Shown here piece by piece: positions 1 through 64,000 of a stretch of 64,000 nucleotides of DNA. The stretch covers positions 19,484 to 83,483 of IMG/VR virus record IMGVR_UViG_3300013104_000004; one strand, 5' to 3'. The position numbers were made by a program, and so were the translations under genes. How positions within the stretch are numbered: position 1 is the stretch's first letter; every line of letters starts with the position of its first letter. This DNA is from a virus. The notes under the pieces are model-generated. The model made no database searches and was not told the origin of the DNA. It saw only the letters and a program-made list of their open reading frames with translations.

Positions 1-143
1 TCGCGCGCCGGCGCCTTCACGCGCTTGTCGCGGGGCGCGCTCTCGGCGTCGACGACCGCGAAGATCTCCTGGAGCACCGCGCCCAGGGCGCCGGGGACCT
101 CGGCGAAGCGGCTCTGCCACTGGGACTGCGTCGGCGTGCTCAC
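1..143 (-). CDS. Unknown phage protein, C-terminus beyond left edge
   Basis: A leftward gene starts with GTG at 143, overlapping the stop of the upstream gene by four bases (GTGA-type junction), and is still open at the window edge after 47 codons. The visible N-terminus (VSTPTQSQWQSRF...) has no motif I recognise. Because it directly follows a probable small terminase, the large terminase would be a sensible guess, but nothing in these 47 residues shows an ATPase motif, so that is inference only. Confidence 0.55.
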   Translation of the reverse strand, partial: MSTPTQSQWQSRFAEVPGALGAVLQEIFAVVDAESAPRDKRVKAPAR

Positions 144-847
144 ACGGTCTCCCCGGACCAGTACTTCTGCGTGCCAGAGCGCCATGCGTCGTCGATGGCG
201 TCGAACTGGGGGATGGCCTCCGTGCGGATCCAGTCCACGATGTCAGCCTCTGTCTCGATGCCGACCTTTGTGCGCTCCACGGCGTTCGAGCGGTCGAACG
301 TGCCGACGATGCTCTTCAGGCGGTTGAAGAGCACCAGGGCCTCGATGACCTGCTTGTTGCGGTGGACCCCGAACTCCTTGGCCCGGATCAGCAGGTTCTT
401 GACGAAGTCCGCGGGGGAGTCCATCTGGGAGTCGCGCACCGCGCGCGTCATGCCCAGGTCGTTCTTGATCTGCGCGATGACCTTCGCCGCGTCGTTCTTG
501 TTGCGGCGGTACTGCTCCTCGATGGCCGGCGCGAGGTCGTAGTCGTCGTAGCTCTTGCCCTTGCCCAGCTGGACCGTCCAGCGGTAGTCGAGCAGCTCCT
601 GGAACAGGAGCCGGTCGAGGTCCGCCAGGTCCGTGGCCGCCGTGAACTTGTTCTCGGCGAGGTACTTCTTCTGCTGGTCCTGGTAGAACTTCCGCTCGTC
701 GGCGGTTGCTACCTCAAAGCTGCCGCCCGAGGGCTGCTGGACCTTGAACACCTGCGCCCTGCCGCGCGTCGGCGGCGCAATCGGCTTCTCGGCGGCCGGC
801 GCTACTGTCGCCACGGCCTTCCTGCGCCCACTTCCCGTACCACCCAT
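140..847 (-). CDS. Putative terminase small subunit
   Basis: 235 residues, ATG start. The N-terminus (MGGTGSGRRK) is a basic Gly-rich leader of the kind seen at the start of small terminases, followed by a Pro-rich stretch and a mostly helical body: DLADLDRLLFQELLDYRW, then FVKNLLIRAKEFGVHR and a C-terminal EADIVDWIRTE segment. This arrangement resembles small terminase or packaging-associated proteins of actinophages, which bind the packaging site and recruit the large subunit. The family call rests on overall resemblance, not on a catalytic motif. It is translationally coupled to the downstream truncated gene. Alternative: an unrelated helical DNA-binding protein. Confidence 0.5.
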   Translation of the reverse strand: MGGTGSGRRKAVATVAPAAEKPIAPPTRGRAQVFKVQQPSGGSFEVATADERKFYQDQQKKYLAENKFTAATDLADLDRLLFQELLDYRWTVQLGKGKSYDDYDLAPAIEEQYRRNKNDAAKVIAQIKNDLGMTRAVRDSQMDSPADFVKNLLIRAKEFGVHRNKQVIEALVLFNRLKSIVGTFDRSNAVERTKVGIETEADIVDWIRTEAIPQFDAIDDAWRSGTQKYWSGETV

Positions 848-887
848 CTCGCGGACGGTAGCGGCTTCTCGGAAGTTGTCCAGCGGC

Positions 888-1700
888 TCACCCGAAGTAG
901 TCGGAGAACTCCTTGCGACCCCTGTTCAGCGCGCCCGTGGCGATGTTCACCCAGCTCGCGAGGTAGCGCGGGTCCTTGGCCTGGCTCAGCAGCCTGGTCA
1001 CATGCCGGGCCTCCATGTCGACTGTCGGGACCGGCCACGCCTTCGTTCCGGCCGGCACGAGGTCGCGCGCGAACGCGATGCCGTCCGCGAGGGAGCGCAG
1101 CGAGTCCGCCCACAGGCCGAGCATCTGCTGGCGCGCGGCCTCCTCCATCTCGACGCCGAGCCCCCGGCGCCCATCGAAGAGGTTCGCCATGGCGATCGTG
1201 AAGAACGACACCATCCCCGGGGATGCCGGCGTGCACAGCGGCACGACGACGCCGCTCAGGCCCTTGGCGCGCATCACGACGGCGAGGACATCCCCCGCGC
1301 GCCCGTCGAACCCAGCCAGCGTCCCCGGCGAGAGCCACGGAAGCCCCTCGTGGCCCGACGGGGTCTCGCCCGCAGTTGGGACGTACAGCGCGCCGTCAGG
1401 CAGCGGCATGTCGAACTCTCCGCCCCTGCTCGGCGTCACGACGAAGCGCAGATCGTGCCTGGCGAACTCCGACAGGTCCCGCGTCGCGAGTCGGCCGGCC
1501 TCGGCCGCGGTCTTCACCGAGAGCACCTGGCGCGCAGCGGCCACCGGTGCCGCCCGCCTCGGCACCACGGTCGGCGGCGTCCAGGCCTGCGGCCCATTGA
1601 TCGCCTGGTTCAGGAATGACCGGATGTTGTGCCGCGTCTCGGCCGCCGGCGGCACGACGCGGTTACGAGGGGGATGGACCATGTCGCACAGCATCGCCAC
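888..1700 (-). CDS. Unknown phage protein (about 270 aa)
   Basis: Open for 270 residues; a second ATG seven codons in (MVHPPRNRV) could be the true start. The middle contains LVPAGTKAWPVPTVDMEARHV and a region rich in small hydrophobic residues (GDVLAVVMRAKGLSGVVVPLC). No transmembrane helix or catalytic motif stands out. Position between the zinc protein at 1752 and the probable small terminase suggests a late or packaging-linked role, but I do not recognise the family. Confidence 0.7.
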   Translation of the reverse strand: MAMLCDMVHPPRNRVVPPAAETRHNIRSFLNQAINGPQAWTPPTVVPRRAAPVAAARQVLSVKTAAEAGRLATRDLSEFARHDLRFVVTPSRGGEFDMPLPDGALYVPTAGETPSGHEGLPWLSPGTLAGFDGRAGDVLAVVMRAKGLSGVVVPLCTPASPGMVSFFTIAMANLFDGRRGLGVEMEEAARQQMLGLWADSLRSLADGIAFARDLVPAGTKAWPVPTVDMEARHVTRLLSQAKDPRYLASWVNIATGALNRGRKEFSDYFG

Positions 1701-1751
1701 CCGCGGGCCTGGACTCCAAGCCCTGGCCGAGATGCCGCCGTCAGCACGTGC

Positions 1752-2420
1752 TTACGGCGCGCGAGCCGGCACCCGGGACTCGGCGAGCAGCTGGAGGAAC
1801 GGCGCAACCAGCGCGCGCCACGCCAGGGGTGCCGCGGCCTCATCCCGCTCCACAGGCTCCACGGCGCGGCCCAGAGCCTCGCGCAGCGCCTTCAGCACCA
1901 CCGGGGACGCCTGGACCAGGCCACGACGCTTCCTGGCCGAGTACAGGCGCATGCGCTGCACATGGTTCCGCAGCCGCCGCGCGCCCCACTCCTCCTTGCA
2001 GGCCGCGCCGGCCTCGGCGCCGCACCGCGGGCACCCCACCGACCAGAACACCCGCCGGCGCAGCTCCGTCACGCGCGAGAGCACACGCACCGGCAGCACG
2101 CGGGTCTTCGGCGACTTCGGCGGCACGTACTCCGCGATGCACTGCCAGTGGCCGTACGTGTTCAGGCCCACCGGGCGGATCTGCTCGCCGCGCTCGATCT
2201 TCTCGTCGCACAGCGCACACCAGCTCTGGCGGCGCGCCACGAACGCACGCCCCGGGCGACTGGGCGAGAAGCCCTCAAATCGCCCATCCGAGATGGTCTG
2301 CACCACTGTCCTAACCGGGGAGCCACCTCTACCATGGAGATGGCTTCGTCCCACACCTGATCCGAAGTCCACAGCCCCGGTCGTTGGCGCGACGCGGGGC
2401 TTCTTCTTGCCCTGCTGCAC
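1752..2420 (-). CDS. Zinc-binding protein with two Cys clusters
   Basis: 222 codons from a GTG at 2420; the first 45 or so residues are poorly constrained and a later start is possible. Two Cys clusters are visible: WCALCDEKIERGEQI with a following HWQC, and CPRCGAEAGAACKEEW followed by RLRNHVQRMR. The second matches the actinobacterial zinc-finger pattern CPxCGA...C...H...R that is common in phage and host DNA-binding proteins. Likely a nucleic-acid or protein-interaction module; target unknown. It is the first gene of the leftward set that ends in packaging genes and is divergent from the 2749 operon. Confidence 0.65.
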   Translation of the reverse strand: MQQGKKKPRVAPTTGAVDFGSGVGRSHLHGRGGSPVRTVVQTISDGRFEGFSPSRPGRAFVARRQSWCALCDEKIERGEQIRPVGLNTYGHWQCIAEYVPPKSPKTRVLPVRVLSRVTELRRRVFWSVGCPRCGAEAGAACKEEWGARRLRNHVQRMRLYSARKRRGLVQASPVVLKALREALGRAVEPVERDEAAAPLAWRALVAPFLQLLAESRVPARAP

Positions 2421-2479
2421 TCACCCCGCGCGCTCGCGCACGCGCTATGAGTAGTAGTTCATCTACGGGGGAGTCAGTC

Positions 2480-2511
2480 TTGACTCGCTTTCAGCCTGTT
2501 CTAGCAAGAAC
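2480..2511 (+). promoter_or_regulatory. Candidate sigma70-type promoter with overlapping inverted repeat
   Basis: TTGACT at 2480-2485, a 16-base spacer and TAGCAA at 2502-2507 make a plausible vegetative promoter facing right. The inverted repeat GTTCT-AGCA-AGAAC (2498-2511) overlaps the -10 and could be an operator. It sits between the divergent genes at 2420 (minus) and 2749 (plus). Only consensus resemblance supports this. Confidence 0.4.
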
Positions 2512-2605
2512 ATTCGAGGACCCCGTGTGTCGGAGGATTGCACGCGTTCAGACGCTTCGCCAGCGCCGCACCGAAACTCGTCCGAGATTCGCCAGAACAG
2601 CGCCC

Positions 2606-2654
2606 TGAGCACCCGCCCACAGCGGCACAACCGCTCAGCACCTGCCACACGCGG
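2606..2654 (+). promoter_or_regulatory. Two tandem copies of the dispersed GCACCTGC...ACAG motif
   Basis: TGAGCACCCGCCCACAGCGG (from 2606) and CTCAGCACCTGCCACACGCG (from 2634) lie 29 bases apart, both in plus orientation, about 100 bases upstream of the first plus-strand gene. They match the motif found elsewhere in the window (see the stoperator-like finding). Likely binding sites for a phage regulator controlling the 2749-5830 operon; the binding protein is not known. Confidence 0.5.
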
Positions 2655-2748
2655 CAAGGGCCCTCCTGGCTGGATTCGAGGCCACCGGGAGAGCCAGCAT
2701 CTTCACCGGAGGCGCCCCACCACGGCGCCATTGACCGTGAGGAGCAGC

Positions 2749-3045
2749 ATGAGCATCGAGCAGCACGTCCACATCAACCTGGACCTCGGCGACGCCGTCG
2801 TCGCAGGCGGCCAAGCCCTGTACGAGGCCCAGGTCCGCCCCTACGTCGAGGACAGCCCCACCTGGGACGAGATCCCGACCGACCACAAGCACACCTACTG
2901 CGAGCGGGCGCTCCCCATCATCGAGGCCGCAGGCAGCCAGCTCATCGGTGGCATCATCCGCGGGCTCGCCGGCTGGCTGACCGAGCTCGGCGACATGACC
3001 GCGGCGGAGGCGGCCCAGCTCCTGCGACTGGAGGAGGTGGCCTGA
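2749..3045 (+). CDS. Unknown small protein, first gene of rightward operon
   Basis: 98 residues; ATG preceded by GAGGAG. Acidic, with a hydrophobic helix-rich second half (GSQLIGGIIRGLAGWL, then AAEAAQLLRLEEVA). The stop overlaps the next ATG (TGATG), so translation is coupled. No recognised family. First gene after the candidate promoter and paired motif sites, so probably expressed early. Confidence 0.75.
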   Translation: MSIEQHVHINLDLGDAVVAGGQALYEAQVRPYVEDSPTWDEIPTDHKHTYCERALPIIEAAGSQLIGGIIRGLAGWLTELGDMTAAEAAQLLRLEEVA

Positions 3046-3278
3046 TGGCGATCCAGCTCATCACGAAGGTGAAGGTCCGCCGCTACACCTGCGACGCGTG
3101 CGGGAAGGTCGAGAACGTCCTCGTCGAGCCTGGCGTCACGGAGGAGGAGAACAGTGGCTTCAGCGGCCACACGAAGCAGACCGGCCTGGGGGTGGCCGGC
3201 GCCGTTGCCAGCGACTGGTGGGCGTGCTCCGCGAAGTGCATCGGCAAGGCCGTCGAGAACGCGCTGGTGGCTTCGTGA
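3045..3278 (+). CDS. Small zinc-ribbon-like protein
   Basis: 77 residues. CDACGK at residues 15-20 and CSAKC near residue 62 give two CxxC-type half sites, the layout of a zinc ribbon. Between them is a Gly-rich segment. Starts on the TGATG junction with the gene before. Function unknown; zinc binding is inferred from the Cys spacing. Confidence 0.7.
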   Translation: MAIQLITKVKVRRYTCDACGKVENVLVEPGVTEEENSGFSGHTKQTGLGVAGAVASDWWACSAKCIGKAVENALVAS

Positions 3279-3733
3279 CCACTGGAACCGGCGTCGGGAC
3301 CGCGACGCGCCACGACGTGAAGGCCGCGAGTGTCGTCGGCGAGGTGCTCTTCACGCTCCGCAACGAGGCTGGCCGGCTGGCGGAGGCCCTGCGCCCTCAC
3401 GTCGAGGCGGCCCAGCAGTACCTCGACCATCTGGAAGAGCTCGCGGCAGTCGCGGAAGGCGCCGCCGAGCTCTTCGACGCATCCGCCTACAGCGACCGAG
3501 AGTTCGGGCAGGCGTTCGTCCCAGCGGAGTCAGGGCTGATCCGGCCGGACAGGCCGAACGGTGGCCGCAGACCCGAGGCGGAAGTCGTTGACGAGGTCGA
3601 GCGCGCGCGCGAGGCCGGCCGGCGTGCGATCAAGGTGCATGAGGCGATCCCGTACAACCACAAGCTGACGGACAACGAGATCCGCGAGCACGTCGGCCGC
3701 GCTGCACTGGGGATCGAGGCCACCGATGCCTGA
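3275..3733 (+). CDS. Unknown helical protein
   Basis: 152 residues from GTG, overlapping the previous stop by four bases. Long amphipathic helices dominate (EVLFTLRNEAGRLAEALRP, VVDEVERAREAGRRAIKVHE). No catalytic or metal-binding motif. Part of the coupled 2749-5830 operon. Confidence 0.7.
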   Translation: MTTGTGVGTATRHDVKAASVVGEVLFTLRNEAGRLAEALRPHVEAAQQYLDHLEELAAVAEGAAELFDASAYSDREFGQAFVPAESGLIRPDRPNGGRRPEAEVVDEVERAREAGRRAIKVHEAIPYNHKLTDNEIREHVGRAALGIEATDA

Positions 3734-3890
3734 CGTCGACGAGACCCACGCCACGGTCACGCGCTACATGCAACCCTGGCGCGAGTGGCGCTCGGAGTGC
3801 CCCTGCGGGTGGACCGGCTCGTACGTGGCCACCGAGTCCGCCGCGCGCGCAGAGGCGGTCGAGCACGTCCGCACAGAGGCCGGCGCCTGA
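3726..3890 (+). CDS. Small protein with CPCGW motif
   Basis: 54 residues (MPDVDETHATVTRYMQPWRE...). WRSECPCGWTGSYV followed by an Ala-rich helix ending in HVRTEAGA resembles the short Cys-containing turn proteins common in actinophages (C-x-C-G-W ... H). Overlaps neighbours at both ends by a few bases. Too short for the usual automatic gene size cut-off, but the frame and coupling support it. Confidence 0.6.
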   Translation: MPDVDETHATVTRYMQPWREWRSECPCGWTGSYVATESAARAEAVEHVRTEAGA

Positions 3891-4084
3891 TGGGCAGCTC
3901 GCGGCACTACACGCTGAAGAAGATGCTCCTGACCGACGGCCAGGCCCGCGTCCTCGTTGAAGCCCTGAAGCAGTTCGAGGAGCGCGAGATGGACCACGGC
4001 AGCCCCGAAGAGGGCGACGTCGCGCTCACGCTGCGGCGCAAGATCAAGCAGCACCTCGCCACGTTCCAGTGGGTGGAGGCGTGA
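3890..4084 (+). CDS. Unknown small protein
   Basis: 64 residues, ATG on the TGATG junction. Charged and helical (VLVEALKQFEEREMD...ALTLRRKIKQHLA). No recognised domain. Coupled to both neighbours. Confidence 0.65.
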   Translation: MGSSRHYTLKKMLLTDGQARVLVEALKQFEEREMDHGSPEEGDVALTLRRKIKQHLATFQWVEA

Positions 4085-4341
4085 GCGTCCGCGCCGGTCG
4101 CCAGCTGCGCGAGGCGATCCGAGTCGAGCGAGAGCTCGCGGCGGATGACGACGGGACGGGCCTCGGCCTCTGCCCCTACCTCCGCGGCGTCGGCGAGAAG
4201 ACCTGCCAGTCGGGCTGCTGGGAAGAGCCGCGGTGCCAGACCGACATGCCCGTCCTCGGGTGGCCCAAGCCGTGGGTCATCGGGGACAAGCGGCGCCGGA
4301 CACACCGGCGCCGGCACACGAACGGAGGGTGGAGATGGTGA
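4081..4341 (+). CDS. Small Cys-rich protein
   Basis: 86 residues from GTG. Four cysteines in LCPYLRG...KTCQSGCWEEPRCQT suggest a zinc site, and the C-terminus is very basic (DKRRRTHRRRH). Such Cys cluster plus basic tail proteins are frequent in actinophage early operons; possibly nucleic-acid binding. Confidence 0.6.
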   Translation: MSVRAGRQLREAIRVERELAADDDGTGLGLCPYLRGVGEKTCQSGCWEEPRCQTDMPVLGWPKPWVIGDKRRRTHRRRHTNGGWRW

Positions 4342-4667
4342 CCGAGCTTTCGACGGAGGCGCCGAGCACGCTTGATGCGGCGCTCGCGTACGCCCGGCGC
4401 TACTGGCAGTTCGGGCAGGAGCCCGAGACCCAGGCGGCGCTGACGGTGCTGCTCCAGCACATCGAGCGCGAGCAGAGTGCCGCGGACGAGTGGGGCGTCA
4501 TGTGGCAGACGTGGGCCACCGCCGACGGCAGCCCCCATGACATTTGCCGCTCGCGCGAGATCGCCGAGCATGTAGCAGCGGCCGATCGGCACGCCACGGG
4601 CATCCCGGGCGTCGTCATGCACCGCACGGTCACCCGCTGGCGCCCCGCGGCGAAGGAGGGGCGATGA
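4335..4667 (+). CDS. Unknown small protein
   Basis: 110 residues; ATG preceded by GGAGGGTGGAG. Contains an acidic helical N-terminal half (LDAALAYARRYWQFGQEPE) and a C-terminal GIPGVVMHRTVTRWR strand-like segment. No recognised family. Overlaps the previous gene by seven bases. Confidence 0.7.
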   Translation: MVTELSTEAPSTLDAALAYARRYWQFGQEPETQAALTVLLQHIEREQSAADEWGVMWQTWATADGSPHDICRSREIAEHVAAADRHATGIPGVVMHRTVTRWRPAAKEGR

Positions 4668-4840
4668 GCAAGACCGCGAACATCAAGGTGCGCCTCACCG
4701 CCCACCAGTACGGCGTCCTGCTCGCCTCGCTCGGAGAGCAGGAGCACGCGGACTCGCCGCAGATCGCCGCGACCGCACGCGCGCTCGTCGACAAGATCGT
4801 GGCGGGCACGAAGTGGGCGCCAATGAGGAAGACCGACTGA
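4664..4840 (+). CDS. Unknown small protein
   Basis: 58 residues (MSKTANIKVRLTAHQYG...). Short helix-turn pattern (QYGVLLASLGEQEH, ATARALVDKIVAG). ATG overlaps the upstream stop (GATGA). Family unknown. Confidence 0.65.
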   Translation: MSKTANIKVRLTAHQYGVLLASLGEQEHADSPQIAATARALVDKIVAGTKWAPMRKTD

Positions 4841-5031
4841 TGGCCAAGAAGCCCGAGCTCCCACCCGCCGACGAGGCCGCATACCTGCGCTGGCTCGCCG
4901 ACGACCTCCAGGACAACGGCACCGGGAACCTCACCTGGCGGCTCGTCACCGCGTCGGTGCTCACCGCACGTGCCGACAAGCTCGCGCCGGCCAATCGTGC
5001 GCGCCCGAAGGGGAACGCACGTGAGGGGTAA
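4840..5031 (+). CDS. Unknown small protein
   Basis: 63 residues, starts on the TGATG junction. Opens with MAKKPELPPADEAAYLRWLADDL, a helix, and ends basic. A copy of the dispersed motif (GCACGTGCCGACAA, about 4966) lies inside its coding sequence. Confidence 0.65.
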   Translation: MAKKPELPPADEAAYLRWLADDLQDNGTGNLTWRLVTASVLTARADKLAPANRARPKGNAREG

Positions 5032-5830
5032 GGCCGGCTCCGTCGCGCCGCACGGGACCAACGCGCGGGCGAAGCGAGGCTGCCTATGCGCCCCGTGCGT
5101 AGCCGCGCGCTTGCGGTACGAGAAGACAGTCCGGCTGGAGCGCGCTCAGGGGCGGTCCCGCAAGGTGCCCGCCGCCGATGCCCGGCGGGCAATGTGTGAG
5201 GCGATGGAGGCCAACCACCTGCGTCTGGTGGACATCGCGCGGGCGTCCGGTGTCAGCACCATGGCGCTGCGGGCGCTCGATAAGGGCGACGTGCAGTGGG
5301 TCCAGCGCGACACCTACGAGCGGCTCCGGAAGCTCCCGAAGCTCACCGTCGACGACAGCCGGCACGTGCCGATGGCCGCGACGGCCATCCGGGTGCACGC
5401 GCTCCAGGCCGAGGGCTGGGGGCTGCGCGACCTTGCGCGCGAAGGGATGTACGCGAACATCCTCCAGGGCAACCCGCCCGAGATCCGCCTGGGCCGCGCG
5501 CGCACCGTCATCGAGCTCGTGCAGCGCCTGGGCGCCGGCCCGAGCGTGAAGGGGGCTACGGCGGCGCGCACCAAGGGCTGGCCGCCACGGGAGGCCTACG
5601 ACCGTGATCTCCTGCTCGACCCGCTCTGGGATGGCGTCGGCGGGCTGCTGGACGAGCAGGACGAGGCCACCGGCGACGAGATCGAGCACGAGTTCCTCCA
5701 CCTCGTGCGAACGGGCACCGGCCCCTATGAGGCCGGCGCCCGTGTCGGACGATCGAAGGAGTGGGTGCGGAGCAAGGTCACGAAGCGCCACCCGTGGGTC
5801 AAGGAGCTCCTGCCCGGCCGCTGGGACTAG
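5021..5830 (+). CDS. HTH DNA-binding regulator with N-terminal Cys motif
   Basis: 269 residues from GTG. N-terminus: HGTNARAKRGCLCAPCVAA, the Cys-x-C-x2-C plus GTxxRxxRGC pattern typical of a family of actinophage DNA-binding proteins. Residues about 55-85 form a helix-turn-helix (LVDIARASGVSTMALRALDKG), a second HTH-like stretch follows (RVHALQAEGWGLRDLAREG), and the C-terminus has a third (ARVGRSKEWVRSKVTKRHP). The three HTH-like units and its position at the end of the 2749 operon make it the best candidate in the window for a sequence-specific regulator, possibly of the dispersed motif sites; that link is inference. Confidence 0.65.
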   Translation: MRGKAGSVAPHGTNARAKRGCLCAPCVAARLRYEKTVRLERAQGRSRKVPAADARRAMCEAMEANHLRLVDIARASGVSTMALRALDKGDVQWVQRDTYERLRKLPKLTVDDSRHVPMAATAIRVHALQAEGWGLRDLAREGMYANILQGNPPEIRLGRARTVIELVQRLGAGPSVKGATAARTKGWPPREAYDRDLLLDPLWDGVGGLLDEQDEATGDEIEHEFLHLVRTGTGPYEAGARVGRSKEWVRSKVTKRHPWVKELLPGRWD

Positions 5831-5835
5831 GCCGC

Positions 5836-7239
5836 TCAGGGTGCGAGGCGAACCCAGATCGGCGAGTACGCGACCTCGAAGTACGGCACCTGGCGCACGG
5901 CGTTCGCCGCCGCGACGAAGCGCATCTGGCGGTGCTCCTCGGTGGTGTTGACGTCCGCAGGGAACGGGTACATCGAGACCGCCAGGCCGATCTCCGAGCC
6001 GAGGTCGCCCCGGGCTACGGCATGCGGGGGGTATGCGCCGGCCAGCGAGACCGGGAAGTGCCCATAGGTGTTCCCCACAGTCGCAGCGCGCATCGAACTC
6101 TCGGGCACAGCGACCACCCCGGCCGGCTTCGTGGCCCAGGTGACCGTCGCCGGGTCCCAGCCGGCGGGGTCCAGGCCGTAGATCCGCAGGCTCGTGCTGC
6201 CGTCGCTGTACTGGTCCTCGTTTCGGTACAAGCGCAGCGTCAGGGCGGACGGGTACAGCTGGCTCACCGCAGGGATCGCAGCGCGCAGCAGCAGGATGCT
6301 CATCGCGAGATAGCCGGCCTCCCCCTTCGCCGTCGGCGGCACCCGCACGAACCACGTCGGATCCGCCGAAGTGTTCGACGCGGGCGCGTCGGGATCAATG
6401 ACCGAGCCGGCCGCCAACACCTTCGACGCGACACCGCCCGCGGAGGCCGTCGTCGGATTTGGAATGGGCCCCGGCGCCCACGACGCCGCAGCTGGCGCGT
6501 CGACCGTCGCGGCGTACAGGACGCCCTGGTACGAGACGAGCGACCCCTTGGAATAGGGGGCGCCAGGCGCCCACGGCCCCTCGAAGTGCAGCCCGGACTC
6601 TCCAGGGGGCCCCTGGGGACCGGCCGCTCCGCGCGGCCCATCTGCGCCATCGGCCCCCCGCGGGCCCGCCGCCAGCGCCCCCATGCTCACCCAGCCGGAG
6701 GTCGACATCACCCACATCTCGGCGCCGACGACATACGCGTCGTTGGTCGGCGCTCCTGCCGGCAGGTCGGCCTGCGAGCTCAGCTGGCCGCGGAACGCGA
6801 ACGAGGTCCCGTTCACGCCATCCGCGCCGGCCGGGCCTCGGGGGCCATCCGCGCCGGCCGGGCCTTCTGGACCCTCAGGGCCCGGGTCGCCCTGCGGCCC
6901 CTGAGGGCCGTCCGCGCCCTGCAGCGGCGGGAGCGCGAGCCAGCCGCTGTCCAGGGTCCACACCATCGCGCCCGTGTCGCGCAGGTACGCGTCCCCAGGC
7001 GTGGCGTCCGTAGGTAGCGCCGCCGGCGAGTCAATGCGCCCGCGCAGCGTCACGCCACCGACGCCAGCCGGCCCCGGCTCGCCCCGTGCGCCCTCCGGCC
7101 CGCGAGGCCCTTCGGGGCCGACGCCGTACCGCGCCTCGTACTCACCCTCGCTGCCGGGGGTCCACAAGGCGTTCTGGTAGATGACGGGACCCGACGCTTC
7201 GGCGGGCAGCTCGGCAACTACAGGCAGGTGTCTCGGCAT
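5836..7239 (-). CDS. Collagen-like tail fibre with C-terminal DNRLRE-like domain
   Basis: 467 residues, ATG. Gly-X-Y repeats occur in three blocks (about residues 42-60, 105-150 and 205-230: GPEGPRGPEGARGEPGPAG and similar) separated by small beta-rich units with TWTLD/LSSQADLP segments. The C-terminal third (LRLYRNEDQYSDGSTSLRIYG ... WDPATVTWATKP) matches the DNRLRE-type beta-sandwich, a likely carbohydrate-binding module. Probable distal tail fibre or receptor-binding protein. Last gene of the leftward late operon; its stop lies within a few bases of the convergent regulator gene. Confidence 0.8.
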   Translation of the reverse strand: MPRHLPVVAELPAEASGPVIYQNALWTPGSEGEYEARYGVGPEGPRGPEGARGEPGPAGVGGVTLRGRIDSPAALPTDATPGDAYLRDTGAMVWTLDSGWLALPPLQGADGPQGPQGDPGPEGPEGPAGADGPRGPAGADGVNGTSFAFRGQLSSQADLPAGAPTNDAYVVGAEMWVMSTSGWVSMGALAAGPRGADGADGPRGAAGPQGPPGESGLHFEGPWAPGAPYSKGSLVSYQGVLYAATVDAPAAASWAPGPIPNPTTASAGGVASKVLAAGSVIDPDAPASNTSADPTWFVRVPPTAKGEAGYLAMSILLLRAAIPAVSQLYPSALTLRLYRNEDQYSDGSTSLRIYGLDPAGWDPATVTWATKPAGVVAVPESSMRAATVGNTYGHFPVSLAGAYPPHAVARGDLGSEIGLAVSMYPFPADVNTTEEHRQMRFVAAANAVRQVPYFEVAYSPIWVRLAP

Positions 7240-7262
7240 GCCCAGAGCATCGACTGGGCGTG

Positions 7263-7448
7263 CTACCGAGGCCAGAGCTGACCGGAGGTCGGTGCGTCGT
7301 CAACGACGATCCCGGCCTTCGTCAGCCACCACATGAGGGACCCGCCGGCGCCAGCTGCCACGGCAGAACCGACACGGGAGCCGATGTTCTCGGGGTCGTC
7401 ATCGGCGTTGCGGACATCCGCCCAGATGCGCCACTCGGTCACGGCCAT
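7263..7448 (-). CDS. Small unknown protein after tail fibre genes
   Basis: 61 residues from ATG at 7448, adjacent to the stop of the 7450 gene. MAVTEWRIWADVRNADD... then a short hydrophobic stretch (AVAAGAGGSLMWWLTKAG) too short to call a membrane helix with confidence. Located between two tail-fibre genes, so probably a virion or assembly accessory. Confidence 0.6.
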   Translation of the reverse strand: MAVTEWRIWADVRNADDDPENIGSRVGSAVAAGAGGSLMWWLTKAGIVVDDAPTSGQLWPR

Positions 7449-7449
7449 G

Positions 7450-8427
7450 TCACTCCCACCTGATCGCAAGGCCCGTGTTCGAGTTCGTGCTCATGGACGT
7501 GCTCGTCGCGTTGGACGCGAGACCGTAGCCTGCATGGCCCTCCGCGATCGGAATCGCACGGTACTTGCGCGAGGAGCCCAGGGCGTAGGCCGTGAACACA
7601 CCAGACGGGGCGTCTCCACCGGAGAAGGTGAGCCCGGTCAGGCACTGAAACGGGGTGATGCCGGGGACGAAGATGATCCACGGCCACACGGGGCCGATGG
7701 TCCCCGCCGCGACGGACGTCGATGTGGACAGGGCGACCCCATTGACGAGTGCGGGGACAAGGACGGGGATTGCGCCCGCTGCGGACTTCGACGGGTCGGC
7801 GTAGTTCACAGCCTCGTAGGCAGCACTGTTGGGCTGTGACCCCGGCAGGGAGTTGTAGATGCCTGTGGTGACAAGCACGAGGGCGTCGACGGTCGCGATG
7901 CCGGTATCGTCCCGCGACCGTTCGAGGATGAAGCCAGGCTGCTGGCGTCCCGTGAAGCCTTCCGCGAAGGGCATCAGGGCGAGGCAACACCCATCACCGC
8001 TAGATGCGTAGCCGGTGCCAGTGCCCGACGGGTTCATGGTCGCGGAGTTGCCAGACAAGCCAGTCCTCCGGGAGAACAGAACGTTCGTGATGTTCCCCGC
8101 CCCGTCGGAACCCTTGCCGACGGTGATCCAAAGCCCCGGCACGGTATTGCCACCGGAGGTGGTGCCAGATCCATACTCCAGCTTGAAGAACACGGGCGCG
8201 ACGCCCTGTAGAGCATCGTCAAACCGCCAGATCTCGTATCCGGCAGTCACCCCGGCTCCAGATGGGGCGAGCATGGTAGAGATCGTGACCTGCCCCGTGT
8301 CCGAGGTCTGCACCATCCCCACCGCAGTCAGCGCGTCATGGACCTTCTGAACCCACGCCCGGATCGGCCCGCCCGTGCCGGCAGCACCGTTGTCCGCAAC
8401 GAGCAAGGACATAGTGGCGGTGGTCAT
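7450..8427 (-). CDS. Minor tail protein
   Basis: 325 residues. Opens with an N-terminal helix typical of phage tail-associated proteins (IRAWVQKVHDALTAVGMVQTSDTGQ) and continues as a Gly/Ser/Thr-rich beta protein (YGSGTTSGGNTVPGLWITVGKG, LFSRRTG). This layout matches actinophage minor tail proteins that follow collagen-like fibres. Overlaps the upstream fibre gene by four bases. No enzymatic motif seen. Confidence 0.65.
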   Translation of the reverse strand: MTTATMSLLVADNGAAGTGGPIRAWVQKVHDALTAVGMVQTSDTGQVTISTMLAPSGAGVTAGYEIWRFDDALQGVAPVFFKLEYGSGTTSGGNTVPGLWITVGKGSDGAGNITNVLFSRRTGLSGNSATMNPSGTGTGYASSGDGCCLALMPFAEGFTGRQQPGFILERSRDDTGIATVDALVLVTTGIYNSLPGSQPNSAAYEAVNYADPSKSAAGAIPVLVPALVNGVALSTSTSVAAGTIGPVWPWIIFVPGITPFQCLTGLTFSGGDAPSGVFTAYALGSSRKYRAIPIAEGHAGYGLASNATSTSMSTNSNTGLAIRWE

Positions 8428-9548
8428 GTGTTCTCCCAGGTGATCGTCACGTCAGCCGCACCATCGGTGTACGTGTAGAAGGCCGCCCCGTCGCGGGCGA
8501 TGCCCGGCACCGGGTTGAGCCACAGCGTCCCGGCGGTCGTGAACAGGACATCGACCAGGACTGCGTCCCCGACTGGCTTCGTGAGGGCGTTGCGGGCGAC
8601 ATCTGCGGCACGCTGCGCGGTTGACCGGTAGAGCCGGAACCGCACCGCGGCAGACGCCGTGATCGCCACGACGCGAGCAGCTGGGCCGAGGGCCGCCGAC
8701 CCGTTCCCGGTTGCGCCCGCCAGGGTGGTGTCGGTGCGCGTGACCGTCGCGCCATCCGTCCATTCGATGTCGTAGTCGTCCGCCGAACGCTTCCGCGGCA
8801 TCTGGTGCGTGGCGCCACCAGGCGGCAGGCCGGGGCCAGCGGGGCCAGTCTCACCCCGCGCGCCAGGCGAGCCCGTGTCGCCCTTGACCCCCGGAGGGCC
8901 CTGCGGTCCCTCGGCACCCCTCTCGCCGGCATCGCCCTTCGCGCCAGGCAGGCCCTGCGGGCCGGCGGGACCCTCCTGGGCGAGCACCGCCCAGTACTCG
9001 CTCGATGCACCCTCGGCGGGCTCCTGGCCCACGGAAGGGGCGATGGCGAAGAACGAGGACACGATCCCGTTGACGCCGCCATAGGACACCGCGTCGTCGA
9101 CCTCATAGGCGGCGTCTGCCGCCCACGTGCCGCGCCACGTCAGGCCGGCGGGGCCCACGGGGCCCGGGTCGCCCTTCGCGCCATCCTGGCCCGCGACACC
9201 GGGATCTCCCTTCGCGCCATCGGCTCCACGGGGTCCCCGCTCGCCCGCCACGCCTGGCGCGCCAGTGGCGCCACGCTCACCCTGGATGCCCTGGGGGCCA
9301 CGCTCGCCCTGCGGCCCCTCGGGCCCCTCGGGGCCGATGTCACCCTGGATGCCCTGGGGGCCATCGGGTCCTTCGGGACCCTCCGGCCCACGCTCCCCGG
9401 TGGGCCCCTCGGGACCCGGGCGGCCGGCCGGGCCCTCCACGGTGACCACGACGGTCTCATCGATGTCGGCCTCGACCACGAAGACATCGTCGGCACCTGC
9501 CGACAGCGCCCCGTCATCGACGACCGTGAAGTCCAGCGTCTCGCTCAT
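8424..9548 (-). CDS. Collagen-like tail fibre protein
   Basis: 374 residues. Two blocks of Gly-X-Y triplets (roughly residues 38-135 and 195-245; GPEGPTGERGPEGPEG, GAKGDPGVAGQDG) flank a central non-repetitive unit (WRGTWAADAAYEVDDAVSYGG), the WxGxWxxxxxYxxxDxV motif seen in many phage fibre and carbohydrate-binding modules. The C-terminal 120 residues form a beta-rich tip (ATVTRTDTTLAGATGNG...VDVLFTTAGTLWLNP). Expected to be a trimeric fibre. Carries a copy of the dispersed GCACCTGCCGACAG motif at 9491. Confidence 0.8.
   Translation of the reverse strand: MSETLDFTVVDDGALSAGADDVFVVEADIDETVVVTVEGPAGRPGPEGPTGERGPEGPEGPDGPQGIQGDIGPEGPEGPQGERGPQGIQGERGATGAPGVAGERGPRGADGAKGDPGVAGQDGAKGDPGPVGPAGLTWRGTWAADAAYEVDDAVSYGGVNGIVSSFFAIAPSVGQEPAEGASSEYWAVLAQEGPAGPQGLPGAKGDAGERGAEGPQGPPGVKGDTGSPGARGETGPAGPGLPPGGATHQMPRKRSADDYDIEWTDGATVTRTDTTLAGATGNGSAALGPAARVVAITASAAVRFRLYRSTAQRAADVARNALTKPVGDAVLVDVLFTTAGTLWLNPVPGIARDGAAFYTYTDGAADVTITWENT
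9489..9510 (+). repeat. Dispersed motif copy inside tail fibre gene
   Basis: GTCGGCACCTGCCGACAGCG, plus orientation, inside a minus-strand gene. One of the closest matches to the dispersed motif; its presence in coding sequence argues against an ordinary promoter element. Confidence 0.5.
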
Positions 9549-9952
9549 GCCGCGTCCCGCGTGATGTTCGGGGAGAGGGTGATGTCGCCCTCGATGACGC
9601 GGGTCACGTCACCCGACGGCCATACCAGCTCCAAGTCGTACTTCGCGGAGCGGCGCGGCTTCAGGGGATCGTCCGTCACGCCGAGCGCATCGGTCTGCTC
9701 CGCCGAGGCGATGATCTGGATCCGGCCATCGGCGCCACCGACGACGAGCCCGCCGTTCTCCGTGGTGAGCTCCAAGAGCACGTCCGTGCCGTACTTCGCG
9801 CGGAGCTGCATCCTGGCCGTGCAGCCGGTGATGTCGCGGGGGAGGGGCGGCAGGGGAGCCGCCTCCGTGGATTCCGGGTTCGAGCGCGCCCAGACGAACG
9901 CGCACCGGTACGTCTGGCCCTGGAGCCACAGCATGCTGACCGTCTTCGCCAT
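9545..9952 (-). CDS. Minor tail or baseplate-type protein
   Basis: 135 residues, beta-rich. MLWLQGQTYRCAFVW, DITGCTARMQLRAKYG, GRIQIIASAEQTDAL and a final GDITLSPNITRDA follow the pattern of a short phage structural family (G-x-T ... DLTG-x-x-A-R-M ... G-x-I-x-L ... V-T-R) found beside tail fibre genes. Likely virion component; exact place unknown. Overlaps the fibre gene downstream by four bases. Confidence 0.65.
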   Translation of the reverse strand: MAKTVSMLWLQGQTYRCAFVWARSNPESTEAAPLPPLPRDITGCTARMQLRAKYGTDVLLELTTENGGLVVGGADGRIQIIASAEQTDALGVTDDPLKPRRSAKYDLELVWPSGDVTRVIEGDITLSPNITRDAA

Positions 9953-9965
9953 GCCCAGACAGATC

Positions 9966-9997
9966 GACCCCGGCCCTCAGGAGAGAGAGCCGGGGTC
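9966..9997 (-). terminator. Hairpin between lysis and tail fibre genes
   Basis: GACCCCGGC (9966-9974) pairs with GCCGGGGTC (9989-9997), a 9-bp GC stem with a 14-base loop. It has no clear T-run, so it may be a Rho-assisted terminator, a pause site or a processing hairpin in the leftward late transcript. Confidence 0.5.
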
Positions 9998-10027
9998 GCT
10001 GTTGCGGACTCCGCAACAGCGGAGTCC
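9998..10027 (-). promoter_or_regulatory. Two mutually exclusive hairpins
   Basis: GCTGTTGCGGA (9998-10008) can pair with TCCGCAACAGC (10010-10020), or GGACTCCGC (10006-10014) can pair with GCGGAGTCC (10019-10027). The two stems share bases, so only one can form. With the adjacent 9966 hairpin this resembles an attenuator-like switch between holin and tail-fibre genes. Confidence 0.5.
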
Positions 10028-10037
10028 CATGATCGCG

Positions 10038-10415
10038 CTAGTCGAAGCTCTTCTCGCCCTCGCGGACCACGGTCGCACCCGAGGCTCGCAGCTCCGCGAC
10101 GAGCGCCGTGAGCTCCTGGATCTGCGCAGCAGCCTCAGTCGGCGACGTGACCTTGTCGCGGCCCTCCAGGAGGTTCTGCAGCTTGCTGACGACGCCGACG
10201 AGCGCGGCCCCCGTGGCCCCGATCGCCGCGACGAGGCCCGGCGTGACCGTCACGGCCGGGTTCACCTGGTGGAGCACGGCGTTCACGGCGTCCGCCACCG
10301 GCGGGATGGCCACCGCGACCGCGCCGGCGCCCGCCGCGTAGAGCCCCTGCAGCACCGTGCGCAGCGCGCGGCGCGTCGACTCCTTCGCGGCGTTCAGGTT
10401 GAGGTGCTTGGCCAT
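10038..10415 (-). CDS. Putative holin (two hydrophobic segments)
   Basis: 125 residues. Two hydrophobic stretches, LQGLYAAGAGAVAVAIPPVA (about 23-42) and GLVAAIGATGAALVGVV (about 60-76), are followed by a charged helical tail (QIQELTALVAELRASG). It lies immediately downstream of the endolysin, the usual holin location. The family is not recognised, so the holin call rests on topology and context. Confidence 0.6.
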   Translation of the reverse strand: MAKHLNLNAAKESTRRALRTVLQGLYAAGAGAVAVAIPPVADAVNAVLHQVNPAVTVTPGLVAAIGATGAALVGVVSKLQNLLEGRDKVTSPTEAAAQIQELTALVAELRASGATVVREGEKSFD

Positions 10416-10418
10416 GTG

Positions 10419-11264
10419 TCAGCCCTCCTTGTGCGCCGCGCGAGCGGCCTTGTATGCGGCGTCCGTCTCGGCGCCCCAGATGCCGTCGACCTCGACACCC
10501 AGAGCCTTCTGGATCGCCTCGACCGTCTTGTCGTGCGCGGCCGACGACTTCCGACCCCACACGCCGTCCGCCTTCGTGCCGACGACCTTCTGCGCGTAGG
10601 TGACACCGTGAGGGAACTCGCCGCCGTGGAAGTCAGCCGCGGCCTTGACGGTCTCCAGCCGCTTGTCCGTGTCGCGACCCCAGATGCCGTCGACCGTCGC
10701 CCCCACGGCCTTCTGGAGCGCGCGTACGGGGGTGGCACCGCCCGACGGCTTCGAGGAGGGCGTGGGCTTCGGCTTCGGCTTGGCGGCGGCCTTGCCGTAC
10801 AGGCCGCTCATGTCCACGTAGCCCTGAATGATCGAGCCGCGGCGGACCTTACGAGCGCAGACGTTGCCGTTGTACTGGCTGCCTCCCACGATGGCCGAGG
10901 TGTTGCCCTCGATCGTCGTGATGGACCCGTCCTTGTTCACGGCCTCGACGATGCCCACGTGGCAGACCGGGGGAGTGCCGCGGCCGCCGGAGCTGACGGT
11001 CGCCCACATGAAGAGCACCAGGTCGCCACGCTTCGGGTTCGACGTCTTCCATCGGTCGTTCTTCTTGGCCCACGTGACGATGTTCGGCGTCCAGCCAGTC
11101 GCGAGCACGTGGATCCCGGCCTCGGCCAGCACCCAGCAGACGAAGTAGGCGCACCAGGCCGCGTTGGCCGGCGCCTTGAAGAGGGCCTTGAACTTCGAGC
11201 CCCCGACGTTGCCGAGCTCAGCGCGCGCGAGCTTCAGCGCGGCAGCCGCGGTCGCCGCGGCCAT
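10419..11264 (-). CDS. Endolysin: CHAP-type peptidase with C-terminal peptidoglycan-binding repeats
   Basis: 281 residues. N-terminal CHAP-like domain: C38 in AAWCAYFVCWV, H102 in CHVGIVE and a downstream polar residue (IEGNTS, about 119-122) form the expected catalytic set; KRGDLVLF precedes the His as in the family. A Lys/Pro linker (about 158-175) leads to three similar units (AVGATVDGIWGRDT, VVGTKADGVWGRKS, ALGVEVDGIWGAET) that look like peptidoglycan_binding_1 half repeats. Cuts peptidoglycan at the end of the lytic cycle; no signal peptide, so export needs a holin. Start overlaps the previous stop by one base step. Confidence 0.88.
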   Translation of the reverse strand: MAAATAAAALKLARAELGNVGGSKFKALFKAPANAAWCAYFVCWVLAEAGIHVLATGWTPNIVTWAKKNDRWKTSNPKRGDLVLFMWATVSSGGRGTPPVCHVGIVEAVNKDGSITTIEGNTSAIVGGSQYNGNVCARKVRRGSIIQGYVDMSGLYGKAAAKPKPKPTPSSKPSGGATPVRALQKAVGATVDGIWGRDTDKRLETVKAAADFHGGEFPHGVTYAQKVVGTKADGVWGRKSSAAHDKTVEAIQKALGVEVDGIWGAETDAAYKAARAAHKEG

Positions 11265-11386
11265 CAGAGCTCACCACCCGAGAAGTCCTCGGGGACGAAG
11301 TTCGGGTCCTGGGACACCGTCTCGTCGATCGCATCCGGGTCGGCCGCCGAGGTGTCCTCGGGCATCGGCTCGTCGAGCACTGTCAT
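11264..11386 (-). CDS. Tiny acidic protein upstream of endolysin
   Basis: 40 residues (MTVLDEPMPEDTSAADPDAI...) with a strong AGGAGGAACG ribosome site before the ATG. Its TGA overlaps the endolysin ATG. Very acidic and probably unstructured. Possibly a translational coupler for the lysin. Confidence 0.6.
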   Translation of the reverse strand: MTVLDEPMPEDTSAADPDAIDETVSQDPNFVPEDFSGGEL

Positions 11387-11439
11387 CGTTCCTCCTGGGG
11401 TGAGTACCTGTTCCTCACCCCGAGGAATCGACCGAGCGG

Positions 11440-11769
11440 CTAGTGCCGGCCCCAGATCGCGTACGCCACGCCTGCCGCTGCAACGAACGGGGAGGCCACC
11501 TGGACCGACTTGGTGAACATGCTCGCGGCGCGCTCTTCGAGGCGCGTCACCCGGAGCGCCAGGACGCTGTGCTGAGTCTGGGCCTCCGAGATCTTCGCGG
11601 CTTGCGTGGCCTGGACGTCCTCGGTGTTCTTGATGCGGCGGGCGTGGTCACCGAGGGCCTGGCCGAGCATCCCCTTGATCTCGCCGACCTCGATCCGCGT
11701 CGCCGTGACGTCCGACCGCAGGCCGGCCACGTCGCTCCCAGAGTTGTTCGTCACGGCCACGTCAGTCAT
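11440..11769 (-). CDS. Coiled-coil protein with C-terminal membrane segment, XhlA-like
   Basis: 109 residues from ATG at 11769. Residues 15-80 are a long coiled coil (IEVGEIKGMLGQALGDHARRI...), and residues about 88-106 are hydrophobic (VASPFVAAAGVAYAIWG). This topology matches haemolysin XhlA-like membrane accessories of phage lysis cassettes. Sits two genes from the endolysin. Role in lysis is inferred. Confidence 0.6.
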   Translation of the reverse strand: MTDVAVTNNSGSDVAGLRSDVTATRIEVGEIKGMLGQALGDHARRIKNTEDVQATQAAKISEAQTQHSVLALRVTRLEERAASMFTKSVQVASPFVAAAGVAYAIWGRH

Positions 11770-11824
11770 CGAGTCCCCCAGGGTCGGTCGGTCACCTCCT
11801 GGCATCGACCCCAGAGACGACGCA

Positions 11825-11846
11825 GGCCCCGGCCGAAGCCGGGGCC
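11825..11846 (-). terminator. GC hairpin upstream of XhlA-like gene
   Basis: GGCCCCGGC-CGAA-GCCGGGGCC, a perfect 9-bp stem with a CGAA tetraloop between the Ala/Glu-rich gene and the XhlA-like gene. No T-run follows on the minus strand; could terminate partially or stabilise the lysis mRNA. Confidence 0.5.
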
Positions 11847-11873
11847 CAAGTCGAGATGCGATCACCTCCCAGG

Positions 11874-12254
11874 TCAGGCCTGCGGAGCCTCCGTGTCCTC
11901 CGCGGCGGCGGCGGTGGCGGCGGCCTCGTCGCGCTCGGCCTGGAGCGCCGCCTCGGCCTGCTCTGCCGCGAGCCGCTCGGCCTCCTCTGCCGCAGCGCCC
12001 TCCGCTGCGATGCGCTCTGCCTCCGCGAGGCGCTCAGCCTCGGCAGCGCGCTCGGCCTCCGCGGCCGCCTCGGCCTCCTTCGCGGCCTTGCGCTCGGCGG
12101 CTCGCGCCGCCTTCTCGGCCTTCGCCACCTCGGCCGGCGTGAGCACCGGCTGGTGGTGGAACGGGTCGAGCACGGCGACCGGGGCTTCCGTCGTGCGCAC
12201 GCTGCTCGGCGTGATCGCCGGGTCGTCCGCATGGACGCGGGGGTAGTTCGTCAT
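11874..12254 (-). CDS. Ala/Glu-rich coiled-coil protein
   Basis: 126 residues. After a 40-residue N-terminus (MTNYPRVHADDPAITPSSV...) the rest is a continuous highly charged Ala/Glu/Arg helix (AERKAAKEAEAAAEAERAAEAE). Low complexity prevents a family call. Between the sigma factor and the lysis cassette. Confidence 0.65.
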   Translation of the reverse strand: MTNYPRVHADDPAITPSSVRTTEAPVAVLDPFHHQPVLTPAEVAKAEKAARAAERKAAKEAEAAAEAERAAEAERLAEAERIAAEGAAAEEAERLAAEQAEAALQAERDEAAATAAAAEDTEAPQA

Positions 12255-12451
12255 CGAGTGCCCACCTCCCGGGCGATCTCCGGCGCCGCGCCGAAGTACG
12301 CGAGGGAACCGTCGGCGCGGACCTCGAACTTCGGGACGGCGGCGTCAGCCGCGACCGTCGTGGCGACCTCGCGCACCGGCTCCGGCGCCTGCGCGGTCTC
12401 GGTGGTCAGTTCCTCCAGCTCGATCGAGCTGGTCTGCACGGGCTTGCCCAT
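12251..12451 (-). CDS. Unknown small protein
   Basis: 66 residues (MGKPVQTSSIELEELTTE...) with a C-terminal FEVRADGSLAYFGAAPE strand pattern. Preceded by a GGAGGAGCTC ribosome site and overlaps the next gene by four bases. Family unknown. Confidence 0.6.
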   Translation of the reverse strand: MGKPVQTSSIELEELTTETAQAPEPVREVATTVAADAAVPKFEVRADGSLAYFGAAPEIAREVGTR

Positions 12452-12500
12452 GAGCTCCTCCTCCAGGTGGGATGTGACGTACGCCTGGGGAAATCGACCT

Positions 12501-13247
12501 TCAGCCCGCCTGGAACGCCACGCGCAGCATGTTCAGCGCCTCGGCGCGCGTCTTGCGGATGCGCGACGGCGCCACGCCGAACTCGCGTGCTACCTCGCCC
12601 AGGCCGCGGTTGTGGAAGTACAGCTGGGCCATCACGGCCTGGTGCTCGTCAGGCAGGTCCACGATGCGCGAGGCGACCCGCTCGGCTACCGCGTAGGCGT
12701 CGGCCGCCTCGTCCGTGCGGTCCCCACCGTCGAGGGCCTCCAGGCCGTGGTCCTGCTCGTCACCCGCCTGCCCGGTCGAGCCGATGGGGATCTGCTGGCG
12801 CAGGTGCACGAGCTCGTCGACGTCGACACCGAGCTTCGCGGCCACCTCGGAGCGCGTGGGGGCCCGGCCAAGGTCCTGGGCGAGCTCATCCTCGACAGCG
12901 TGCTGCTCCTTCAGCCGGCGCCACGTCAGGCGGCTGGCCCAGGAGGTGGCCGGGGACTTCAGGCCGTCGAGGATGGCGCCACGGATGCGCATGCTGGCGT
13001 ACGACATGAAGTGCTTGTGCAGGGCGCCGTCGGACTGCTCGATATCGAACCGGCCGACAGCCTCCAGCAGGCCCTGCGCGGCCCACGAAATGAGGTCGTC
13101 GCGCTCAACATGGTCAGGCACCCGCTTGTCGTACGCGATCTTCTTCGCAAGCCAGAAGTAGCCCGCTACGAGTTCGTCGCGCGCGCGCAGATCACCGTCG
13201 TTGCTGCGGCGCCACAGGGCGTCGAGGTTCTCCAGGTCCAGGGTCAC
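12501..13247 (-). CDS. WhiG/FliA-type (group 3) RNA polymerase sigma factor
   Basis: 248 residues from GTG at 13247. Region 2 is clear: DELVAGYFWLAKKIAY, ERDDLISWAAQGLLEAVGRFD, then HFMSYASMRIRGAILDGLKS, the RIRGAI core typical of sigma-28/WhiG/SigF proteins. An intervening segment resembles region 3 (RAPTRSEVAAKLGVDVDEL), and region 4 carries the HTH LGEVAREFGVAPSRIRKTRAEAL. Expected to direct RNA polymerase to phage promoters, probably late genes. It is translated coupled to the 13244 gene upstream. Its target promoters are not identified here. Confidence 0.85.
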   Translation of the reverse strand: MTLDLENLDALWRRSNDGDLRARDELVAGYFWLAKKIAYDKRVPDHVERDDLISWAAQGLLEAVGRFDIEQSDGALHKHFMSYASMRIRGAILDGLKSPATSWASRLTWRRLKEQHAVEDELAQDLGRAPTRSEVAAKLGVDVDELVHLRQQIPIGSTGQAGDEQDHGLEALDGGDRTDEAADAYAVAERVASRIVDLPDEHQAVMAQLYFHNRGLGEVAREFGVAPSRIRKTRAEALNMLRVAFQAG

Positions 13248-13507
13248 AGCTGGTCGTCCTCCCAGACGTCGTTGGTGCCGAACCAGGCCTCGTGCTCGGG
13301 GCGCCACAGCTCCGCGACCTTGCGGCCGGGCAGCCGGCACACCCGGAAGGTGAACTCGGTGACCTCCAGGTCGAGCACGAAGATCAGCCACGGCGTCAGC
13401 CGGGTCACCGCGGGGGAGAGCTCGCGGGTATACAGCGAGAGCTCTAGGCGCGTGTGCGCGCCGAGCTGCTTGGGCAGGTGCGGAGCAAATCGGTCAATCC
13501 AAGCCAC
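13244..13507 (-). CDS. Unknown small protein upstream of sigma factor
   Basis: 87 residues from GTG at 13507, with a strong GGAAGGAGG ribosome site. Hydrophobic beta-like core (WLIFVLDLEVTEFTFRVCRLPG) and an acidic end (TNDVWEDDQL). First gene of the leftward late operon; could partner or regulate the sigma factor, but nothing proves this. Confidence 0.65.
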   Translation of the reverse strand: MAWIDRFAPHLPKQLGAHTRLELSLYTRELSPAVTRLTPWLIFVLDLEVTEFTFRVCRLPGRKVAELWRPEHEAWFGTNDVWEDDQL

Positions 13508-13900
13508 GGGGCCTCCTTCCGGCGCCCTAAGGGAACCTCGATGAGCGCCGGGAAGCCAGCGGCACGGCCCCAATACCACCGTGGGCACGTGCCGAGCGCG
13601 GCGGAACACGGACGAGCGAAGGTGAGCATGCTCACGCCGCAGATGGTCGCGATCATCGGAACCCCTCGGGTATCACGCGCGCGGGCGCCACCCAGGCGGC
13701 GCACAGCCGCTCCACTGAATCGCGTCAAGAGTTGGGCAGGGCTTGTCAGCCGAACGGCCTAATCGGGGGCCGCCGTCCGAGGCAACTGACTTGTGTGTAA
13801 CCTCGCCCTCGAACCGCTTCGAGACAGTCTTCGAGGCGTCGAGCTCGCGACGGAAGGGCACCCTGCCCGACCGCATGCGCTACCCGAATGGAGTCCAGCA

Positions 13901-13978
13901 ATGCAGCTTGGCCACGATCGTCAGACCCCCGTTCGGGATCAGCGCTCCCGTCGCCGCCAGACCGCTACCGCGGCCTGA
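13901..13978 (+). CDS. Possible 25-residue peptide
   Basis: ATG preceded by GGAG at eight bases encodes MQLGHDRQTPVRDQRSRRRQ and five more residues; very basic. It lies in a leader-like region and could be a leader peptide or chance. Low confidence. Confidence 0.2.
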   Translation: MQLGHDRQTPVRDQRSRRRQTATAA

Positions 13979-14108
13979 GCCTCGGCCTAGCCGGCCCACC
14001 CCCAAAGCCACCGCCCCGGCGCTTCGACGCGCCGTAAGCGGCATCGAGCGCGCGCCCTCATCGGCTGCGCGCTCACCCCCGCGCGCCCTCTGCTGGGCCG
14101 GGAGCACC

Positions 14109-14125
14109 TTGAGAACTCAACAGTG
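14109..14125 (+). promoter_or_regulatory. boxA-like rRNA leader element
   Basis: TTGAGAACTCAACAGTG is the conserved element found just upstream of 16S rRNA genes in many actinobacteria (part of the boxA antitermination and RNase III processing region). No rRNA follows here. In a phage it could recruit Nus factors for antitermination of the rightward transcript. Confidence 0.55.
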
Positions 14126-14373
14126 ACGACGGAATCGACTGATCCCCCGGCCGTGCGACGACTCTTCGGACGAGCGAGGCTGATGCCCCGGTGGGGCCGC
14201 TTGGAGACAGCGATGACGGGCGCGGCTTCCTCGGAATCCGACTGGACATCTGAACACCGTGGAAGCCGCGCCGCCCCTAACCACTCGTTGCACGGCATTT
14301 GCACGCCGTGACGCGAGCGAACACCCCAACGTACCGCCCCCGAGGCATAACACCTATGTCTAGTCAGGAAACT

Positions 14374-14394
14374 CTCAGCACGTGCTCACAGCGG
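14374..14394 (+). promoter_or_regulatory. Dispersed motif copy upstream of 14437 operon
   Basis: CTCAGCACGTGCTCACAGCG lies 45 bases before the first gene and just downstream of promoter-like sequence (CATAAC and TATGTC at 14345-14360). Position is right for an operator that blocks transcription start or early elongation. Confidence 0.5.
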
Positions 14395-14436
14395 CACACT
14401 GAGCAACACCGGCGCCAAGGTGTCAGGGTGGAATGC

Positions 14437-14676
14437 ATGACTAGCGTGAGACAGGCAGCCGAGTTCATCGTCCCGGCAGCGCCCCGCCGCTACCGGCGGG
14501 CACCGCGCGCGCAGCGCACCACCGCGACTGGCATCCGGCGACGACAGATCCCGGCGGCCGCAGTCTCGACCGCCCTCCAGCTCGCTGGCGGCGACGCGTC
14601 CCGGTTGCTATTCGATGGCGACGGCTCGGTCTACGTCCTCAACTCCCCGCGCCGTCAGGCCGATGGGACGGCATGA
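14437..14676 (+). CDS. Basic small protein, possible DNA-binding
   Basis: 79 residues from ATG at 14437 (a GTG nine bases upstream is an alternative). Strongly basic centre (PRRYRRAPRAQRTTATGIRR) followed by AVSTALQLAGGDASRLLFDG, which has a weak HTH look. First gene after the 14374 operator-like site, so a regulator is plausible. Overlaps the lipoprotein start by four bases. Confidence 0.55.
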   Translation: MTSVRQAAEFIVPAAPRRYRRAPRAQRTTATGIRRRQIPAAAVSTALQLAGGDASRLLFDGDGSVYVLNSPRRQADGTA

Positions 14677-15002
14677 GGACTCGACTAGCGATCACCCTTC
14701 CCCTGCTCACCCTGGCCCTCGCGGCCTGTTCGGGCGGCACGCCCGCCGCCGCGCCGACGGCCGCCGCCGACGCGAATGAGGCCGCGTACCTCGCCGCCGC
14801 CAGCGCGTACCCAGACCTGGCCGACCTCAGCGACGACGAGATCCTGAAGCCCGCCTACCTGATCTGCCGGGAGCTCGCCGCCGGCCGTATCGCGAGCGAG
14901 GGCACGCTCACCTGGGCGGCCGGCAATCTCGACGTCACGCCGGTGAACACCGTCGCCGGGCTGAAGGCCACGACGCTCTGCCCCGACTGGTACAAGGGCT
15001 GA
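14673..15002 (+). CDS. Lipoprotein with DUF732-like domain
   Basis: 109 residues. Signal peptide with lipobox: MRTRLAITLPLLTLALAACS, Cys at residue 19. The mature part (AYLAAASAYPDLADLSDDEI ... AYLICRELAAGRI ... LCPDWYKG) has the two conserved Cys and the helical pattern of DUF732 secreted proteins of actinobacteria. Surface-anchored lipoproteins made from a prophage often alter the host surface or exclude other phages; that role is inferred. Followed at once by a strong terminator, so the two-gene unit is self-contained. Confidence 0.75.
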   Translation: MRTRLAITLPLLTLALAACSGGTPAAAPTAAADANEAAYLAAASAYPDLADLSDDEILKPAYLICRELAAGRIASEGTLTWAAGNLDVTPVNTVAGLKATTLCPDWYKG

Positions 15003-15010
15003 GACGAACG

Positions 15011-15042
15011 AAGGCCCCGCCCGGATGATCGGGCGGGGCCTT
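15011..15042 (+). terminator. Strong terminator after lipoprotein gene
   Basis: AAGGCCCCGCCCG (15011-15023) pairs with CGGGCGGGGCCTT (15030-15042), a 13-bp stem with a six-base loop. Symmetrical, so it can end both the rightward 14437-15002 unit and the leftward unit ending at 15053. Confidence 0.85.
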
Positions 15043-15052
15043 CGGCTGGACC

Positions 15053-15175
15053 CTAGCGCGGGCCGTCGGCGCCGCAGGTGGCGCAGGCGTACGCGCTGCC
15101 ACCAGGGCCCCACGCAGGGATGACCCCGCGCCGCGGCGCCCAGCGGTGTCCGAAGATCCGGCAGAGCCAGCTCAT
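15053..15175 (-). CDS. Small zinc-ribbon-like protein
   Basis: 40 residues (MSWLCRIFGHRWAPRRGVIP...) with C5/H10 and CATC near the end, a pattern (CxxxGH...CxxC) common in tiny actinophage proteins. Overlaps the upstream stop. Function unknown. Confidence 0.6.
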   Translation of the reverse strand: MSWLCRIFGHRWAPRRGVIPAWGPGGSAYACATCGADGPR

Positions 15176-15945
15176 GCGCGCGGCGGCCAGGCCCACGAGC
15201 GCGGGTCGCCCTTGCACGAGAACGGCACCGCGTACTCGCGGTAGTCGCCGCCGAGCCCGTGCACGAGCAGGTCGACCGTGGTGTCGTCCGGCAACTCCGC
15301 GACGAGGCTGGCCGGGCGCGAGGAGCCCGAGACCGAGCCGGCGTGGTGCTTCGGGTTCGCGCACCGGCACTGCGCCTTCACCGTCGGCAGCGCCTTCGCC
15401 CCGATGGGCGCCAGCAGGTCCAGCATCGCCTGGCCCTGGCCGGCGACGTCGACGTACAGCCCCAGCCCGCGCAGCGCCGGGTCACCGCCGCCGACAATGA
15501 GCTGGACGATCGAGTCTGCCGCGTCGACGAGCTTCAGCTCGTATGACGCCACCGCCCGGCGCTGGCGCTGCTCGCCCTTGCGGACGTGGACGAGGTGCAC
15601 GACGCCGATCCAGGTCTCGACGACGAGGTACTGGCTCGGGAGCTCGGAGCCCCAGCGCTCGATCACCCCGGGGACCGTCGACTGGCGAGTGCGCAGCACC
15701 ACCGCCGGCGAGATCACGCCATCGCCCATCTTCGAGACGTAGTGCACGATCCGGCCCACCGTCGGCGGCAGCGGCGCGCAGTTCTCGAACGGGCACGACG
15801 GGCAGTAGCGGTGCGTGTCGTGGTACTCGGGCGTCGGGCATGCCTGCACGGCCGCCCTTTCCTTCTGCTCACAGCAGCTCATGGCCTGCTCCAGTTCCTG
15901 GTCCTTCGCGAGAACCACTCTCACGATGCCCCCGGGCATCGACAC
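15172..15945 (-). CDS. Conserved-type actinophage protein of unknown function
   Basis: 257 residues if started at 15945; MSCCEQKERAAVQ at residue 22 is an alternative start. Cys-rich N-terminus (CPTPEY...YCPSCPFENC) followed by GRIVHYVSK and LVVETWIGVVHLVHVRKG, reminiscent of a widespread actinophage family that begins GRxVHYVS. Contains CRCANPKHH later. Role unknown. Confidence 0.65.
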   Translation of the reverse strand: MSMPGGIVRVVLAKDQELEQAMSCCEQKERAAVQACPTPEYHDTHRYCPSCPFENCAPLPPTVGRIVHYVSKMGDGVISPAVVLRTRQSTVPGVIERWGSELPSQYLVVETWIGVVHLVHVRKGEQRQRRAVASYELKLVDAADSIVQLIVGGGDPALRGLGLYVDVAGQGQAMLDLLAPIGAKALPTVKAQCRCANPKHHAGSVSGSSRPASLVAELPDDTTVDLLVHGLGGDYREYAVPFSCKGDPRSWAWPPRA

Positions 15946-16045
15946 ATCCCGTCGTCACTGCTGAGCACCTGCGCACAGCGGATTATCGAAAAACGCCGAG
16001 AGTTCCATCGCGGAAGCGGACCTGCCGTGGTGCCTGGCGCGAAAA
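15946..16045. promoter_or_regulatory. Leftward promoter region with motif copy
   Basis: On the minus strand CGATAATCC (-10-like GATAAT, 15982-15987) faces the 15945 gene, and the motif CTGAGCACCTGCGCACAGCG (15961-15980) lies directly downstream of it, where a bound protein would block initiation. No TTGACA-like -35 is obvious. Confidence 0.5.
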
Positions 16046-16073
16046 TCCCCCCCGGTCGGTTAACCGGGGGGGA
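16046..16073 (-). terminator. Terminator of the 16094 gene
   Basis: TCCCCCCCGGT (16046-16056) pairs with ACCGGGGGGGA (16063-16073); on the minus strand the stem is followed by TTTTC. A good intrinsic terminator for the leftward 16094-17230 transcript. Confidence 0.85.
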
Positions 16074-16093
16074 TCGTTCGCTGTGCGGGATCG

Positions 16094-17230
16094 TCAGCGC
16101 GCCATGCGTGCCCGGAGTGCGGCCAGCGTGTCGCGCGCGGCGTCCGCCTTGACGCGCTCCGGCGCCTTGCGGGTGGCGGCGCGACGGGCGCCGGTGCCGT
16201 TGCTCGCAGCCAGCACGTAGGACCCGCCGACAGCGGGACCCGCCAGGCGCTCCGGGCTGACAGTGTGCCCGTGCGAGAGAGACACGCGCCGGAGTGCGTC
16301 CCGCTGTCCGTCGGCGCCGATGCCCTGCCCGGAGCCGAGGCCGCGCGTCATGGCGGTAGCGACAGCGGACCGGTACAGCCCTGAGGTGAGGTGCGGGACC
16401 GGGCGCGCGGCAGGCGGGCAGGGGACCGGACCCGCCAGCACGTGCACGGGCTGATATCCGAGCGCGTACGGGTACCCGTTGCTGTCAGTGAGCTCGGGGG
16501 ACCGGCGCCCGATGGCACGCACCCCCGGGCGCTGTCCGTCCCGCACGGACTGGCGCCACGTGCGGACCATGGCGCGCGCCGGGCGCTCCGCCAGTCCGTC
16601 GCGGTCCCGCTGTCCGCCAGCGCTGACGACGACAGCGCCGCGCCGGATGACGCGGCCTGCGTAGGTGTGCGCCACGGTCCGCACGTCGGCGGGCGCGTCG
16701 TCAGCGGCCAGCACGTCCGCCACGGGCGCGCCGACAGCGGCCAGCGCGACGGCCAGCGCGTCCCGCACGTCCGCCACGGTCCGCGTGTCGTCGGCGCCAG
16801 TGAGCGCCCGTGCGAGGCGCGTCGCGACGACGCGGCCGGACGCGCTCACCACGTCAACGATCGGCGCATGCGTGCCACGGGCAGGTACGTCGTCGCACGT
16901 GCGGCCGTCGCTGTCGCGCGACCCCAGAACGGCCGACAGCACGAGTGCCGTGGTGATATCCGGGCACGCGGCACGGGCGGCGCGGATACCGTCGGCGACA
17001 GCGTCCGCCAGCGTGTGCGGCGCCGCCACGGGCGCGGCGCCCGCCATGGCGTGCAACGTCTCCAACGGGACCGCGATCTCACGCGTACCCGTCGCGTCCC
17101 GCATGGCGCCGGTCACGGCTCCGTGTGCGTCGGGCTCCGCCCGGATGCCAGTCACGGCCGTCAGCGCGGATTCAAGCGCGGCGCCCGTCAGCGTCGCGAT
17201 GTGGTCCCAATCAATCGTCAGCGTGTGCAT
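16094..17230 (-). CDS. Orphan Ala/Thr/Val-rich protein
   Basis: 378 residues, ATG with GGGAGACACA ribosome site. The protein is unusually rich in Ala, Thr, Val, Asp and Arg with no clear domain (ADAVADGIRAARAACPDITT, DVRDALAVALAAVGAPVADV). The DNA uses many GTCC and TCCGC words and looks different in texture from neighbouring genes. Monocistronic: own promoter region upstream, terminator downstream. The central and C-terminal parts (RTWRQSVRDGQRPG, TDSNGYPYALGY) show no known motif. Could be a recent acquisition or a fast-evolving host-interaction protein. Confidence 0.65.
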   Translation of the reverse strand: MHTLTIDWDHIATLTGAALESALTAVTGIRAEPDAHGAVTGAMRDATGTREIAVPLETLHAMAGAAPVAAPHTLADAVADGIRAARAACPDITTALVLSAVLGSRDSDGRTCDDVPARGTHAPIVDVVSASGRVVATRLARALTGADDTRTVADVRDALAVALAAVGAPVADVLAADDAPADVRTVAHTYAGRVIRRGAVVVSAGGQRDRDGLAERPARAMVRTWRQSVRDGQRPGVRAIGRRSPELTDSNGYPYALGYQPVHVLAGPVPCPPAARPVPHLTSGLYRSAVATAMTRGLGSGQGIGADGQRDALRRVSLSHGHTVSPERLAGPAVGGSYVLAASNGTGARRAATRKAPERVKADAARDTLAALRARMAR

Positions 17231-17618
17231 TGTGTCTCCCTAGTCTGGGCGCCCGTGTGGCGCCGCACTCATTCTGTCGGAATGTGCGCGGCGTTGCTTA
17301 ACAGTGAGCGGCGCGATTGTTTGCGCCGCTCGAAAGGCACGCAACGAACCGTGCCACCGACTTGCCTACGAGCTCGAAGCACAAACGAGCGCCCGCCGGC
17401 CTGCCTGCACGCCGGCGCACGCACACACGCTTCAGGGGCTCCAGTGGTGAGTTTTTCGGCCCTGCCAGTAGTGCGCCCGACTTCGGGCGCCGAAACGGTG
17501 CGCCGATTGCTTAGAGATGAGGCACGGTGCACGGCGACGACGACAACGTCGAAACGGTGCGCGAGTTGCTTAGAGATGAGGGCGCCGCACGGTGCGGCGC
17601 ACGACGAGCGGAGACGAC
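17231..17618. promoter_or_regulatory. Structured leader region with three TTGCTT boxes
   Basis: Holds three copies of the box TTGCTT-N3-G[AT]GAG at 17294, 17507 and 17566. Each is followed by a GC-rich hairpin, for example GAGCGGCGC/GCGCCGCTC at 17306-17331. The last two lie in a 59-base tandem repeat that includes an upstream GAAACGGTGCGC. A separate hairpin GCGCCCGA-CT-TCGGGCGC ends at 17490. Likely promoters for the plus-strand genes from 17619. Confidence 0.55.
17507..17580 (+). repeat. Tandem promoter-like repeat (two units, 59 bp period)
   Basis: GAAACGGTGCGCCGATTGC and GAAACGGTGCGCGAGTTGC each run into TTAGAGATGAG. Units start at 17492 and 17551. GAAAC sits about 15 bases before TTGCTT in both, a spacing that would suit -35 and -10 elements of an alternative sigma factor. 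Confidence 0.55.
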
Positions 17619-17771
17619 ATGGACTTCGAGACCTACGAGCGGCGCCTGCGTGCGCTGCACGTCCAGGTGGGACGCGGCTTTCTGACGCCGGATGAGGCGT
17701 TCATGGAGGCACACGAGATCGCCGCCGAGTTCTGGATCCAGGCGATGACGCCGGTGGAGGTGCCCGCATGA
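17619..17771 (+). CDS. Unknown small protein
   Basis: 50 residues (MDFETYERRLRALHVQVGRG...). Contains FLTPDEAFMEAHEIAAEF, an EF-like acidic helix but without a full calcium loop. First gene after the tandem boxes; stop overlaps the next start. Confidence 0.6.
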   Translation: MDFETYERRLRALHVQVGRGFLTPDEAFMEAHEIAAEFWIQAMTPVEVPA

Positions 17772-17899
17772 CGTGGCACCCGCTTGACCTGCCAGCTCAC
17801 CTCCAGCTCCCCGCCGAGGCGCCTCCCGCGCCGCCGGTGACGTTCCACGACGACCCGTGGCAGCACGACCCCGACCGCGCAACGCGGCGCGGGTTCTGA
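17768..17899 (+). CDS. Unknown Pro-rich small protein
   Basis: 43 residues (MTWHPLDLPAHLQLPAEAPP...), Pro/His-rich and probably disordered. Coupled to the gene before by ATGA overlap. No family. Confidence 0.5.
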   Translation: MTWHPLDLPAHLQLPAEAPPAPPVTFHDDPWQHDPDRATRRGF

Positions 17900-17920
17900 G
17901 GCCGCTGCTGACTAGACGCT

Positions 17921-17959
17921 CTGCATGCACACCGACCAGCTCGGGGCGCGTGTTGTCCG
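17921..17959 (+). repeat. Duplicated RNA-like element, copy 1
   Basis: CTGCATGCACACCGACCAGC then TCGGGGCGCGTGTTGTCCG. It shares the word order CTGCAT-CAC-CCGACC-AGCTCGGGG-GTGTTGT-CG with copy 2 at 18555 and is bracketed by GACTAG/CTAGTC, suggesting a folded RNA. Confidence 0.5.
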
Positions 17960-18027
17960 CCTAGTCGGACTGAATGACGCCTGCTAGAGCTCCCGCTCAC
18001 AGCTTCCGGCGCCTTTCTCACCGGAAG

Positions 18028-18042
18028 TTGCTTGTAGGTGAG
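18028..18042 (+). promoter_or_regulatory. TTGCTT box D
   Basis: TTGCTTGTAGGTGAG, preceded by TCTCACCGGAAG, whose CTCACC is complementary to the GGTGAG of the box, and followed by GGCGCCGCG that pairs with CGCGGCGCC 18 bases later. Fourth copy of the box-plus-hairpin unit. Confidence 0.5.
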
Positions 18043-18159
18043 AGGTGGCGCCGCGAAACGTGGGGAAGCGATCCGCGGCGCCATCTTCCAGTCTTCCCGA
18101 AAGAGTCATTCTTCCGGGCGCAATCCGTGAAAATCGACCCCACCGAAAGGAGGTAGGAA

Positions 18160-18210
18160 ATGCCCTTCTTCCAGCACGCCGCCATATTACCGTGGCCGCT
18201 GCACACCTGA
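18160..18210 (+). CDS. 16-residue peptide with near-perfect ribosome site
   Basis: CGAAAGGAGGT precedes ATG by six bases, an almost full anti-16S match and the strongest in the window. It encodes MPFFQHAAILPWPLHT then TGA. With no gene following directly, it may be a leader peptide controlling downstream expression or a small functional peptide. Confidence 0.4.
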   Translation: MPFFQHAAILPWPLHT

Positions 18211-18329
18211 TCGACAGATCCCGCAGCCCCGCGGGGGTGAGTGACAGGAATGTGCCCAGCCGGCCAAAACCAGGCACGACCGAGAAAGCGGCATCCGACT
18301 CAGCCGCACGGACTCGCCGGAGTTCCGGC

Positions 18330-18400
18330 CCATTGGGGAAGGGCGAATCGAACCGGCAACAGTTGACCAGCGCTGTAGACCACCCGTGCATCCCGGCACG
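18330..18400 (-). pseudogene. tRNA-like fragment, probably decayed
   Basis: The minus strand reads GTCTACAGCGCTGGTCAACT then GTTGCCGGTTCGATTC, like the D-stem end, anticodon arm and T-loop of a tRNA, but the T-stem does not pair and the anticodon loop seems shortened. Not a functional tRNA as read; maybe a remnant of a captured gene or chance. Confidence 0.25.
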
Positions 18401-18554
18401 GGCCCAAGGCTGGCACCGGGTAAGCCCCCTGCCGGTCAAGCACCTACAGAGCGGGACGACGTGAGGCCTGCGAGCACCAGTAGCGCTGCTGGTGCTGAGC
18501 CTGGCTGACCTCCTCGTCCGACGCAGAGACCTAGCGAACCAGCACGGCGCTGAC

Positions 18555-18601
18555 GTTCTGCATCCACCCCGACCTTCCGAGCTCGGGGTGGGTGTTGTTC
18601 G
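18555..18601 (+). repeat. Duplicated RNA-like element, copy 2, with hairpin
   Basis: TTCTGCATCCACCCCGACCT then TCCGAGCTCGGGGTGGGTGT. CCACCCCGA pairs with TCGGGGTGG (9 bp). Copy 1 has the same order with compensating differences in the stem, which suggests the fold is kept. Ends 50 bases before the 18651 gene. Confidence 0.5.
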
Positions 18602-18650
18602 GCAGCCCCTGTCCGAACCACCCGAACGACACCTAGAGAGTGAGCACCCC

Positions 18651-18758
18651 ATGCGTGACGACAAGCGCAAGGCCAAGCAGGAGCAGACCCGCCGGAACTT
18701 CGAGCGGACGATGAAGACGAAGCCCTACGTGGGCGCCGCCTCCACCGTCGAGATCTGA
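18651..18758 (+). CDS. Small basic protein
   Basis: 35 residues (MRDDKRKAKQEQTRRNFERT...), highly charged. First gene of the long rightward block. Unknown function. Confidence 0.55.
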   Translation: MRDDKRKAKQEQTRRNFERTMKTKPYVGAASTVEI

Positions 18759-18760
18759 CC

Positions 18761-19009
18761 ATGGTCACCCTCGACAAGTCGCCCGCCATCCTCCAGGTCC
18801 GGGTCGACGTGCCCTTCACCTACACGCTCACCGCCGGTCACTCGATCGTCGAGGCGTTCCTGGACCTGGACGAGTCCGACCAGCGTGCGGTCCTGCGCGG
18901 CGCGGCCATCGCCGTGCTCACCGGGCCGGAGGTTGACCTTCCGGGCCTGCTGGCGAAGATCAACGAGCAGGCCACGTGGGCCCGACTCGGGATCGGCGTG
19001 CCGCGGTGA
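18761..19009 (+). CDS. Unknown small protein
   Basis: 82 residues. LQVRVDVPFTYTLTAGHSIVEAFLDLDE then ADLPGLLAKINEQ-like helical end. No recognised domain; stop overlaps the GTG of the next gene. Confidence 0.65.
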   Translation: MVTLDKSPAILQVRVDVPFTYTLTAGHSIVEAFLDLDESDQRAVLRGAAIAVLTGPEVDLPGLLAKINEQATWARLGIGVPR

Positions 19010-19311
19010 GCGTCAGCCTGGCCAAGCGCCCGGTCATCCAGGGCCTGCTCTGGGTGTGCGACGACTGCCTCTTCGCCCGTGAGGGTGACGGGACCGAGGA
19101 CCCGCACTGCGAGCCCTGGAACCGTGAGCCCGACACGGACGTGACGCTCGGCGTCGCCTACGGCCATGACGGCTGTGAGCACTCGCCCTACGCGGACGAC
19201 TACGACGAGCACTCCGAGTCCTGCGAGATGCACACCTTCTCGTCCCGGTCCTGCGACGGCTGCGGCTGCCACCTGGCCGGCACGCGTCACGCCTACACCT
19301 GGTGGGCGTGA
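19006..19311 (+). CDS. Cys-rich small protein, zinc-binding candidate
   Basis: 101 residues from GTG. Cys/His clusters VCDDCLFAREG, HCEPW, CEHSPY, SCEMH and SCDGCGCHLAG point to one or two zinc sites. Ends RHAYTWWA. Similar Cys-rich proteins occur on actinobacterial plasmids and phages near ardA; function unknown. Confidence 0.65.
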   Translation: MSVSLAKRPVIQGLLWVCDDCLFAREGDGTEDPHCEPWNREPDTDVTLGVAYGHDGCEHSPYADDYDEHSESCEMHTFSSRSCDGCGCHLAGTRHAYTWWA

Positions 19312-19442
19312 TGACCGGGAAGCACGTAGACACGGACCGGCCGCTGATCGTCGTGGACGTCGCCTACCGGGGGTACGTCCTGGAGTGGGCCTGGGGGACG
19401 CGCAAGCGCCCCCCCCACTGGGCGCGGTGTGCCTGTGGCTGA
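19311..19442 (+). CDS. Unknown small protein
   Basis: 43 residues (MTGKHVDTDRPLIVVDVAYR...), ending HWARCACG. A run of eight C sits inside the gene (about 19410), a place where sequencing or polymerase slippage could shift the frame into the 19435 gene. Confidence 0.5.
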   Translation: MTGKHVDTDRPLIVVDVAYRGYVLEWAWGTRKRPPHWARCACG

Positions 19443-19581
19443 CTTCGAGCGCCTGGCTGCCGGTCTGTCGGACTACGACCGCACCACCTTGGAGTACCTG
19501 TTCTTCTCCGGCATCCGCGGTCCTGTTCTGGAACGCGTCGCCGCATCCCTTCGACCTTCGAGAAACGGAACCCCAGCATGA
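19435..19581 (+). CDS. Unknown small protein
   Basis: 48 residues from GTG (VADFERLAAGLSDYDRTTLE...). Helical. Overlaps both neighbours. The C-run upstream raises the possibility that 19311 and 19435 form one product by frameshift. Confidence 0.5.
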   Translation: MADFERLAAGLSDYDRTTLEYLFFSGIRGPVLERVAASLRPSRNGTPA

Positions 19582-19904
19582 GTCACGCCTACCCGGACGG
19601 CTTCATCTACACCGGCACGGTGAGCCACGGAACCCTGCGCTCCGAGGACCTGATCGCCACCTTCCTGCCGATCCTGTGCAACCTCGACCGGAACACGGCC
19701 AATCAGGTCGGTGACGGCGAGCACGACGAGGCGATCATCGAGACCGTGCCGTACCCGCTGCCGGACGAGCTGCTGGAGCCTGCCTCCGAACTGGCCCTGT
19801 GGCTCATCGAGAAGCTGGACGCTGCGGCGCCTGAGGGCTTCTACTTCGGCGCCCACGAGGGCGACGGCTCCGACTTCGGCTTCTGGCCCATCGAGGACGA
19901 CTGA
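19578..19904 (+). CDS. Unknown acidic protein
   Basis: 108 residues (MSHAYPDGFIYTGTVSHGTL...). Strongly acidic, ending DGSDFGFWPIEDD. Family resemblance to small proteins on actinobacterial plasmids, not firm. Coupled by overlaps on both sides. Confidence 0.65.
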   Translation: MSHAYPDGFIYTGTVSHGTLRSEDLIATFLPILCNLDRNTANQVGDGEHDEAIIETVPYPLPDELLEPASELALWLIEKLDAAAPEGFYFGAHEGDGSDFGFWPIEDD

Positions 19905-20263
19905 TGGGCGCCCGCGTCGTCACGAACCACCACATCCGGCGCCTGCGCTCCTGGCAGGACCTTCCGGCCGACGCCCGCCCGGACTTCGACTACGTCGAGG
20001 AGGACGAGCGCTGGTCCGACCGCTTCGTCGAGTACCGCGGCGCCTGGCACGACGTCATGGACGCCCAGGTGCTCGGTGACGGCCGACCTTTCGGATGGCC
20101 GATCGCTCCCGACTCGCCCCTCCAGGGATGGAACGCCGCTGCCAGCGACTCCGCCTGGACCGCGACCATCTTCCGCTGGCCCACCGAGGTGGAGATCTTC
20201 CGCCACGACCTGTACTCCGACCGCGACGGCTACATCATCGTCGGTCGCTACATCTCCGACTGA
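19904..20263 (+). CDS. Unknown acidic protein near ardA
   Basis: 119 residues. LPADARPDFDYVEEDERWSDRFVEYRGAWHDV and SDSAWTATIFRWPTE look like a recurring phage/plasmid family that is often near antirestriction genes. Starts on the TGATG junction. No known activity. Confidence 0.65.
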   Translation: MGARVVTNHHIRRLRSWQDLPADARPDFDYVEEDERWSDRFVEYRGAWHDVMDAQVLGDGRPFGWPIAPDSPLQGWNAAASDSAWTATIFRWPTEVEIFRHDLYSDRDGYIIVGRYISD

Positions 20264-20274
20264 GAGAGGCACGC

Positions 20275-20730
20275 ATGATGCTCACCTTGCGCATCCCGCC
20301 CGGCGCGACGCACGCCTGCTACGGCAAGCTCGTCGACGCCGCCGGCCGCCCGCACGATCTGGACAAGGTCATGGAGTGGGGCACCGCGATCCGCGTGCGG
20401 ATCGAGGGGGACCAGACCTTCGTGGACACCGGCGTCCGGGACCGGACCGTGCCCGACCTGCTGGCCTTCTCGTACCCCGACGGCTCGCATCTTCCAGGGA
20501 CCGACACCGACCTCCAGGACCAGGCCCAGGCCTACGGGTGGGACGGTCTACTGACCGGCTTCACCGGGCAGTACGGCTACGGGGGGCCGTGCATGCACGC
20601 TTCGGAGTTCGTCGGCGGTGGGCTGGCCGACCACATCCTGACCACACCCGGCCTGTATGCCGTGACCGAGATCAGCGAGGACGACGGCGAGCCGGAGTCC
20701 TGGGCGATCGCCTACAAGGCCGCCGAGTGA
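20275..20730 (+). CDS. Unknown protein
   Basis: 151 residues; ATG follows GAGAGGCACGC. LRIPPGATHACYGKLVDAAG and a Gly-rich GLLTGFTGQYGYGGPC segment are the notable features. Acidic end. Family unknown. Confidence 0.65.
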   Translation: MMLTLRIPPGATHACYGKLVDAAGRPHDLDKVMEWGTAIRVRIEGDQTFVDTGVRDRTVPDLLAFSYPDGSHLPGTDTDLQDQAQAYGWDGLLTGFTGQYGYGGPCMHASEFVGGGLADHILTTPGLYAVTEISEDDGEPESWAIAYKAAE

Positions 20731-20849
20731 CCCGCCGCTACCTCGCCATCCGCGCCTGCGTGCGCTTCCTGGTGGGCTTGACCTTCGCGGTCGCCTTCCT
20801 GTTCGTGACCGGCCTGCCGGTCTTCCTGCTCGGAGCCAACCCCTCCTGA
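20727..20849 (+). CDS. Small membrane protein
   Basis: 40 residues from GTG: a basic start (VTRRYLAIRACVR) and one long hydrophobic segment (FLVGLTFAVAFLFVTGLPVF) then LLGANPS. Single-span membrane peptide. Such phage peptides can act in superinfection exclusion or host membrane effects; here unknown. Confidence 0.6.
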   Translation: MTRRYLAIRACVRFLVGLTFAVAFLFVTGLPVFLLGANPS

Positions 20850-20974
20850 GCGATTCCGCCACCGTGAGCACCTGCCCACAGATCCACTGCACCCCGGTCC
20901 GCCCTTCGGCGCCGGGGTTGCTTGTTGATGAGGGCCGCGTTCGCGGCACACGACGTCCCTTGAAAGGGGAGCAC
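20850..20974 (+). promoter_or_regulatory. Leader of ardA: motif copy, hairpin and TTGCTT box E
   Basis: GTGAGCACCTGCCCACAGAT (20863-20882) is one of the best copies of the dispersed motif. Next come CCCGGTCC/GCCGGGG pairing and the box TTGCTTGTTGATGAG (20918-20932), followed by GCCGCG-TT-CGCGGC. This places operator-like and promoter-like signals together in front of ardA. Confidence 0.6.
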
Positions 20975-21571
20975 GTGAGCACCACGACGACTGACACGAC
21001 GCCTCGCGTCTGGATCGGATCCCTGGCCGCCTACAACGCTGGCGACCTGCTGGGCGACTGGTTCGAGGCGATCGACTGCCCGACCGACGCTACCGAGTGG
21101 GTCACGCAGATGATCGCCCGCGGGCAGATCCCCGCCGGCGACGACTGGTACCTGACCGCCCTCATTCAGCGCCACGAGGAGATCTGGGTCTTCGACCACG
21201 ACAACTTCCTCGGCCTGCTGAAGGGCGAGTGCTCGCCTTCCGAGGCCCAGCGCCTGGCCCAGCTGCTCGACGACGTGCAGGACGACCAGCGCGCCGCCTT
21301 CGGCGCCTGGGTCGGTGAGGGCAACGAGCCCGACACCTTCGAGGACCACTTCCATGGCGTCCACGAGTCCTTCCGGGACTACCTCAACGACTTCGTGCCC
21401 GACGTGCCGGACGAGCGTCCGCCGTCGTGGGACCACGAGGCCTGCGCCCGCCACGACGCCGCCGAGTTCTTCCGGCGGTACTTCGACTGGGCGGCCTACG
21501 TGCGCGAGATGGAGCACGAGTACACCGTCATCCGCCTGGGAACCGACCAGTACGCGGTGTTCTCCGCATGA
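20975..21571 (+). CDS. ardA: ArdA-family antirestriction protein
   Basis: 198 residues from GTG with AAGGGGA ribosome site. The opening RVWIGSLAAYNAGDLLGDWF is the ArdA signature (xYxxDLAAYNxGxLxGxWxD). Later features also fit: IWVFDHDNFLGLLKGE, the acidic FEDHFHGVHESFRDYL, and the C-terminal EFFRRYFDWAAYVREME...TDQYAVFSA. ArdA proteins mimic B-form DNA with their acidic surface and block type I restriction enzymes, protecting incoming phage DNA. It has its own leader with the TTGCTT box and a motif copy, which fits early expression. Confidence 0.88.
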   Translation: MSTTTTDTTPRVWIGSLAAYNAGDLLGDWFEAIDCPTDATEWVTQMIARGQIPAGDDWYLTALIQRHEEIWVFDHDNFLGLLKGECSPSEAQRLAQLLDDVQDDQRAAFGAWVGEGNEPDTFEDHFHGVHESFRDYLNDFVPDVPDERPPSWDHEACARHDAAEFFRRYFDWAAYVREMEHEYTVIRLGTDQYAVFSA

Positions 21572-22128
21572 GCGCCGACGCCTGGGTGACCCCGATCAAG
21601 GATCTCGGCATCGCGCCGGGCGACTCCTGGTTCGACCGGGGCGACGGGGAGGTCTTCAGCGACGTCGAGGTGGTCCACTCTGACGACGGGACCTTCCGGA
21701 TGGAGGGCCGCCTGACCTGCGTGAACTTCCTGCAGGGCTTCGCCGAGATGCACGACGCCTCCCGGCGCTGCCGCCTCTATCTCATGCCCGGCATGCGCTG
21801 CTGCGCCGACTCCGGGCACGACGGGTCATGCCGGAACTTCGAGGACTTCGCGAGCGACTGGCTCAACGAGCGCCTCGACAAGATCGAGGCCTTCTTCGGG
21901 ACCCGCTACGCCGGCCTGGAGTGGGACGGCGGGTGCGATCAGTGGTCGGACCAGCACTTCATCTTCAGCGTGCCCGTCTCGCCGGACCAGACGCCCGAGG
22001 ACGCCTTCGACGCCCTCTGGAACGCCACCGGCGCGGTCCCGCTCTACAACGAGCTCGACGCCGGCACGTACGGCTGCGAGTACGTCTGGCGCGTCCTGCG
22101 CGACCACCTTCAGCGAACGGAGTCCTGA
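21568..22128 (+). CDS. Unknown acidic protein in ardA operon
   Basis: 186 residues. Acidic with several Cys/His (CRLYLMPGMRCCADSGHDGSC) and EDAFDALWNATGAVPLY. No family recognised. Coupled to ardA (overlap of four bases), so it may also help counter host defence; inference only. Confidence 0.65.
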   Translation: MSADAWVTPIKDLGIAPGDSWFDRGDGEVFSDVEVVHSDDGTFRMEGRLTCVNFLQGFAEMHDASRRCRLYLMPGMRCCADSGHDGSCRNFEDFASDWLNERLDKIEAFFGTRYAGLEWDGGCDQWSDQHFIFSVPVSPDQTPEDAFDALWNATGAVPLYNELDAGTYGCEYVWRVLRDHLQRTES

Positions 22129-22130
22129 CC

Positions 22131-23036
22131 ATGCGCGCTCACGCCTTCCGGGAGACGCACTTCACCGGCAACATCATCTGCGACCGCTGCGGCCTGCTGC
22201 CCCTCGACAGCGAGGACAGCGACAGCGCCTGCCCTCGCACCCTCGCTGAGTTGAGGGACGAGATCCTGGCCAACCTCGACGAGACGTACGACCTGGTCTT
22301 CGTCGCGTACGACGACAAGTTGACCGACGAGCAGACCGCCGCCCTGGTGCGCGGCGACTTCGAGGCGATCTGGGACTCCACCGACGAGTGGACCTGCGAC
22401 TCCAGCCACGAGGGCGCCAAGTACCACATCGCGGAGCACCTTGCCGACGCGATCCGCACCTTCGAGGCGGCGGACGATGACGACTACACCGACCTCTCGG
22501 ACTCCTTCGAGTTCTCCGCGGAGTACGACGAGGTGCGCGAGCTGATCATGGACCGCGACGCCGGCCAGTGGTTCGACGAGTTGATCGGCAACACGCCCGA
22601 TCCGCTCCTTCGGGTGCCGCTCGTCGACGAGGACCACGCGCTCGAACCGAGCATCGCCACGCCGGCCGACGTGCTCACCGCCTGCGGCTTGCCGCACACG
22701 CCGGGCAACGTCCAACTCGCGAACGACCTGCTGGCCAACGTGCCCTCCAGCGTCGGGATGATCTACGCCCTCGCGACGGTGGACCTGGCCGTCGTGAACA
22801 TGATCCCGTCCGACGCCTTCGCGACGATCACCGGTCCGCACCTGCTGATGGGCAACCCGTTCGCGGGGGCCTACCACGCGGAGGGTCCCTTCGAGGGCTC
22901 GGTGAGCGTGGAGCGGGATGACCTTCGCACGGACCGCGACGCCTTCGGGTGCTCCTGGGACGAGTGCGCCGGGCTCGCCTCGGTCAGCTACTACGCGGCC
23001 GAGATTGCGGCGGCGCAGATCGAGGTGGCCGCGTGA
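22131..23036 (+). CDS. Unknown acidic protein with CxxC start
   Basis: 301 residues. IICDRCGLLPLDSEDSDSAC near the N-terminus is Cys-containing; the middle is extremely acidic (FEAADDDDYTDLSDSFEFSA); the C-terminal half is more globular (TPADVLTACGLPHTPGNVQL, VERDDLRTDRDAFGCSWDEC). Acidity like ArdA could suggest DNA mimicry, but no fold evidence. Confidence 0.65.
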   Translation: MRAHAFRETHFTGNIICDRCGLLPLDSEDSDSACPRTLAELRDEILANLDETYDLVFVAYDDKLTDEQTAALVRGDFEAIWDSTDEWTCDSSHEGAKYHIAEHLADAIRTFEAADDDDYTDLSDSFEFSAEYDEVRELIMDRDAGQWFDELIGNTPDPLLRVPLVDEDHALEPSIATPADVLTACGLPHTPGNVQLANDLLANVPSSVGMIYALATVDLAVVNMIPSDAFATITGPHLLMGNPFAGAYHAEGPFEGSVSVERDDLRTDRDAFGCSWDECAGLASVSYYAAEIAAAQIEVAA

Positions 23037-23425
23037 GGACCTTCGAGCCGAAGAAGACCTTCATCACGGGGGAGTGGCTCCACGACCTCGACCCCCGACC
23101 CGCCTTCGAGGGCTACCTCTACGGCTACTGGAACGGGTGGGCCAGATGGACCACCACGCGCGCCGTCATCGAGCGCTTCCTCGTGGTCCACCACGAGACC
23201 ACCGACGCGGAACTCCCGATCTGGACCTTCGACGGCGACGTGCTCGTCGTGCACCCGCTCGACGAGGACGACGACGAGATCCGCATCGAGCCCGAGGGCG
23301 ACCTCTACGACGTCAGCCTCGGCTACGTCTGGGAAGAGGTCCGCTACTTCCCGGGCACCAACATCCAGCCCTACGACCTCACGGGGACGGCGCTCGCCGT
23401 CGTCACCGTGCCGGAGACACCGTGA
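23033..23425 (+). CDS. Unknown protein before methyltransferase
   Basis: 130 residues from GTG. Aromatic-rich (EGYLYGYWNGWARWTTTR) then acidic LVVHPLDEDDDEIRIEPEGD. Stop overlaps the methyltransferase GTG. Family unknown. Confidence 0.65.
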   Translation: MRTFEPKKTFITGEWLHDLDPRPAFEGYLYGYWNGWARWTTTRAVIERFLVVHHETTDAELPIWTFDGDVLVVHPLDEDDDEIRIEPEGDLYDVSLGYVWEEVRYFPGTNIQPYDLTGTALAVVTVPETP

Positions 23426-24426
23426 ACGCACCCCTGTCCTACGCCTCGACGTTCACCGGTATCGGTGGCTTCGAGGTCGGCTTCGACTCGATGGGCTGGG
23501 AGAACCGGCTCATGGTCGAGGTCAACGACCACTGCCGGACGATCCTCGCCCGGCACTTCCCGAACACACCCCTGATGGGAGACATCCGTGACGTTCCCGG
23601 ATCCGCGCTCGACCGCCCCGACGTCCTCGTCGGCGGCTTCCCTTGCCAGGACACCAGCGTCGCCGCACCCCACCGTGCTGGGCTCGCTGGCGCTCGCTCC
23701 GGTCTCTTCTGGGAGTTCCACCGACTCCTCGACGAGCACCTCCGACTCGTCGACGAAGCGCGACCCCGGTGGGTCGTCATCGAGAACCCCGAAGGGCTTC
23801 TCCGAAGTAACGAGGGACGGGACGCAGCCGCCGTCTTCGGTGGTCTGGAAGACCTCGGGTATGGGTGGTCCTACCGGGTGGTGGACGGGGGACACCTCGG
23901 CACAGCCCAGCGACGCCGTCGAGTTCTCGTGGTCGGCCATCGTGGAGGAGACCCCCGACCCGCATGGGCCGTTCTGGGTGACCCCGACGGTGGCGGCGAA
24001 GCTCCTGGCGCGCGTCGCCTCGGCCGGGCCCAAGGCGGACCCCGCTCTGCTCCAGGCCCTGTCGGACCTGCTGGAGCCGTGATCTGGCGCAAGTCCGCCC
24101 GAGCCCGCAAGTCGATCGCCGCTGGCGGTTACGAGACGTGGGTGCCTGCGGACTTCGCCAACACCCTCACCGGCTTCGACGGCGGTGGCCCGGACCGCCA
24201 GACGCACCTGGTCGCGCAGCACGGCGGCCTTCGCGCCTTCACCCCGACGGAGTGGGAGCGCCTGCAGGGCTTCGCCGACGGCTGGACCGACGGCATGCCC
24301 GCATCCGCGCGGTGGACCGCCCTCGGCAACGCCGTGCACACCGGCACGTCGGCCTGGCTGGCGCGCCGCCTCGACGCGGTGCACCACCGCATCCCGCAGA
24401 TCAACCCGGCGCTCGCCAGCGCCTGA
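23422..24426 (+). CDS. DNA (cytosine-5) methyltransferase
   Basis: 334 residues from GTG. C5-MTase motifs in order: I FTGIGGFEVGF (11-21), IV GGFPCQDTS with catalytic Cys75, VI ENPEG (121-125, usually ENV), VIII QRRRRV (163-168), then a variable target-recognition region, IX-like WERLQGFADGW and X GNAVHTG. Transfers methyl from SAM to cytosine C5 in a specific sequence, most likely to protect phage DNA from restriction. No cognate nuclease is near. In residues about 140-215 the third-position composition is abnormal because another gene is read in an alternate frame (see 23588). Confidence 0.9.
   Translation: MNAPLSYASTFTGIGGFEVGFDSMGWENRLMVEVNDHCRTILARHFPNTPLMGDIRDVPGSALDRPDVLVGGFPCQDTSVAAPHRAGLAGARSGLFWEFHRLLDEHLRLVDEARPRWVVIENPEGLLRSNEGRDAAAVFGGLEDLGYGWSYRVVDGGHLGTAQRRRRVLVVGHRGGDPRPAWAVLGDPDGGGEAPGARRLGRAQGGPRSAPGPVGPAGAVIWRKSARARKSIAAGGYETWVPADFANTLTGFDGGGPDRQTHLVAQHGGLRAFTPTEWERLQGFADGWTDGMPASARWTALGNAVHTGTSAWLARRLDAVHHRIPQINPALASA
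23588..24082 (+). CDS. Nested gene inside the methyltransferase (alternate frame)
   Basis: Up to 164 residues; true start uncertain. The last 80 codons or so (SVVWKTSGMGGPTGWWTGDT ... SDAVEFSWSAIVEETPD ... TPTVAAKLLARVASAGPKAD) show the strong G/C third-position bias expected of real coding, whereas the methyltransferase frame there does not. The product resembles a small protein seen overlapping or beside phage dcm-type methyltransferases, with the pattern W..DAs..SLS.ILET....F.lsp.a...iL.Ra...gk.lpp.L. Function unknown. Confidence 0.6.
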   Translation: MTFPDPRSTAPTSSSAASLARTPASPHPTVLGSLALAPVSSGSSTDSSTSTSDSSTKRDPGGSSSRTPKGFSEVTRDGTQPPSSVVWKTSGMGGPTGWWTGDTSAQPSDAVEFSWSAIVEETPDPHGPFWVTPTVAAKLLARVASAGPKADPALLQALSDLLEP

Positions 24427-24436
24427 GAGGACCAAC

Positions 24437-24847
24437 ATGATCGCCCCACACGAGGCGGCAGCGACCTTCAATGCCGCGACCGCCGCCGTCCGTGCGACGG
24501 CGTGGAGTCTCGAACAGGAGGCCGCGCTCGCCGCCGTGCGACTCCTCGCCGCACACGCCCTCGACGCGGTGCCCGACGCAACGCACCTGCTCATCGAGTC
24601 CTCCGACCAGGGCAACTACATGATGTGCACGGCCGGCTCGGTCGAGCGCGACGGCGTGACCGTCGCCAGTGGGACCGACTGGGACGACAGGTGCGAGCTA
24701 CACGACCTCGACGCCGCCGCTTCCTGGCTCACATGGGGTGCCGCGGCCTGGGAGCAGTACGCCGACCCTTTCCACCCGTACACGAACATGCGCGGCGGCT
24801 ACGTCGCGCTCGACCTGCGGCGCATTGCCGCTGACCAGGAGGCCTGA
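24437..24847 (+). CDS. Unknown protein
   Basis: 136 residues. Ala-rich helical first half (AATFNAATAAVRATAWSLEQ), then VPDATHLLIESSDQGNYMM and an acidic core. Stop overlaps the next ATG. No family recognised. Confidence 0.65.
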   Translation: MIAPHEAAATFNAATAAVRATAWSLEQEAALAAVRLLAAHALDAVPDATHLLIESSDQGNYMMCTAGSVERDGVTVASGTDWDDRCELHDLDAAASWLTWGAAAWEQYADPFHPYTNMRGGYVALDLRRIAADQEA

Positions 24848-25008
24848 TGCACACCGACGAGGACAGCATTCTGGCGATCGTCGACCAGCAGGGCTGGAAC
24901 GACGCGACCCTCCTGGCCCTCATGGGCGAGTTCATCTACCGCCACCCGCGGCGCACGCGCCGCTTCCTGGAGTACGTCCGCCGAGTCCAGCGCGAGGAGA
25001 ACGCCTGA
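24847..25008 (+). CDS. Unknown small protein
   Basis: 53 residues (MHTDEDSILAIVDQQGWNDA...), helical, ending in a basic segment (RHPRRTRRFLEYVRRVQRE). Coupled by ATG/TGA overlap on both sides. Unknown. Confidence 0.6.
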   Translation: MHTDEDSILAIVDQQGWNDATLLALMGEFIYRHPRRTRRFLEYVRRVQREENA

Positions 25009-25319
25009 TGCCCACCCTGAACGACCTGACCGTCACCTTCGACGAACGTGACGACCTGACCGTCGGCACCTTCGTCGGCTACAACGGCCGCTGCGAGGTC
25101 CGCGTCGTCACGTCCAGCGCGACCGTCTACTTCACCGAGGACCACTTCCTGGCCCTCTTCAACGAGCTCGGCAAGCACCTGTTCCGCTCCTTCGAGATCG
25201 AGGCCTTCGACGACGCCCACGGGCACAACGTCAGCCTGAGGACGACGCCGCTTCTCGACGAGGACGTGCACGTCACGCTCAACGGCGAGGTGCTCTTCAA
25301 GGGCGAGGTGACCCGGTGA
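25008..25319 (+). CDS. Unknown protein
   Basis: 103 residues. Beta-rich and acidic (DLTVTFDERDDLTVGTFVGY, VHVTLNGEVLFKGEV). Starts at the overlap with the gene before. Unknown. Confidence 0.65.
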   Translation: MPTLNDLTVTFDERDDLTVGTFVGYNGRCEVRVVTSSATVYFTEDHFLALFNELGKHLFRSFEIEAFDDAHGHNVSLRTTPLLDEDVHVTLNGEVLFKGEVTR

Positions 25320-25558
25320 CGATCCAGTCCGACCGCGTCATCAGCGCCGCCGTCGACCTGCTGGGCCTGCCCGGTGACCGACCGTTCCAGAGCCCGGAGT
25401 ACCAGCGGGCCATCGTCGAGATGACCACGAGCCTGGTCTCGGACGCACCCTTCCACGACGTCGTCGAAGACGGCGACGAGCGCAAGGCGATCGTCGCCAC
25501 GCTCCTCGGCGTGCCGCCCGAGCCCGACCTTCGCAGCCCGCTCGACGGGTTGCTGTAG
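25316..25558 (+). CDS. Unknown small protein
   Basis: 80 residues from GTG (VTIQSDRVISAAVDLLGLPG...). No motif; ends GVPPEPDLRSPLDGLL. Coupled upstream. Followed by a short C-rich gap without features. Confidence 0.6.
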   Translation: MTIQSDRVISAAVDLLGLPGDRPFQSPEYQRAIVEMTTSLVSDAPFHDVVEDGDERKAIVATLLGVPPEPDLRSPLDGLL

Positions 25559-25601
25559 CGCCCCCCGACCAGACAACCTCCCCCTTCCCCAGGAGCCAGG
25601 A

Positions 25602-25838
25602 ATGCCCAGCACGAACGAGAACCGCGACAAGGCGCCGAGCGACGACGCCGTCCGCCTTGTCGGTGCGGTCGCCGCGAGCGACGCCATCGCACACATGACC
25701 GCCATCTCGACCTTCAACCTGGCCACCGCGGTCAGAGCGTTGCAGTCGGGCATGGGCGGCACGCTCACGTTCCACCTGCCCAGCCAGCGCGGCAAGGCCG
25801 CGCAGGTCGTCTACGAGGGCTTGGCGCCGACGCGCTGA
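25602..25838 (+). CDS. Unknown small protein
   Basis: 78 residues; ATG preceded by CAGGAGCCAGGA. Ala-rich helix (GAVAASDAIAHMTAISTFN). The stop codon lies within the motif copy at 25835. Unknown. Confidence 0.6.
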   Translation: MPSTNENRDKAPSDDAVRLVGAVAASDAIAHMTAISTFNLATAVRALQSGMGGTLTFHLPSQRGKAAQVVYEGLAPTR

Positions 25839-25855
25839 GCACCTGCCCAGAAAGG
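25835..25855 (+). promoter_or_regulatory. Dispersed motif copy overlapping a ribosome site
   Basis: CTGAGCACCTGCCCAGAAAG runs directly into AAAGGAG, the ribosome site of the 25864 gene. A protein bound here could affect transcription into the Ku-ligase unit. Confidence 0.45.
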
Positions 25856-25863
25856 AGTGCGAG

Positions 25864-26052
25864 ATGGTCTGCCCCGTCTGCGGTGGCGCGCCCGTCGAGT
25901 CGGTGGTCTACGACTACCTGACGTGCACGAAGTGTCGGGAGCTCCTGAGTCCCGGCGAGCTGGTCCGGCGCAAGACGCGCCGGACCCGCGTCCGCTACGC
26001 CCGGGCCAACGGGCACACCAAGCACTACGGCACGAAGAAGGAGACGTCGTGA
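25864..26052 (+). CDS. Zinc-ribbon protein
   Basis: 62 residues. CPVCGGAP (3-10) and CTKCREL (about 22-28) form a zinc ribbon; the rest is basic (VRRKTRRTRVRYARANGHTK). Likely nucleic-acid binding. First gene of the run that leads to Ku. Confidence 0.65.
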   Translation: MVCPVCGGAPVESVVYDYLTCTKCRELLSPGELVRRKTRRTRVRYARANGHTKHYGTKKETS

Positions 26053-26549
26053 TCGAGATCCTCATCGAGCGTGACCCCGACAGCTTGACCGACGTCACGC
26101 TCTTCATCGACGGCGAGGAGGTCCCCGCCCGGGAGATCGACTACCGGCACATCGACCCCGGCGTCGGCTACCTGTTGTCGGAGTGGCGGGAGGACCGCGC
26201 CGACATCAAGGCGGCTGGCCACAGTCGCGCGTTCACCGCGGCGGCACTCGCAGCGCACGACGCGGCCGAGCGGTCCCCGTACATCGAGGATGACCTGGCC
26301 GAGCCGCTGTACGAGAAGTGCGCCGAGTGCCACCTCTTCGTCGAGCCGAACAGCTCGCACGACAGCGCGGACCCCGAGTACGCAGCCACGCTCGCCGAGT
26401 ACGTGCACCTGCATCGCGGCGACAAGGCGGACGACGAGCTCGACGCGAGCCACGAGGCCCGCCCTTCCGGCGAGATCGCCAACCTCACCCAGTGGCGCAT
26501 GTACGGCCCCGAGGCCATGCGCGCCCGCTTCAACCCACGAGAGGAGTGA
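26049..26549 (+). CDS. Unknown protein upstream of Ku
   Basis: 166 residues from GTG. LIERDPDSLTDVTLFIDGEEV at the start and a later CAECHLF zinc half-site with H residues (HDSADPEY...YVHLHRGD). No family recognised. Coupled to its upstream neighbour. Confidence 0.65.
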   Translation: MIEILIERDPDSLTDVTLFIDGEEVPAREIDYRHIDPGVGYLLSEWREDRADIKAAGHSRAFTAAALAAHDAAERSPYIEDDLAEPLYEKCAECHLFVEPNSSHDSADPEYAATLAEYVHLHRGDKADDELDASHEARPSGEIANLTQWRMYGPEAMRARFNPREE

Positions 26550-26553
26550 CCGC

Positions 26554-27378
26554 ATGGCCAACGTCGCATCTGGCGTCGCGCTGAGCTTCGGGCTCATCAC
26601 CGCGTCCGTGTCCATCCAGGCAGCCCTGGAGGCCAAGGCCAAGACGGGCAACGTCATGGTCTGCGACACCGGACACCCGCCGCACCAGATCCGCGCACCC
26701 CGCGTGTGTGACGAGTGCAACGGCGAGGTGCCCTACCAGCAGCTGAAGAAGGCACGGCCCGTCGACGGCGGGCTCGTGGTCCTGGAACGGGAGGAGATCG
26801 AGCAGGCGTCCGTCGACGCCACGAAGTTCAAGAAGAAGGCCGGTGTCACCGCGCACCCGGTCGAGCAGGTCCAGGTCCACACCGCGACCGGCGAGAAGAT
26901 GTACTACCTCACGCCCGACAAGGGCCACGAGGACGGGTACACGACGCTCCTGGCCCTGGTGCTGAACCACCCGGAGCTCGCGTTCGTCACGCAGTGGACG
27001 CCGCGCACCGCGCTGGGCCAGTTCCAGCTGATCGTCCACGACGGCGTGCTCGCCTTCCAGGAGCGCACCGAGTCAGCCGGTTCCGTCCGGCCGGCGCCCG
27101 TGCTCGACCTCACGGTGAACGACGCCCTGGTCGGGCTCGCTGAGCAGGTGCTGGCGATGCCCGCGTCTGTCAGCGACTACGACCCGGCGACGTACCGGGA
27201 CGGCTACGAGGACCGCCTGGCCGCGATCATCGCGGGCAAGGAGGTCGTGGCTGCCACGACGACGAGCGCCACACCCATCGCGCCCGCGTCCGACCTGATG
27301 GAGAAGCTCCGCGCCCAGGTCGCCGCGGCGGCCCCGGCGCCGAAGCGGCGGGCCACGAGGAAGAAGGTGGCCGCATGA
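26554..27378 (+). CDS. ku: Phage Ku-like DNA-end-binding protein
   Basis: 274 residues; ATG after GAGAGGAGTGACC. Prokaryotic Ku features: the start (SGVALSFGLITASVSIQAA) matches the xGxIxFGLVxIPV opening, VCDECNGEVPYQQLKKA matches the R(V)CxxCG-E-V segment, DGGLVVLEREEIE matches the YVxxxDEEL part, KMYYLTPDKG and the C-terminal DYDPATYRDGYEDRLAAIIAGK match the conserved Ku core. Ku dimers encircle broken DNA ends and recruit a ligase in non-homologous end joining. Ku genes are known in a few mycobacteriophages, where they help join cos ends. The basic tail KRRATRKKVAA is typical. A ligase follows two genes on. Confidence 0.85.
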   Translation: MANVASGVALSFGLITASVSIQAALEAKAKTGNVMVCDTGHPPHQIRAPRVCDECNGEVPYQQLKKARPVDGGLVVLEREEIEQASVDATKFKKKAGVTAHPVEQVQVHTATGEKMYYLTPDKGHEDGYTTLLALVLNHPELAFVTQWTPRTALGQFQLIVHDGVLAFQERTESAGSVRPAPVLDLTVNDALVGLAEQVLAMPASVSDYDPATYRDGYEDRLAAIIAGKEVVAATTTSATPIAPASDLMEKLRAQVAAAAPAPKRRATRKKVAA

Positions 27379-27638
27379 GCATGACGACCGACGCGTACGC
27401 CTGCCGGTACGTGGTCGACGGCACCGACACCGACGGCACGGTGTGGAACCGATGCCTCGTCCATGACGAGCTGGCGCCCTCGAACGAGGCGCCATGCTCC
27501 GACGCCGGCGCCGACGATGCGGTGCGCAGGTGCCCTGAGTGCGACGCCGACATGCACCTCGTGCCCTACAACTTCAACGGCTTCGAGCACACCGACTGGG
27601 GCCTCGCCTGCACCGACTGCGACTACCACGACCTCTAG
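27375..27638 (+). CDS. Small zinc-binding protein between Ku and ligase
   Basis: 87 residues. CPECDADMHLV and CTDCDYHDL form a zinc ribbon at the C-terminus, plus C11 and C27 earlier. Overlaps the Ku stop. Its place between Ku and ligase suggests an accessory of end joining, but the domain is generic. Confidence 0.65.
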   Translation: MSMTTDAYACRYVVDGTDTDGTVWNRCLVHDELAPSNEAPCSDAGADDAVRRCPECDADMHLVPYNFNGFEHTDWGLACTDCDYHDL

Positions 27639-27708
27639 GAGGACCCGATCTACCGTCTGATCCCGCGCGAGATCCGTGCGGACCTGCACGCCTACGAACA
27701 GGAGAGAC
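27639..27708 (+). other. Gap with ribosome site and open frame lacking a standard start
   Basis: AGGAGG stands nine bases before ATCTACCGTCTGATCCCG, an open frame (IYRLIPREIRADLHAYEQ...) that would need an ATC or CTG start and runs on into the ligase region. It may be a degraded gene or use a rare start. The ligase GTG at 27709 has its own GGAG. Confidence 0.3.
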
Positions 27709-28608
27709 GTGATCCCCATCCAACCGATGCTCGCCTCGCCCAGCAGCGGAGCGAGCAACCGAAGACCGCTCGACCTCGGCCACCTCGCCACCGCCGGTGG
27801 CTGGGTCGCAGAGGAGAAGCTGGACGGCATCCGAGCCATCGTCGAGTCCGACGGTGGCTCGACTCGTATCTGGAACCGGAGCGGCGTCGACATCAGCGAC
27901 CGCTTCCCTGAGATCGCCCGGCAGCGGCTGCTCCCCGTCGTGCTCGACGGGGAGATCGTCGCGACGGACGGCCTCTTCCAGACCGTCGCCACGCGCGACA
28001 AGCAGACGAGCGGGTACGGGGCGGCCGCGCGCCGCAACCCGTGCCGCTTCGTCGCGTTCGACCTGCTCGCCTCGCACGACGAGCCCCTGACGCACCTGCC
28101 CTACAAGATGCGCCGCCAGCTGCTGCGCGGCGTGTGCGGCAACCGGCGCACGGTGCGCCCGGTGCGGCAGTCGGGGAACATCCTCGCCCTCTGGGACGAG
28201 GTGCTGACTGCCGGCGGCGAGGGCGTCATCTGCAAGCAGCTGAACTCGGTCTACCTGCCCGGCGCCCGCGCCAGCTCGTGGGTCAAGTTCAAGGCCGTGC
28301 AGCGCCTGACGGCAGTCGCCGTCGGGTACGAGCACGGGCTCAACCGCGACTTCGGAGCGATCCGGCTCGCGCTCATCGGCAACGACGGTCCGATCCCCAT
28401 CGGGAAGGTCGGCACCGGCTGGAAGGAGAAGCACGGCAAGCAGATGCAGGCGCGCCTCGACGCCCAGGAGATCTTCCTGGTGGAGATCGAGGCCCTGAAC
28501 CGCACTGCCGACAACGCGCTGCGCTTCCCGGTCTTCCGGGGCGAGCGCACAGACCTGGACCTGACCGCGGCCAGCGCCGACCAGCTCGCGCTGCTGCCCA
28601 TCTACTGA
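27709..28608 (+). CDS. ATP-dependent DNA ligase (LigD/LigC-type core)
   Basis: 299 residues from GTG. Nucleotidyltransferase motifs: I EEKLDGIR with catalytic Lys37, Ia/III RSG (57-59) and DGEIV (80-84), IIIa VAFDLL (115-120), IV EGVICK (171-176), V WVKFK (191-195); an OB-fold region follows (GAIRLALIGNDGPIPIGKVG). Seals nicks or broken ends using ATP. Its size fits the short ligases that act with Ku in bacterial end joining. With Ku at 26554 it forms a compact two-protein end-joining set; no polymerase or primase domain is attached. Confidence 0.88.
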   Translation: MIPIQPMLASPSSGASNRRPLDLGHLATAGGWVAEEKLDGIRAIVESDGGSTRIWNRSGVDISDRFPEIARQRLLPVVLDGEIVATDGLFQTVATRDKQTSGYGAAARRNPCRFVAFDLLASHDEPLTHLPYKMRRQLLRGVCGNRRTVRPVRQSGNILALWDEVLTAGGEGVICKQLNSVYLPGARASSWVKFKAVQRLTAVAVGYEHGLNRDFGAIRLALIGNDGPIPIGKVGTGWKEKHGKQMQARLDAQEIFLVEIEALNRTADNALRFPVFRGERTDLDLTAASADQLALLPIY

Positions 28609-28618
28609 GGAGGAAGCG

Positions 28619-28855
28619 ATGGCGACGTACGGCGTCGAGATCGGCCACGACGTCCGGCGCTGGACCACCTACAGCGTTACCGACCCGACCGACGAGGAGC
28701 TGGCCACGCTGCGCGAGGGCGCCGACGAGGCGGTGGACCTCCTGCAGAGGATGGAGGCCGCCGGTCGGGCTGAGGGCGCCGGCTGGACGGACGAGGAGAA
28801 CCCTGACCCGTTCGACTGGGACCTGGACCCCGCCGTCGTGAGCGTCGAGGGCTGA
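28619..28855 (+). CDS. Unknown acidic small protein
   Basis: 78 residues (MATYGVEIGHDVRRWTTYSV...), very acidic end (DPFDWDLDPAVVSVEG). ATG after GAGGAAGC. Unknown. Stop overlaps the next start. Confidence 0.6.
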   Translation: MATYGVEIGHDVRRWTTYSVTDPTDEELATLREGADEAVDLLQRMEAAGRAEGAGWTDEENPDPFDWDLDPAVVSVEG

Positions 28856-29094
28856 TGCCGCGCCCCCCGAAGCAGTACGGCGTGCTGCTGTCCTGCGCGC
28901 CGATGGACCGCGACGACATCGACCGGCAGGTCGACGGACCGTTCGCCACCCGCGCCGAGGCGACCAGCTACGGCATCTCGGCCACGCGCTCCGGCATCGA
29001 GTACGAGGTCATGTCCCGCGTCCGCAACAACGACCCCTGGCGCTCCCTGCGCCACGAAAGCATCGCCGACGTCATCCGCCGGCGCTGGCAGTAA
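28855..29094 (+). CDS. Unknown small protein
   Basis: 79 residues (MPRPPKQYGVLLSCAPMDRD...), ending basic (HESIADVIRRRWQ). No recognised motif. Confidence 0.6.
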   Translation: MPRPPKQYGVLLSCAPMDRDDIDRQVDGPFATRAEATSYGISATRSGIEYEVMSRVRNNDPWRSLRHESIADVIRRRWQ

Positions 29095-29116
29095 CCCTTC
29101 ACAGAGAGGCATCCCC

Positions 29117-29377
29117 ATGGCGACTGACGCCAACGAGGTCGAGATCGAGACGACCAAGCTCTACGGCACCGGCATGAACCCCGAGGTGGAGAAGTTCCCC
29201 GTCGTCATCGACGCGATCGACGGGTCCAGTTCACGGACCTTCCACCTCACCGTCTCCGCAGCCGAAGAGCTGCGCAACGCCATCGACGACGCGCTCCACC
29301 AGGTGGAGTACCGCACCTTCGACGAGCCCGACCCCGACGTCGCGCACGACCGAGCACGAGAGGACGCCTGCTGGTGA
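29117..29377 (+). CDS. Unknown small protein
   Basis: 86 residues; ATG after AGAGAGGCATC. Acidic, with a TFHLTVSAAEELRNAIDDAL helical segment. Stop overlaps the next GTG. Confidence 0.6.
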   Translation: MATDANEVEIETTKLYGTGMNPEVEKFPVVIDAIDGSSSRTFHLTVSAAEELRNAIDDALHQVEYRTFDEPDPDVAHDRAREDACW

Positions 29378-29472
29378 ACGCGAGCAAGCCGGCCTTCGAG
29401 AGCGCCAACGAGCGCTTCGTCGCCAAGAACATCAACCCCCAGCCCAAGCGGAAGGACCCCAAGAACCCATGA
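29374..29472 (+). CDS. Small basic protein before MoxR gene
   Basis: 32 residues from GTG (VNASKPAFESANERFVAKNI...), basic Lys/Pro-rich end. Its TGA overlaps the ATG of the AAA+ gene. May mainly couple translation. Confidence 0.5.
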   Translation: MNASKPAFESANERFVAKNINPQPKRKDPKNP

Positions 29473-30623
29473 GCACCCTGCACACCGACTTCGCCGCCGT
29501 CCAGGCGGAGCTGAACGCCGAGTTCCCCGAGCGTCGCGACGCGGTCGAGGTCCTGACCCTCGCGCTCCTGACGGGGCAGCACTCGTTCCTGCTGGGCCCT
29601 CCCGGCACCGGCAAGTCCAAGCTCGCCCGCCGCTTCGTCGAGCACTTCCCGGGCGCGCGCTACTTCGAGACGCTGCTCTCGAAGAACCGCCCCGACGCCG
29701 CGGTGCTCGGCCCGTACGACATGGCCAAGCTGCGCGAGGAGAGCGCGTTCGTCCGCAAGGACGAGGGCTACCTCACGTCGGTGGACGTCTCGTTCATCGA
29801 CGAGATCGGCAAGATGTCCCCGACGTCGGGCCACGACATCCTGGCCGCGCTGAACGAGCGCATCAAGCACGAGGTCAGCAACGGTCGCTCCGCGCACCGG
29901 ATCCCGCTGCACTCGGTCATCACGGCGAGCAACGAGCTGCCGGCGGCCGAGTCCGAGGACGCCGCCGCGATGTGGGACCGGCTGCTGTTCCGCACCACGG
30001 TCGACTACATCGTCGGCAACACCGACTTCCAGACGATGCTGTCGGCCGTCGACGGCCCCATCGGCACGACGATCCCCTGGCCGCAGGTGCTGTACGTGGC
30101 CGAGGAGGTCCGGGACGTGAAGCTCACGACCGAGACGCTCGACGCCGTGGTCGCGCTGCGCGACACCTTCCGGCAGGAGGGCCTGTCCGTCAGCGACCGC
30201 CGCTGGCGGGACTCGATGGCCGCGGTCCGCGCCACCGCGTGGCTGCGCGGGTCGGACTCCACCGAGCCCGACGACCTCTACGCCCTGCGCTTCACGCACT
30301 GGGACAACGTCGAGACCATCGGCAAGGTCGCCCGCATCATCCTCGGGCTGATCTCCCCGGAGAACGAGGAGATCGCGACGCTGGCTGACGACGCCGCGGC
30401 GCTGGAGGCCGAGCTGGAGTCTCGCAAGGGCGAGGCGCGCGAGAAGATCAGGGCGTTCCTGGTCGAGGCCGGCGGGAAGAAGACGCAGGCGCAGGAGCAC
30501 ATCGTGGCGCTGCGCACGAAGGTCACCGCGCCCCGCCAGCTGGCCGAGCTCGACCGGCTCAACGAGCGCCTCGACGCCTTCCTGGCGCGCGGCAAGAGGC
30601 TCGCGGGCCTGGACAAGCTCTGA
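29469..30623 (+). CDS. MoxR-family (RavA-like) AAA+ ATPase
   Basis: 384 residues. Walker A GPPGTGKS (43-50), Walker B SFIDEIG (108-114), sensor-1 TASNELP with N155, arginine fingers in DRLLFRT (170-176) and sensor-2 DRRWRD (about 244-249). The spacing FETLLSKNRPDAAVLGPYD between Walker A and B is MoxR-like. The C-terminal 90 residues are a coiled coil. MoxR ATPases work with VWA proteins as chaperones that insert metals or remodel complexes. A VWA gene lies one gene downstream, the RavA-ViaA/MoxR-VWA arrangement. Confidence 0.85.
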   Translation: MSTLHTDFAAVQAELNAEFPERRDAVEVLTLALLTGQHSFLLGPPGTGKSKLARRFVEHFPGARYFETLLSKNRPDAAVLGPYDMAKLREESAFVRKDEGYLTSVDVSFIDEIGKMSPTSGHDILAALNERIKHEVSNGRSAHRIPLHSVITASNELPAAESEDAAAMWDRLLFRTTVDYIVGNTDFQTMLSAVDGPIGTTIPWPQVLYVAEEVRDVKLTTETLDAVVALRDTFRQEGLSVSDRRWRDSMAAVRATAWLRGSDSTEPDDLYALRFTHWDNVETIGKVARIILGLISPENEEIATLADDAAALEAELESRKGEAREKIRAFLVEAGGKKTQAQEHIVALRTKVTAPRQLAELDRLNERLDAFLARGKRLAGLDKL

Positions 30624-30862
30624 TGGCCGGGCGTTCGTTCATCCCCTTCGAGGCCATGACCGACGCACAGCAGGTCGAGCACCTTGTCGTGGCGCACGCC
30701 CTCGACGCGGAGTATTTCGACGACGGCCGCGACCCGCGCGCGTACTTCGCCGGGCTCACGGCCAGGGAGCGCGTCGCGTACTGGCACGACGCCGACCACG
30801 TCGAGGACCCCGAGGTGCTCGGCGACAGGCTCCGTCACGACCACGACAAGGAGGTGCGTTGA
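30623..30862 (+). CDS. Unknown small protein between MoxR and VWA genes
   Basis: 79 residues, acidic and His-containing (WHDADHVEDPEVLGDRLRHD). Starts on the TGATG junction and leads straight into the VWA gene. Could be a third component of the ATPase-VWA set. Confidence 0.6.
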   Translation: MAGRSFIPFEAMTDAQQVEHLVVAHALDAEYFDDGRDPRAYFAGLTARERVAYWHDADHVEDPEVLGDRLRHDHDKEVR

Positions 30863-32325
30863 TGTTCGGCTGGAGCGATGAGGAGGAGCACGACGACGCC
30901 GTCCCGCACGACCGCTTCGACCAGATGTCGTGGAACGGCATGCGCATGGAGTCCATCTCGATCGACGAGATGGTCAACGAGCTGTCCGTGAAGTACGACC
31001 ACGTCGAGGACTTCGCGCAGGACGTCTACTCGCTCCTGGCCAAGGGCGACCCGCGCGTGCGGGAGCCCGAGGAGATGAGCCTGTCGCACGTCCCGCTGCG
31101 CCAGGTCACCGACGAACTGCAGGACCTCACTGAGCTGAAGCGGCTCCGCACCTGGACCGTCGGCGACCCGTTCAACGCGGCCCTCGCCCTCGGATCCATG
31201 AAGGAGGCGCTGCAGGGCTCGCTCGAACGGGCAGCCCAGCTGAAGGGGCAGGCCGAGGCAGCGCAGGCCGCCAGAGACGCCGCACGACAGGCCGCGCAGG
31301 AGGCGGCTGACAACCCCGGAGATCCCGGGGCCGGCGAGGCCGCAGAGCAGGCGTCGGCAGCCGCCCAGGCCGCCGCTGACCACCTGCAGGCAGGTGCCGA
31401 GCAGCAGGCAGCCGAGGGCGCCCAGGCCATGCGCAAGGCCGTGAAGGACGCGCGCGAGGAGGTCGAGGAGGTCAACGAGTCGGCCGCCTCGTACGGCCTG
31501 GAGCCGGGGGAGTTCCAGCGCATGCCGGCCAAGGAGCGGTTCGCTCTGGCGCGCCGGCTGCAGTCCGAGAAGCTGCGGAAGTTCGCAGCGCTCATCGGGC
31601 AGTTCCGCCAGCTGGCGGCCGCCGAGTGGCGCCGCCGGTACAACGACGGCTCCGACGAACAGGTCGGTATCAAGCTCGGTGACGACCTCACCAGGCTCAC
31701 CGGCCAGGAGCTCATCAACATGGCCACACCCGAGCTGGAGGACGACTTCTGGCGCCGGTTCGTGGACAAGGAGCTGTGGGTCAAGGAGCTGCGGGGACGC
31801 GAGCGGGTCGGCAAGGGCCCGATCATCGTGGTCGCTGACGAGTCCGGCTCGATGGCCGACGAGGGCGAGCTCTGGGCCAAGGGCCTGGCGCTCGCGCTGC
31901 TCGACCAGGCGGGCCGCGGCAAGCGGGACTTCCACTACATCGGGTTCGCATCGGGCCCGCTGCGGGAGTTCTCGTTCCCCGGCGGGAAGGCCGACGTCGA
32001 CAAGGTCATCGAGATGGCCGAGGGCTTCCTCAACGGCGGCACGGACTTCGCGCGGCCGTTGCGGCGGGCGCTCGACCTGGCCATCGCCGCCGGCAAGGAA
32101 CGCCCCGACATCGTCTTCATCACCGACGGCGTCGCGGGCTCGCTCCCGTTCCTCGAAGAGTGGCGCCAGGTGCGCCACGAGCTCTCCATCCGCTGCTACG
32201 GGATCTTCGTCGCGACCGGCGGGTACGGCCTCCCTAGCGAGGTGCTCGAAGAGATCGCCGACGACGTCCGCACCATCGCGGACGTCACCAACACGTCGCA
32301 GGTCGCGGACATCCTCCGCGGCTGA
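30862..32325 (+). CDS. VWA-domain protein, partner of MoxR ATPase
   Basis: 487 residues. C-terminal von Willebrand A domain with a complete MIDAS: D326-x-S328-x-S330 (DESGSM), T394 in NGGTDF and D422 in ITDG. N-terminal part is helical with a long Ala/Gln-rich coiled coil (about 118-205) and the GEFQRMPAKERFALARRL stretch that resembles ViaA/CoxE proteins. MIDAS binds a divalent metal and contacts partner proteins. Encoded with a MoxR ATPase it likely forms a phage-encoded remodelling machine; target unknown. Confidence 0.82.
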   Translation: MFGWSDEEEHDDAVPHDRFDQMSWNGMRMESISIDEMVNELSVKYDHVEDFAQDVYSLLAKGDPRVREPEEMSLSHVPLRQVTDELQDLTELKRLRTWTVGDPFNAALALGSMKEALQGSLERAAQLKGQAEAAQAARDAARQAAQEAADNPGDPGAGEAAEQASAAAQAAADHLQAGAEQQAAEGAQAMRKAVKDAREEVEEVNESAASYGLEPGEFQRMPAKERFALARRLQSEKLRKFAALIGQFRQLAAAEWRRRYNDGSDEQVGIKLGDDLTRLTGQELINMATPELEDDFWRRFVDKELWVKELRGRERVGKGPIIVVADESGSMADEGELWAKGLALALLDQAGRGKRDFHYIGFASGPLREFSFPGGKADVDKVIEMAEGFLNGGTDFARPLRRALDLAIAAGKERPDIVFITDGVAGSLPFLEEWRQVRHELSIRCYGIFVATGGYGLPSEVLEEIADDVRTIADVTNTSQVADILRG

Positions 32326-32337
32326 CACCACGCCCAC

Positions 32338-32370
32338 GAAGGGGGCTGCCCATACCGGGTGGCCCCCTTC
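32338..32370 (+). terminator. Hairpin after VWA gene
   Basis: GAAGGGGGC (32338-32346) pairs with GCCCCCTTC (32362-32370); a weak T-run (TTCGTCAT) follows. Probably an intrinsic terminator separating the MoxR-VWA unit from the 32394 operon, which has its own GAAAGGAAC ribosome site. Confidence 0.75.
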
Positions 32371-32393
32371 GTCATACCCCCGAAAGGAACCTC

Positions 32394-33371
32394 GTGACCA
32401 CGCTCTCCGACTACGTCGACGGCGCAGGCGACCTGCCCCTGCTCGGCACGATCTGCATCAACACGACCTACGACGGCAGCTACGAGGTCGAGCTCGTCCA
32501 GGAGGTCTTCCAGGCCGAGGGGCTCGACACGAGCTTCATCCCGTCGCCGTCCGGCGCGAAGGACGCGTTCTCGAAGGCGATCACCAACCACAAGGAGACC
32601 AGCTACGTCCTGAGCAACGGGCACAAGGTCTCGATCATGCTCCGCGAGATGGACTCGTCGAACCCCACCGAGTACGCGGTGCGCGCGCTGGTGCGCGAGG
32701 AGCGCTCGACCAACGGCGAGTCGCTCTTCTACGACAACATCGGGGAGATCAAGCACTACCACGGCGTGCGCCGCGGAGCCGGCCGCCAGGTCGACGACAC
32801 CGCCGCCCGCCTCTACTGGGGGCTGGCCGCGAACAGCGACACCCTGGCCCTGTCCGACGAGGAGCGCGCGAAGATCCGCAACGTCGCCATCCGCGTCCAC
32901 AACGACTACCAGCGCTACCGCAGTTCGCTCGACGGCAAGAAGGTCCGGGCCATGGTCACGAGCTACCTGCGCCACCTCGACGCCATCAAGCTGAAGGACT
33001 CGGTCTACTTCGTCCCCGTCGCACACAGCGAGTCCGTCCGCGCGCTGCGCGTCGCCGTCTCCCACTTCGGCGAGTGCACGCTCGACGGCATCCCGCTCGT
33101 CGACTTCCAGGACCAGCGAGACCTCATCATCCGCACGTTCCAGGCCGATACCGACGACGCCATGAGCACGCTCGCTGGCCAGCTGCAGCAGGCGCGCGCC
33201 AACCCGTCCGCCGCCACATACGAGAGACTGCGCAAGCAGTACGACGAGCTCACCACCCGCACCCGCACCTACACCAGCACGCTCGGCGATTCCGTCGCCA
33301 AGACGACTGGCTCTCACGAGATCGTGAAGGCCGCGCTCGTCGCCCTCCAGACGGAACTGCTGGGCGGATGA
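32394..33371 (+). CDS. Unknown protein, possibly DUF6744-type
   Basis: 325 residues from GTG. LLGTICINTTYDGSYEVELVQEVFQAEGLDTSFIP, then KEAITNHK-like helices and a late coiled coil (TLAGQLQQARANPSAATYERLRKQYDEL). I recall a family of such proteins beside AAA/VWA genes in phages, but the match is not certain. The context suggests it belongs with the ATPase cluster. No catalytic motif clear. Confidence 0.65.
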   Translation: MTTLSDYVDGAGDLPLLGTICINTTYDGSYEVELVQEVFQAEGLDTSFIPSPSGAKDAFSKAITNHKETSYVLSNGHKVSIMLREMDSSNPTEYAVRALVREERSTNGESLFYDNIGEIKHYHGVRRGAGRQVDDTAARLYWGLAANSDTLALSDEERAKIRNVAIRVHNDYQRYRSSLDGKKVRAMVTSYLRHLDAIKLKDSVYFVPVAHSESVRALRVAVSHFGECTLDGIPLVDFQDQRDLIIRTFQADTDDAMSTLAGQLQQARANPSAATYERLRKQYDELTTRTRTYTSTLGDSVAKTTGSHEIVKAALVALQTELLGG

Positions 33372-33385
33372 GAAGGGGATCCGAC

Positions 33386-33883
33386 ATGACCAACCACCGC
33401 GCCTCCGCCGCCGTCCAGGACGTCCTGGATGCGGCCGCCATGCTCGGCCTCGCGTTCTCCAACGTGAAGCCCGGCACCCGCCTCGCCGCCCTGCGAGACA
33501 GCCTCAGCGGGCTGCAGCAGAAGCTCTCCCGCGTCGAGGCGATCCTCGCGATGGACGAGGACATCCGGCTGACCTTCGACGAGGGCACCGAGTTCACCAG
33601 CGACGAGCTGCGCGAGCTGTCCGAGCTGGAGAAGGCGGTCGCGTTCTCGCTGCCCGACAAGCTCCCCGGGCAGATCGACGCGCGCGTGCTCGACGGCCGC
33701 GTCATCGCCGGCCAGCTGCAGCAGGCGCTCGACGGGCGTCGCATCGACATCGTCTGGGACTCCACGGCGCGTGTCGGGCACGTCAACATCGGCCCGCTGC
33801 TGGCCGACCTCGTCGAGCAGATCGACCCCCACGGTGAGGACGTCCCCGGCTTCTGGGCCGACGACGAGGAGGACGAGGCGTGA
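33386..33883 (+). CDS. Unknown acidic protein
   Basis: 165 residues; ATG after AGAAGGGGATCC. Helical first part (LAALRDSLSGLQQKLSRVEA), acidic end (DVPGFWADDEEDEA). Unknown. Stop overlaps the following GTG. Confidence 0.65.
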   Translation: MTNHRASAAVQDVLDAAAMLGLAFSNVKPGTRLAALRDSLSGLQQKLSRVEAILAMDEDIRLTFDEGTEFTSDELRELSELEKAVAFSLPDKLPGQIDARVLDGRVIAGQLQQALDGRRIDIVWDSTARVGHVNIGPLLADLVEQIDPHGEDVPGFWADDEEDEA

Positions 33884-34029
33884 CGCTCGAAGATGCCGTC
33901 GAGGCCCTCCGGGAGCGAGGCTTCGGCTACGACCGGCTTGACCAGCTCGCCTGGGACTTCCTCGCGGAGGAGTGCGACGGCCCGACCCGTACCGCCTTCA
34001 TCGACTTCCTGCTGCGCGCCGACGCCTGA
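33880..34029 (+). CDS. Unknown small protein
   Basis: 49 residues from GTG (VTLEDAVEALRERGFGYDRL...). Acidic and helical. Too short for a family call. Confidence 0.55.
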   Translation: MTLEDAVEALRERGFGYDRLDQLAWDFLAEECDGPTRTAFIDFLLRADA

Positions 34030-34067
34030 CGTCGCGCGCCCCCCCTACTGAACGGAGACCACACCGC

Positions 34068-35096
34068 ATGAACACCCGAGCCGTGATCGAGAAGCGACTG
34101 CAGTCCATGCCTGGCCCGAAGAGCGGCGAGAAGCTCTTCGAGGGCACCACCTACCCCCGCGAGTGGGACGAGTACGTCGGTCAGGACGAGGCCAAGCGCT
34201 ACCTGCGCGCGTCGTGCGTCTCCGCCAAGATGCGCCAGGAGCGCCTGGAGCACGTGCTCATCGCGACCGGCCACGCCGGCATCGGCAAGACCGCGATCGC
34301 GAAGCTCACGGCCGCCGAGATGGGCGTCGGGATGGTCGAGGTCCAGGGCTCGATCTCCGAGGCCGAGGCGCTGCGGATCTTCGCCAGCATGAGCGACGGC
34401 GACATCCTCTTCTGGGACGAGATCCACCAGGCCGTCGCCGGCGGCAAGGCCAAGGCCGAGTGGCTACTGCCCGTGCTGCAGGACGGCGTGATGATCTCCA
34501 GCCGCGGCGTCACCCCGATCCCCGACATCACCATCGTCGGGGCCACCACCGACATCCAGAAGCTGCCCGAGACGATCATCGATCGGTTCGTCGTCAAGCC
34601 CGCCATGGAGGAGTACACGGACGAGCAGGCGCTGACCATCGCGCAGGTCACCTCGAAGAAGATCTTCCGCGGCCTGCAGCTCCCGTTGCCCGACGAGCAC
34701 ACGTGCGCCGTCGTGGCCCGCGCGGCCAACAACAACCCCCGCTCGATCACCGCGCTGATGCGCACGCTGCGCGACTCCGCCCTGTCGGAGAACGCCATCG
34801 TCACCCCCGCGGGCCTCTACTCCACGGACGCGATGTTCCGCTGGACCGGCATCACGCCGGACGGCCTGGACAAGCTCGCGCAGGACTACCTGGAGGTGCT
34901 GCACGTCCAGTTCTCTGGCAAGGGCGGCGAGAAGTCCATCGCGGCCGCGCTGGGCGAGCCGACGCCCCCGCGCCACACCGAGAAGCTCCTCATCCGCAAG
35001 GGCTTCATGCGCATCATGCCTGGCGGCCGCGAGCTGACCGCCGAGGGCATGGACCGCGCCCACCAGGTCCTCGTCGACCGCGGCTACGACATCTGA
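34068..35096 (+). CDS. RuvB-like Holliday-junction AAA+ ATPase
   Basis: 342 residues; ATG after GGAGACCACACCGC. Follows RuvB layout: EYVGQDEAKRYLRASCVSAK (38-57), Walker A GHAGIGKT (68-75), Walker B ILFWDEIH (113-120), VLQDGVMISS matching the RuvB MEDG region, sensor-1 VGATT (157-161), arginine finger in IDRF (171-174), sensor-2 NNPRSI (about 229-234), and a C-terminal winged helix ending LIRKGFMRIMPGGRELT. RuvB drives branch migration with RuvA; no RuvA-like gene is visible, but a RuvC-like resolvase is at 43014. May use a different adaptor or serve as a loader. Confidence 0.82.
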   Translation: MNTRAVIEKRLQSMPGPKSGEKLFEGTTYPREWDEYVGQDEAKRYLRASCVSAKMRQERLEHVLIATGHAGIGKTAIAKLTAAEMGVGMVEVQGSISEAEALRIFASMSDGDILFWDEIHQAVAGGKAKAEWLLPVLQDGVMISSRGVTPIPDITIVGATTDIQKLPETIIDRFVVKPAMEEYTDEQALTIAQVTSKKIFRGLQLPLPDEHTCAVVARAANNNPRSITALMRTLRDSALSENAIVTPAGLYSTDAMFRWTGITPDGLDKLAQDYLEVLHVQFSGKGGEKSIAAALGEPTPPRHTEKLLIRKGFMRIMPGGRELTAEGMDRAHQVLVDRGYDI

Positions 35097-35110
35097 GAGG
35101 AGGCCACACC

Positions 35111-35347
35111 GTGGCCCAGAACGTCCAGTCGTTCGCGTTCATCCGTCGCACCCAGAACCCCGACATCAAGGAGGAGCCGATCCCGCTCATGCCGCGCAGC
35201 ACGAAGAACTACGTGCGCCGGCCGAAGGCCAAACCCACCGCGCGCGAGCAGCTCATCGCCCGCCTGCGCGTCCAGTACCCAGGCGTCGACGCCGAGGGCA
35301 TCGCGGACCTCGCGATCGCCACGCTGGGCACTAGCCCACGCACCTGA
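35111..35347 (+). CDS. Unknown basic small protein
   Basis: 78 residues from GTG (VAQNVQSFAFIRRTQNPDIK...), basic centre (RSTKNYVRRPKAKPTAREQ). Follows the RuvB-like gene by 14 bases, same operon. Could be a RuvA-independent partner, but no domain shows this. Confidence 0.6.
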   Translation: MAQNVQSFAFIRRTQNPDIKEEPIPLMPRSTKNYVRRPKAKPTAREQLIARLRVQYPGVDAEGIADLAIATLGTSPRT

Positions 35348-35377
35348 TCTGTCTGCCTTTCTGTCTGTCTGAAATCC

Positions 35378-35403
35378 AGGCGGTCACCACCCGGTGGCCG
35401 CCT
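35378..35403 (+). terminator. Terminator with 11-bp stem
   Basis: AGGCGGTCACC pairs with GGTGGCCGCCT around an ACCC loop, followed by TCTTCGT. Just before it lies a short CTGT/TCTG tandem run. Ends the 32394-35347 unit; a new ribosome site AAGGAGGACCCC follows. Confidence 0.8.
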
Positions 35404-35427
35404 TCTTCGTGCCCCAAGGAGGACCCC

Positions 35428-35853
35428 ATGACGTACCCCCAGACCCCCGCCCCCGTCCCGCCGGTCGCCAAGAAGCGCCGCTGGCCCTGGGTCGTCGGCG
35501 GCCTCGCCGTGCTCTTCGTCGGCGTCGCGATCGGCAGCTCGGGCAGCGACGACAAGGCCGCGCCCGAGCCGGCGGCGACCACCACGCCCGTCACCGCGCC
35601 GGCGCCCGAGCCGGTCGTCGAGCCCGCCGAGGACCCGACGACGGAGTCCGCGGTGCCCGGCCTCGACCAGGTCGAGCTCCAGACCCTCGCCCTGAAGATG
35701 ACGCTGCGGCAGTCGGACAACCTGGAGCAGCTCTGCACCGCCTACGACACGCTTGGGCTGGACGCGACCGCGGCCCTCGTGAACGGCGAACTCGACCCCG
35801 CCGACCAGTTCTCCACGGCCGCGATCGAGGCGTCGTTCGAGGCGATGTGCTGA
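35428..35853 (+). CDS. Membrane-anchored protein with Pro/Thr linker
   Basis: 141 residues. Basic start (KKRRWPW), one transmembrane helix (VVGGLAVLFVGVAIGSSG, about 22-39), a long Pro/Ala/Thr/Glu linker (about 45-75) and a small globular end with two Cys (QLCTAYDTLGLDAT...FEAMC). Oriented N-in, the C-terminal part outside. The DUF732-like spacing of the two Cys recalls the 14673 lipoprotein; could act at the host envelope. Confidence 0.7.
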   Translation: MTYPQTPAPVPPVAKKRRWPWVVGGLAVLFVGVAIGSSGSDDKAAPEPAATTTPVTAPAPEPVVEPAEDPTTESAVPGLDQVELQTLALKMTLRQSDNLEQLCTAYDTLGLDATAALVNGELDPADQFSTAAIEASFEAMC

Positions 35854-36305
35854 TGGGGGAGGATGCGGGCATGGCTCGCCACCCGGACCCCACCACCCAG
35901 GACGTCGACGAGGTCCTCGACATCCTCGCTGGGCCGCGCGAGACGCAGCCCGGTGAGCGGGCCTGGACGCACCCGCGCAAGGGCACTCTGCACGGTGTCA
36001 TCGTGCGCGAGGATGGCGGCTGGACGACCATCCGACTGACCCGCCACCACCGCGAGGCTGACGCCGGCGAAGAGCTCACCGTGCGAACCGCCTGGCTCAC
36101 CCCGAAGGAGGCCTCGATGCCCCAGTCTTGGACGGCCGACGACATCGTCGACACCCTGCCCGCCGGCTACCGCTGGGCGACCGCGAACGAGGCCGAGCGA
36201 TGGAACGAGCACGCTGGCCGCATGGTCCAGGTGCGGCGGGGTGACGGCGACGAGACCGATCTCGCGATCAGGTCGACCCACACGAAGAAGGAGGAGGACG
36301 CGTGA
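35853..36305 (+). CDS. Unknown protein, possible internal start
   Basis: 150 residues from ATG on the TGATG junction. An internal AAGGAGGCCTCG-ATG at about 36118 could give a shorter product MPQSWTADDIVDTLPAGYRW, so two proteins may come from one frame. C-terminus KKEEDA. No family recognised. Confidence 0.6.
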   Translation: MGEDAGMARHPDPTTQDVDEVLDILAGPRETQPGERAWTHPRKGTLHGVIVREDGGWTTIRLTRHHREADAGEELTVRTAWLTPKEASMPQSWTADDIVDTLPAGYRWATANEAERWNEHAGRMVQVRRGDGDETDLAIRSTHTKKEEDA

Positions 36306-36760
36306 ACGACGTCACCAAGCTGCCCCGCTGGGCGCAGCAGCGCATCGAGGTCCTGGAGCGGAACCTCGCAGCCGCGCAGGCCAAGCTTGACGCCGGCCCA
36401 GGCGCATCGAACACCTACCTGCACGCCTGGACGGACACGGGGGAGAGCGTCGGCACGCCGCTCGGGACGGACGTCTCGATTCGCTTCGAGCTGGGAAACC
36501 ACACGCACATGTTGGCCGGGCTCACGCCCGACGGGACGCTCCAGATCCAGCTGTCCGGGCGCGACGCCTCCAGCGCGTTGCAGGTGATTCCGCGCTCGTC
36601 CAATCGGGTCGAGATCCAGCCCGAGATCAACCACCATCGCGGACTGTTCGCAGCCCGCAAGGTGGCCGGGTACGAGATCGGCGACGAGTCCTGGGGCGAC
36701 ACTCTCGTCGAGGCCTACATGGACCCCGACAGGGCCATCGCCAAGCTGCCGGACGCTTGA
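36302..36760 (+). CDS. Conserved-type actinophage protein, coiled coil plus beta domain
   Basis: 152 residues from GTG. Begins LPRWAQQRIEVLERNLAAAQAKL, a coiled-coil opening shared by a common actinophage family, followed by a beta-rich part (SIRFELGNHTHMLAGLTPDG, LQIQLSGRDASSALQVIP) and NHHRGLF. Function unknown. Confidence 0.7.
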   Translation: MNDVTKLPRWAQQRIEVLERNLAAAQAKLDAGPGASNTYLHAWTDTGESVGTPLGTDVSIRFELGNHTHMLAGLTPDGTLQIQLSGRDASSALQVIPRSSNRVEIQPEINHHRGLFAARKVAGYEIGDESWGDTLVEAYMDPDRAIAKLPDA

Positions 36761-36975
36761 TGGCGGCCGACCTGCGCAGCCCGATGGTCGTGGTCGCGAC
36801 CGACCGCCTCGACGAGCACCGTCGGCGCGTGCCCACCGCGCCGACCATCCGCCTCCGGCTGTTCACGGAGGCGGGCGCGGAGCGCGGCTGCAACCTCTCC
36901 GAGGACGAGGCGCTGGCCCTCGCGGAGCAGTTGCTCGTGTCCGTCAGACGGGCCAAGGGCAAGGACCTGCGGTGA
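36760..36975 (+). CDS. Unknown small protein
   Basis: 71 residues. MAADLRSPMVVVATDRLDEH then TIRLRLFTEAGAERGCNLSE and a basic end. ATG overlaps the upstream stop. Unknown. Confidence 0.6.
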   Translation: MAADLRSPMVVVATDRLDEHRRRVPTAPTIRLRLFTEAGAERGCNLSEDEALALAEQLLVSVRRAKGKDLR

Positions 36976-37085
36976 TCGCCCAGTGGTGGCGCCGTCGCCG
37001 TCTCCTGCGACGGCTACGAGCGCTCGGGATCGAGCCCCAGGACTGGCAGCTCGAATACCTCGACCACGCGCTCCGCAAGCGCTAG
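36972..37085 (+). CDS. Small basic protein, last gene of plus block
   Basis: 37 residues from GTG (VIAQWWRRRRLLRRLRALGI...). Converges with the HNH gene, whose stop overlaps by four bases; no terminator between them, so antisense interference is possible. Confidence 0.55.
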   Translation: MIAQWWRRRRLLRRLRALGIEPQDWQLEYLDHALRKR

Positions 37086-37411
37086 AGGGAGCCCTTCATC
37101 AGGCCCCGAATATCGACGCCCTGGCGCCGCAGCCACGCGAGTGCTGTGGTGCCAGGGCGCTCCACAATCGCCTGCAGCGCGGGCGTGAAAGTGGCCGCGT
37201 GCGCGTGCACCATCTGGTGACAGATGTGCCCGTAGCCGCCGCCCAGTGTGACCAGGTTCGCCGGCCCATGGTTGTTCCGGTCCTGGCTCCTGAACACGAT
37301 GTGGTGCAGTGCCGCCGGGTCCGCCCAGCGGCCGCACACGCGGCACAGGCCGCGGTCTCGCTCATGCACGGCGCGGCGAGACTTCTCCGGGATGTCCGTC
37401 GACTTGGGCAT
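37082..37411 (-). CDS. HNH endonuclease
   Basis: 109 residues. CRVCGR (23-28) zinc half-site, LHHIVFRSQDRNNHGPANLVTL with the HH/N core, and GHICHQMVHAH at the end give a complete HNH motif. Could be a homing-type or packaging-associated nuclease; HNH proteins often sit near terminase, but here it is among regulators close to attP. Confidence 0.82.
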   Translation of the reverse strand: MPKSTDIPEKSRRAVHERDRGLCRVCGRWADPAALHHIVFRSQDRNNHGPANLVTLGGGYGHICHQMVHAHAATFTPALQAIVERPGTTALAWLRRQGVDIRGLMKGSL

Positions 37412-37512
37412 CAGGGCACGAGCTCGCCGGGCATGTCCGCATCGTCGATCACGACGCCCGTCTCGGGGTGCACCCAGCGGGCCCGCGGCGCGTCGTACCA
37501 GAAGTCAGCCAT
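37411..37512 (-). CDS. Tiny unknown protein
   Basis: 33 residues (MADFWYDAPRARWVHPETGV...). Overlaps start and stop of both neighbours (ATGA type). Acidic end. Probably real because of the tight coupling. Confidence 0.5.
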   Translation of the reverse strand: MADFWYDAPRARWVHPETGVVIDDADMPGELVP

Positions 37513-37778
37513 CAGACGGCCTCGTACGTCTCCGCGAAGATGTCCGGCTTGCAGGGGTAGAACTCACCCTGGACGCCCCGGATGATCCAGTCGCCGGGCG
37601 ACGCCGTCATTACGCCCTCCAGCGTCGCGATCTGGAGGTTACGGATGTCCTGGGTCGAGACGGTCGGCGCGCGGTAGTCCTCGCCATCGACCCAGTGCAT
37701 GATCGCACCCGCCGACGTCGATGAGCCCGTGAACTGGTGTGCCTCGATCTCGACGGGCACCTTGCGGAACATCGGCAT
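37512..37778 (-). CDS. Widespread phage protein, KFRKKPVxVEA type
   Basis: 88 residues. [16 protein letters not shown] at the start and the end [20 protein letters not shown] match a very common small phage family (FRKKPVxxEAxQ ... [25 protein letters not shown]). Function unknown, possibly replication or host-related. The family match is by motif and good. Confidence 0.8.
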   Translation of the reverse strand: [88 protein letters not shown]

Positions 37779-37781
37779 GTC

Positions 37782-37944
37782 TCAGTCCTCTCGTCCGCGG
37801 CGCACAGCCGCCTTCGCCTGGTGCCGCGCGCGCCGCCGCGCCGGCCTCTTCCACCCGTTGCACTCCCAGTGCTGGCAGCCGTCATCGCACGGACTCGCCG
37901 TACGACCGCCCGAGGATCCACCGGCGCCGCTCAGTGCGCGCCAT
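37782..37944 (-). CDS. Small protein, possibly needing a +1 frameshift
   Basis: ATG at 37944 encodes MARTERRRWILGRSYGESVR and stops at GTGCGATGA. The +1 frame continues with CDDGCQHWECNGWKRPARRR to a stop at 37782 just before the next gene's start, has three Cys in a zinc-like spacing, and lacks its own start codon. Either a programmed frameshift (GTG/CGA then TGA) or a sequence error or decay. Confidence 0.35.
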
Positions 37945-38048
37945 CAGTCGTCCTCCTCGACCAGCCAGAAGGCCGCGCGCGTGATGCCCACGGCCAGCAG
38001 CGAGTAGGTCACCAGGCCGACTGCGGCCACCGTTAGCGCGCGCTTCAT
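37944..38048 (-). CDS. Small membrane protein
   Basis: 34 residues from ATG at 38048 (another ATG 12 bases upstream): MKRALTVAAVGLVTYSLLAV then GITRAAFWLVEEDD. One membrane helix with an acidic end. First gene of the 37.1-38.0 leftward group. Confidence 0.6.
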   Translation of the reverse strand: MKRALTVAAVGLVTYSLLAVGITRAAFWLVEEDD

Positions 38049-38060
38049 GCCCCCGACCAT

Positions 38061-38296
38061 CGACCCCTGTCGCGAGGGGTCGCACGATGACACTGCAGGC
38101 ACGTGCCGACAGGCGACGAGGCGGGGCCCGTCCGCCGCGATCCCGTGCACCCATGGGTGCACCGAACGCTCTCAGGTGTACTCAGATGCACAGACCTGCA
38201 TCGAAAGATCCGCATGATTACGCGGATCTCGGTAAAGGCGCAGGTCAGCGATCACTCTTACGGGGGATTCAAGTCCCCCTCCGGACACTTTAGATT
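38061..38296. other. attP region: motif copy, arm-type repeats and tRNA-like core
   Basis: Contains a motif copy CAGGCACGTGCCGACAGGCG (38096-38115); the 18-bp perfect palindrome GTGCACCCATGGGTGCAC (38145-38162); the stem GATCCGC/GCGGATC (38207-38228); and a tRNA-3'-end-like core (38262-38288). With the repeat GTGGGTGCAC pair at 38346-38366 this is the layout of a lambda-type attachment site beside the integrase. Confidence 0.65.
38262..38288 (+). other. attP core resembling 3' end of a Leu-type tRNA
   Basis: GGGGGATTCAAGTCCCCC forms a T-arm-like stem-loop and runs into TCCGGACAC, the 3' acceptor side of a tRNA with 5' GTCCGG. TTCAAGTCCCCCTCCGGACA (38268-38287) is just what a T-loop to acceptor end should look like. 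Phage integrases commonly use this part of tRNA genes as the crossover core. Confidence 0.6.
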
Positions 38297-38340
38297 GGGC
38301 CCCTGACCTCGTGATATGCGAGGCAGGGGCCCTTCGTTTT
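38297..38340 (+). terminator. Strong terminator between attP core and integrase
   Basis: GGGCCCCTG...CAGGGGCCC (38297-38305 / 38324-38332) with inner CCTCG/CGAGG pairing and a TTCGTTTT tail. A very good intrinsic terminator; it would stop transcripts coming through attP from the left and protect integrase from read-through, so int needs its own promoter after it. Confidence 0.88.
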
Positions 38341-38345
38341 ACCCT

Positions 38346-38366
38346 GTGGGTGCACCGTGGGTGCAC
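38346..38366 (+). repeat. Two direct copies of GTGGGTGCAC, 11 bp apart
   Basis: GTGGGTGCAC at 38346-38355 and 38357-38366, one helical turn apart, match both halves of the palindrome at 38145 (ATGGGTGCAC). Sites on both sides of the tRNA-like core look like P and P' arm sites for integrase; this pair also overlaps the likely int promoter. Confidence 0.6.
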
Positions 38367-38411
38367 GGTCAGGGGCGCGGAGGGCTCTCCGGACGTACGA
38401 GGGGAGCCGAA

Positions 38412-39698
38412 GTGGCACGCATCGAGGAACGCAAGCGGGCTGACGGCGGCATCAGCTACCGCGTGTGGTGGCGGCTCGGAGGGACCCGAGATGGCGCACC
38501 CCAGACCGAGACCTTCACCACCCCCGAGCGCGCCGCGTCGTTCAAGCTCGACGTCGAAGACGCCGGCCAGCGATGGCCGCAGGGCTGGGTCAAGGGCTAC
38601 GGCTACCGCCAAGTCGACCCCAGCACACCGACCCTGAGCGACGTCGCCAACTCCTACTTCGACCGCCAGGAGCAGCGCGTCAAACTCAACAAGCTCACCG
38701 CCTACACGCTCCAGCGCTACCGCCGGAACTGGGAGCTCCACCTGGAGCCCGTGCTCGGCGACATCCTCTTCGCCGAACTCACCGACGACGACGTCGCCAA
38801 CCTCGTCGACGAGCTCGCGAGCGACTACTCCGCGAAGAGCATCCGCAACTGGCACGGGACGCTCTTCTCCATCGCCCAGCACGGCGCCGTCAAGAAGAAG
38901 CTCCGGCCCGACAACCCGTGCGTCGGCACCGACCTTCCGGACCCCGTCGACCTGAAGCAGGTGCGCTTCTTCCAGCACGGCGAGTGGGCCCTCTTCCGGG
39001 CCAACCTGAAGGCCGACGTGCACCTGCTCGTCGACCTCATGCTGTCGACCGGGATGCGCTGGGGTGAGGCGTCCGCGCTGCGCTGGAGCGACCTCGCCGA
39101 GGGCCAGGACGGCACCGTTGTCGTGCACATCGAGCGCGCCTGGCAGGCCCGCGGCGAGAAGGACGACGCGCCCATCAAGGACGGCGTCGGCGAGACCAAG
39201 AAGTGGAAGCTCGGACCGCCCAAGGGCCGCAAGGAGCGGTGGGTCGTCGCACCTGCCGACGTGGCCGCGCGCCTCGCCGCGAGCGCCGAGGGGAAGCGTC
39301 CCAGCGACTACGTCTTCACCACGCGCTATGGCAACCCCTGGCGGCACACGGACTTCCACTCCGACCGCTGGCTGCCGGCGGCCAAGGCGGTCCAGAAGAC
39401 CGGCCTCGCGAAGCGCTTCACGCCGCACATGCTGCGCCACACCGCCGTCGTGTGGGCACTGGCCGAGGGCGTCAAGATCGAGGTCGTCTCCGAGATGCTC
39501 GGGCACGCCAGCATCCAGATCACCTACGACGTCTACGGCGGGCTCGTCGACAAGAAGACCCCCGAGATGGCCCAGGCCGTGGCGCGCGGCATGCTCCTCG
39601 CGCAGCAGTCCATCGTGCCGCTACCCAGCCCCGAAGAGGTCGAAGCGCGCGTCATCCGTCCCGGCCTCCGCGGCGAGTCCCGGCGCCGCGCCAGCTGA
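38412..39698 (+). CDS. int: Tyrosine integrase
   Basis: 428 residues from GTG at 38412; longer upstream reading would cross the terminator. N-terminal arm-binding region (RIEERKRADGGISYRVWWR), core-binding domain (about 75-165: LSDVANSYFDRQEQRV ... SAKSIRNWHGTLFSIA), catalytic domain with Arg216 (STGMRWGEASALRW), H339-x-x-R342 (PHMLRHT), His365 (LGHASIQI) and Tyr375 (YDVYGG). All catalytic residues are present. Integrates phage DNA at a host tRNA site. Next to the attP-like region, and an excisionase-like gene lies beyond the downstream terminator. Confidence 0.92.
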   Translation: MARIEERKRADGGISYRVWWRLGGTRDGAPQTETFTTPERAASFKLDVEDAGQRWPQGWVKGYGYRQVDPSTPTLSDVANSYFDRQEQRVKLNKLTAYTLQRYRRNWELHLEPVLGDILFAELTDDDVANLVDELASDYSAKSIRNWHGTLFSIAQHGAVKKKLRPDNPCVGTDLPDPVDLKQVRFFQHGEWALFRANLKADVHLLVDLMLSTGMRWGEASALRWSDLAEGQDGTVVVHIERAWQARGEKDDAPIKDGVGETKKWKLGPPKGRKERWVVAPADVAARLAASAEGKRPSDYVFTTRYGNPWRHTDFHSDRWLPAAKAVQKTGLAKRFTPHMLRHTAVVWALAEGVKIEVVSEMLGHASIQITYDVYGGLVDKKTPEMAQAVARGMLLAQQSIVPLPSPEEVEARVIRPGLRGESRRRAS

Positions 39699-39713
39699 CC
39701 CCAGGCACACAGG

Positions 39714-39747
39714 AAGGGCCCCCTCGGATCTCTCCGTGGGGGCCCTT
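39714..39747. terminator. Bidirectional terminator
   Basis: AAGGGCCCCC (39714-39723) pairs with GGGGGCCCTT (39738-39747). Lies between the convergent int and excisionase-like genes and can end both transcripts. Confidence 0.85.
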
Positions 39748-39806
39748 CGTCCGCTGTCTCAACGGCCTGTCTCGACGCGCCCAGCGCGCCGAAGTCGAGA
39801 AGCAGT

Positions 39807-40067
39807 CTACAGCCGGGAGCGTGCCGTGCTGCGCTCGCGCTCCGCCACCTTCGGCTGCTGCTCGCCGGCCGCGATGATCGCGTCGATGTGCGCCTGCGTG
39901 AAGCGCACCTGCTTGCCGATCTTCGTGAACGGCACCGCGCGCGCCGCCACCTTCTTCCGCAGCCACGACTCCGAGATCGTCAGCACCGCGGCCGCCTCCT
40001 CCATCGTCAGCAGGCGCGGACGGGGGAGCGCGTCGTTACCCTTCGCGTTGGCCGGATTCAGGTTCAT
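39807..40067 (-). CDS. Excisionase-like MerR/HTH_17 DNA-binding protein
   Basis: 86 residues. RLLTMEEAAAVLTISESWLRKKVAARAVPFTKIGKQVRFTQ is a winged HTH_17 domain (BldC/excise type: T.eEaA..L.vs...lr......lP..kiG...rf...di). Such proteins act as excisionases or small regulators. It is the last gene of the leftward replication operon and next to int, so an Xis role is likely but not proven. Confidence 0.78.
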   Translation of the reverse strand: MNLNPANAKGNDALPRPRLLTMEEAAAVLTISESWLRKKVAARAVPFTKIGKQVRFTQAHIDAIIAAGEQQPKVAERERSTARSRL

Positions 40068-40273
40068 ACGTCCGCCCCTCGGTGCTTCAGTAGCGCGGTC
40101 AGCGCCGCCACCCGGCGAGCCGCGGTGGACTGCTGCTCCCCGGCCTTCTTTAAGCGCAGCTGCAGCTCGTCCGTGCGCAGATCCGCGTAGCCGCGGATCT
40201 CCCCGCGCAGGCGCCGCTCACGGGCGTAGGTCGCCTCAGTGCTGTCGGCGTACCGCTCGGTGTACGTGGGCAT
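40064..40273 (-). CDS. Unknown small coiled-coil protein
   Basis: 69 residues (MPTYTERYADSTEATYARER...), charged and helical (DELQLRLKKAGEQQSTAARR). Overlaps both neighbours. Unknown. Confidence 0.6.
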   Translation of the reverse strand: MPTYTERYADSTEATYARERRLRGEIRGYADLRTDELQLRLKKAGEQQSTAARRVAALTALLKHRGADV

Positions 40274-40470
40274 CAGCCGACCTCCTTCCAGTCCGTTGTC
40301 GTGCGCAGAATCCGCACCGTGGCGCCGGGGTGCTGGGCCAGCACCGCACGCTTGCGCTCCATCGCGTGGTCGAGCGACGTGAACTTCCCGCCGCCCTTCT
40401 CGCGGTAGCGGAGGCCGTCCCCGGGGGCCGTGTGGACCTCGACGTAGAGCAGCTCCTTCGGGGCGGTCAC
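40273..40470 (-). CDS. Unknown small protein
   Basis: 65 residues from GTG at 40470. LLYVEVHTAPGDGLRYREKG, then ERKRAVLAQHPGATVRILRT. Starts over the upstream stop. Unknown. Confidence 0.6.
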   Translation of the reverse strand: MTAPKELLYVEVHTAPGDGLRYREKGGGKFTSLDHAMERKRAVLAQHPGATVRILRTTTDWKEVG

Positions 40471-40724
40471 GGCTCCACCGCGCGCACGTCTGTCACCTGG
40501 ATATCGACGCACTCGCTGACGAGCGCCTGGTCCAGCGTGAGGTCCCAGAGGTGGTCCTCGATGCTCTTCCTGTCGGCGAGCAGGTAGGCGCGCATCATGG
40601 CGTCAGAGTCCTTCTCCCGGCCGAGCCAGGTGAAGTACTCCGCGAGGTCCAGCTCGACCTCCACGTTCCACTGCTCGGCCGTCTCGAACGTGACCTTGAC
40701 GGTTCGCTTTCCGGGGGCGGTCAT
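40467..40724 (-). CDS. Unknown small protein
   Basis: 85 residues. VKVTFETAEQWNVEVELDLAEYFTWLGREKD then a helical second half. No recognised family. Confidence 0.6.
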   Translation of the reverse strand: MTAPGKRTVKVTFETAEQWNVEVELDLAEYFTWLGREKDSDAMMRAYLLADRKSIEDHLWDLTLDQALVSECVDIQVTDVRAVEP

Positions 40725-40924
40725 CGGTCGACCGACAGGGACAGGGTCAGGGTCGACGTCCCGGGGTCGAGCTGGTGGCCGCCGTGGTCGACACGCAGCG
40801 CCACCCGGGCATCCACCGAGACTCCGGCCTTCTCGCCAGCGTCAACGAGCGCCACCAGATCGCCGAACGCGAAGGCGCTCGTCGTCCCGGTGACCGTCAC
40901 CGTCTGCGTGATCTTGGCGGCCAT
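40721..40924 (-). CDS. Unknown small protein
   Basis: 67 residues, beta-rich (ITQTVTVTGTTSAFAFGDLV, LTLSLSVDR). Coupled to MazG by overlap. Unknown. Confidence 0.6.
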   Translation of the reverse strand: MAAKITQTVTVTGTTSAFAFGDLVALVDAGEKAGVSVDARVALRVDHGGHQLDPGTSTLTLSLSVDR

Positions 40925-41262
40925 CAGCGGTTGTCCCCGCTGCCCTGCAGGACGTTCCGGTTCTTGCGGTCGTACAGCTTCGCGAGGTTCGCCTCGGCGA
41001 TGTTCTCCAGCGGGTACTGGAGCTCCTCCGCCGTGCGCGCGACGTACCAGAGCAGGTCGCCCAGCTCGGCCGCGATCGCCTCGCGCTTCTCGGCGGAGAC
41101 GAAGCCCGCGTCGTCGCGGAGGATCTTCTTGATCTTGCCCTGGACCTCGCCGGCCTCACCCAGCCCGAGGCCAACGTAGGCCAGTGCCATGGCGGAGCCG
41201 GTGCCCGCCTCGGGGTAGATGGCGGTCGCGTGGATCGCCGTCTGGTAGTCGTTGAAACGCAT
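40924..41262 (-). CDS. MazG-like nucleotide pyrophosphohydrolase
   Basis: 112 residues. GLGLGEAGEVQGKIKKILRD and KREAIAAELGDLLWYVART carry the ExxE-x12-28-ExxD metal-binding set of the MazG family. Hydrolyses NTPs or dNTPs to monophosphate and PPi; phage versions tune nucleotide pools or ppGpp. A second nucleotide enzyme is encoded at 51686. Confidence 0.82.
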   Translation of the reverse strand: MRFNDYQTAIHATAIYPEAGTGSAMALAYVGLGLGEAGEVQGKIKKILRDDAGFVSAEKREAIAAELGDLLWYVARTAEELQYPLENIAEANLAKLYDRKNRNVLQGSGDNR

Positions 41263-41275
41263 CGTGCTCGTCCTC

Positions 41276-41926
41276 TCAGAACGGGTTCTCGCTGACGGCC
41301 TCGATGGCCGCCACGCGCTCGTCGGTGTCTTCCTTGCGGACCCACGGGAGCCGCACCGCGGTGAACTTCCTCGCGAGCGACGCGCTCACGTAGCCGTCCT
41401 CCAGCAGCCCCGCGTTGCCCATCGCCTGGAGCACCGCGGCGTACTGCTCCCAGGTCATCTCGTGGTCCACGTAGAGGTGGAAGTGGCCCGGTGTCGACGA
41501 CGGCACGAGGCGCGCCGGCAGGTCCAGGTCGATCACGACCTTGTGCGCCTCCCACGACGCGCTGAGACCCCGCGCGGTCATGCTCTGGCCCTTGTCGACG
41601 CGGGACGTGGTGACGTGCGCCTTGGCGGCCTCGGTCGTGTCGAACCGGCCCGCCGCGGCGTCGTAGCTGTCGAACACGTCGACCGTCTGCAGCACCTGCC
41701 CACGCAACGGCAGGAGCCCACGCTTCTCGTACGGCTTCGGGCTGCGCAGGGCGCGCTTCGCGTACTCCCGCAGCGCCGCGTCGAGCAGATCATGCGCCAG
41801 GTCGAGCGACGCGGAAGAGTCGGCCGTCAGGCGGCCGTCGTTGTTCTCGATCCGTCCACCCATCTCGATGATCCGGGAGTACAGCTCGTCGTCCGTCAGT
41901 AGCGCGGCACCGTGCTCGTAGCCCAT
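41276..41926 (-). CDS. Unknown protein
   Basis: 216 residues from ATG at 41926 overlapping the upstream stop. Acidic N-terminus (DDELYSRIIEMGGRIENNDG), a central beta part (KVVIDLDLPARLVPSSTPGH), then RKEDTDERVAAIEA. No family recognised. Contains a motif-like site at about 41690. Confidence 0.65.
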   Translation of the reverse strand: MGYEHGAALLTDDELYSRIIEMGGRIENNDGRLTADSSASLDLAHDLLDAALREYAKRALRSPKPYEKRGLLPLRGQVLQTVDVFDSYDAAAGRFDTTEAAKAHVTTSRVDKGQSMTARGLSASWEAHKVVIDLDLPARLVPSSTPGHFHLYVDHEMTWEQYAAVLQAMGNAGLLEDGYVSASLARKFTAVRLPWVRKEDTDERVAAIEAVSENPF

Positions 41927-42360
41927 CAGACCCGCCTCCCTGCCAGGCCGTCCAGCCACTCGGCGATGTCGGCCGCGACGTGCGGGTACTCCCCGCCGAC
42001 GAGGTCCTGGTACGTCTCCAGCGCCCCGCGGGCGTGGATGTCGTGCTCGGGGTCGAGCACAAAGAAGCGGCAGTCGGCGTGCCGGCCGGACGGGTCGTTG
42101 CGGCGCTTCACGTCATACTTCGCGTAGATGCCGCGGTCGCTGTCCGGGCGCGGGTCCTTGGCCTCGATGTCGACCAGGTCGACGAGGTTGCCCGTGCCGA
42201 TCGTCTCGGCGAGGAAGGTCGCCGCCTTGTAGACGGTCCGCCCGTACCGACGCACTCCGTTCGCCGGCAGAGCCCAACGCTCCCGGTCCTTCTCGTACTG
42301 CTCCAGATCGTCGTACTCGATCTCGATGATGCGCATCACGCGCACGCGGTCGGTCGCCAT
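41926..42360 (-). CDS. Conserved-type actinophage protein (RFFVLDxxHD)
   Basis: 144 residues. The C-terminal DCRFFVLDPEHDIHARGALE matches a frequent actinophage protein family with a RYFVLDY-HDPxAR motif. N-terminal half IIEIEYDDLEQYEKDRERW. Function unknown; usually found in replication or early regions. Confidence 0.7.
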   Translation of the reverse strand: MATDRVRVMRIIEIEYDDLEQYEKDRERWALPANGVRRYGRTVYKAATFLAETIGTGNLVDLVDIEAKDPRPDSDRGIYAKYDVKRRNDPSGRHADCRFFVLDPEHDIHARGALETYQDLVGGEYPHVAADIAEWLDGLAGRRV

Positions 42361-42467
42361 CAGCGGTGCCCCTTCATCTGGTTGAGCACCTCGGCGCCGA
42401 TGAAGAAGGTCCAGAACGCCACCACGTAGATCAGGCACGCGAACGCGCGCCGCAGCTCCTTGCCCAT
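42360..42467 (-). CDS. Small membrane protein
   Basis: 35 residues (MGKELRRAFACLIYVVAFWT...) with one membrane helix and a basic start. Overlaps the neighbours' start and stop. Unknown. Confidence 0.55.
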   Translation of the reverse strand: MGKELRRAFACLIYVVAFWTFFIGAEVLNQMKGHR

Positions 42468-42712
42468 CAATCCTCCTCCTGCCCCTCGCGGGGCTGCCGC
42501 TTGTAGTTCCGCTCGATCTCCCAGGCGAAGTCCTGGAGCCTGTCCACGAGCTCGCGGGCGTCCGGCCCGAACTCCTCGTGCTCGAACGAGATGAGGAAGG
42601 ACCGGGCCATGGACAGGTCCTTCCGGTCGTCGCTGGCGAACGTCGCCATCAACTCGATGCCGCCCTCGGCGATCTGCAGGCTCAGCACCTGCGCAGGCTG
42701 GTTCTCGTCCAT
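42467..42712 (-). CDS. Unknown acidic small protein
   Basis: 81 residues. QVLSLQIAEGGIELMATFAS then helical LVDRLQDFAWEIERNYKRQ and an acidic tail. Coupled to WhiB upstream. A partial motif copy (CTCAGCACCTGCGCAGG) lies inside. Confidence 0.6.
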   Translation of the reverse strand: MDENQPAQVLSLQIAEGGIELMATFASDDRKDLSMARSFLISFEHEEFGPDARELVDRLQDFAWEIERNYKRQPREGQEED

Positions 42713-43017
42713 CACGCACTCACTTTCTGGCCGGTCCTGAACTGGAGCCGGAGCCCGTTGATGTAGCCCTGCCGCTGCTTCGCCGGGAGCCGCGCGCGGT
42801 CTCCCTCCGTCATGCCGCCCCAGACCCCCTGGGCCTCCTCGTGGTTCACGAGGGACTCCAGGAGGCAGGACTGGACGAAGGGGCAGCGCGCGCGGCACAC
42901 GGCCGCCGCCTGTGCCTGTCGCGCGGCGTTCGGGTCGTGCCACAGCTCCGGGTCGTTCTGGCAGACCTGCGAGCCGTCGGTCTGCGCGATCCACTCCCAG
43001 TCGTGGTCGCGCCTCAC
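42712..43017 (-). CDS. whiB: WhiB-family Fe-S regulator
   Basis: 101 residues from GTG. C19, C41, C45 and C51 (VCQND ... VCRARCPFVQSCL) bind the Fe-S cluster; the usual CxxC is here C-x3-C, slightly odd. The G-V-W-G-G turn (GVWGGMTEGDRARL) is diagnostic and the C-terminus is basic. Wbl proteins bind sigma factor region 4 and act as redox-sensitive regulators; phage versions can shut off host WhiB2 or alter exclusion. Confidence 0.88.
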   Translation of the reverse strand: MRRDHDWEWIAQTDGSQVCQNDPELWHDPNAARQAQAAAVCRARCPFVQSCLLESLVNHEEAQGVWGGMTEGDRARLPAKQRQGYINGLRLQFRTGQKVSA

Positions 43018-43595
43018 GCCGTAGGCCACGTGACGCCCCCCATCGCCTGGAGGTTCACCTGGGGGAGCGAAGCCTCCAGCGGGACGTCGTACTGCCGAGC
43101 GCCCATGGCCGCGATGACGAGCGCGTCCGCGACGTCGTTGCCCGTCACGTCGGCGTCGATGTAGCGGCGGATCACCGCGGCCAGGACCTCGTCCTTCTGC
43201 GAGTTGCCCTTGCCGGTCGCGTACTTCATGCGGCCACCAGGGGTGACGACGTAGAACGGCACGCCCCACTGCCACAGCTGGTGCGTGATGATGCCCCAGA
43301 GGCCGAAGATCTGGACGACCGACGAGCCCTTCGCGCCCATGGCCGTGCCCTCGATGCCGACGATCAGGTCGGCCGGCGCGCCCTCGTCCGCGCATGCCGA
43401 GGACGTCGGCTCGTAGCCCATCTCGTGGCCGCGGCGACCGCCCCAGATCGCCCGCTCGATCTCGTCGAGGATGTTCTGGACGCGCTGCGCGCCCACCTGC
43501 TTCGAGCGCACCCGCTTCGTCTCCACGACCCGCCCCCCCTCCACCAGCACGAGGCCGGTGGAGGTGAGGCTCGGGTCGATCCCGAGGACGCGCAT
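43014..43595 (-). CDS. RuvC-like Holliday-junction resolvase
   Basis: 193 residues from ATG at 43595. Acidic active-site set: D7 in VLGIDPS, E82 in VGIEGT and D154/D157 in GNDVADAL, in the RNase H-fold order of RuvC. KYATGKGNSQKDEV is also RuvC-like (ATGxGxAxKxqV). Resolves recombination or replication branches before packaging. Pairs logically with the RuvB-like ATPase at 34068. Confidence 0.85.
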   Translation of the reverse strand: MRVLGIDPSLTSTGLVLVEGGRVVETKRVRSKQVGAQRVQNILDEIERAIWGGRRGHEMGYEPTSSACADEGAPADLIVGIEGTAMGAKGSSVVQIFGLWGIITHQLWQWGVPFYVVTPGGRMKYATGKGNSQKDEVLAAVIRRYIDADVTGNDVADALVIAAMGARQYDVPLEASLPQVNLQAMGGVTWPTA

Positions 43596-43816
43596 CAGAA
43601 CTGCACCTCCGCGACTGCGGTCGGGACGAACGCCGTGTCGGCGAGCTGGATCTGCACGCGCACGGCGTGCTGGTTCGGCCCGATCGTCTCGGGCCGGGTC
43701 TTGCGCATCGCAACGATGTGCATCTCGGTCATGCGGCGCGAATCGCGCCAGTGACGGCGCCGGCCCTCGACGACCGCCCACATCTCCGCCTGGAGCATCC
43801 CGTCGTCGTCAGGCAC
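43595..43816 (-). CDS. Unknown small protein
   Basis: 73 residues (MPDDDGMLQAEMWAVVEGRR...). Ends QIQLADTAFVPTAVAEVQF. Stop overlaps the RuvC-like start. Unknown. Confidence 0.6.
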   Translation of the reverse strand: MPDDDGMLQAEMWAVVEGRRRHWRDSRRMTEMHIVAMRKTRPETIGPNQHAVRVQIQLADTAFVPTAVAEVQF

Positions 43817-44159
43817 GGATGATCCCGATGTCGTTGGGGTCCGTCGGGTCGAACGGCACGAAGCCGGCCGAGATCGCCTTGACCGTCTGCTCGCGCTGCA
43901 GCTGGCCGTTCTTGTCGACGTAGTGCTTCACCGAGGTGACGCGCGCCTCGACCACGATCCGCACCCGGTCGTCGGTGCCGAGCACCAGGCCGTTGACGTC
44001 GTCGATCGACGCCAGACCGGTGAACTTCACCTCGGTGCCGGCGACCTCCTTGCCCTCGAACTTCGGGATCTCGGGCGCCGGGTCGGGCTCGCCGTAGGGC
44101 TCGTCGACCTCGTCCTCCAGCTCGAAGGGAGGGACCTCGTCGGTGGGGTTGATGCTCAT
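43809..44159 (-). CDS. Conserved-type actinophage protein
   Basis: 116 residues. Acidic N-terminus, then VKFTGLASIDDVNGLVLGTDDRVRIVVEARV and NGQLQREQTVKAIS, which match a common actinophage protein (F.G...D...LG.dd.v...v...V......G.L.R..T.k). Unknown function, usually near recombination genes. Confidence 0.68.
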   Translation of the reverse strand: MSINPTDEVPPFELEDEVDEPYGEPDPAPEIPKFEGKEVAGTEVKFTGLASIDDVNGLVLGTDDRVRIVVEARVTSVKHYVDKNGQLQREQTVKAISAGFVPFDPTDPNDIGIIRA

Positions 44160-44494
44160 GGTGTTCCTTCCTGGGGGTCAAACGGATGGGTTCGGTGGCA
44201 GCGGGGGCAGACCCACCAGGGGTCCGTCCCGCCGAGTCGGTAGAACGCCAGCTGGTCCGGTCGGGCCGGCGCCGCGAAGTCGCGACAGCAGCTGCTCGGC
44301 AGCCGCGTAGTTCGCCACAGGGCCCACTCGGTCCCGTGGCGGCACGAGCCGCAGGTGCCGTTCTCCAGCGGGCTGCTGCAGCCGTCCTCGTAGCGGTGGC
44401 CGCACTTCAGGCACCGGTGCGCGTGCCAGCCCTTCAGCGTCGGCAGGGCGGCGTGCGTAGAGCTCGCAGCCTTCGGCTTCCACTTGTGGCTCAC
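44156..44494 (-). CDS. Protein with several zinc ribbons
   Basis: 112 residues. Three Cys pairs: HRCLKCGHRYEDGC, GTCGSCRHG and WVCPRCHRTH. Likely binds two or more zinc ions and possibly nucleic acid. Lies inside the long overlap with the frame starting at 44597. Confidence 0.65.
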   Translation of the reverse strand: MSHKWKPKAASSTHAALPTLKGWHAHRCLKCGHRYEDGCSSPLENGTCGSCRHGTEWALWRTTRLPSSCCRDFAAPARPDQLAFYRLGGTDPWWVCPRCHRTHPFDPQEGTP

Positions 44495-44597
44495 GGATCT
44501 CCTCGCCGTACATTCGGCACCAGCTGGCCTCGGTCAGGAACGCGCAGTCGGTGCACGTCAGGGGCTTGGCGCCCGGGAACTGGAGGAGGACTCCCAC
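44178..44597 (-). CDS. Overlapping Cys-containing ORF, C-terminus uncertain
   Basis: From ATG at 44597: MGVLLQFPGAKPLTCTDCAF then SWCRMYG and EGCELY give a convincing Cys cluster in about the first 50 residues. The frame then stays open to 44178 underneath the zinc-ribbon gene at 44156-44494. That second part looks like non-coding shadow, so the real protein may end by frameshift into, or be shortened before, the next gene. Confidence 0.45.
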   Translation of the reverse strand: MGVLLQFPGAKPLTCTDCAFLTEASWCRMYGEEIREPQVEAEGCELYARRPADAEGLARAPVPEVRPPLRGRLQQPAGERHLRLVPPRDRVGPVANYAAAEQLLSRLRGAGPTGPAGVLPTRRDGPLVGLPPLPPNPSV

Positions 44598-45001
44598 TCG
44601 CGGTACACCTCCGCTCGCGCGCCACCGGCGGCACGGATGAGACGGTCGAGCCAGACACTGTCGGGCTTCTCGGCCTCGATGGCGACGGCCTGCGCAATGA
44701 GCGCCTCGACGTCGCGGACGGCCTCGGTGGCGCGCTCAGCACGTGCCCACTTCGTCGCGTCCCCGATGTGCTTGTAGAGCCATGAGGAGTGCCGCACGTC
44801 GATGCCCTTGGCCCGGCAGTACTCGATGGCGTCCATCAGCTCCTGCGTGGTGACCTTCCGGCTCTCGCGCAACCGCTTCAGTGCCCCGACCTCGCCGACG
44901 CGCCACATGGTCCAGGTCTTCGTGCTGGTCTCGGGGTCGTAGTCGCCGACGCCGAACACCTCGTGCAGCCGGTTCCAGACCTGCCCGTCAGTCGCGGCCA
45001 T
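44558..45001 (-). CDS. Unknown protein
   Basis: 147 residues. TWTMWRVGEVGALKRLRESRKV and TQELMDAIEYCRAKGIDVRH suggest a small HTH-like helical domain (phage replication-protein-like helper), then WLYKHIGDATKWARAERA. A motif-like site GCACGTGCCCAC is inside (44739). Unknown. Confidence 0.65.
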   Translation of the reverse strand: MAATDGQVWNRLHEVFGVGDYDPETSTKTWTMWRVGEVGALKRLRESRKVTTQELMDAIEYCRAKGIDVRHSSWLYKHIGDATKWARAERATEAVRDVEALIAQAVAIEAEKPDSVWLDRLIRAAGGARAEVYREWESSSSSRAPSP

Positions 45002-45419
45002 ATGCGTGCTCCTCGAACCAGCGCGACGAGGTGTGCGAGTCCCACTGGCCGCACGAGCAGGTCGTGTGCTTGACGTCGTGAAAGTCGCACTCCTGGCGGT
45101 GGCGGGAGGACGTGTCGCGCAGGCTCCCGTCGACGTAGTGGCGCACGATCGCGTCGATCGCGTTCTCGGCGCGCACCAGACGCTTCACGGCGCCCTGCCC
45201 GCGCGGGGTGTCCGGGTGGCACTGGCTGCGGGCCATGGCGCGGATGAACGCGGGACGCATGAGCGCCGACATGAGCGCGTCCACGTCCTGGCTGTCCGGC
45301 GCCGGCGCAGCCTCGGGACCGGGCGCTGCTGCAAGCTCCGGCCAGTCGGCGTCGAAGGTGTCCTGAGGGATGTCCGCGTGGCGCGCGGCCACGGCGCGGT
45401 AGGCCGCGTCCTGGGCCAT
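44988..45419 (-). CDS. Unknown protein with CxC end
   Basis: 143 residues from ATG at 45419. Helical middle (GAVKRLVRAENAIDAIVRHY) and a Cys/His end (CDFHDVKHTTCSCGQWDSH) suggest a zinc site. Coupled to neighbours. Unknown. Confidence 0.6.
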   Translation of the reverse strand: MAQDAAYRAVAARHADIPQDTFDADWPELAAAPGPEAAPAPDSQDVDALMSALMRPAFIRAMARSQCHPDTPRGQGAVKRLVRAENAIDAIVRHYVDGSLRDTSSRHRQECDFHDVKHTTCSCGQWDSHTSSRWFEEHAYGRD

Positions 45420-45727
45420 CACGCTGACCTCCGGGCGGCCTGGACGCTCGCAGGCATCGCGCCGTCGTCGTCGGGCTGGCCAGGCATGCCGTGCACCTCG
45501 CACGGGCGGCTGCCTGCGAAGCCGTGGTTGCGGCAGAAGACGTCCATCGTGCTCAGCTCGTCGTCGCACGAGCAGCAGAAGCAGTCCGTGCGGTGCTCGA
45601 TCCAGACGCCCGCGGTGACGATGCGGGAGCGGGTCAAACCGGGCGTGACGATGTCCTCGATCCACGTCTCCGTGCCGTTGGCGTGGCGCTCGTGCTCGCG
45701 CGTGGCGCCCCCCGGGTAGAGGCCCAT
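45419..45727 (-). CDS. Cys-rich protein
   Basis: 102 residues. TDCFCCSCDDELSTMDVFC, then CEVHGMPG; seven cysteines. Zinc-binding candidate. Unknown. Coupled to both neighbours. Confidence 0.6.
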   Translation of the reverse strand: MGLYPGGATREHERHANGTETWIEDIVTPGLTRSRIVTAGVWIEHRTDCFCCSCDDELSTMDVFCRNHGFAGSRPCEVHGMPGQPDDDGAMPASVQAARRSA

Positions 45728-46335
45728 CAGACGCCGCCCTCTGTCCGGTACTTCGCGATGCCCCAGCGGATCGCCAGGCAGACCCAGACGAAGCGGTAGG
45801 TGTAGTCGCGGATGCACCACTCCCAGGCGTCGTCGAATCGGAACGAGCCCGCACCGCGGAAGTTCATGGCGGCATCCATCGCCTCGCGCTCGCCGTACGA
45901 GGCGAGGTCGAGGACCGACTCTGTGATCTGCTCCCACAGCTCGTGCAGGTGGCTGGCACCGGGGTCGTCCTGGATGTGCTCCTCGTAGTCCTGCTGCACG
46001 TGCTCGCGGAAGAGCCGCTCGCTGTACGTCTCGACGCCGCTGCTGCCCTGGACCTTCTCGGCCCAGTAGCGCAGGTCGATCCCGGCTGAGCCCTCGAAGA
46101 AGCGGAGCATGTCCTGCTCGCGGCGGAAGGTGAACGTGCCCATGTCGCCCGAGACGGTCAGACCGCCGGGCCAGGTGATGAACTCGAACCAGAAGGCCGA
46201 GTCACCGGGGGCCTTGAACAGCAGGTGCTTGTGCAGCGCGTAGTCGGCGCACACCGTCAGCACGTGCTCGGAGACGTCAACGACGAAGCGCTTCTCGACG
46301 TCGGCGTGCTGCGGGTAGTACGTCAGCTCTCCCAC
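45727..46335 (-). CDS. Unknown protein
   Basis: 202 residues from GTG. Beta-rich first half (KRFVVDVSEHVLTVCADYAL, FWFEFITWPGGLTVSGDMGT), a helical second half with many aromatic residues and EWCIRDYTYRFVWVCLAIRW near the end. Conserved-looking but unrecognised. Overlaps the next upstream gene by 13 bases. Confidence 0.65.
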   Translation of the reverse strand: MGELTYYPQHADVEKRFVVDVSEHVLTVCADYALHKHLLFKAPGDSAFWFEFITWPGGLTVSGDMGTFTFRREQDMLRFFEGSAGIDLRYWAEKVQGSSGVETYSERLFREHVQQDYEEHIQDDPGASHLHELWEQITESVLDLASYGEREAMDAAMNFRGAGSFRFDDAWEWCIRDYTYRFVWVCLAIRWGIAKYRTEGGV

Positions 46336-46904
46336 GGCGGCACCTCCTCGTCGCTGGACTCGATGGCGGCGACCGAGCCGGTCGTCAGCTCGTTCAGCGC
46401 GCCCGTCCGGTACAGGTCGATCAGCTGGGCCTTGCCCTCGGTGGTGATGCGCGTCTGGAAGCCCGTCGGGTGGCCGGCCGGCGTGTACTGCACGCCCTCG
46501 ACGACCAGCCCGCTCTGGGTGTCGACGATCACGCCCGCCTCGGCGTCGAACTCGCAGCGCTTCAGCAGCGCGGCGCGCGCCGACGGGATGACCGAGTAGA
46601 TGGTCTGCTCGGCCGTGGCCGGGATGACGGTCTCCTTGACCATGCGGGGCGCGTACTCGCGCGCCCAGTCCAGGAACACCGCGTCGTCGGCGACGTCGTA
46701 GGACGCCGTGCCGCCGGTCAGCGTGATCGTGCCGACCTTCGTGCGGTCCGGCAGGAGCACGTCGTAGTTGCGCTGGCCCTCCTCGGCGTAGCGCTCGAAC
46801 AGGACGCTCTCGTGCTTCTCGCGCTCGCCCTTCAGCTCCTCGGCGATCGCGCCGGCGAGCGTGCTCAGCAGGCTGAAGCGCAGGTTGTCGTCGCGCAGCG
46901 TCAT
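46323..46904 (-). CDS. Unknown protein downstream of primase-helicase
   Basis: 193 residues. First half is helical with ALLSTLAGAIAEELKGEREK-type spacing, then VLLPDRTKVGTITLTGGTAS and a C-terminal region. Similar-sized proteins follow primase genes in actinophages. Function unknown. Confidence 0.65.
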   Translation of the reverse strand: MTLRDDNLRFSLLSTLAGAIAEELKGEREKHESVLFERYAEEGQRNYDVLLPDRTKVGTITLTGGTASYDVADDAVFLDWAREYAPRMVKETVIPATAEQTIYSVIPSARAALLKRCEFDAEAGVIVDTQSGLVVEGVQYTPAGHPTGFQTRITTEGKAQLIDLYRTGALNELTTGSVAAIESSDEEVPPWES

Positions 46905-48865
46905 GCCGCACCTCCCTTCTCCCAGGGCGCGAGCTCGCCCTGCAGCTTGGCGAGCGCCCTCTGGCGGTCGCGGTTGTAGATGTCCTCGTAGCTCTCGCCG
47001 CGGTTGTAGGCGCCGTTCTCGATCTCCACCCGGTGCCGGTTCTTCGCGTGCACCTGGTCGACGATCGCGAGCGAGGCGTGCGACATCGCGAGCTGGACCG
47101 TGCGGCCCTTGTTGCCGTGGCGGGACTTCAAGATCCGCAGGGAGAGGTCGGTGTGGACCTGTCCGCGGGTGCCCTGGTCGGCGGTCGCGGCCTCCCATGG
47201 CCGCCAGATGCCGAACAGGAAGTCGGCCGTCTCCTCGATGGCACCGGCGTCGCGCGCGTCGTCCTCGGAGATCGGCTCACCGGGCTTCGCGCCGCGGTTG
47301 ACCTGGCCAGGAGCGATGACCGCGAGCTGGTGGTCCTTCGCCCGCTCCTTCAGGCTCATCACCGCGTTCGTGACCTTCTCGTACTGGTCCTTGCCGCGCT
47401 GGGCCCGGGCGTAGTAGCCGAGGTAGTCGACGTGGCAGATCCGCGGAGACTCGCCCTGGTCCTCGATGAACTCCTCGACGAGGGTGTCAAAGTCCTCGTT
47501 GCGGACGGCGTTCTGGTCGACGAGCCGGACGTTGCTGAACAGGCCCTGCAGCTCGCGGTCGTCCATCTCCGGGTGGTGGAAGCGGGCGATGCGGCGCAGG
47601 CGGTTCCAGGTCTCCGGCGCCGTCAGCTCCAGGGTGATGAGCATCTGGGGGATGTGGCGCGTGTACCAGAGGATGTTGGCCAGGAACACCGACTTGCCGA
47701 CGCCGGTGCGGGCCAACGGGATGGTCAGCGAGCCGGGGCGTAGGCCGGGCGTGATGAGCGCGTCCAGGCTCGGGAAGCCGAGCTTCAGGGCAGGTGCTGA
47801 GTGCTCCAGCTCGTACAGCTGGGCAGCCGCCTCCTGCATCGTGTAGACGCGCTTGTCCCGCATGTCCGCGTCGTGGATCAGCCGCATGACGTCGGCCCAG
47901 CCGTGACCGCCGTGGGGCCGGTTGGGGCTCACCGGCGCCAGCCAGTCCGTCCAATCCAGCTCCGCCTCGGGCAGCTCGATGAGCCGCGCCTTGGCGCCGA
48001 GCAGGTCGCGCACCTTCAGCGCGCCGCGGCGGCCGGCGTCGTCCGTGTCGAAGCCGATGTAGACCCGCCGGGCGTCCTCGAACATCCGGGCGAAGCCGTC
48101 GGTGCCGCCGGGCAGCGACTGCGTCCCGGGCACAGCCACCACGGCGATGTTCCGGGCGCGCGTCTCGGGCGCGGCGGACAGCACCTGGCGCAGGATCAGC
48201 GCGTCGAACTCGCCCTCGGTGATGAAGACGGTCTCGGCGCCGCGCAGCACGTCGGCGTTGTAGAGCCGGACCTGCTCGCCGGGAGGTGTGATGTACTTCC
48301 CGGCCAGGTCCTTGCCGCGCACCTGGACCGTGCGGCCGCCCTCGATGTACGGGATGGTGACCCGGTTCTCCAGGAACTCCTGCCCGCGCTCGTTGAGCAG
48401 GCCCGTCTCCCGCACCTCAGCGCGGGTGTAGCCGCCCTGCACGCCGACGGACTCCATCGAGTCGACCAGCGAGACGTTCTTCGCGTGGTAGCCAATGCCG
48501 GCCGCCGCCACCGTGTCGTCCGTCAGGCCCCGCTCGCGCAGGTACTCCGCAACCTTCGGGTTGGCGCTGAGGGCACGTGCCGACAGTGCCGCGTACTCGT
48601 CGAGGATCGCCGTCTTGCGGCTCGGCTTGAAGACCGGGCTGGCGTCGTCCGGCTCGTCGCCGAAGTGCTCCAGCAGCATCCGCCACCCACCGGTGACGCC
48701 GCAGATCTTGCAGTCGAACGCGCCGTGCTCGGCGCTGACGTACATCTTCCCCTTGCGGTGATCCTCCCCACAGAACAGGCACTTCAGCGTGAGCTGGCGA
48801 CCTCCGGCGGCACGGAACACCTCCAGCCCCTTGCCCCGGAGGTAGGCCTCGACGTTCTCCTGCAT
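46901..48865 (-). CDS. Primase-helicase (T7 gp4-like)
   Basis: 654 residues. N-terminal zinc site C29-x2-C32 and C52-x2-C55 (KCLFCGE...CKICG), TOPRIM catalytic E217 (ITEGEFDAL) and D273/D275 (GFDTDDAG), a linker, then a DnaB-type RecA core with Walker A ARTGVGKS (385-392), Walker B-like CHVDYLGYY and late VNRGAKPGEPI. Makes primers and unwinds DNA at the fork. Central gene of the leftward replication operon. Two motif sites lie inside (48568 plus; about 47800 minus). Confidence 0.9.
   Translation of the reverse strand: MQENVEAYLRGKGLEVFRAAGGRQLTLKCLFCGEDHRKGKMYVSAEHGAFDCKICGVTGGWRMLLEHFGDEPDDASPVFKPSRKTAILDEYAALSARALSANPKVAEYLRERGLTDDTVAAAGIGYHAKNVSLVDSMESVGVQGGYTRAEVRETGLLNERGQEFLENRVTIPYIEGGRTVQVRGKDLAGKYITPPGEQVRLYNADVLRGAETVFITEGEFDALILRQVLSAAPETRARNIAVVAVPGTQSLPGGTDGFARMFEDARRVYIGFDTDDAGRRGALKVRDLLGAKARLIELPEAELDWTDWLAPVSPNRPHGGHGWADVMRLIHDADMRDKRVYTMQEAAAQLYELEHSAPALKLGFPSLDALITPGLRPGSLTIPLARTGVGKSVFLANILWYTRHIPQMLITLELTAPETWNRLRRIARFHHPEMDDRELQGLFSNVRLVDQNAVRNEDFDTLVEEFIEDQGESPRICHVDYLGYYARAQRGKDQYEKVTNAVMSLKERAKDHQLAVIAPGQVNRGAKPGEPISEDDARDAGAIEETADFLFGIWRPWEAATADQGTRGQVHTDLSLRILKSRHGNKGRTVQLAMSHASLAIVDQVHAKNRHRVEIENGAYNRGESYEDIYNRDRQRALAKLQGELAPWEKGGAA
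48568..48590 (+). repeat. Dispersed motif copy inside primase-helicase gene
   Basis: TGAGGGCACGTGCCGACAGT in plus orientation, against the direction of the gene. One of the best matches outside intergenic regions. Confidence 0.5.
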
Positions 48866-48868
48866 CGG

Positions 48869-49408
48869 TCAGCGACCCCCGAACGGGGTGTGCTTGGGCT
48901 TGCCGTGGAACCGGATCCAGACGGCGCCGTCGGGCTGGTCGGCCTTGGGGAGGTTGTCGAAGTTGACGCCGTCCCAGTGCACCCACAGGGCCTCGTGGCC
49001 GTTGGCGGGGGCGACCTTCACGCCGGGCTTGAAGACGCGGGGCGCGCCGAAGGCGTTCGACGCGATGACGAGGTCCGGCATGCCGTGGCCGACGAGGATC
49101 GCGAGCGGCGACGGGACGTAGCCCAGGCCGTCGAGGATGGCCTTCTCGTAGGACAGCGTCGGGGCCCAGACGTCCGCCACGCCCTCGACCTGCTCCCAGT
49201 CCTCCGGGATCGCGTCATCGGGCCCGAAGCGGAAGCCGAAGATCTGCGCGAGCGGTGCGGCCTCGCGAACCATGGCCGGTGCGTCCGGGACGCCGAGGGC
49301 GATGCGCGCCATGGCAACCCGCTCCTCGAACTCAGCGAAGGCGGCCATGTTCGCGTGCAGGTCGACGAGGACCTGTGGGGCGACGGTGTAGTAGTACGTG
49401 GCGGTCAT
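48869..49408 (-). CDS. Unknown protein
   Basis: 179 residues. Many aromatics and Pro (YYYTVAPQVLVDLHANMAAF, FGFRFGPDDAIPEDWEQVEG), ends HGKPKHTPFGGR. Unknown; directly before the primase-helicase. Confidence 0.65.
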   Translation of the reverse strand: MTATYYYTVAPQVLVDLHANMAAFAEFEERVAMARIALGVPDAPAMVREAAPLAQIFGFRFGPDDAIPEDWEQVEGVADVWAPTLSYEKAILDGLGYVPSPLAILVGHGMPDLVIASNAFGAPRVFKPGVKVAPANGHEALWVHWDGVNFDNLPKADQPDGAVWIRFHGKPKHTPFGGR

Positions 49409-49698
49409 GCCTTGGCCTCGAATCGGACGTAGCGACGGACGTTCTTGATCTGGCCCTCCAGGACCCGGGTGGCGTCGTCGCTGGCCCCGGGCAGCAGGGC
49501 CTCGATGTCGTTGAGCAGGCGGTCAGCCAGCGCGACCTCCTGGGCCTCCAGCGCCGCGCGGACAGCCAGCGCGAGCTGGGCCGCGTCAGCCGCGGTGGCC
49601 GTCGGCAGCACGCGGTCACCGGCGAGCTTGATCGCCTTCGTGGCGGAGATGAGGCGGGCGCTGGACGAGTCCGTGCCGGCGGTCAGACGGCCGGCCAT
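49405..49698 (-). CDS. Unknown helical protein
   Basis: 97 residues from ATG at 49698. Ala/Leu-rich helices (AQLALAVRAALEAQEVALAD). No motif. Coupled to neighbours. Confidence 0.6.
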   Translation of the reverse strand: MAGRLTAGTDSSSARLISATKAIKLAGDRVLPTATAADAAQLALAVRAALEAQEVALADRLLNDIEALLPGASDDATRVLEGQIKNVRRYVRFEAKA

Positions 49699-49886
49699 CA
49701 GGCGTTCGCCACGATCGCTGCCTTGACGTCGGCCCACGTGGAGCGGGCGCGCTCCGCGGTCGTCGCGCTCACGAGCACGAGGTCGTCGTTCACCGAAACC
49801 GAGAGCTCGTGCTCATCGGTCGTCGTGCGGGTCATCTCGGGGCTGTCGTCTTCGAGCAGTCCGTAGGCCGTGTAGAGCGTGGGCAT
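49698..49886 (-). CDS. Unknown small protein
   Basis: 62 residues; GAAAGAGGACCCC ribosome site. MPTLYTAYGLLEDDSPEMTR then ELSVSVNDDLVLVSATTAER. Unknown. Confidence 0.6.
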   Translation of the reverse strand: MPTLYTAYGLLEDDSPEMTRTTTDEHELSVSVNDDLVLVSATTAERARSTWADVKAAIVANA

Positions 49887-49922
49887 GGGGTCCTCTTTCG
49901 GGGGAAGCGGTGGGGTGGCTCC

Positions 49923-49961
49923 CACCCGGGGCAGCGACGGAGGGGTCTGCTGCCCCGGGTG
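49923..49961 (-). terminator. Long GC hairpin after SSB-like gene
   Basis: CACCCGGGGCAGC (49923-49935) pairs with GCTGCCCCGGGTG (49949-49961), 13 bp. No T-run. May attenuate the leftward operon after the recombination genes or shield the mRNA. Confidence 0.65.
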
Positions 49962-50021
49962 AGTCCCGGCGTGGCGGCGCCGGGGAGGGGTGCCCGCGTC
50001 AGCGGGCGCTCATGGCACCGA

Positions 50022-50504
50022 TCAGAACGGCGGCTCGTCGTCGTACGACGAGCTCCGCTGGTCGGCACCCGCGGGCGCGACGTCGGTGACCTCGCAGTAG
50101 TAGCCCTTCGTCCCGTCCTTCTTGTCGACGGGCTTCTGCTGCGTGATGTAGACCTGGCAGTCCAGGCCCTCGACGAGGTCCGTGTCGACGCCCTCGCCGA
50201 CCTCCAGCTCGTGACCGATGAGCACCTCGTACCAGAGGCGCGCCTTGTTGTCGGCCCGGGTGGAGACCTTCGCGTCCGTCTCGCCGCGGACGTCGTCGCC
50301 CGTGTAGGAGCCGCCCGTCAGCTTGAAGTTCCACCGCCAGGAGGTGATGGATCCCTTCTTGCCGACGAGGCCGTTCTTGCGGGCGTACTCGGTGTCGCGG
50401 TAGATGAACTCGTTCGTGCGCTCGGTGACCGACTCCAGGCGGGCCGGCTGCCAGCCCTCCTCGAAGCGGTACTCGGACTCTTCGACAACTGCGCCCTTGG
50501 GCAT
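50022..50504 (-). CDS. Putative ssDNA-binding protein (SSB-like / DUF669-type)
   Basis: 160 residues. Beta-rich core with ITSWRWNFKLTGGSYTGDDV and ARLWYEVLIGHELEVGEG, then a flexible tail ending SSSYDDEPPF, very like the acidic DDDIPF tail of SSB that recruits partners. Sits directly before a RecA-fold ATPase, the usual position of phage DUF669/SSB proteins. Binding to ssDNA is inferred. Confidence 0.65.
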   Translation of the reverse strand: MPKGAVVEESEYRFEEGWQPARLESVTERTNEFIYRDTEYARKNGLVGKKGSITSWRWNFKLTGGSYTGDDVRGETDAKVSTRADNKARLWYEVLIGHELEVGEGVDTDLVEGLDCQVYITQQKPVDKKDGTKGYYCEVTDVAPAGADQRSSSYDDEPPF

Positions 50505-50543
50505 GTGTGTTCTTCCTCTTCTTCCGGGGTGGGGGTGGGTGGA

Positions 50544-51686
50544 TCAGGCGGAGAGCGCGCCCTGGCGCTGCTTCACCAGGGCGGAGTGCTCGGGCGTCCA
50601 CGCGGCCTTGTGCTGCTGCCACAGGACCTTGAAGTCCGCCGGGTCCGTGACGGCCTCGATGGCCTGGACGATCGGGTCGCCGTCGGCGATGACCTCGCCG
50701 CCGAGCGTCTCGGTGACCGTGGCGACGGCCGCCTCGGTCGGGTCGGCTGCGGGGGCCGGCTCGGCAGCCTCCGCGGGCTTGGCCTTGGCCGCGGGCTTGG
50801 CCTTGGCGGCCGCGCCCTTCTGGGCACGTGCCTTCGGCAGCGCGGAGGCGTCCGGCTCGACCGGCCCGCCCTTCATGTCGGCGGGGGCGGCCTTCTGCTC
50901 CACCTCGGTCTTGACCTGGGTCACGACCGCGGCCTTGGCGCCGATGGCCTGCGCCCCGGCGCGGAAGGCCCGCTCCAGCACGGCGAAGTCCTCGGTCGTG
51001 AACGCCACCGGGGTCTGGGCCGGCAGCAGCGCGGACGTCGACCGCAGGAACGGCACGTGCGGCGTCGCGCGCCACTCGATGCCGCGCTTCACGACCTTCG
51101 TGTCCGTGCCGTCGACGTTCTCGACGCCCCACTCGGTGCGCAGCCAGCCGATGTTCGAGAACTCCTTCAGGAGGTCCGTCTTCATGCCGCCGACGAGGTC
51201 GGGCTCCAGCCCGTCGGAGTCGAACTTGTCCTTCGTGTGCACCAGGACGACGACGTTCATGTCGAGGTTGTGCAGGCGGTGCAGGAGCTTGGCCATGATC
51301 GAGCCGAGCTCGCCCCACTGGCGGAAGTCGTCGAGGCTGTTCAGGCCCTCGCGCTTCAAGATCTCCTGCACGACGTGCTTCTGGAGCACGGAGAACGTGT
51401 CGAGCACGACGGTCTCGCGGTCGAAGCTCGGGCGCTTCGACTCCTTCTCCAGGTAGTCGACAGCCTCCAGCGCGCTCTTCTCGCCGCGGATCTCGATGTA
51501 CGGCGTCTGGGTGATGACCAGCGAGTCCGGGCCTGAGCGGTCCGCCATCAGGAAGATCGGGCTGGGGAACTGCGCGGCCCACGGCGTCTTGCCGGCGCCC
51601 GGGGTGCCGAAGAGCAGGAAGCGGTGCTTCGCCTTGCCCTCGTCGGCGAGCAGGGCGTCGAGCCCCGCGGTCTTGATCTCGATCAT
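50544..51686 (-). CDS. RecA-fold (Sak4-like) recombination ATPase
   Basis: 380 residues from ATG at 51686. Walker A GTPGAGKT (27-34), Walker B TVVLDTF (92-98), later VVVLVHTKDKFD. The C-terminal third is a Lys/Ala/Pro-rich linker (KARAQKGAAAKAKPAAKAKP) with a small helical end. Phage Sak4 proteins anneal or pair ssDNA with an SSB. Neighbours (SSB-like at 50022, Cas4-like nuclease at 52768) support a recombination module. Confidence 0.8.
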   Translation of the reverse strand: MIEIKTAGLDALLADEGKAKHRFLLFGTPGAGKTPWAAQFPSPIFLMADRSGPDSLVITQTPYIEIRGEKSALEAVDYLEKESKRPSFDRETVVLDTFSVLQKHVVQEILKREGLNSLDDFRQWGELGSIMAKLLHRLHNLDMNVVVLVHTKDKFDSDGLEPDLVGGMKTDLLKEFSNIGWLRTEWGVENVDGTDTKVVKRGIEWRATPHVPFLRSTSALLPAQTPVAFTTEDFAVLERAFRAGAQAIGAKAAVVTQVKTEVEQKAAPADMKGGPVEPDASALPKARAQKGAAAKAKPAAKAKPAEAAEPAPAADPTEAAVATVTETLGGEVIADGDPIVQAIEAVTDPADFKVLWQQHKAAWTPEHSALVKQRQGALSA

Positions 51687-52771
51687 CAGCAGTCCTTCGT
51701 CGGGTTGGGGATCAGGCCCTTGCGGTAGAGCAGCTCGGTGAGGTCCCGGCCGTGGCGGTTGAACTCGTCGTTGATCTCGGCGAGCCCGGCACCGGCGGCG
51801 GCGCGCTTGGGCCGGTTGTCGAGCCCGGGGTGCTCGATCGCGAAGGTCAGGAGCGTCAGCGCGTGCCAGGCGACGGCGGCCATGTGGGGCGAGCCGGTCT
51901 CGGCATCGATGTCCTCGCCGCCCCAGAAGGCGTTCGCGTGCCGCTGCATGGCGGCGTACGAGAGCGACCAGTCGTAGCCCTTGCGCCACTGGTTGTCGGC
52001 GTACTTCGCCGCGCCACGGCCGTAGTGCTCCGCGACCTGGGTCAGCGCCTCGACGGGCAGCAGGTCGAACCGCTGGAGCTTGGAGCCCTTCTGCCCGCCG
52101 GTCAGCGGGTTCGTGATCCGAACCTCACTGGGCGCGACGGCCTTCTGCAGGGCGAGCGCGTCGAACTCGCCCTCGGCCAGCGCAGGCTGGCGCTTCGCAA
52201 CCCACGCGGCGTCGAGGCGGGCGTCGGCGCGCGTCTTGCCGTCACCCGTGACCTCGCCATGCGGCGCGCCGTGGTGGTCGTCGGGGTCCTGGCAGATCGC
52301 GCAGGGGTGGAAGGCCCCGGTGATGGCACTCTCGATCCGGACGGAGTCTGCGCGCAGCTGACGGCTCGCTGCGGCGCCATCGAGCATGTCCTGTGCCGTC
52401 GGCCACTCGGTGGAGCCCCAGGTCGTGAGCATGTTGACCGTGCCGGCCTTCAGGCCGAGAGCGGCCGCCAGGGCCATCTCGGCACGGGCGCCCTTCGACT
52501 CGTGCCAGCCCGGGAGGAACGCGATCGCGTCGGCCGAGCCACAGATGAACCCGGTGTCGGCGGCGAGAGCGTTCCGCAGGTCGAAGCCGAGAGCGGAGAG
52601 GTCCTCGTTGCCGGTCATGCCCGACGGGTCGAAGCCGTTGTTGACGTCGTGCGCAGCCGGGTTGAAGACGAGATGGCCCGCGGCCTTCAGCTCGTCGGCA
52701 GCCTGGTGGAACGCGGGGAAGTTGAACTCGGGGATCCCTCGCATGGGACCCGCCACATAGATGCGGCTCAT
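51686..52771 (-). CDS. Fusion: nucleoside-deoxyribosyltransferase-like domain + dATP/dGTP diphosphohydrolase-like domain
   Basis: 361 residues from ATG at 52771. Residues 1-110 (MSRIYVAGPMRGIPEFNFPA ... HESKGARAEMALAAALGLK) match the DUF4406 / nucleoside 2-deoxyribosyltransferase fold with the GPMRG start. Residues about 250-345 (KLQRFDLLPVEALTQVAEHY ... AAVAWHALTLLTFAIEHPG) look like the dATP/dGTP diphosphohydrolase N-terminal domain. The two are usually separate; here they are joined via a Cys/His segment (CAICQDPDDHHGAPHG). Likely works on deoxynucleotide pools. Confidence 0.7.
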   Translation of the reverse strand: MSRIYVAGPMRGIPEFNFPAFHQAADELKAAGHLVFNPAAHDVNNGFDPSGMTGNEDLSALGFDLRNALAADTGFICGSADAIAFLPGWHESKGARAEMALAAALGLKAGTVNMLTTWGSTEWPTAQDMLDGAAASRQLRADSVRIESAITGAFHPCAICQDPDDHHGAPHGEVTGDGKTRADARLDAAWVAKRQPALAEGEFDALALQKAVAPSEVRITNPLTGGQKGSKLQRFDLLPVEALTQVAEHYGRGAAKYADNQWRKGYDWSLSYAAMQRHANAFWGGEDIDAETGSPHMAAVAWHALTLLTFAIEHPGLDNRPKRAAAGAGLAEINDEFNRHGRDLTELLYRKGLIPNPTKDC

Positions 52772-53802
52772 CGATCGATGCCTTCCTGGAACTCGGGGAG
52801 GGGGGCGTTGCCGCACACGCCGTGGGACCACGGGCAGTAGTGGCAGGTCTTGCCGGAGACGGTCAGCGGGAACACCTCGGCGCGCTGCGCCTTCATGAAC
52901 TCGCGGATCGCGACGTGCATCCGGGCGTAGTGCTCAGGGGTGCGCCAGCCGACGTCGCTGACCTTGAAGTCGTCCTGGCCAGGGCGCTCGGTGCTCGTGC
53001 CGCGGATGTTCAGCCACCGACCACGGCGCGCGGCCAGCGGCAGCGTCGGGCGGCCCGCGAGGCCGGCGTCGGCGAGCACGGTGGCCGCGAGGGAGTCGAG
53101 GCCGAGGCCCCGGTCCTCGGCCGGCGGCTCCGCCCAGAGCGCCAGGCCGCGCGAGCGCACCCGGGACTCCAGCTCCAGGAACGCCGGCATCTCCACGAAG
53201 TCGAGCCAGAACTCGGGCCGCGTGCTCGCGTAGCTGTAGAACGTCCACTGCAGCGCGTGCTGGAGCCAGACCGGCTTCACGGCCGTCTTCAGGTCGTCGA
53301 CGCCCAGGACCGGCGCCTTGTCGATCACCCGCAGATTCAGGCGGTCGGCGGTGCCCGTCAGCGTGACCGGCTCGCCGTCGATGACGGTCGCCACCGTGAA
53401 CGTGTGCTCCAGGGCGAGGAGGGTGGACTTGTCCTTCTGTAGCCACTCGTACAGGCCGCGCAGGGTACGGCGGCCGCGCTGCAGCATCCCGGACCAGGTC
53501 TGGCCGGGCAGCCAGTCGGTCACGCGGCCGTCGGCGACCTCGTCGACGTGGTCGGGGTGCCAGTAGTGCTCGAACGTGGCCAGCGCGCGGTCCAGCGCAT
53601 CCGCGGCGCCCTGGTGGTGCAGGAGCTGGAGGTGCTGGCCGGCGTAGTGCATGACCGTGCCGAAGATCGTCTGCGACAGGCGCCGCTCGACGTAGCCGCC
53701 GTCCTTTGCGACGTCGTCGAGGTGCTGCTGCATCCCGCAGTACATGAAGCTGGCCAGGTCCGACTGGCGGATCACCATCTGGCCGTAGCCGAGCTGCCTC
53801 AT
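52768..53802 (-). CDS. Cas4/RecB-like nuclease with Fe-S cysteines
   Basis: 344 residues from ATG at 53802. PD-(D/E)xK core: D153 in GTADRL, D170-x-K172 in GVDDLKT. Four cysteines, C22 (SFMYCGMQQ) and C320, C323, C330 (CHYCPWSHGVC), have the Cas4/AddB Fe-S spacing. Acts as an exonuclease that makes ssDNA for the Sak4/SSB pair. Cas4 proteins are also known in phages without any CRISPR array; none is seen here. Confidence 0.85.
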   Translation of the reverse strand: MRQLGYGQMVIRQSDLASFMYCGMQQHLDDVAKDGGYVERRLSQTIFGTVMHYAGQHLQLLHHQGAADALDRALATFEHYWHPDHVDEVADGRVTDWLPGQTWSGMLQRGRRTLRGLYEWLQKDKSTLLALEHTFTVATVIDGEPVTLTGTADRLNLRVIDKAPVLGVDDLKTAVKPVWLQHALQWTFYSYASTRPEFWLDFVEMPAFLELESRVRSRGLALWAEPPAEDRGLGLDSLAATVLADAGLAGRPTLPLAARRGRWLNIRGTSTERPGQDDFKVSDVGWRTPEHYARMHVAIREFMKAQRAEVFPLTVSGKTCHYCPWSHGVCGNAPLPEFQEGIDR

Positions 53803-54155
53803 CGGGGCGTCACCGTCACGTAGCCGCGGGCCGAGAGGATCGCCGCGGGGTCCGCGGTGCCGCGCACGGTCCACAGGTACGAGCCGTCCATCGTGCGGAC
53901 CGTGCCGTGTGCACCGCCGTGCACGTCCGCGACGACCTCGACCTGGACGTGCTCGTAGCCCGCGTAGTCCGGGCAGAGGGCGTACAGGTAGACGGTCCGC
54001 TCGATACCGCGGGAGGCGTCCAGCCGGTCGCGCCCCGGGCTGCCGAGCACGGGGTGGTTGATGCGCGTCGCGGTGCGCCGCTCGTGACCGTCGTGCCACA
54101 GCAAGGCGAACATCAGCGCGCAGAAGAGCGCGACGCAGATGATGAAGGCAGTCAC
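53799..54155 (-). CDS. Membrane-anchored small protein
   Basis: 118 residues from GTG. N-terminal helix VTAFIICVALFCALMFALLW, then a soluble domain (TVYLYALCPDYAGYEHVQVE ... TVRTMDGSYLWTVRGT). Single-span, probably facing outwards. Unknown. Overlaps the nuclease start by four bases. Confidence 0.6.
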   Translation of the reverse strand: MTAFIICVALFCALMFALLWHDGHERRTATRINHPVLGSPGRDRLDASRGIERTVYLYALCPDYAGYEHVQVEVVADVHGGAHGTVRTMDGSYLWTVRGTADPAAILSARGYVTVTPR

Positions 54156-54379
54156 GCGGCGACCACCTGACGGCGCCTGGCGACGACGACGAACTCGTCG
54201 GCCTGGAGCGCAACGTCGAGGCCGAGGCGCTCGATACGGCGGTACTGCAGGTCGACGTACGCGGCCACGTCTTCGGGACGGGCGCCGCCGGCGAGCTGCT
54301 GCTGCACCTTGTGGCTGGTCTGGTCGATGATGCGGCGGGCGATGATGCGGCGGGCGATGAAGAGGCGTGCGGGGTTCAT
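54152..54379 (-). CDS. Unknown small protein with internal 15-bp duplication
   Basis: 75 residues from ATG at 54379. The start RLFIARRIIARRIID contains a five-residue repeat IARRI, encoded by a tandem 15-bp unit (54326-54355). The rest is acidic then RRRQVVAA. First gene of the 39.8-54.4 replication operon. Confidence 0.6.
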   Translation of the reverse strand: MNPARLFIARRIIARRIIDQTSHKVQQQLAGGARPEDVAAYVDLQYRRIERLGLDVALQADEFVVVARRRQVVAA

Positions 54380-54626
54380 CTGCTCCTCCTTCGGGGCACG
54401 AAAAAGGGCGGCACCCACCGCTCAGGCCGAAGCCGAGCTGAAGTGGATGCCGCCCATGAGTAGTTAGCTGCGGGGGCTCACGAGGACCGTTCGGTCCGCC
54501 GTGCTGGCCTGCTGGTTCAGGCCGCGATGTCGTTGTGGTGAGGACTCTAGGCCCCGCCCCCGACATGAATGCAAGAGCGCCGCCGTGGGCACATGCCCAC
54601 GCGACATCCCCCCTGGGCATGTGCCG
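54380..54626 (-). promoter_or_regulatory. Promoter region of the leftward replication operon
   Basis: Contains GTGGGCACATGCCCAC (54585-54600, arms GTGGGCA/TGCCCAC) and GGGCATGTGCCG (54615-54626), both variants of the dispersed motif core. On the minus strand TTGCAT (-35-like) and TAGAGT (-10-like, near 54545) lie downstream of them with 19 bases between. No gene fits here. Confidence 0.5.
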
Positions 54627-54851
54627 TTACGGCCGCGCGCCCCCGAAGCGCACCCAGCCCACCGGCGCCGTGGTAGGCGCCCCGTCCCACAGCCGCGCCG
54701 CCAGGTCCGCAGCCTCCACGGTGTCGAAACACCAGTAGCGCCAGGTCACCCGCGGATCGGCGATCGGCACCTCAGCCAGGCGGGCGACGCGAACCATCGG
54801 GCGCACGACCAGGTGCACCTCGCCGCGGGTCGCCACGACCCGGCCGAGCAT
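54627..54851 (-). CDS. Unknown small protein after tail genes
   Basis: 74 residues from ATG at 54851. Beta-rich start (VVATRGEVHLVVRPMVRVAR), then VTWRYWCFDTVEAADLAARL. Starts on the upstream stop. Last gene of the structural block; no terminator seen. Confidence 0.6.
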   Translation of the reverse strand: MLGRVVATRGEVHLVVRPMVRVARLAEVPIADPRVTWRYWCFDTVEAADLAARLWDGAPTTAPVGWVRFGGARP

Positions 54852-56095
54852 CACGAGAAGTAGCCCTTCTTGCTCTGCCCGCCCGCCGTGATCGTGTTGG
54901 CCTGGACGTAGCGCAGCGCGTAGAGGTGGCTGGAGTAGGTGCCGCCATCGCCTGCGTCGCGCCCGTACAGCACGATGTGGCCCGTGGCGAGGGCCGCCCA
55001 CTGGACCGCGACGAGGTAGCCAACCGTCGTGAAGGTCAGGTACACGTCCTCGCCGTAGAGACCCACCTGGATCGCCCCCTGGAGGGCGTCCCCGCCAGGC
55101 GCGCGGGTCTGGATAGCCAGGCCGGCGGGCAGCGCCGACGGGCTGTGGCCTGACACGTCAACCTCGCCGAGGTGGCGGTCCGCGTACCCTCCCGGGCCAA
55201 ACGGGATCAGCGGGTGCACCTTGCCCGAGTCCGCCGCCGTCACCTTCGAGCCGACGACGCGGACGTGGCGAGTCAGCTGATCGGTCGGGCTGGTGTAGTC
55301 GCGGTAGTCGTGGTAGTCGACCTCGACGGATCCCGCCCGGACCACTACCGGCCCGACAGGGCCCGCGAGGCCCACGGGGCGCGAATCGAGCTGCTGCCAC
55401 ACCGCACCCGATCCATCCGGCCGGAAGGAGAGTCGTCCGAAGCGGTCGAACCCGTCACTCCCGCCCAAGTACCGGAACACGTGCAGCTTGCCGCCGACGT
55501 AAGCGACGGACCCCCACGCCGGGGAGGACTCGAACGGGTGGCCGGCGGCCCCGCCCTGCCGATACCGGGTGACCCACCCCCACGTCCCGATCGTGGAGAT
55601 GGCGCCGGCAGTGCTGACGCGCAGCCGACGGACCGCCACATCGAAGTTCCGGCTGACCAGGTACACGTCGCGACCCGGACCGCGCACGAGGTGGTAGATG
55701 AACATGCCCTCCCAGTCCGCCGGCTGCGCCGTGGGCTGCAACTCCATCCACGCGCCCACCTCCTTCAGCTCGACGCCGTCCCACTGCAGGACGGCGGCGG
55801 CCGGGCCGAGGTAGCCGGAGACCCGGTCATCGGTCGGCAGGCTGATAACCACCATGCCGTCACCCATGCTCAGCGTGTCGACGTTGCCACCCGCCGTCGC
55901 GGCATGGGTGAGCTCCAGGTCGAAGAGGACCTCGGCGGGGCGCTCGACGTGCACGACGCGGACGCGGGGGTGCGCGTCACCAGCGGGCGTCGCCAACACG
56001 AGGCCGACGTAGCCCTCACCGAAGTCCGCGACAGCCTCGACATCCCCCGCGGCGTCGACCGGGAAGGTGGCCTGGCCGGCCAGCTTCAGGGGCAT
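54851..56095 (-). CDS. Minor tail protein, beta-propeller-like
   Basis: 414 residues from ATG at 56095. Repeating strand motifs (VAVGGLVL-like, EGYVGLVLATPAGD, DVYLVSRNFDVAVRRLRVST, VHVFRYLGGSDGFDRFGRLS) suggest a beta-propeller or related sandwich. Late tail operon position and no motif for an enzyme; possibly a receptor-contacting structure. Confidence 0.6.
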   Translation of the reverse strand: MPLKLAGQATFPVDAAGDVEAVADFGEGYVGLVLATPAGDAHPRVRVVHVERPAEVLFDLELTHAATAGGNVDTLSMGDGMVVISLPTDDRVSGYLGPAAAVLQWDGVELKEVGAWMELQPTAQPADWEGMFIYHLVRGPGRDVYLVSRNFDVAVRRLRVSTAGAISTIGTWGWVTRYRQGGAAGHPFESSPAWGSVAYVGGKLHVFRYLGGSDGFDRFGRLSFRPDGSGAVWQQLDSRPVGLAGPVGPVVVRAGSVEVDYHDYRDYTSPTDQLTRHVRVVGSKVTAADSGKVHPLIPFGPGGYADRHLGEVDVSGHSPSALPAGLAIQTRAPGGDALQGAIQVGLYGEDVYLTFTTVGYLVAVQWAALATGHIVLYGRDAGDGGTYSSHLYALRYVQANTITAGGQSKKGYFS

Positions 56096-56910
56096 CAGCC
56101 GACCTCGACAGGCGTGGATGCGCCGAAGTCGTTCAGGGCCGACAGTGCGATCGGCCCACCGCTGGTGCTGACGGTGGCAGTGAGCACGTCGGGCCCAAGC
56201 TGCAGCGCGACGAGCGCGCCGTCCGCACCGGCGAAGGTGAGCTGGTAGCCGGTGATCGGCGCGCCCCCATCGAACGCCGGCGCGGCCCACGTCAGCGTGG
56301 ACTCGTTGCCGCTGTAGAGCGCGAGCAGCTCCGTCGTCAGGGCCGCCACCTGGCTGGCCGTCAGCGCCGCGGGGATCGAGAAGACGCGGTAGACGTCACC
56401 CTGCGGGACGCTGCTCGGGGTGGGGGCGTGCGGATCGCTGGTCGTGCCGGTCCATGCGACCTCGCTGTTGACGTACCCGACCACGGTGTCGCCGTTGCGG
56501 ACGCCGGCGATGACGAGCATGCCCGCCGGATCGAACTCCAGACTCGCCGCGCCCGGCCCGTTGCAGGAGAGCGTCCGCAGCGCCGCCGTGCTGCCCTCGT
56601 GGACCACCCAGCTCGTGGCGGCGAGGTTCGTGCCGAGGTTGGCGTCGACCGCGACCCCAACCACCACGGCCACGATCGTCTCCGGGATCACGCCCCCCGG
56701 CGTGTCGACGGTGGAGTAGGCGTTCGCTGTCAGGGAGAGACGGCGGCGACCGTTCGCCTCCACGTACACAGTCCCCTCGCCGTAGAGCTCAACGTCACCC
56801 ACCGAGAACGGCGAAGCCAGGCTCGTGCCGTCCGCGTCGGCCATCAGGGCAGGGTTGACGTCCCACGCGATCGTGGGGGCGTTCACCAACGGCTTGTCGG
56901 TCCAGGTCAT
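56095..56910 (-). CDS. Minor tail protein with FN3-like end
   Basis: 271 residues. Mainly beta-rich (SLASPFSVGDVELYGEGTVY). The C-terminal 80 residues (LTWAAPAFDGGAPITGYQLT ... VALQLGPDVLTATVS) resemble a fibronectin-type III domain (W.AP...GG.PITGY.l). FN3 modules are common in phage tail tip and fibre proteins. Overlaps the next gene by one base. Confidence 0.65.
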   Translation of the reverse strand: MTWTDKPLVNAPTIAWDVNPALMADADGTSLASPFSVGDVELYGEGTVYVEANGRRRLSLTANAYSTVDTPGGVIPETIVAVVVGVAVDANLGTNLAATSWVVHEGSTAALRTLSCNGPGAASLEFDPAGMLVIAGVRNGDTVVGYVNSEVAWTGTTSDPHAPTPSSVPQGDVYRVFSIPAALTASQVAALTTELLALYSGNESTLTWAAPAFDGGAPITGYQLTFAGADGALVALQLGPDVLTATVSTSGGPIALSALNDFGASTPVEVG

Positions 56911-56911
56911 C

Positions 56912-58093
56912 TCAGCTCACCGTCACAGTCGTTGGAGGGGTCGGAGGTCCAGGCAGGACGGTCGGCGCAGTGACCAGCGCGCCCGCATCGTCGACGGACA
57001 GCACGAAGCGGCCACCGGCCGGCGCCGTGAGCACCACCAGGCCGCCACCGCCGCCACCGGCCACGACCTTCCAGGCGCCCTCGATCAGGGCGTACAGCCG
57101 GCCCGCGACCAGCAGCGGGTAGCCCTCGGGGTAGCCGGCAGGCGCCGGGAGGTCCTCGGCCGAGTCGAAGACGAAGGGCGCGATCCGCATGTTCGTGTCG
57201 GTGTCGAGCGGCGCGCCGAGCGTCGTGGCGTCACCGTCGTCGCGCCAGGTCCGCACCAGGGCGCTGGCCTCGTCCCACTCGTCCGCCGTCTCCACGACCT
57301 CGTGCACGAGCGAGCTGGAGGCGTAGACGCCAGACGTCGAGGACCGGTACAGGCGCCACGACGTGACTCCCGCCAGGCTCAGGCCGTCCGGGAGGGCCAC
57401 GTCCACGCCGAACGAGGAGATCCCCGAGTTCAACAGCGTCGGCGGGGTGTTGCCCGGATCGCCGGCGCACGGGTCCGCGGGCGTGGCGCCCGTGTCCAGC
57501 AGGCTGCCCGTCGGTGCGTCAACGATCGCGATGCGCGTGTAGGCGGTGTCGGTGCCGGCCATGCGCCACACCTGGAACCCCTCCGCGCCGTCGAAGTCGG
57601 GCAGGGTGAGCGTCACGGCGCCCTCCGTGCCCGACAGGCGGATCGCGGCGACCTCACCGAGCACCGACTCCTCGACGCCGCGCAGGCCGGTCAGCGCGTA
57701 GTAGTACATGCCCGGTGCGAGATCGCCGGCCGAGTTGGTCTCGTCGACGTACGCCGCCGGCGCGCCGGGCGCGTCCAGCGGTGTCGGAGTCTCCACGGAG
57801 ACCTCGTCCGAAGCGAGGGACTCCACGCCGCCCGCGTCCACCGTGGCGAAGCGGTAGTAGTACGTCTCGCCCGCCGCCAGGCCGCCGCCGTCAGGCACGA
57901 GAGCGGCGTCAGGCGCCGCCGGGCCGGCGCTGGCCACCGAGTGCACGTGGTGGTCGTGCAGCTCCACCTGGGCCAGCAGCGTGTCCAGCAGGTCACGGTC
58001 GGCCGAGGTGTACTTCTGGGCGTTGTCACCGATGGTGCCCTGGACGCCACCGCCGAACTTGTTGAACTTGAACCTGCGCGTCAACCCAGCCAT
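56912..58093 (-). CDS. Minor tail protein
   Basis: 393 residues. MAGLTRRFKFNKFGGGVQGT then YTSADRDLLDTLLAQVELHD is typical of an actinophage minor tail family. Two FN3-like stretches (ETYYYRFATVDAGGVESLAS; GMYYYALTGLRGVEESVLGE) and a Gly-rich end. Virion adhesion or spike component. Confidence 0.65.
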   Translation of the reverse strand: MAGLTRRFKFNKFGGGVQGTIGDNAQKYTSADRDLLDTLLAQVELHDHHVHSVASAGPAAPDAALVPDGGGLAAGETYYYRFATVDAGGVESLASDEVSVETPTPLDAPGAPAAYVDETNSAGDLAPGMYYYALTGLRGVEESVLGEVAAIRLSGTEGAVTLTLPDFDGAEGFQVWRMAGTDTAYTRIAIVDAPTGSLLDTGATPADPCAGDPGNTPPTLLNSGISSFGVDVALPDGLSLAGVTSWRLYRSSTSGVYASSSLVHEVVETADEWDEASALVRTWRDDGDATTLGAPLDTDTNMRIAPFVFDSAEDLPAPAGYPEGYPLLVAGRLYALIEGAWKVVAGGGGGGLVVLTAPAGGRFVLSVDDAGALVTAPTVLPGPPTPPTTVTVS

Positions 58094-58094
58094 C

Positions 58095-58562
58095 TCAGCT
58101 CCCGAATCCAGTCGTGCGCGGCGCCAGCAGCTGCGCCTGAGTCGCGACCTCGTCGCCGAGATCCTTGTAGGCCTGCCCGAGGAACATCAGGTGGTGCTGC
58201 ACCTTCACCGCCGGGGGAGAGGCGAGCGTCCCGTTCCGTGACTCGATCTGCACCCAGAGCGAGACCCACGCGCCGGTGTAGTGGCCCTTCACGTTGCGCT
58301 TCCACTGCCAGACGCTCGCGCCGGCCGCCGGCGGCAGCCAGGGCTCATCCGGCATGTTCAAGATCGCCGACCCGGACAGCAGGGCAGGTGCCTCCGTGAA
58401 CACGACATCGAACGAGAACGCCTTCGTCTGCTTGAAGTAGCCGACGCCCGTCGAGGTCTGCCTGTGCACCGAGAACGCCAAGCGCGCCGCGTTGTCCCGC
58501 TGCGTCTCACGCCGCGCGGTGCGCGCCTCCTGCGCCTGAAGCAGGTCAAAGAACCCGAACAT
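58095..58562 (-). CDS. Putative tail-associated protein
   Basis: 155 residues. An N-terminal amphipathic helix (QAQEARTARRETQRDNAARL), then beta strands (FSFDVVFTEAPALLSGSAIL, WVSLWVQIESRNGTLASPPA). Small virion component beside the tail tip gene. Stop/start overlaps with neighbours. Confidence 0.6.
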   Translation of the reverse strand: MFGFFDLLQAQEARTARRETQRDNAARLAFSVHRQTSTGVGYFKQTKAFSFDVVFTEAPALLSGSAILNMPDEPWLPPAAGASVWQWKRNVKGHYTGAWVSLWVQIESRNGTLASPPAVKVQHHLMFLGQAYKDLGDEVATQAQLLAPRTTGFGS

Positions 58563-60868
58563 CAGATCTCCTTCCCTGCCCGCGAGAACTCGACGCCTCC
58601 CTGGAGGGCATCGACCGCCTGGAGTGTGTTCGAGGTCAGCGAGGACTTATCGAACGCCCACGCCCCGTCGGGGTCGTCGCCAAGCCAGTGGGTCTGCAGC
58701 GTGTACGTCCACTGGCCGCTGTCCGCCGAGTTCGACGAGCTGATGCCGCTCACGTAGTGGTAGTAGCCCTCCGACGTCACCTGCTCGAAGACGCGCACCT
58801 GGTCGTCGATCTGGATGGCGGGGTGCGCGGGGATGCTGAGCCGGTCCTGGCGGTAGCGGAACATCTGGCGCACGGCGATGAGGTCGGCCGTGACCGTCGC
58901 CTCCTCCACCGAGGCGAAGTGCTGGTCCGTCCAGCCACCCACCCGGCGCAACCCGGTGTCGTTCGGGTTGTAGCCCGGCACCATGGCGGCGAACTTGCCC
59001 ACCGGGTTGGCCACGAAGATGCCCTCGCGGACGTTCGTCGACTGCAGGCTCGTGCTCAGGTCGAGCAGCGTGCGGGACTCGTCGATCGTGATCGCCGCGG
59101 TGGTGCGACCTGGCTTCGACGACAGCCCGCCGATCCAGTTGCCGCGGTCCCAGATGTTCGGCAGCCGCCACTGGGCCGCCCCCGTCTCGTCGAACCAGAA
59201 GTTGAAGCCGATGGCCTCGGCGACGTAGCGCACCCCGTCCATCAGGCTCTTCTGGTCGAACGCCGACGCCGCGATCTCCTCGACGGGCGCCGTGCCCGTG
59301 GCCTGGAAGTCCCCCCACACGCGCCCCGGCACACCCTTGCCGAGCACGTGGTCCACCGTCGCCGGGGAGCACGCGCGCTTCGTCCCGTCGCTGTGCCACA
59401 GGTAGCCGCCGCGCGGCCAGTACAGCCCGGCCCACGCGCAGAACAGCTTGATGATGTCGGTGTAGTCCTCGCACCGGCCAGGGTTCGACCCGGCCGGCCC
59501 TGCCTTCAGGCCGACCTGGCTGGACTCCGTGACCGTCTTCTTCACGGTCTTCGTCGTCGGGCCCCACAGCTCGACCTCGCGGATGCCAGCGCGGTACTTC
59601 TGGCCAGGCAGGCCGAAGCTCGGCAGGTTGCCAAGCCACAGCCGGACCATCGTGACGTTCTTGCGGGTGCCGAGCTTGATGACGTGCTCGCCCTCCCCGC
59701 TCAGCCCGCCCTTGTAGGCGACGTACGGCACGCCCTCCTCGTACTTGCCGCGCCCGTCGCGGTGGTAGGGCATCGAGCGGCCATCCACCCACTCGCCGCC
59801 GACCTTCAGCGACACGAAGGCGTTGTACCCGTCCTTGACCGTGCGGAACCGAACCTCCGAGATCGTGCCCTTCACGCCGATGTCCACGTACTCGAACGCG
59901 CTGCGGTACGACGCCCTCGCGTTGCCGACGGACAGGAAGTACGTCGAGCGCTTCCCGTCGAACGCATCCTTCGAGGAGTGCCCGTAGACCTTCGCGCCCA
60001 CGTACGCGCTCTCGGGCCACAGGTCGTTGCCCGAGCCCTCGTGCCAGATCTTCAGGCGGTCCACCGCCTTGACGGTGGCCTTCTCCTTGTGGCGCTCGGC
60101 CACCGTCACCTTGTCCGACCAGTCCCTGAACGTCACCGGGTGGAAGTCGTCCGGGACCACGGGCAGCATGCTCTGGTGGTCGAGCAGCAGCCTGCCCGGG
60201 TCACGACCCGAGATGGTGATGCGCCCCAGGGCCGACAGATCGATCTTGTCGATGAGCCACAGGCCCGTCTGCAGGACCTTCGAGTCGCGCTCCGGCGGGA
60301 CGTAACCGGGCGCGCCGATGGCCACGTCATCCGGGTTGTCCGACCCCCAGCCCTCGTACGTGCGCATGAGGTTGTCAGGCATCAGCAGGCCCGTGTACGG
60401 GTTCTGGTGGTGGTCCCAGCGGGTCGAGAAGGGCGACGTGCCGCGGCCCGGGCTCAGGAAGCCCGGGTTGTCGATGCCGCGCTTGCCGCGCGCCGCGGTG
60501 ATCGACGAGGCCACGTTGTTCCAGAGCTCCACCGTCACCGAGGCCGTGTCGACGTCCGTGCTGCGCGACCACGAGACCGAGATGACGTTCGGCAGCTCCA
60601 GAGGTGCCGCCGGCGAGGTGAACAGGAAGTCGGCGTAGGTGTTCGTCACCCGCTCGCCGTGGTTCGGATCGATGCCCGTCGGGTACGGGTTGAAGGACGT
60701 CACGTCCTCCCCGTAGACCGCCGGCACCCGCTTGAACGTCGTCATCAGCTCGAAGGCGTCCAGCCGCATCTTCGGGCGCTGGAGCGTGACCCGGCGCGTC
60801 GCCTTGCGGGGGCCCGTGAAGTCCCCGTTCTGCCAGACCGTGTCGAAGTACTTCGGCACCTCGCGCAT
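58562..60868 (-). CDS. Large tail tip (minor tail) protein with discoidin-like domain
   Basis: 768 residues from ATG at 60868. N-terminus EVPKYFDTVWQNGDFTGPRK and the region VISVSWSRSTDVDTASVTVEL fit phage tail-tip hub proteins. Roughly residues 310-450 (DAFDGKRSTYFLSVGNARAS ... SEVRFRTVKDGYNAF ... IREVELWG) look like an F5/8 type C (discoidin) sugar-binding domain. The second half returns to a hub-like fold (DQVRVFEQVTSEGYYHYVSG). Probably contacts the cell wall. Confidence 0.72.
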   Translation of the reverse strand: MREVPKYFDTVWQNGDFTGPRKATRRVTLQRPKMRLDAFELMTTFKRVPAVYGEDVTSFNPYPTGIDPNHGERVTNTYADFLFTSPAAPLELPNVISVSWSRSTDVDTASVTVELWNNVASSITAARGKRGIDNPGFLSPGRGTSPFSTRWDHHQNPYTGLLMPDNLMRTYEGWGSDNPDDVAIGAPGYVPPERDSKVLQTGLWLIDKIDLSALGRITISGRDPGRLLLDHQSMLPVVPDDFHPVTFRDWSDKVTVAERHKEKATVKAVDRLKIWHEGSGNDLWPESAYVGAKVYGHSSKDAFDGKRSTYFLSVGNARASYRSAFEYVDIGVKGTISEVRFRTVKDGYNAFVSLKVGGEWVDGRSMPYHRDGRGKYEEGVPYVAYKGGLSGEGEHVIKLGTRKNVTMVRLWLGNLPSFGLPGQKYRAGIREVELWGPTTKTVKKTVTESSQVGLKAGPAGSNPGRCEDYTDIIKLFCAWAGLYWPRGGYLWHSDGTKRACSPATVDHVLGKGVPGRVWGDFQATGTAPVEEIAASAFDQKSLMDGVRYVAEAIGFNFWFDETGAAQWRLPNIWDRGNWIGGLSSKPGRTTAAITIDESRTLLDLSTSLQSTNVREGIFVANPVGKFAAMVPGYNPNDTGLRRVGGWTDQHFASVEEATVTADLIAVRQMFRYRQDRLSIPAHPAIQIDDQVRVFEQVTSEGYYHYVSGISSSNSADSGQWTYTLQTHWLGDDPDGAWAFDKSSLTSNTLQAVDALQGGVEFSRAGKEI

Positions 60869-61305
60869 CAGGCCGGACCTCCGTCGCCAACAGTCGGGGC
60901 AGACACCGCGAGGACCAGCGCGGTGATCGTGTACTCGTGCGACCAGTAGCGGCCGACCTTCGCCTTGCCGTTCGGCGGCTCCGCCTTGAACGCCTTCAGC
61001 ACCACCGTCAGCCGGCGCCCGAAGTGATCCCAGACGTAGATGCGACCCGACGGGCGGTCCAGCACCCACGAGCGCAGCGCCTCGTAGTGGGCGGCGTTCT
61101 TCGTCGTGCCGGTGAACGTCCACTGCTGGGGCATCTGCGCGCCCTCCCACAGCACCACCAGACCGCCGACCGCCACCGTGCCCTGCGTCGTGATCGCCTT
61201 CTCCGGGAACGGCGAGCTCATCGCGCGCGGGTTCCACGGGAACGTGTAGGCACCTGCCGACGATGGATCCGCCGGGTCATCGAAGCGCCAGCGCAGCACG
61301 GCCAT
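60868..61305 (-). CDS. Distal tail protein-like
   Basis: 145 residues from ATG at 61305. MAVLRWRFDDPADPSSAGAY, WTFTGTTKNAAHYEALRSWV and RPSGRIYVWDHFGRRLTVVL fit distal-tail/tail-associated proteins that follow tape measure genes. Overlaps neighbours on both sides. A motif copy (GGCACCTGCCGACG) lies at 61249. Confidence 0.68.
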   Translation of the reverse strand: MAVLRWRFDDPADPSSAGAYTFPWNPRAMSSPFPEKAITTQGTVAVGGLVVLWEGAQMPQQWTFTGTTKNAAHYEALRSWVLDRPSGRIYVWDHFGRRLTVVLKAFKAEPPNGKAKVGRYWSHEYTITALVLAVSAPTVGDGGPA

Positions 61306-64000
61306 CAGGACCTCCGGGTGGTGTTGGCCGTGACCACCTGCGCGCCCGTGCCGAGCGCCGTCTGGAGCCACTCGACGACGGCCTGGAAGTCGGCGCCGTT
61401 GACGGTCACGGTGTTGTTCGAGTGCGAGTAGTCGCCCGTCTGAGTCGGGGCGCCCGAGCCGACCGCGCGCCGGACCTCGTAGATGGTCGGCAGGTCGATG
61501 TCGCCGATGTTCCACTGGCCCTGCATCTGGTCGGCCGCCGCCTTCATCAGCTGATCGACCTGGTCGAGCTCCTCCTGCTGCTGACGCGTGCGGTTCGCCA
61601 CCGCCGTCAGGCGGTCGTGCTCCGACTGCAGGTAGCTCATGTACTGGGTGTGCGAGATCCGCCCCAGGTCCTCAGCCACCTGCAGGTCGGAGATGCGCTG
61701 GCTGAACGCCGCCGCCTCCTGGCGGTTACGCGCGCCCTTCACGTCGACCTTGTCCTGCGAGATGGTGTCGCGACCGTCGCCGGCCGCCTTGTCCGCAGCC
61801 AGCTTCTCCAGGGCGGCCTGCGTGTCCAGGCGCGCCTGCTCCACCGGGTCCGTCAGGTCGCTGTGCAGACGGCGCACACGGTCCGCCTGCGAGCGCTCCT
61901 GCTCGGCGAGGCTCGCCTGCGCCTGCCGCAGCGCGCCCAGGGCCGAGTAGTAGCCCTCGGTGCCCTTCAGCTGCAGGTCCAGATCCCGCTGCGCGTTCCG
62001 CACACCAACCCGCGCCTGCTCCAGGCCCGACGAGTGGCCGGCGATGCGCGCCGACGCCTTCGCGTTCGAGCGCGAGACCAGCGCCTCCTCGTACTGCTGG
62101 TTCAGCTGGTTCAGCTGCTCCAGCTGGGAGCCCTGCTGTCCGGGGGAAAGCAGGCTCATCTCTCGGCGGACGTTCGCCATCTGAGTGCGCAGGCTGCCGA
62201 GGTTGTCTCGCGGGTCCACCTTCGAGAGGGCGTTCGCGTTGGCGTTCTGGACCTGCGCCTGGGAGTACGCGTACTGCGCCTGGTTCAGGGAGGCCTTCGC
62301 GGCCCAGTACGCGCTCGACGAGTCCTTGTCGTCCCCGAGGTCCTTGGCCAGTGCGTTCAGCGCCAACCCCGCGTTGCTGACCTGCACGCCTGCCTGACCG
62401 AGCGCGTTGCCGCCGTACACGCCGGCCGTGGCCCGGTTCTGCTTGACCGCGAGGGCCTCGGCCGCCTTCTGCTGGGCGATGGAGTTCTGCTGGACGGTGT
62501 GCTGCCCGATGAACGACGTGTCCACGTTCGGGTTCAGGAGCCCGGACCACCCGAGCGCACCGCTCGTCGCGCTCGGAGTCGCAGCAGCCATGTCGGCGGC
62601 GTACTGGGACATCTGCGCTGCGAACTGCTGGTCCAGCGCCTGCTGGTCGATCGCGAGCTGACCCTTGACGTCCGCGTTGGACAGGTAGGACTTCTGCACG
62701 TCGGCCCACGACTGGATGTCCGCCAGGCGATCCTGCAGCACGGCACGCTTCGCCACGAGGATGTTCGTGTCGAGCAGCTTCAGGTCGCGAAGCTCTTCAT
62801 CAGACGCGCCCTGGCCGGACGCCGCCATCAGATTCAGGCTCTCCCGCTTGGAGTTCTCCAGGTCGGCCAGGTACGCGCGGTTGCCGATCGAATCGCTACC
62901 ACTCAGCTGGGTGACCTGGTCCCGCCTCGCACCGGCGACCGTCGGCGCGAGCTGCAGGTATGCGCCGAGGTTCTCCCGCGTCGCCTTGCCGCCGAAGCTG
63001 TCCAGCACGCCCTGGACCATGGAGTTCATGGTCAGGTTGAAGACGTCCTCGAAGCCGCCGTCGGTGATCTCCTTCCAGGCCTCCGGACCGAGCTTGTCCT
63101 TCAGGGTCGACAGCGCGCGCCTCTTGATCGCCGCGGCGTCAGACTTGTCGATGATGCCGTCGCTACCGACCTCCGTCAGAGCATCCTGCGTGGCAGACGA
63201 CAGCGCCTCGCGGACCGCGGACTCCTCGTCCGCCGACATCGTGAAAGCCTCGACGCCCTTCTTCGCCCGCTTGCCGGCCTTCGAGGTGCCGGGGCCCGGG
63301 AAGAGCGGGTTCCACTTGTAGTACTCGCTGTCCTCCTGCGCCTGGAACAGATCGCGCTGGGAGGCGATCGCCTCGACGCCCTTCTGGCCAACGGCCTGGC
63401 CAACGCCCCAGAACTCGCTCTTCTGGATGACGGCGACCGCGCCGGCGGCACCCTTCGCGGTGTCGGAGAAATCGAACATGGCCTTGTTGAGCAGCGTGAG
63501 ACGCTCGGTCGCCGAGTATCCCGACTTCTCCAGGTCCGACAGGGTCCCCGTCAGGCCGTCCGAGGTGAAGTCCTGGAACGTGTTGCTCTTGTCCGCGACC
63601 TCCAGCGACGCCTGCGCGTCGGCCATCGCCGCAGCGCGGGCTGTCGCCTGCTTGTCGATGTCGTCCAAGCGCTTCTTGTCGTCGCCCGTCAGGAGCGAGG
63701 ACATGATCGCCGGGATGAGGTTGCCGACGTCGCCGGTCTTCAGACCGCCAAGACCCTGCTCCTCCAGCCCCTTCGCCGCGTCACGCGCCTGAGCGGCGAC
63801 CTCCTTCAGGGCCTCCGCCGTGTCCGCGCTTGCCAGCGCCAGGCGCGCCGTCTCGACAGCCGCCTTCGCGTCGCCACCGAGCTCGAAGCCCTTCTTCACG
63901 AGCAGCCCTGCACCGGCCACGCCGCCGGCGACACCGAGCAGGCCCAGGTTCGTCAGGCCCGTGAAGCCACGCACACGGCCCAGCGCACCCGTCTGCGCCA
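61305..64000 (-). CDS. Tape measure protein, N-terminus beyond right edge
   Basis: At least 898 codons; still open at 64000. Long alternating helices and coiled coils (AKGLEEQGLGG, LKLLDTNILVAKRAVLQDRL, QLEQLNQLNQQYEEALVSRS) with Ala/Gln-rich stretches and a possible hydrophobic segment (LGLLGVAGGVAGAGLLVKKG) near the visible start. Tape measure proteins set tail length and reach into the cell membrane. Its place before tail tip genes is normal. The window begins and ends within the same leftward structural module. Confidence 0.85.
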   Translation of the reverse strand, partial: AQTGALGRVRGFTGLTNLGLLGVAGGVAGAGLLVKKGFELGGDAKAAVETARLALASADTAEALKEVAAQARDAAKGLEEQGLGGLKTGDVGNLIPAIMSSLLTGDDKKRLDDIDKQATARAAAMADAQASLEVADKSNTFQDFTSDGLTGTLSDLEKSGYSATERLTLLNKAMFDFSDTAKGAAGAVAVIQKSEFWGVGQAVGQKGVEAIASQRDLFQAQEDSEYYKWNPLFPGPGTSKAGKRAKKGVEAFTMSADEESAVREALSSATQDALTEVGSDGIIDKSDAAAIKRRALSTLKDKLGPEAWKEITDGGFEDVFNLTMNSMVQGVLDSFGGKATRENLGAYLQLAPTVAGARRDQVTQLSGSDSIGNRAYLADLENSKRESLNLMAASGQGASDEELRDLKLLDTNILVAKRAVLQDRLADIQSWADVQKSYLSNADVKGQLAIDQQALDQQFAAQMSQYAADMAAATPSATSGALGWSGLLNPNVDTSFIGQHTVQQNSIAQQKAAEALAVKQNRATAGVYGGNALGQAGVQVSNAGLALNALAKDLGDDKDSSSAYWAAKASLNQAQYAYSQAQVQNANANALSKVDPRDNLGSLRTQMANVRREMSLLSPGQQGSQLEQLNQLNQQYEEALVSRSNAKASARIAGHSSGLEQARVGVRNAQRDLDLQLKGTEGYYSALGALRQAQASLAEQERSQADRVRRLHSDLTDPVEQARLDTQAALEKLAADKAAGDGRDTISQDKVDVKGARNRQEAAAFSQRISDLQVAEDLGRISHTQYMSYLQSEHDRLTAVANRTRQQQEELDQVDQLMKAAADQMQGQWNIGDIDLPTIYEVRRAVGSGAPTQTGDYSHSNNTVTVNGADFQAVVEWLQTALGTGAQVVTANTTRRS

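Follow-up and report, generated by a model that had tools for sequence, protein, structure and literature searches.

A phage of the tailed type carries, in one rightward cluster, a MoxR-type AAA+ ATPase gene and a VWA gene, which raises the question of which neighbouring genes work with this pair and on what. The window (the whole stretch of DNA that was analysed) covers 64 kb of an 83,483-base (83.5-kb) virus record in which a terminase, a major head protein, a tyrosine integrase, a primase/helicase, a Sak4-like annealing protein, and a RuvC-like resolvase are recognisable. Between positions 29469 and 35096, the plus strand encodes, in this order, the MoxR ATPase, a 79-aa ORF, the VWA protein, a DUF6744 protein, a 165-aa protein, a 49-aa ORF, and a RuvB-like ATPase (Table 1). 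The original prediction grouped the MoxR/VWA pair with the RuvB-like ATPase and set the DUF6744 protein apart, beyond a terminator. The link between MoxR and VWA holds, but the third conserved partner is the DUF6744 protein.

Table 1. Features of the locus and its upstream neighbours (positions in the window).
Feature	Position	Strand	Remarks
Ku homologue	26554..27378	+	upstream neighbour, retained in close relatives
LigD-like ATP-dependent DNA ligase	27709..28608	+	upstream neighbour; in 8 trio neighbourhoods, the window's included
MoxR AAA+ ATPase, RavA-type core (bpMoxR and AAA_lid_8), without LARA and RavA C-terminal domains	29469..30623	+	384 aa
79-aa linker ORF, not conserved	30623..30862	+	starts/stops overlap both flanking genes
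ViaA-type VWA protein: N-terminal helical region and C-terminal VWA, MIDAS intact	30862..32325	+	487 aa
RNA hairpin 3' of the VWA gene, terminator-like, no T-run	about 32338..32370	+	14-bp stem
DUF6744 protein, the conserved third member of the trio	32394..33371	+	GTG start; PF20529
165-aa protein without assigned function	33386..33883	+	weakly similar ORF in the corresponding position of two relatives (E 0.02, 0.08)
RuvB-like AAA+ ATPase (RuvB_N and RuvB_C)	34068..35096	+	local neighbour, outside the conserved trio

The MoxR protein matches the Pfam domains bpMoxR (5e-33) and AAA_lid_8 (1e-11), in the order expected of a RavA-type MoxR and with the same domain pair as Escherichia coli RavA. 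Its Walker A (K49/S50), Walker B (D111/E112), sensor-1 (N155), arginine finger (R171), and sensor-2 (R244/R245) residues were predicted to be a complete set; they are indeed intact, and retained in essentially all 34 alignable relatives. The protein shows no match, at E 1, to phrog_249, the CobS-type family that PHROG places in porphyrin biosynthesis. The VWA protein matches VWA_2 (3e-8) and carries at its C-terminal end a complete MIDAS, whose five residues (D326, S328, S330, T394, and D422) had been called correctly one by one and are near-invariant among relatives. With the MoxR gene adjoining, this makes it a ViaA-like partner. Structural matches of its model include NorD in NorQD complexes and the MIDAS domain of Rea1, and Pfam revealed no effector domain on it.

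The predicted resemblance to RavA-ViaA is thus real at the sequence level, and in NCBIfam the two proteins match RavA and ViaA best. As in the window, the E. coli genes are adjacent, RavA has the same Walker, sensor, and arginine-finger residues, and ViaA has a MIDAS preceded by a conserved stretch just N-terminal to it. However, the MoxR protein scores 152.4 bits against the RavA equivalog cut-off of 681, and the VWA protein 68.8 bits against 500 for ViaA, with a match that covers the C-terminal part only. E. coli RavA has a LARA domain and a RavA C-terminal domain; the window MoxR and two phage relatives have neither. Since both scores fall far below the equivalog cut-offs and these domains are lacking, we class the pair, as far as sequence can tell, as a RavA-ViaA-like core and not as RavA-ViaA itself. 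It further differs from the E. coli system in being linked to DUF6744 and borne by phages and plasmids. A similar distinction applies to the second AAA+ protein, which was rightly assigned to the RuvB type: it has RuvB_N (7e-21) and RuvB_C (1e-6) domains in Pfam, and its nearest solved structures are RuvB, but it scores 127 and 139 bits where the equivalogs require 299 (TIGR00635) and 282 (PRK00080). These scores class it as RuvB-like rather than as an orthologous RuvB. Its likely start is the ATG at 34068, not the mechanical start at 33972.

The protein flagged as possibly of DUF6744 type is certainly so: it scores 73.5 bits against the Pfam cut-off of 27 for PF20529, with a match that spans most of the family's length (positions 20–299 of 314). 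The family diverges fast (14–38% identity). A good AlphaFold model (mean pLDDT 86.7) predicts a domain made of an antiparallel sheet, a small alpha/beta region, and, at the C-terminus, a long helical hairpin. Searches of solved structures with Foldseek and VIA-align gave no relative informative on function; we drew none from a resemblance of the helical region to the CorA coiled coil (Z 9.8 over 93 residues), nor from middling matches to HAT1 and YugN. Among viral models, DUF6744 matches a protein of the haloarchaeal virus HVTV-1 (E 9e-19). A sequence profile identifies HVTV-1 gp25, equal in length to the structure-matched protein, as a DUF6744 member (4e-31). Two other candidates were discarded. 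Kinship with DUF3150 is unsupported, because the values obtained (hmmsearch E 0.03, hhalign probability 0.3%) resemble those of control proteins, and gp148 of Aphanizomenon phage CL131, which adjoins a MoxR-VWA pair, is not DUF6744 according to Pfam. A literature search that covered only a minority of subscription papers and preprints returned no paper on DUF6744 or on the MoxR-VWA-DUF6744 trio.

Two smaller elements of the cluster fared less evenly. The 79-residue gene said to link MoxR and VWA exists, in the overlapping arrangement of Table 1, but it is not conserved: it has no homologue and is missing in the nearest relative, IMGVR_UViG_3300020138_000006. The terminator placed after the VWA gene corresponds to a strong hairpin (dG -38.8, z -3.8) that lacks a T-run. 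The same nearest relative, a phage of 80.9 kb, carries Ku, ligase, MoxR, VWA, DUF6744, a small ORF, and the RuvB-like gene in the order of the window. Because this order recurs in a phage whose proteins are only 34–58% identical, the clustering is not due to chance.

We then asked how far the association extends in viruses. The expectation that MoxR and VWA co-occur in other phages was borne out: a MoxR ORF lies near the VWA gene in 36 of 36 viral contigs matched by a VWA profile built from the window, IMGVR_UViG_3300020138_000006, and Moorella phage MTATph1. Such profiles were needed, since the viral scan with the single protein P0002 gave no match and that with P0001 a single contig. Some of the first tblastn matches labelled as phage (records from Salmonella and E. 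coli in which ViaA or RavA is named, and probably Campylobacter too) look like host DNA and were not counted. The curated DUF6744 model has matches in 20 of 35 MoxR-VWA viral records tested and in none of 14 control genomes. An HMM built from the window protein and one relative alone already matches most of the nearby DUF6744 genes; narrow DUF6744 profiles gave only close relatives when scanned against viral contigs, and a genome scan with one of them gave none. Detectable DUF6744 is absent from the other 15 records, 11 of which form one clade. In a 218,948-bp IMG/VR record (L033), all three genes are present with DUF6744 8.5 kb from VWA. In all 28 loci compared, the three genes are on one strand, in the orders MoxR-VWA-DUF6744 (14 loci), DUF6744-MoxR-VWA (11), MoxR-DUF6744-VWA (2), and VWA-MoxR-DUF6744 (1). 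This repeated re-ordering with retained linkage points to a functional tie and argues against a single inherited block.

DUF6744 also accompanies another class of ATPase. HVTV-1 and HCTV-1 encode it alongside a CobS/CobT-type AAA-VWA pair, not a RavA-type one. Pairs of this type, as in HVTV-1 and Gordonia phage Chidiebere, resemble that of the window in joining an AAA and a VWA protein in a tailed virus; they differ in having an AAA_5 ATPase without bpMoxR, and the HVTV-1 VWA protein is much larger, with an acidic linker. Three other phages with a CobS-like ATPase have no DUF6744. In view of HVTV-1 and HCTV-1, DUF6744 might be able to partner different kinds of AAA-VWA pair; alternatively, their case could be a coincidence within one virus family.

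The trio is not confined to viruses. Among 72,556 plasmid records, 14 match a DUF6744 query taken from a Bacillota locus and 58 match the window VWA; all 14 are among the 58, with the VWA gene no more than a few kb away (Fisher 8e-45, treating records as independent although several of the Nocardia plasmids are interrelated). These trio-bearing plasmids come from Nocardia, Streptomyces, Brevibacillus, Alicyclobacillus, and Rubrobacter, and 'DUF6744 family protein' is the name under which RefSeq lists the genes. At most one gene separates neighbouring members of the trio (ATPase, VWA, and DUF6744) in Nocardia pNF1, Streptomyces NBC_00239, and Brevibacillus pAZOBL1. Conjugation or metabolic genes make up most of the flanks in the plasmids of Nocardia and Streptomyces.

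Bacterial genomes, including integrated loci, tell the same story. When genomes were collected with nothing but the VWA profile, 25 of the 47 carried DUF6744, compared with 16 of 794 genomes drawn evenly (12 of 398 Bacillota and 4 of 396 Actinomycetota); the associated Fisher value of 7e-26 was computed with 26 of 47 instead of 25. In the reverse direction, we took 13 DUF6744-positive genomes that had not been found via VWA: in 7 of them MoxR and VWA lie within 10 kb, another 3 carry a matching VWA at a different place (in G812, it adjoins a DUF6744 fragment at the end of a contig), and the last 3 lack a matching VWA. Matches to CobS-type PHROG families in the latter three are generic AAA matches and uninformative.

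A FastTree phylogeny of 83 MoxR cores was rooted at the midpoint. One group (support 0.971) unites the window, six phage contigs, a Pseudonocardiaceae locus, and plasmids of Nocardia and Streptomyces, all of them DUF6744-positive, and the 11 DUF6744-negative viral contigs form one clade (support 0.978). E. coli RavA branches elsewhere, in a weakly placed position. We make no claim on the direction of transfer because the rooting is at the midpoint.

In short, MoxR, VWA, and DUF6744 are linked, co-directional, and jointly retained in diverse phages, plasmids, and integrated loci. Known machines of the MoxR-VWA kind (RavA-ViaA, NorQ-NorD, CbbQ-CbbO, and Rea1) consist of a hexameric ATP-driven ring and a VWA co-factor that holds an acidic ligand with its MIDAS. 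The reading we favour, with a confidence a little above even, is that the trio is a ternary AAA+ remodelling module borne by mobile elements; it probably serves mobile DNA in general as a means to remodel some protein complex, rather than as a part of virus assembly. By analogy with the known machines, MoxR would form a hexameric ATP-driven ring on which the VWA protein docks, its MIDAS-bound metal gripping an acidic residue of a partner. DUF6744 would be the dedicated third protein, either the client itself or an adaptor that brings the client, and ATP turnover would then remodel or release the client complex. Counting against this reading are the MoxR-VWA viral records without detectable DUF6744, the DUF6744-positive genomes without a matching VWA, and the CobS/CobT-type pairs of HVTV-1 and HCTV-1.

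The identity of the neighbours offers a further, weaker hint. In raw counts, uncorrected for phage gene content, the genes that recur near the trio encode ligase (8 loci), RuvB, SNF2 helicase, and SSB (6 each), and polymerase III alpha, primase, RadC, and Ku (4 each); ParB is also among them. Because of this company, the client may be part of a DNA transaction of the element, be it replication, repair, or recombination; the mostly conjugation or metabolic flanks in the Nocardia and Streptomyces plasmids speak against it.

The alternative that survives best, although we consider it unlikely, is a conflict system: the trio would provide superinfection exclusion or anti-defence on mobile elements, with DUF6744 in the place of the third component of the VMAP/iSTAND systems. 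These MoxR-vWA ternary systems, which fall in the bpMoxR family of Pfam, also combine MoxR and VWA with a conserved third protein, so that a chaperone and vWA core with a distinct partner follows a published logic (PMC7159879). Carriage by phages and plasmids and the fast divergence of DUF6744 fit as well. However, the third protein is here DUF6744, and the variable-effector pattern that defines VMAP/iSTAND is not apparent. Besides showing no effector domain on the window VWA, Pfam scans of P0002 and P0003, on which this comparison is based, found neither a VMAP/iSTAND third protein nor a VWA-fused effector domain. PADLOC gave no match of note, those of MoxR and RuvB being weak AAA cross-matches, and thus lends no positive support to the defence role that had been suggested.

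A role in phage assembly, also raised by the original prediction, appears improbable. Virion assembly chaperones have been proposed for the MoxR-vWA pairs of the two-tailed archaeal virus p618 and of jumbo phage group 2.2 (PMC7824862), the trio occurs in many tailed phages, and a GroES-like gene lies near it in 4 large phages. Yet it is not phage-specific, and its carriage by plasmids makes assembly unlikely; in Nocardia pNF1, which is mobilizable, it lies beside a type IV secretion coupling gene. In the window, the head and packaging genes are distant from the trio. Bacillus phage 0305phi8-36 provides a parallel, a MoxR protein and a second subunit (orf66 and orf63) noted in 2007 in a large phage; the passages of that account on the pair place it among non-structural genes and name no third gene (PMC2147016).

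Just as improbable is a captured host RavA-ViaA that keeps a host role, acting on respiratory complexes, the membrane, or lysine decarboxylase. RavA is the nearest solved structure to the window MoxR (5e-39), the AAA cores are 32% identical, and the NCBIfam matches point the same way. Against this stand the equivalog scores and missing domains given above, the MoxR tree, which puts the window with element-borne genes and not with E. coli RavA, and the tie to DUF6744, which the E. coli control genome lacks. We give slightly less credence still to the four-part machine implied by the earlier grouping with RuvB, which would remodel branch migration: both in the window and in its close relatives, the RuvB-like gene is 3' of the trio, two more phages have one nearby, and the phage encodes a RuvC-like resolvase, but a RuvB-like gene is found near the trio only in the window and a handful of other loci, and most trio neighbourhoods lack it. 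Least credible is a metal chelatase or cofactor-insertion helper similar to CobS/CobT or NorQ/NorD, for instance for a cobalamin-dependent ribonucleotide reductase: CobST occurs in tailed viruses, where it was proposed to boost cobalamin (PMC8651126), and both the Moorella phage and HVTV-1 have a ribonucleotide reductase gene in the vicinity of DUF6744, but the ATPase is RavA-type (bpMoxR and AAA_lid_8), not CobS, and none of the examined genes of the region was recognisable as a large chelatase subunit or a reductase.

The remodelling module has a counterpart of similar logic on other elements. Plasmid pCAR1 carries a trio of AAA, DUF3150, and NorD-like VWA genes, with related genes in R478, Rts1, SXT, and R391 (PMC2642839). 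As in the window, the three genes are adjacent, and they are found on conjugative elements. On pCAR1, genes for SSB, RecT, and a lambda-type exonuclease are about 10–17 kb away. The pCAR1 trio differs in its CbbQ/NorQ-type ATPase, in a DUF3150 protein that is not detectably related to DUF6744, and in the order AAA-DUF-VWA. Tentatively, and with the balance of probability against it in this full form, we suggest that the MoxR-VWA-DUF6744 trio might be an unrecognised ternary AAA+ machine common to phages and to plasmids that are conjugative or mobilizable, with DUF6744 as the dedicated client-binding subunit and a complex for replication or recombination as the target. Its analogue in Gram-negative hosts might then be the AAA-DUF3150-VWA trio found on IncP-7 plasmids and SXT/R391-type elements.

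Phage MoxR-VWA pairs have been known since 2007; what is new is the third component, DUF6744, of a MoxR-vWA ternary system on mobile elements. Viral pairs of this kind have so far been explained as helpers for virion assembly or for cobalamin, and the RavA-type ATPase disfavours the cobalamin reading for this family. The association gives DUF6744 a testable role as client or adaptor, and complete trios are available in Nocardia pNF1, Brevibacillus pAZOBL1, and Moorella phage MTATph1. If the suggestion made above is true, such trios would be a general accessory of large mobile DNA.

Adjoining MoxR and VWA genes without DUF6744 (PF20529) characterise a clade of 11 IMG/VR contigs (L016, L017, L019, L022, L028-L032, L036, and L043), putative viruses in which the terminase is matched weakly or not at all. 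The pair also lacks DUF6744 in the cyanophage Aphanizomenon phage CL131, where gp148, encoded beside it, may take the place of DUF6744 as the third component. In the haloarchaeal tailed virus HVTV-1, gp25, annotated as hypothetical, belongs to DUF6744, and this virus also encodes a CobS/CobT-type pair. The plasmid pCAR1 carries a trio, AAA - DUF3150 - NorD-like VWA, that parallels the MoxR-VWA-DUF6744 trio of the window; conjugation and RecT/exonuclease genes lie in the same region.

Features in the window and in the compared virus and plasmid records (L-numbers)
Feature	Location	Strand	Remark
HVTV-1 gp25	L104:9815-10966		DUF6744 member
CL131 gp148	L109:758-1600		immediately upstream of MoxR-VWA
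AAA - DUF3150 - NorD-like VWA trio	L182:18203-22341		pCAR1
GroES (Cpn10) gene	L046:15884-16192		example
RNA polymerase sigma factor	window 12501-13247	-	phage-encoded; PHROG 351, 2e-21
Ku homologue	window 26554-27378
LigD-like ligase	window 27709-28608
RuvC-like resolvase	window 43014-43595	-
Primase/helicase	window 46901-48865	-	fused
Sak4-like annealing protein	window 50544-51686	-

In four large phages (L018, L021, L024, and L046), GroES is encoded no more than about 10 kb away from the trio. In the window, the RuvC-like, Sak4-like, and primase/helicase genes lie on the strand opposite to that of the trio, and the sigma factor has a homologue in the related phage IMGVR_UViG_3300020138_000006. 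The Ku and ligase genes, upstream of the trio, are retained in close relatives; their products possibly form an end-joining pair.
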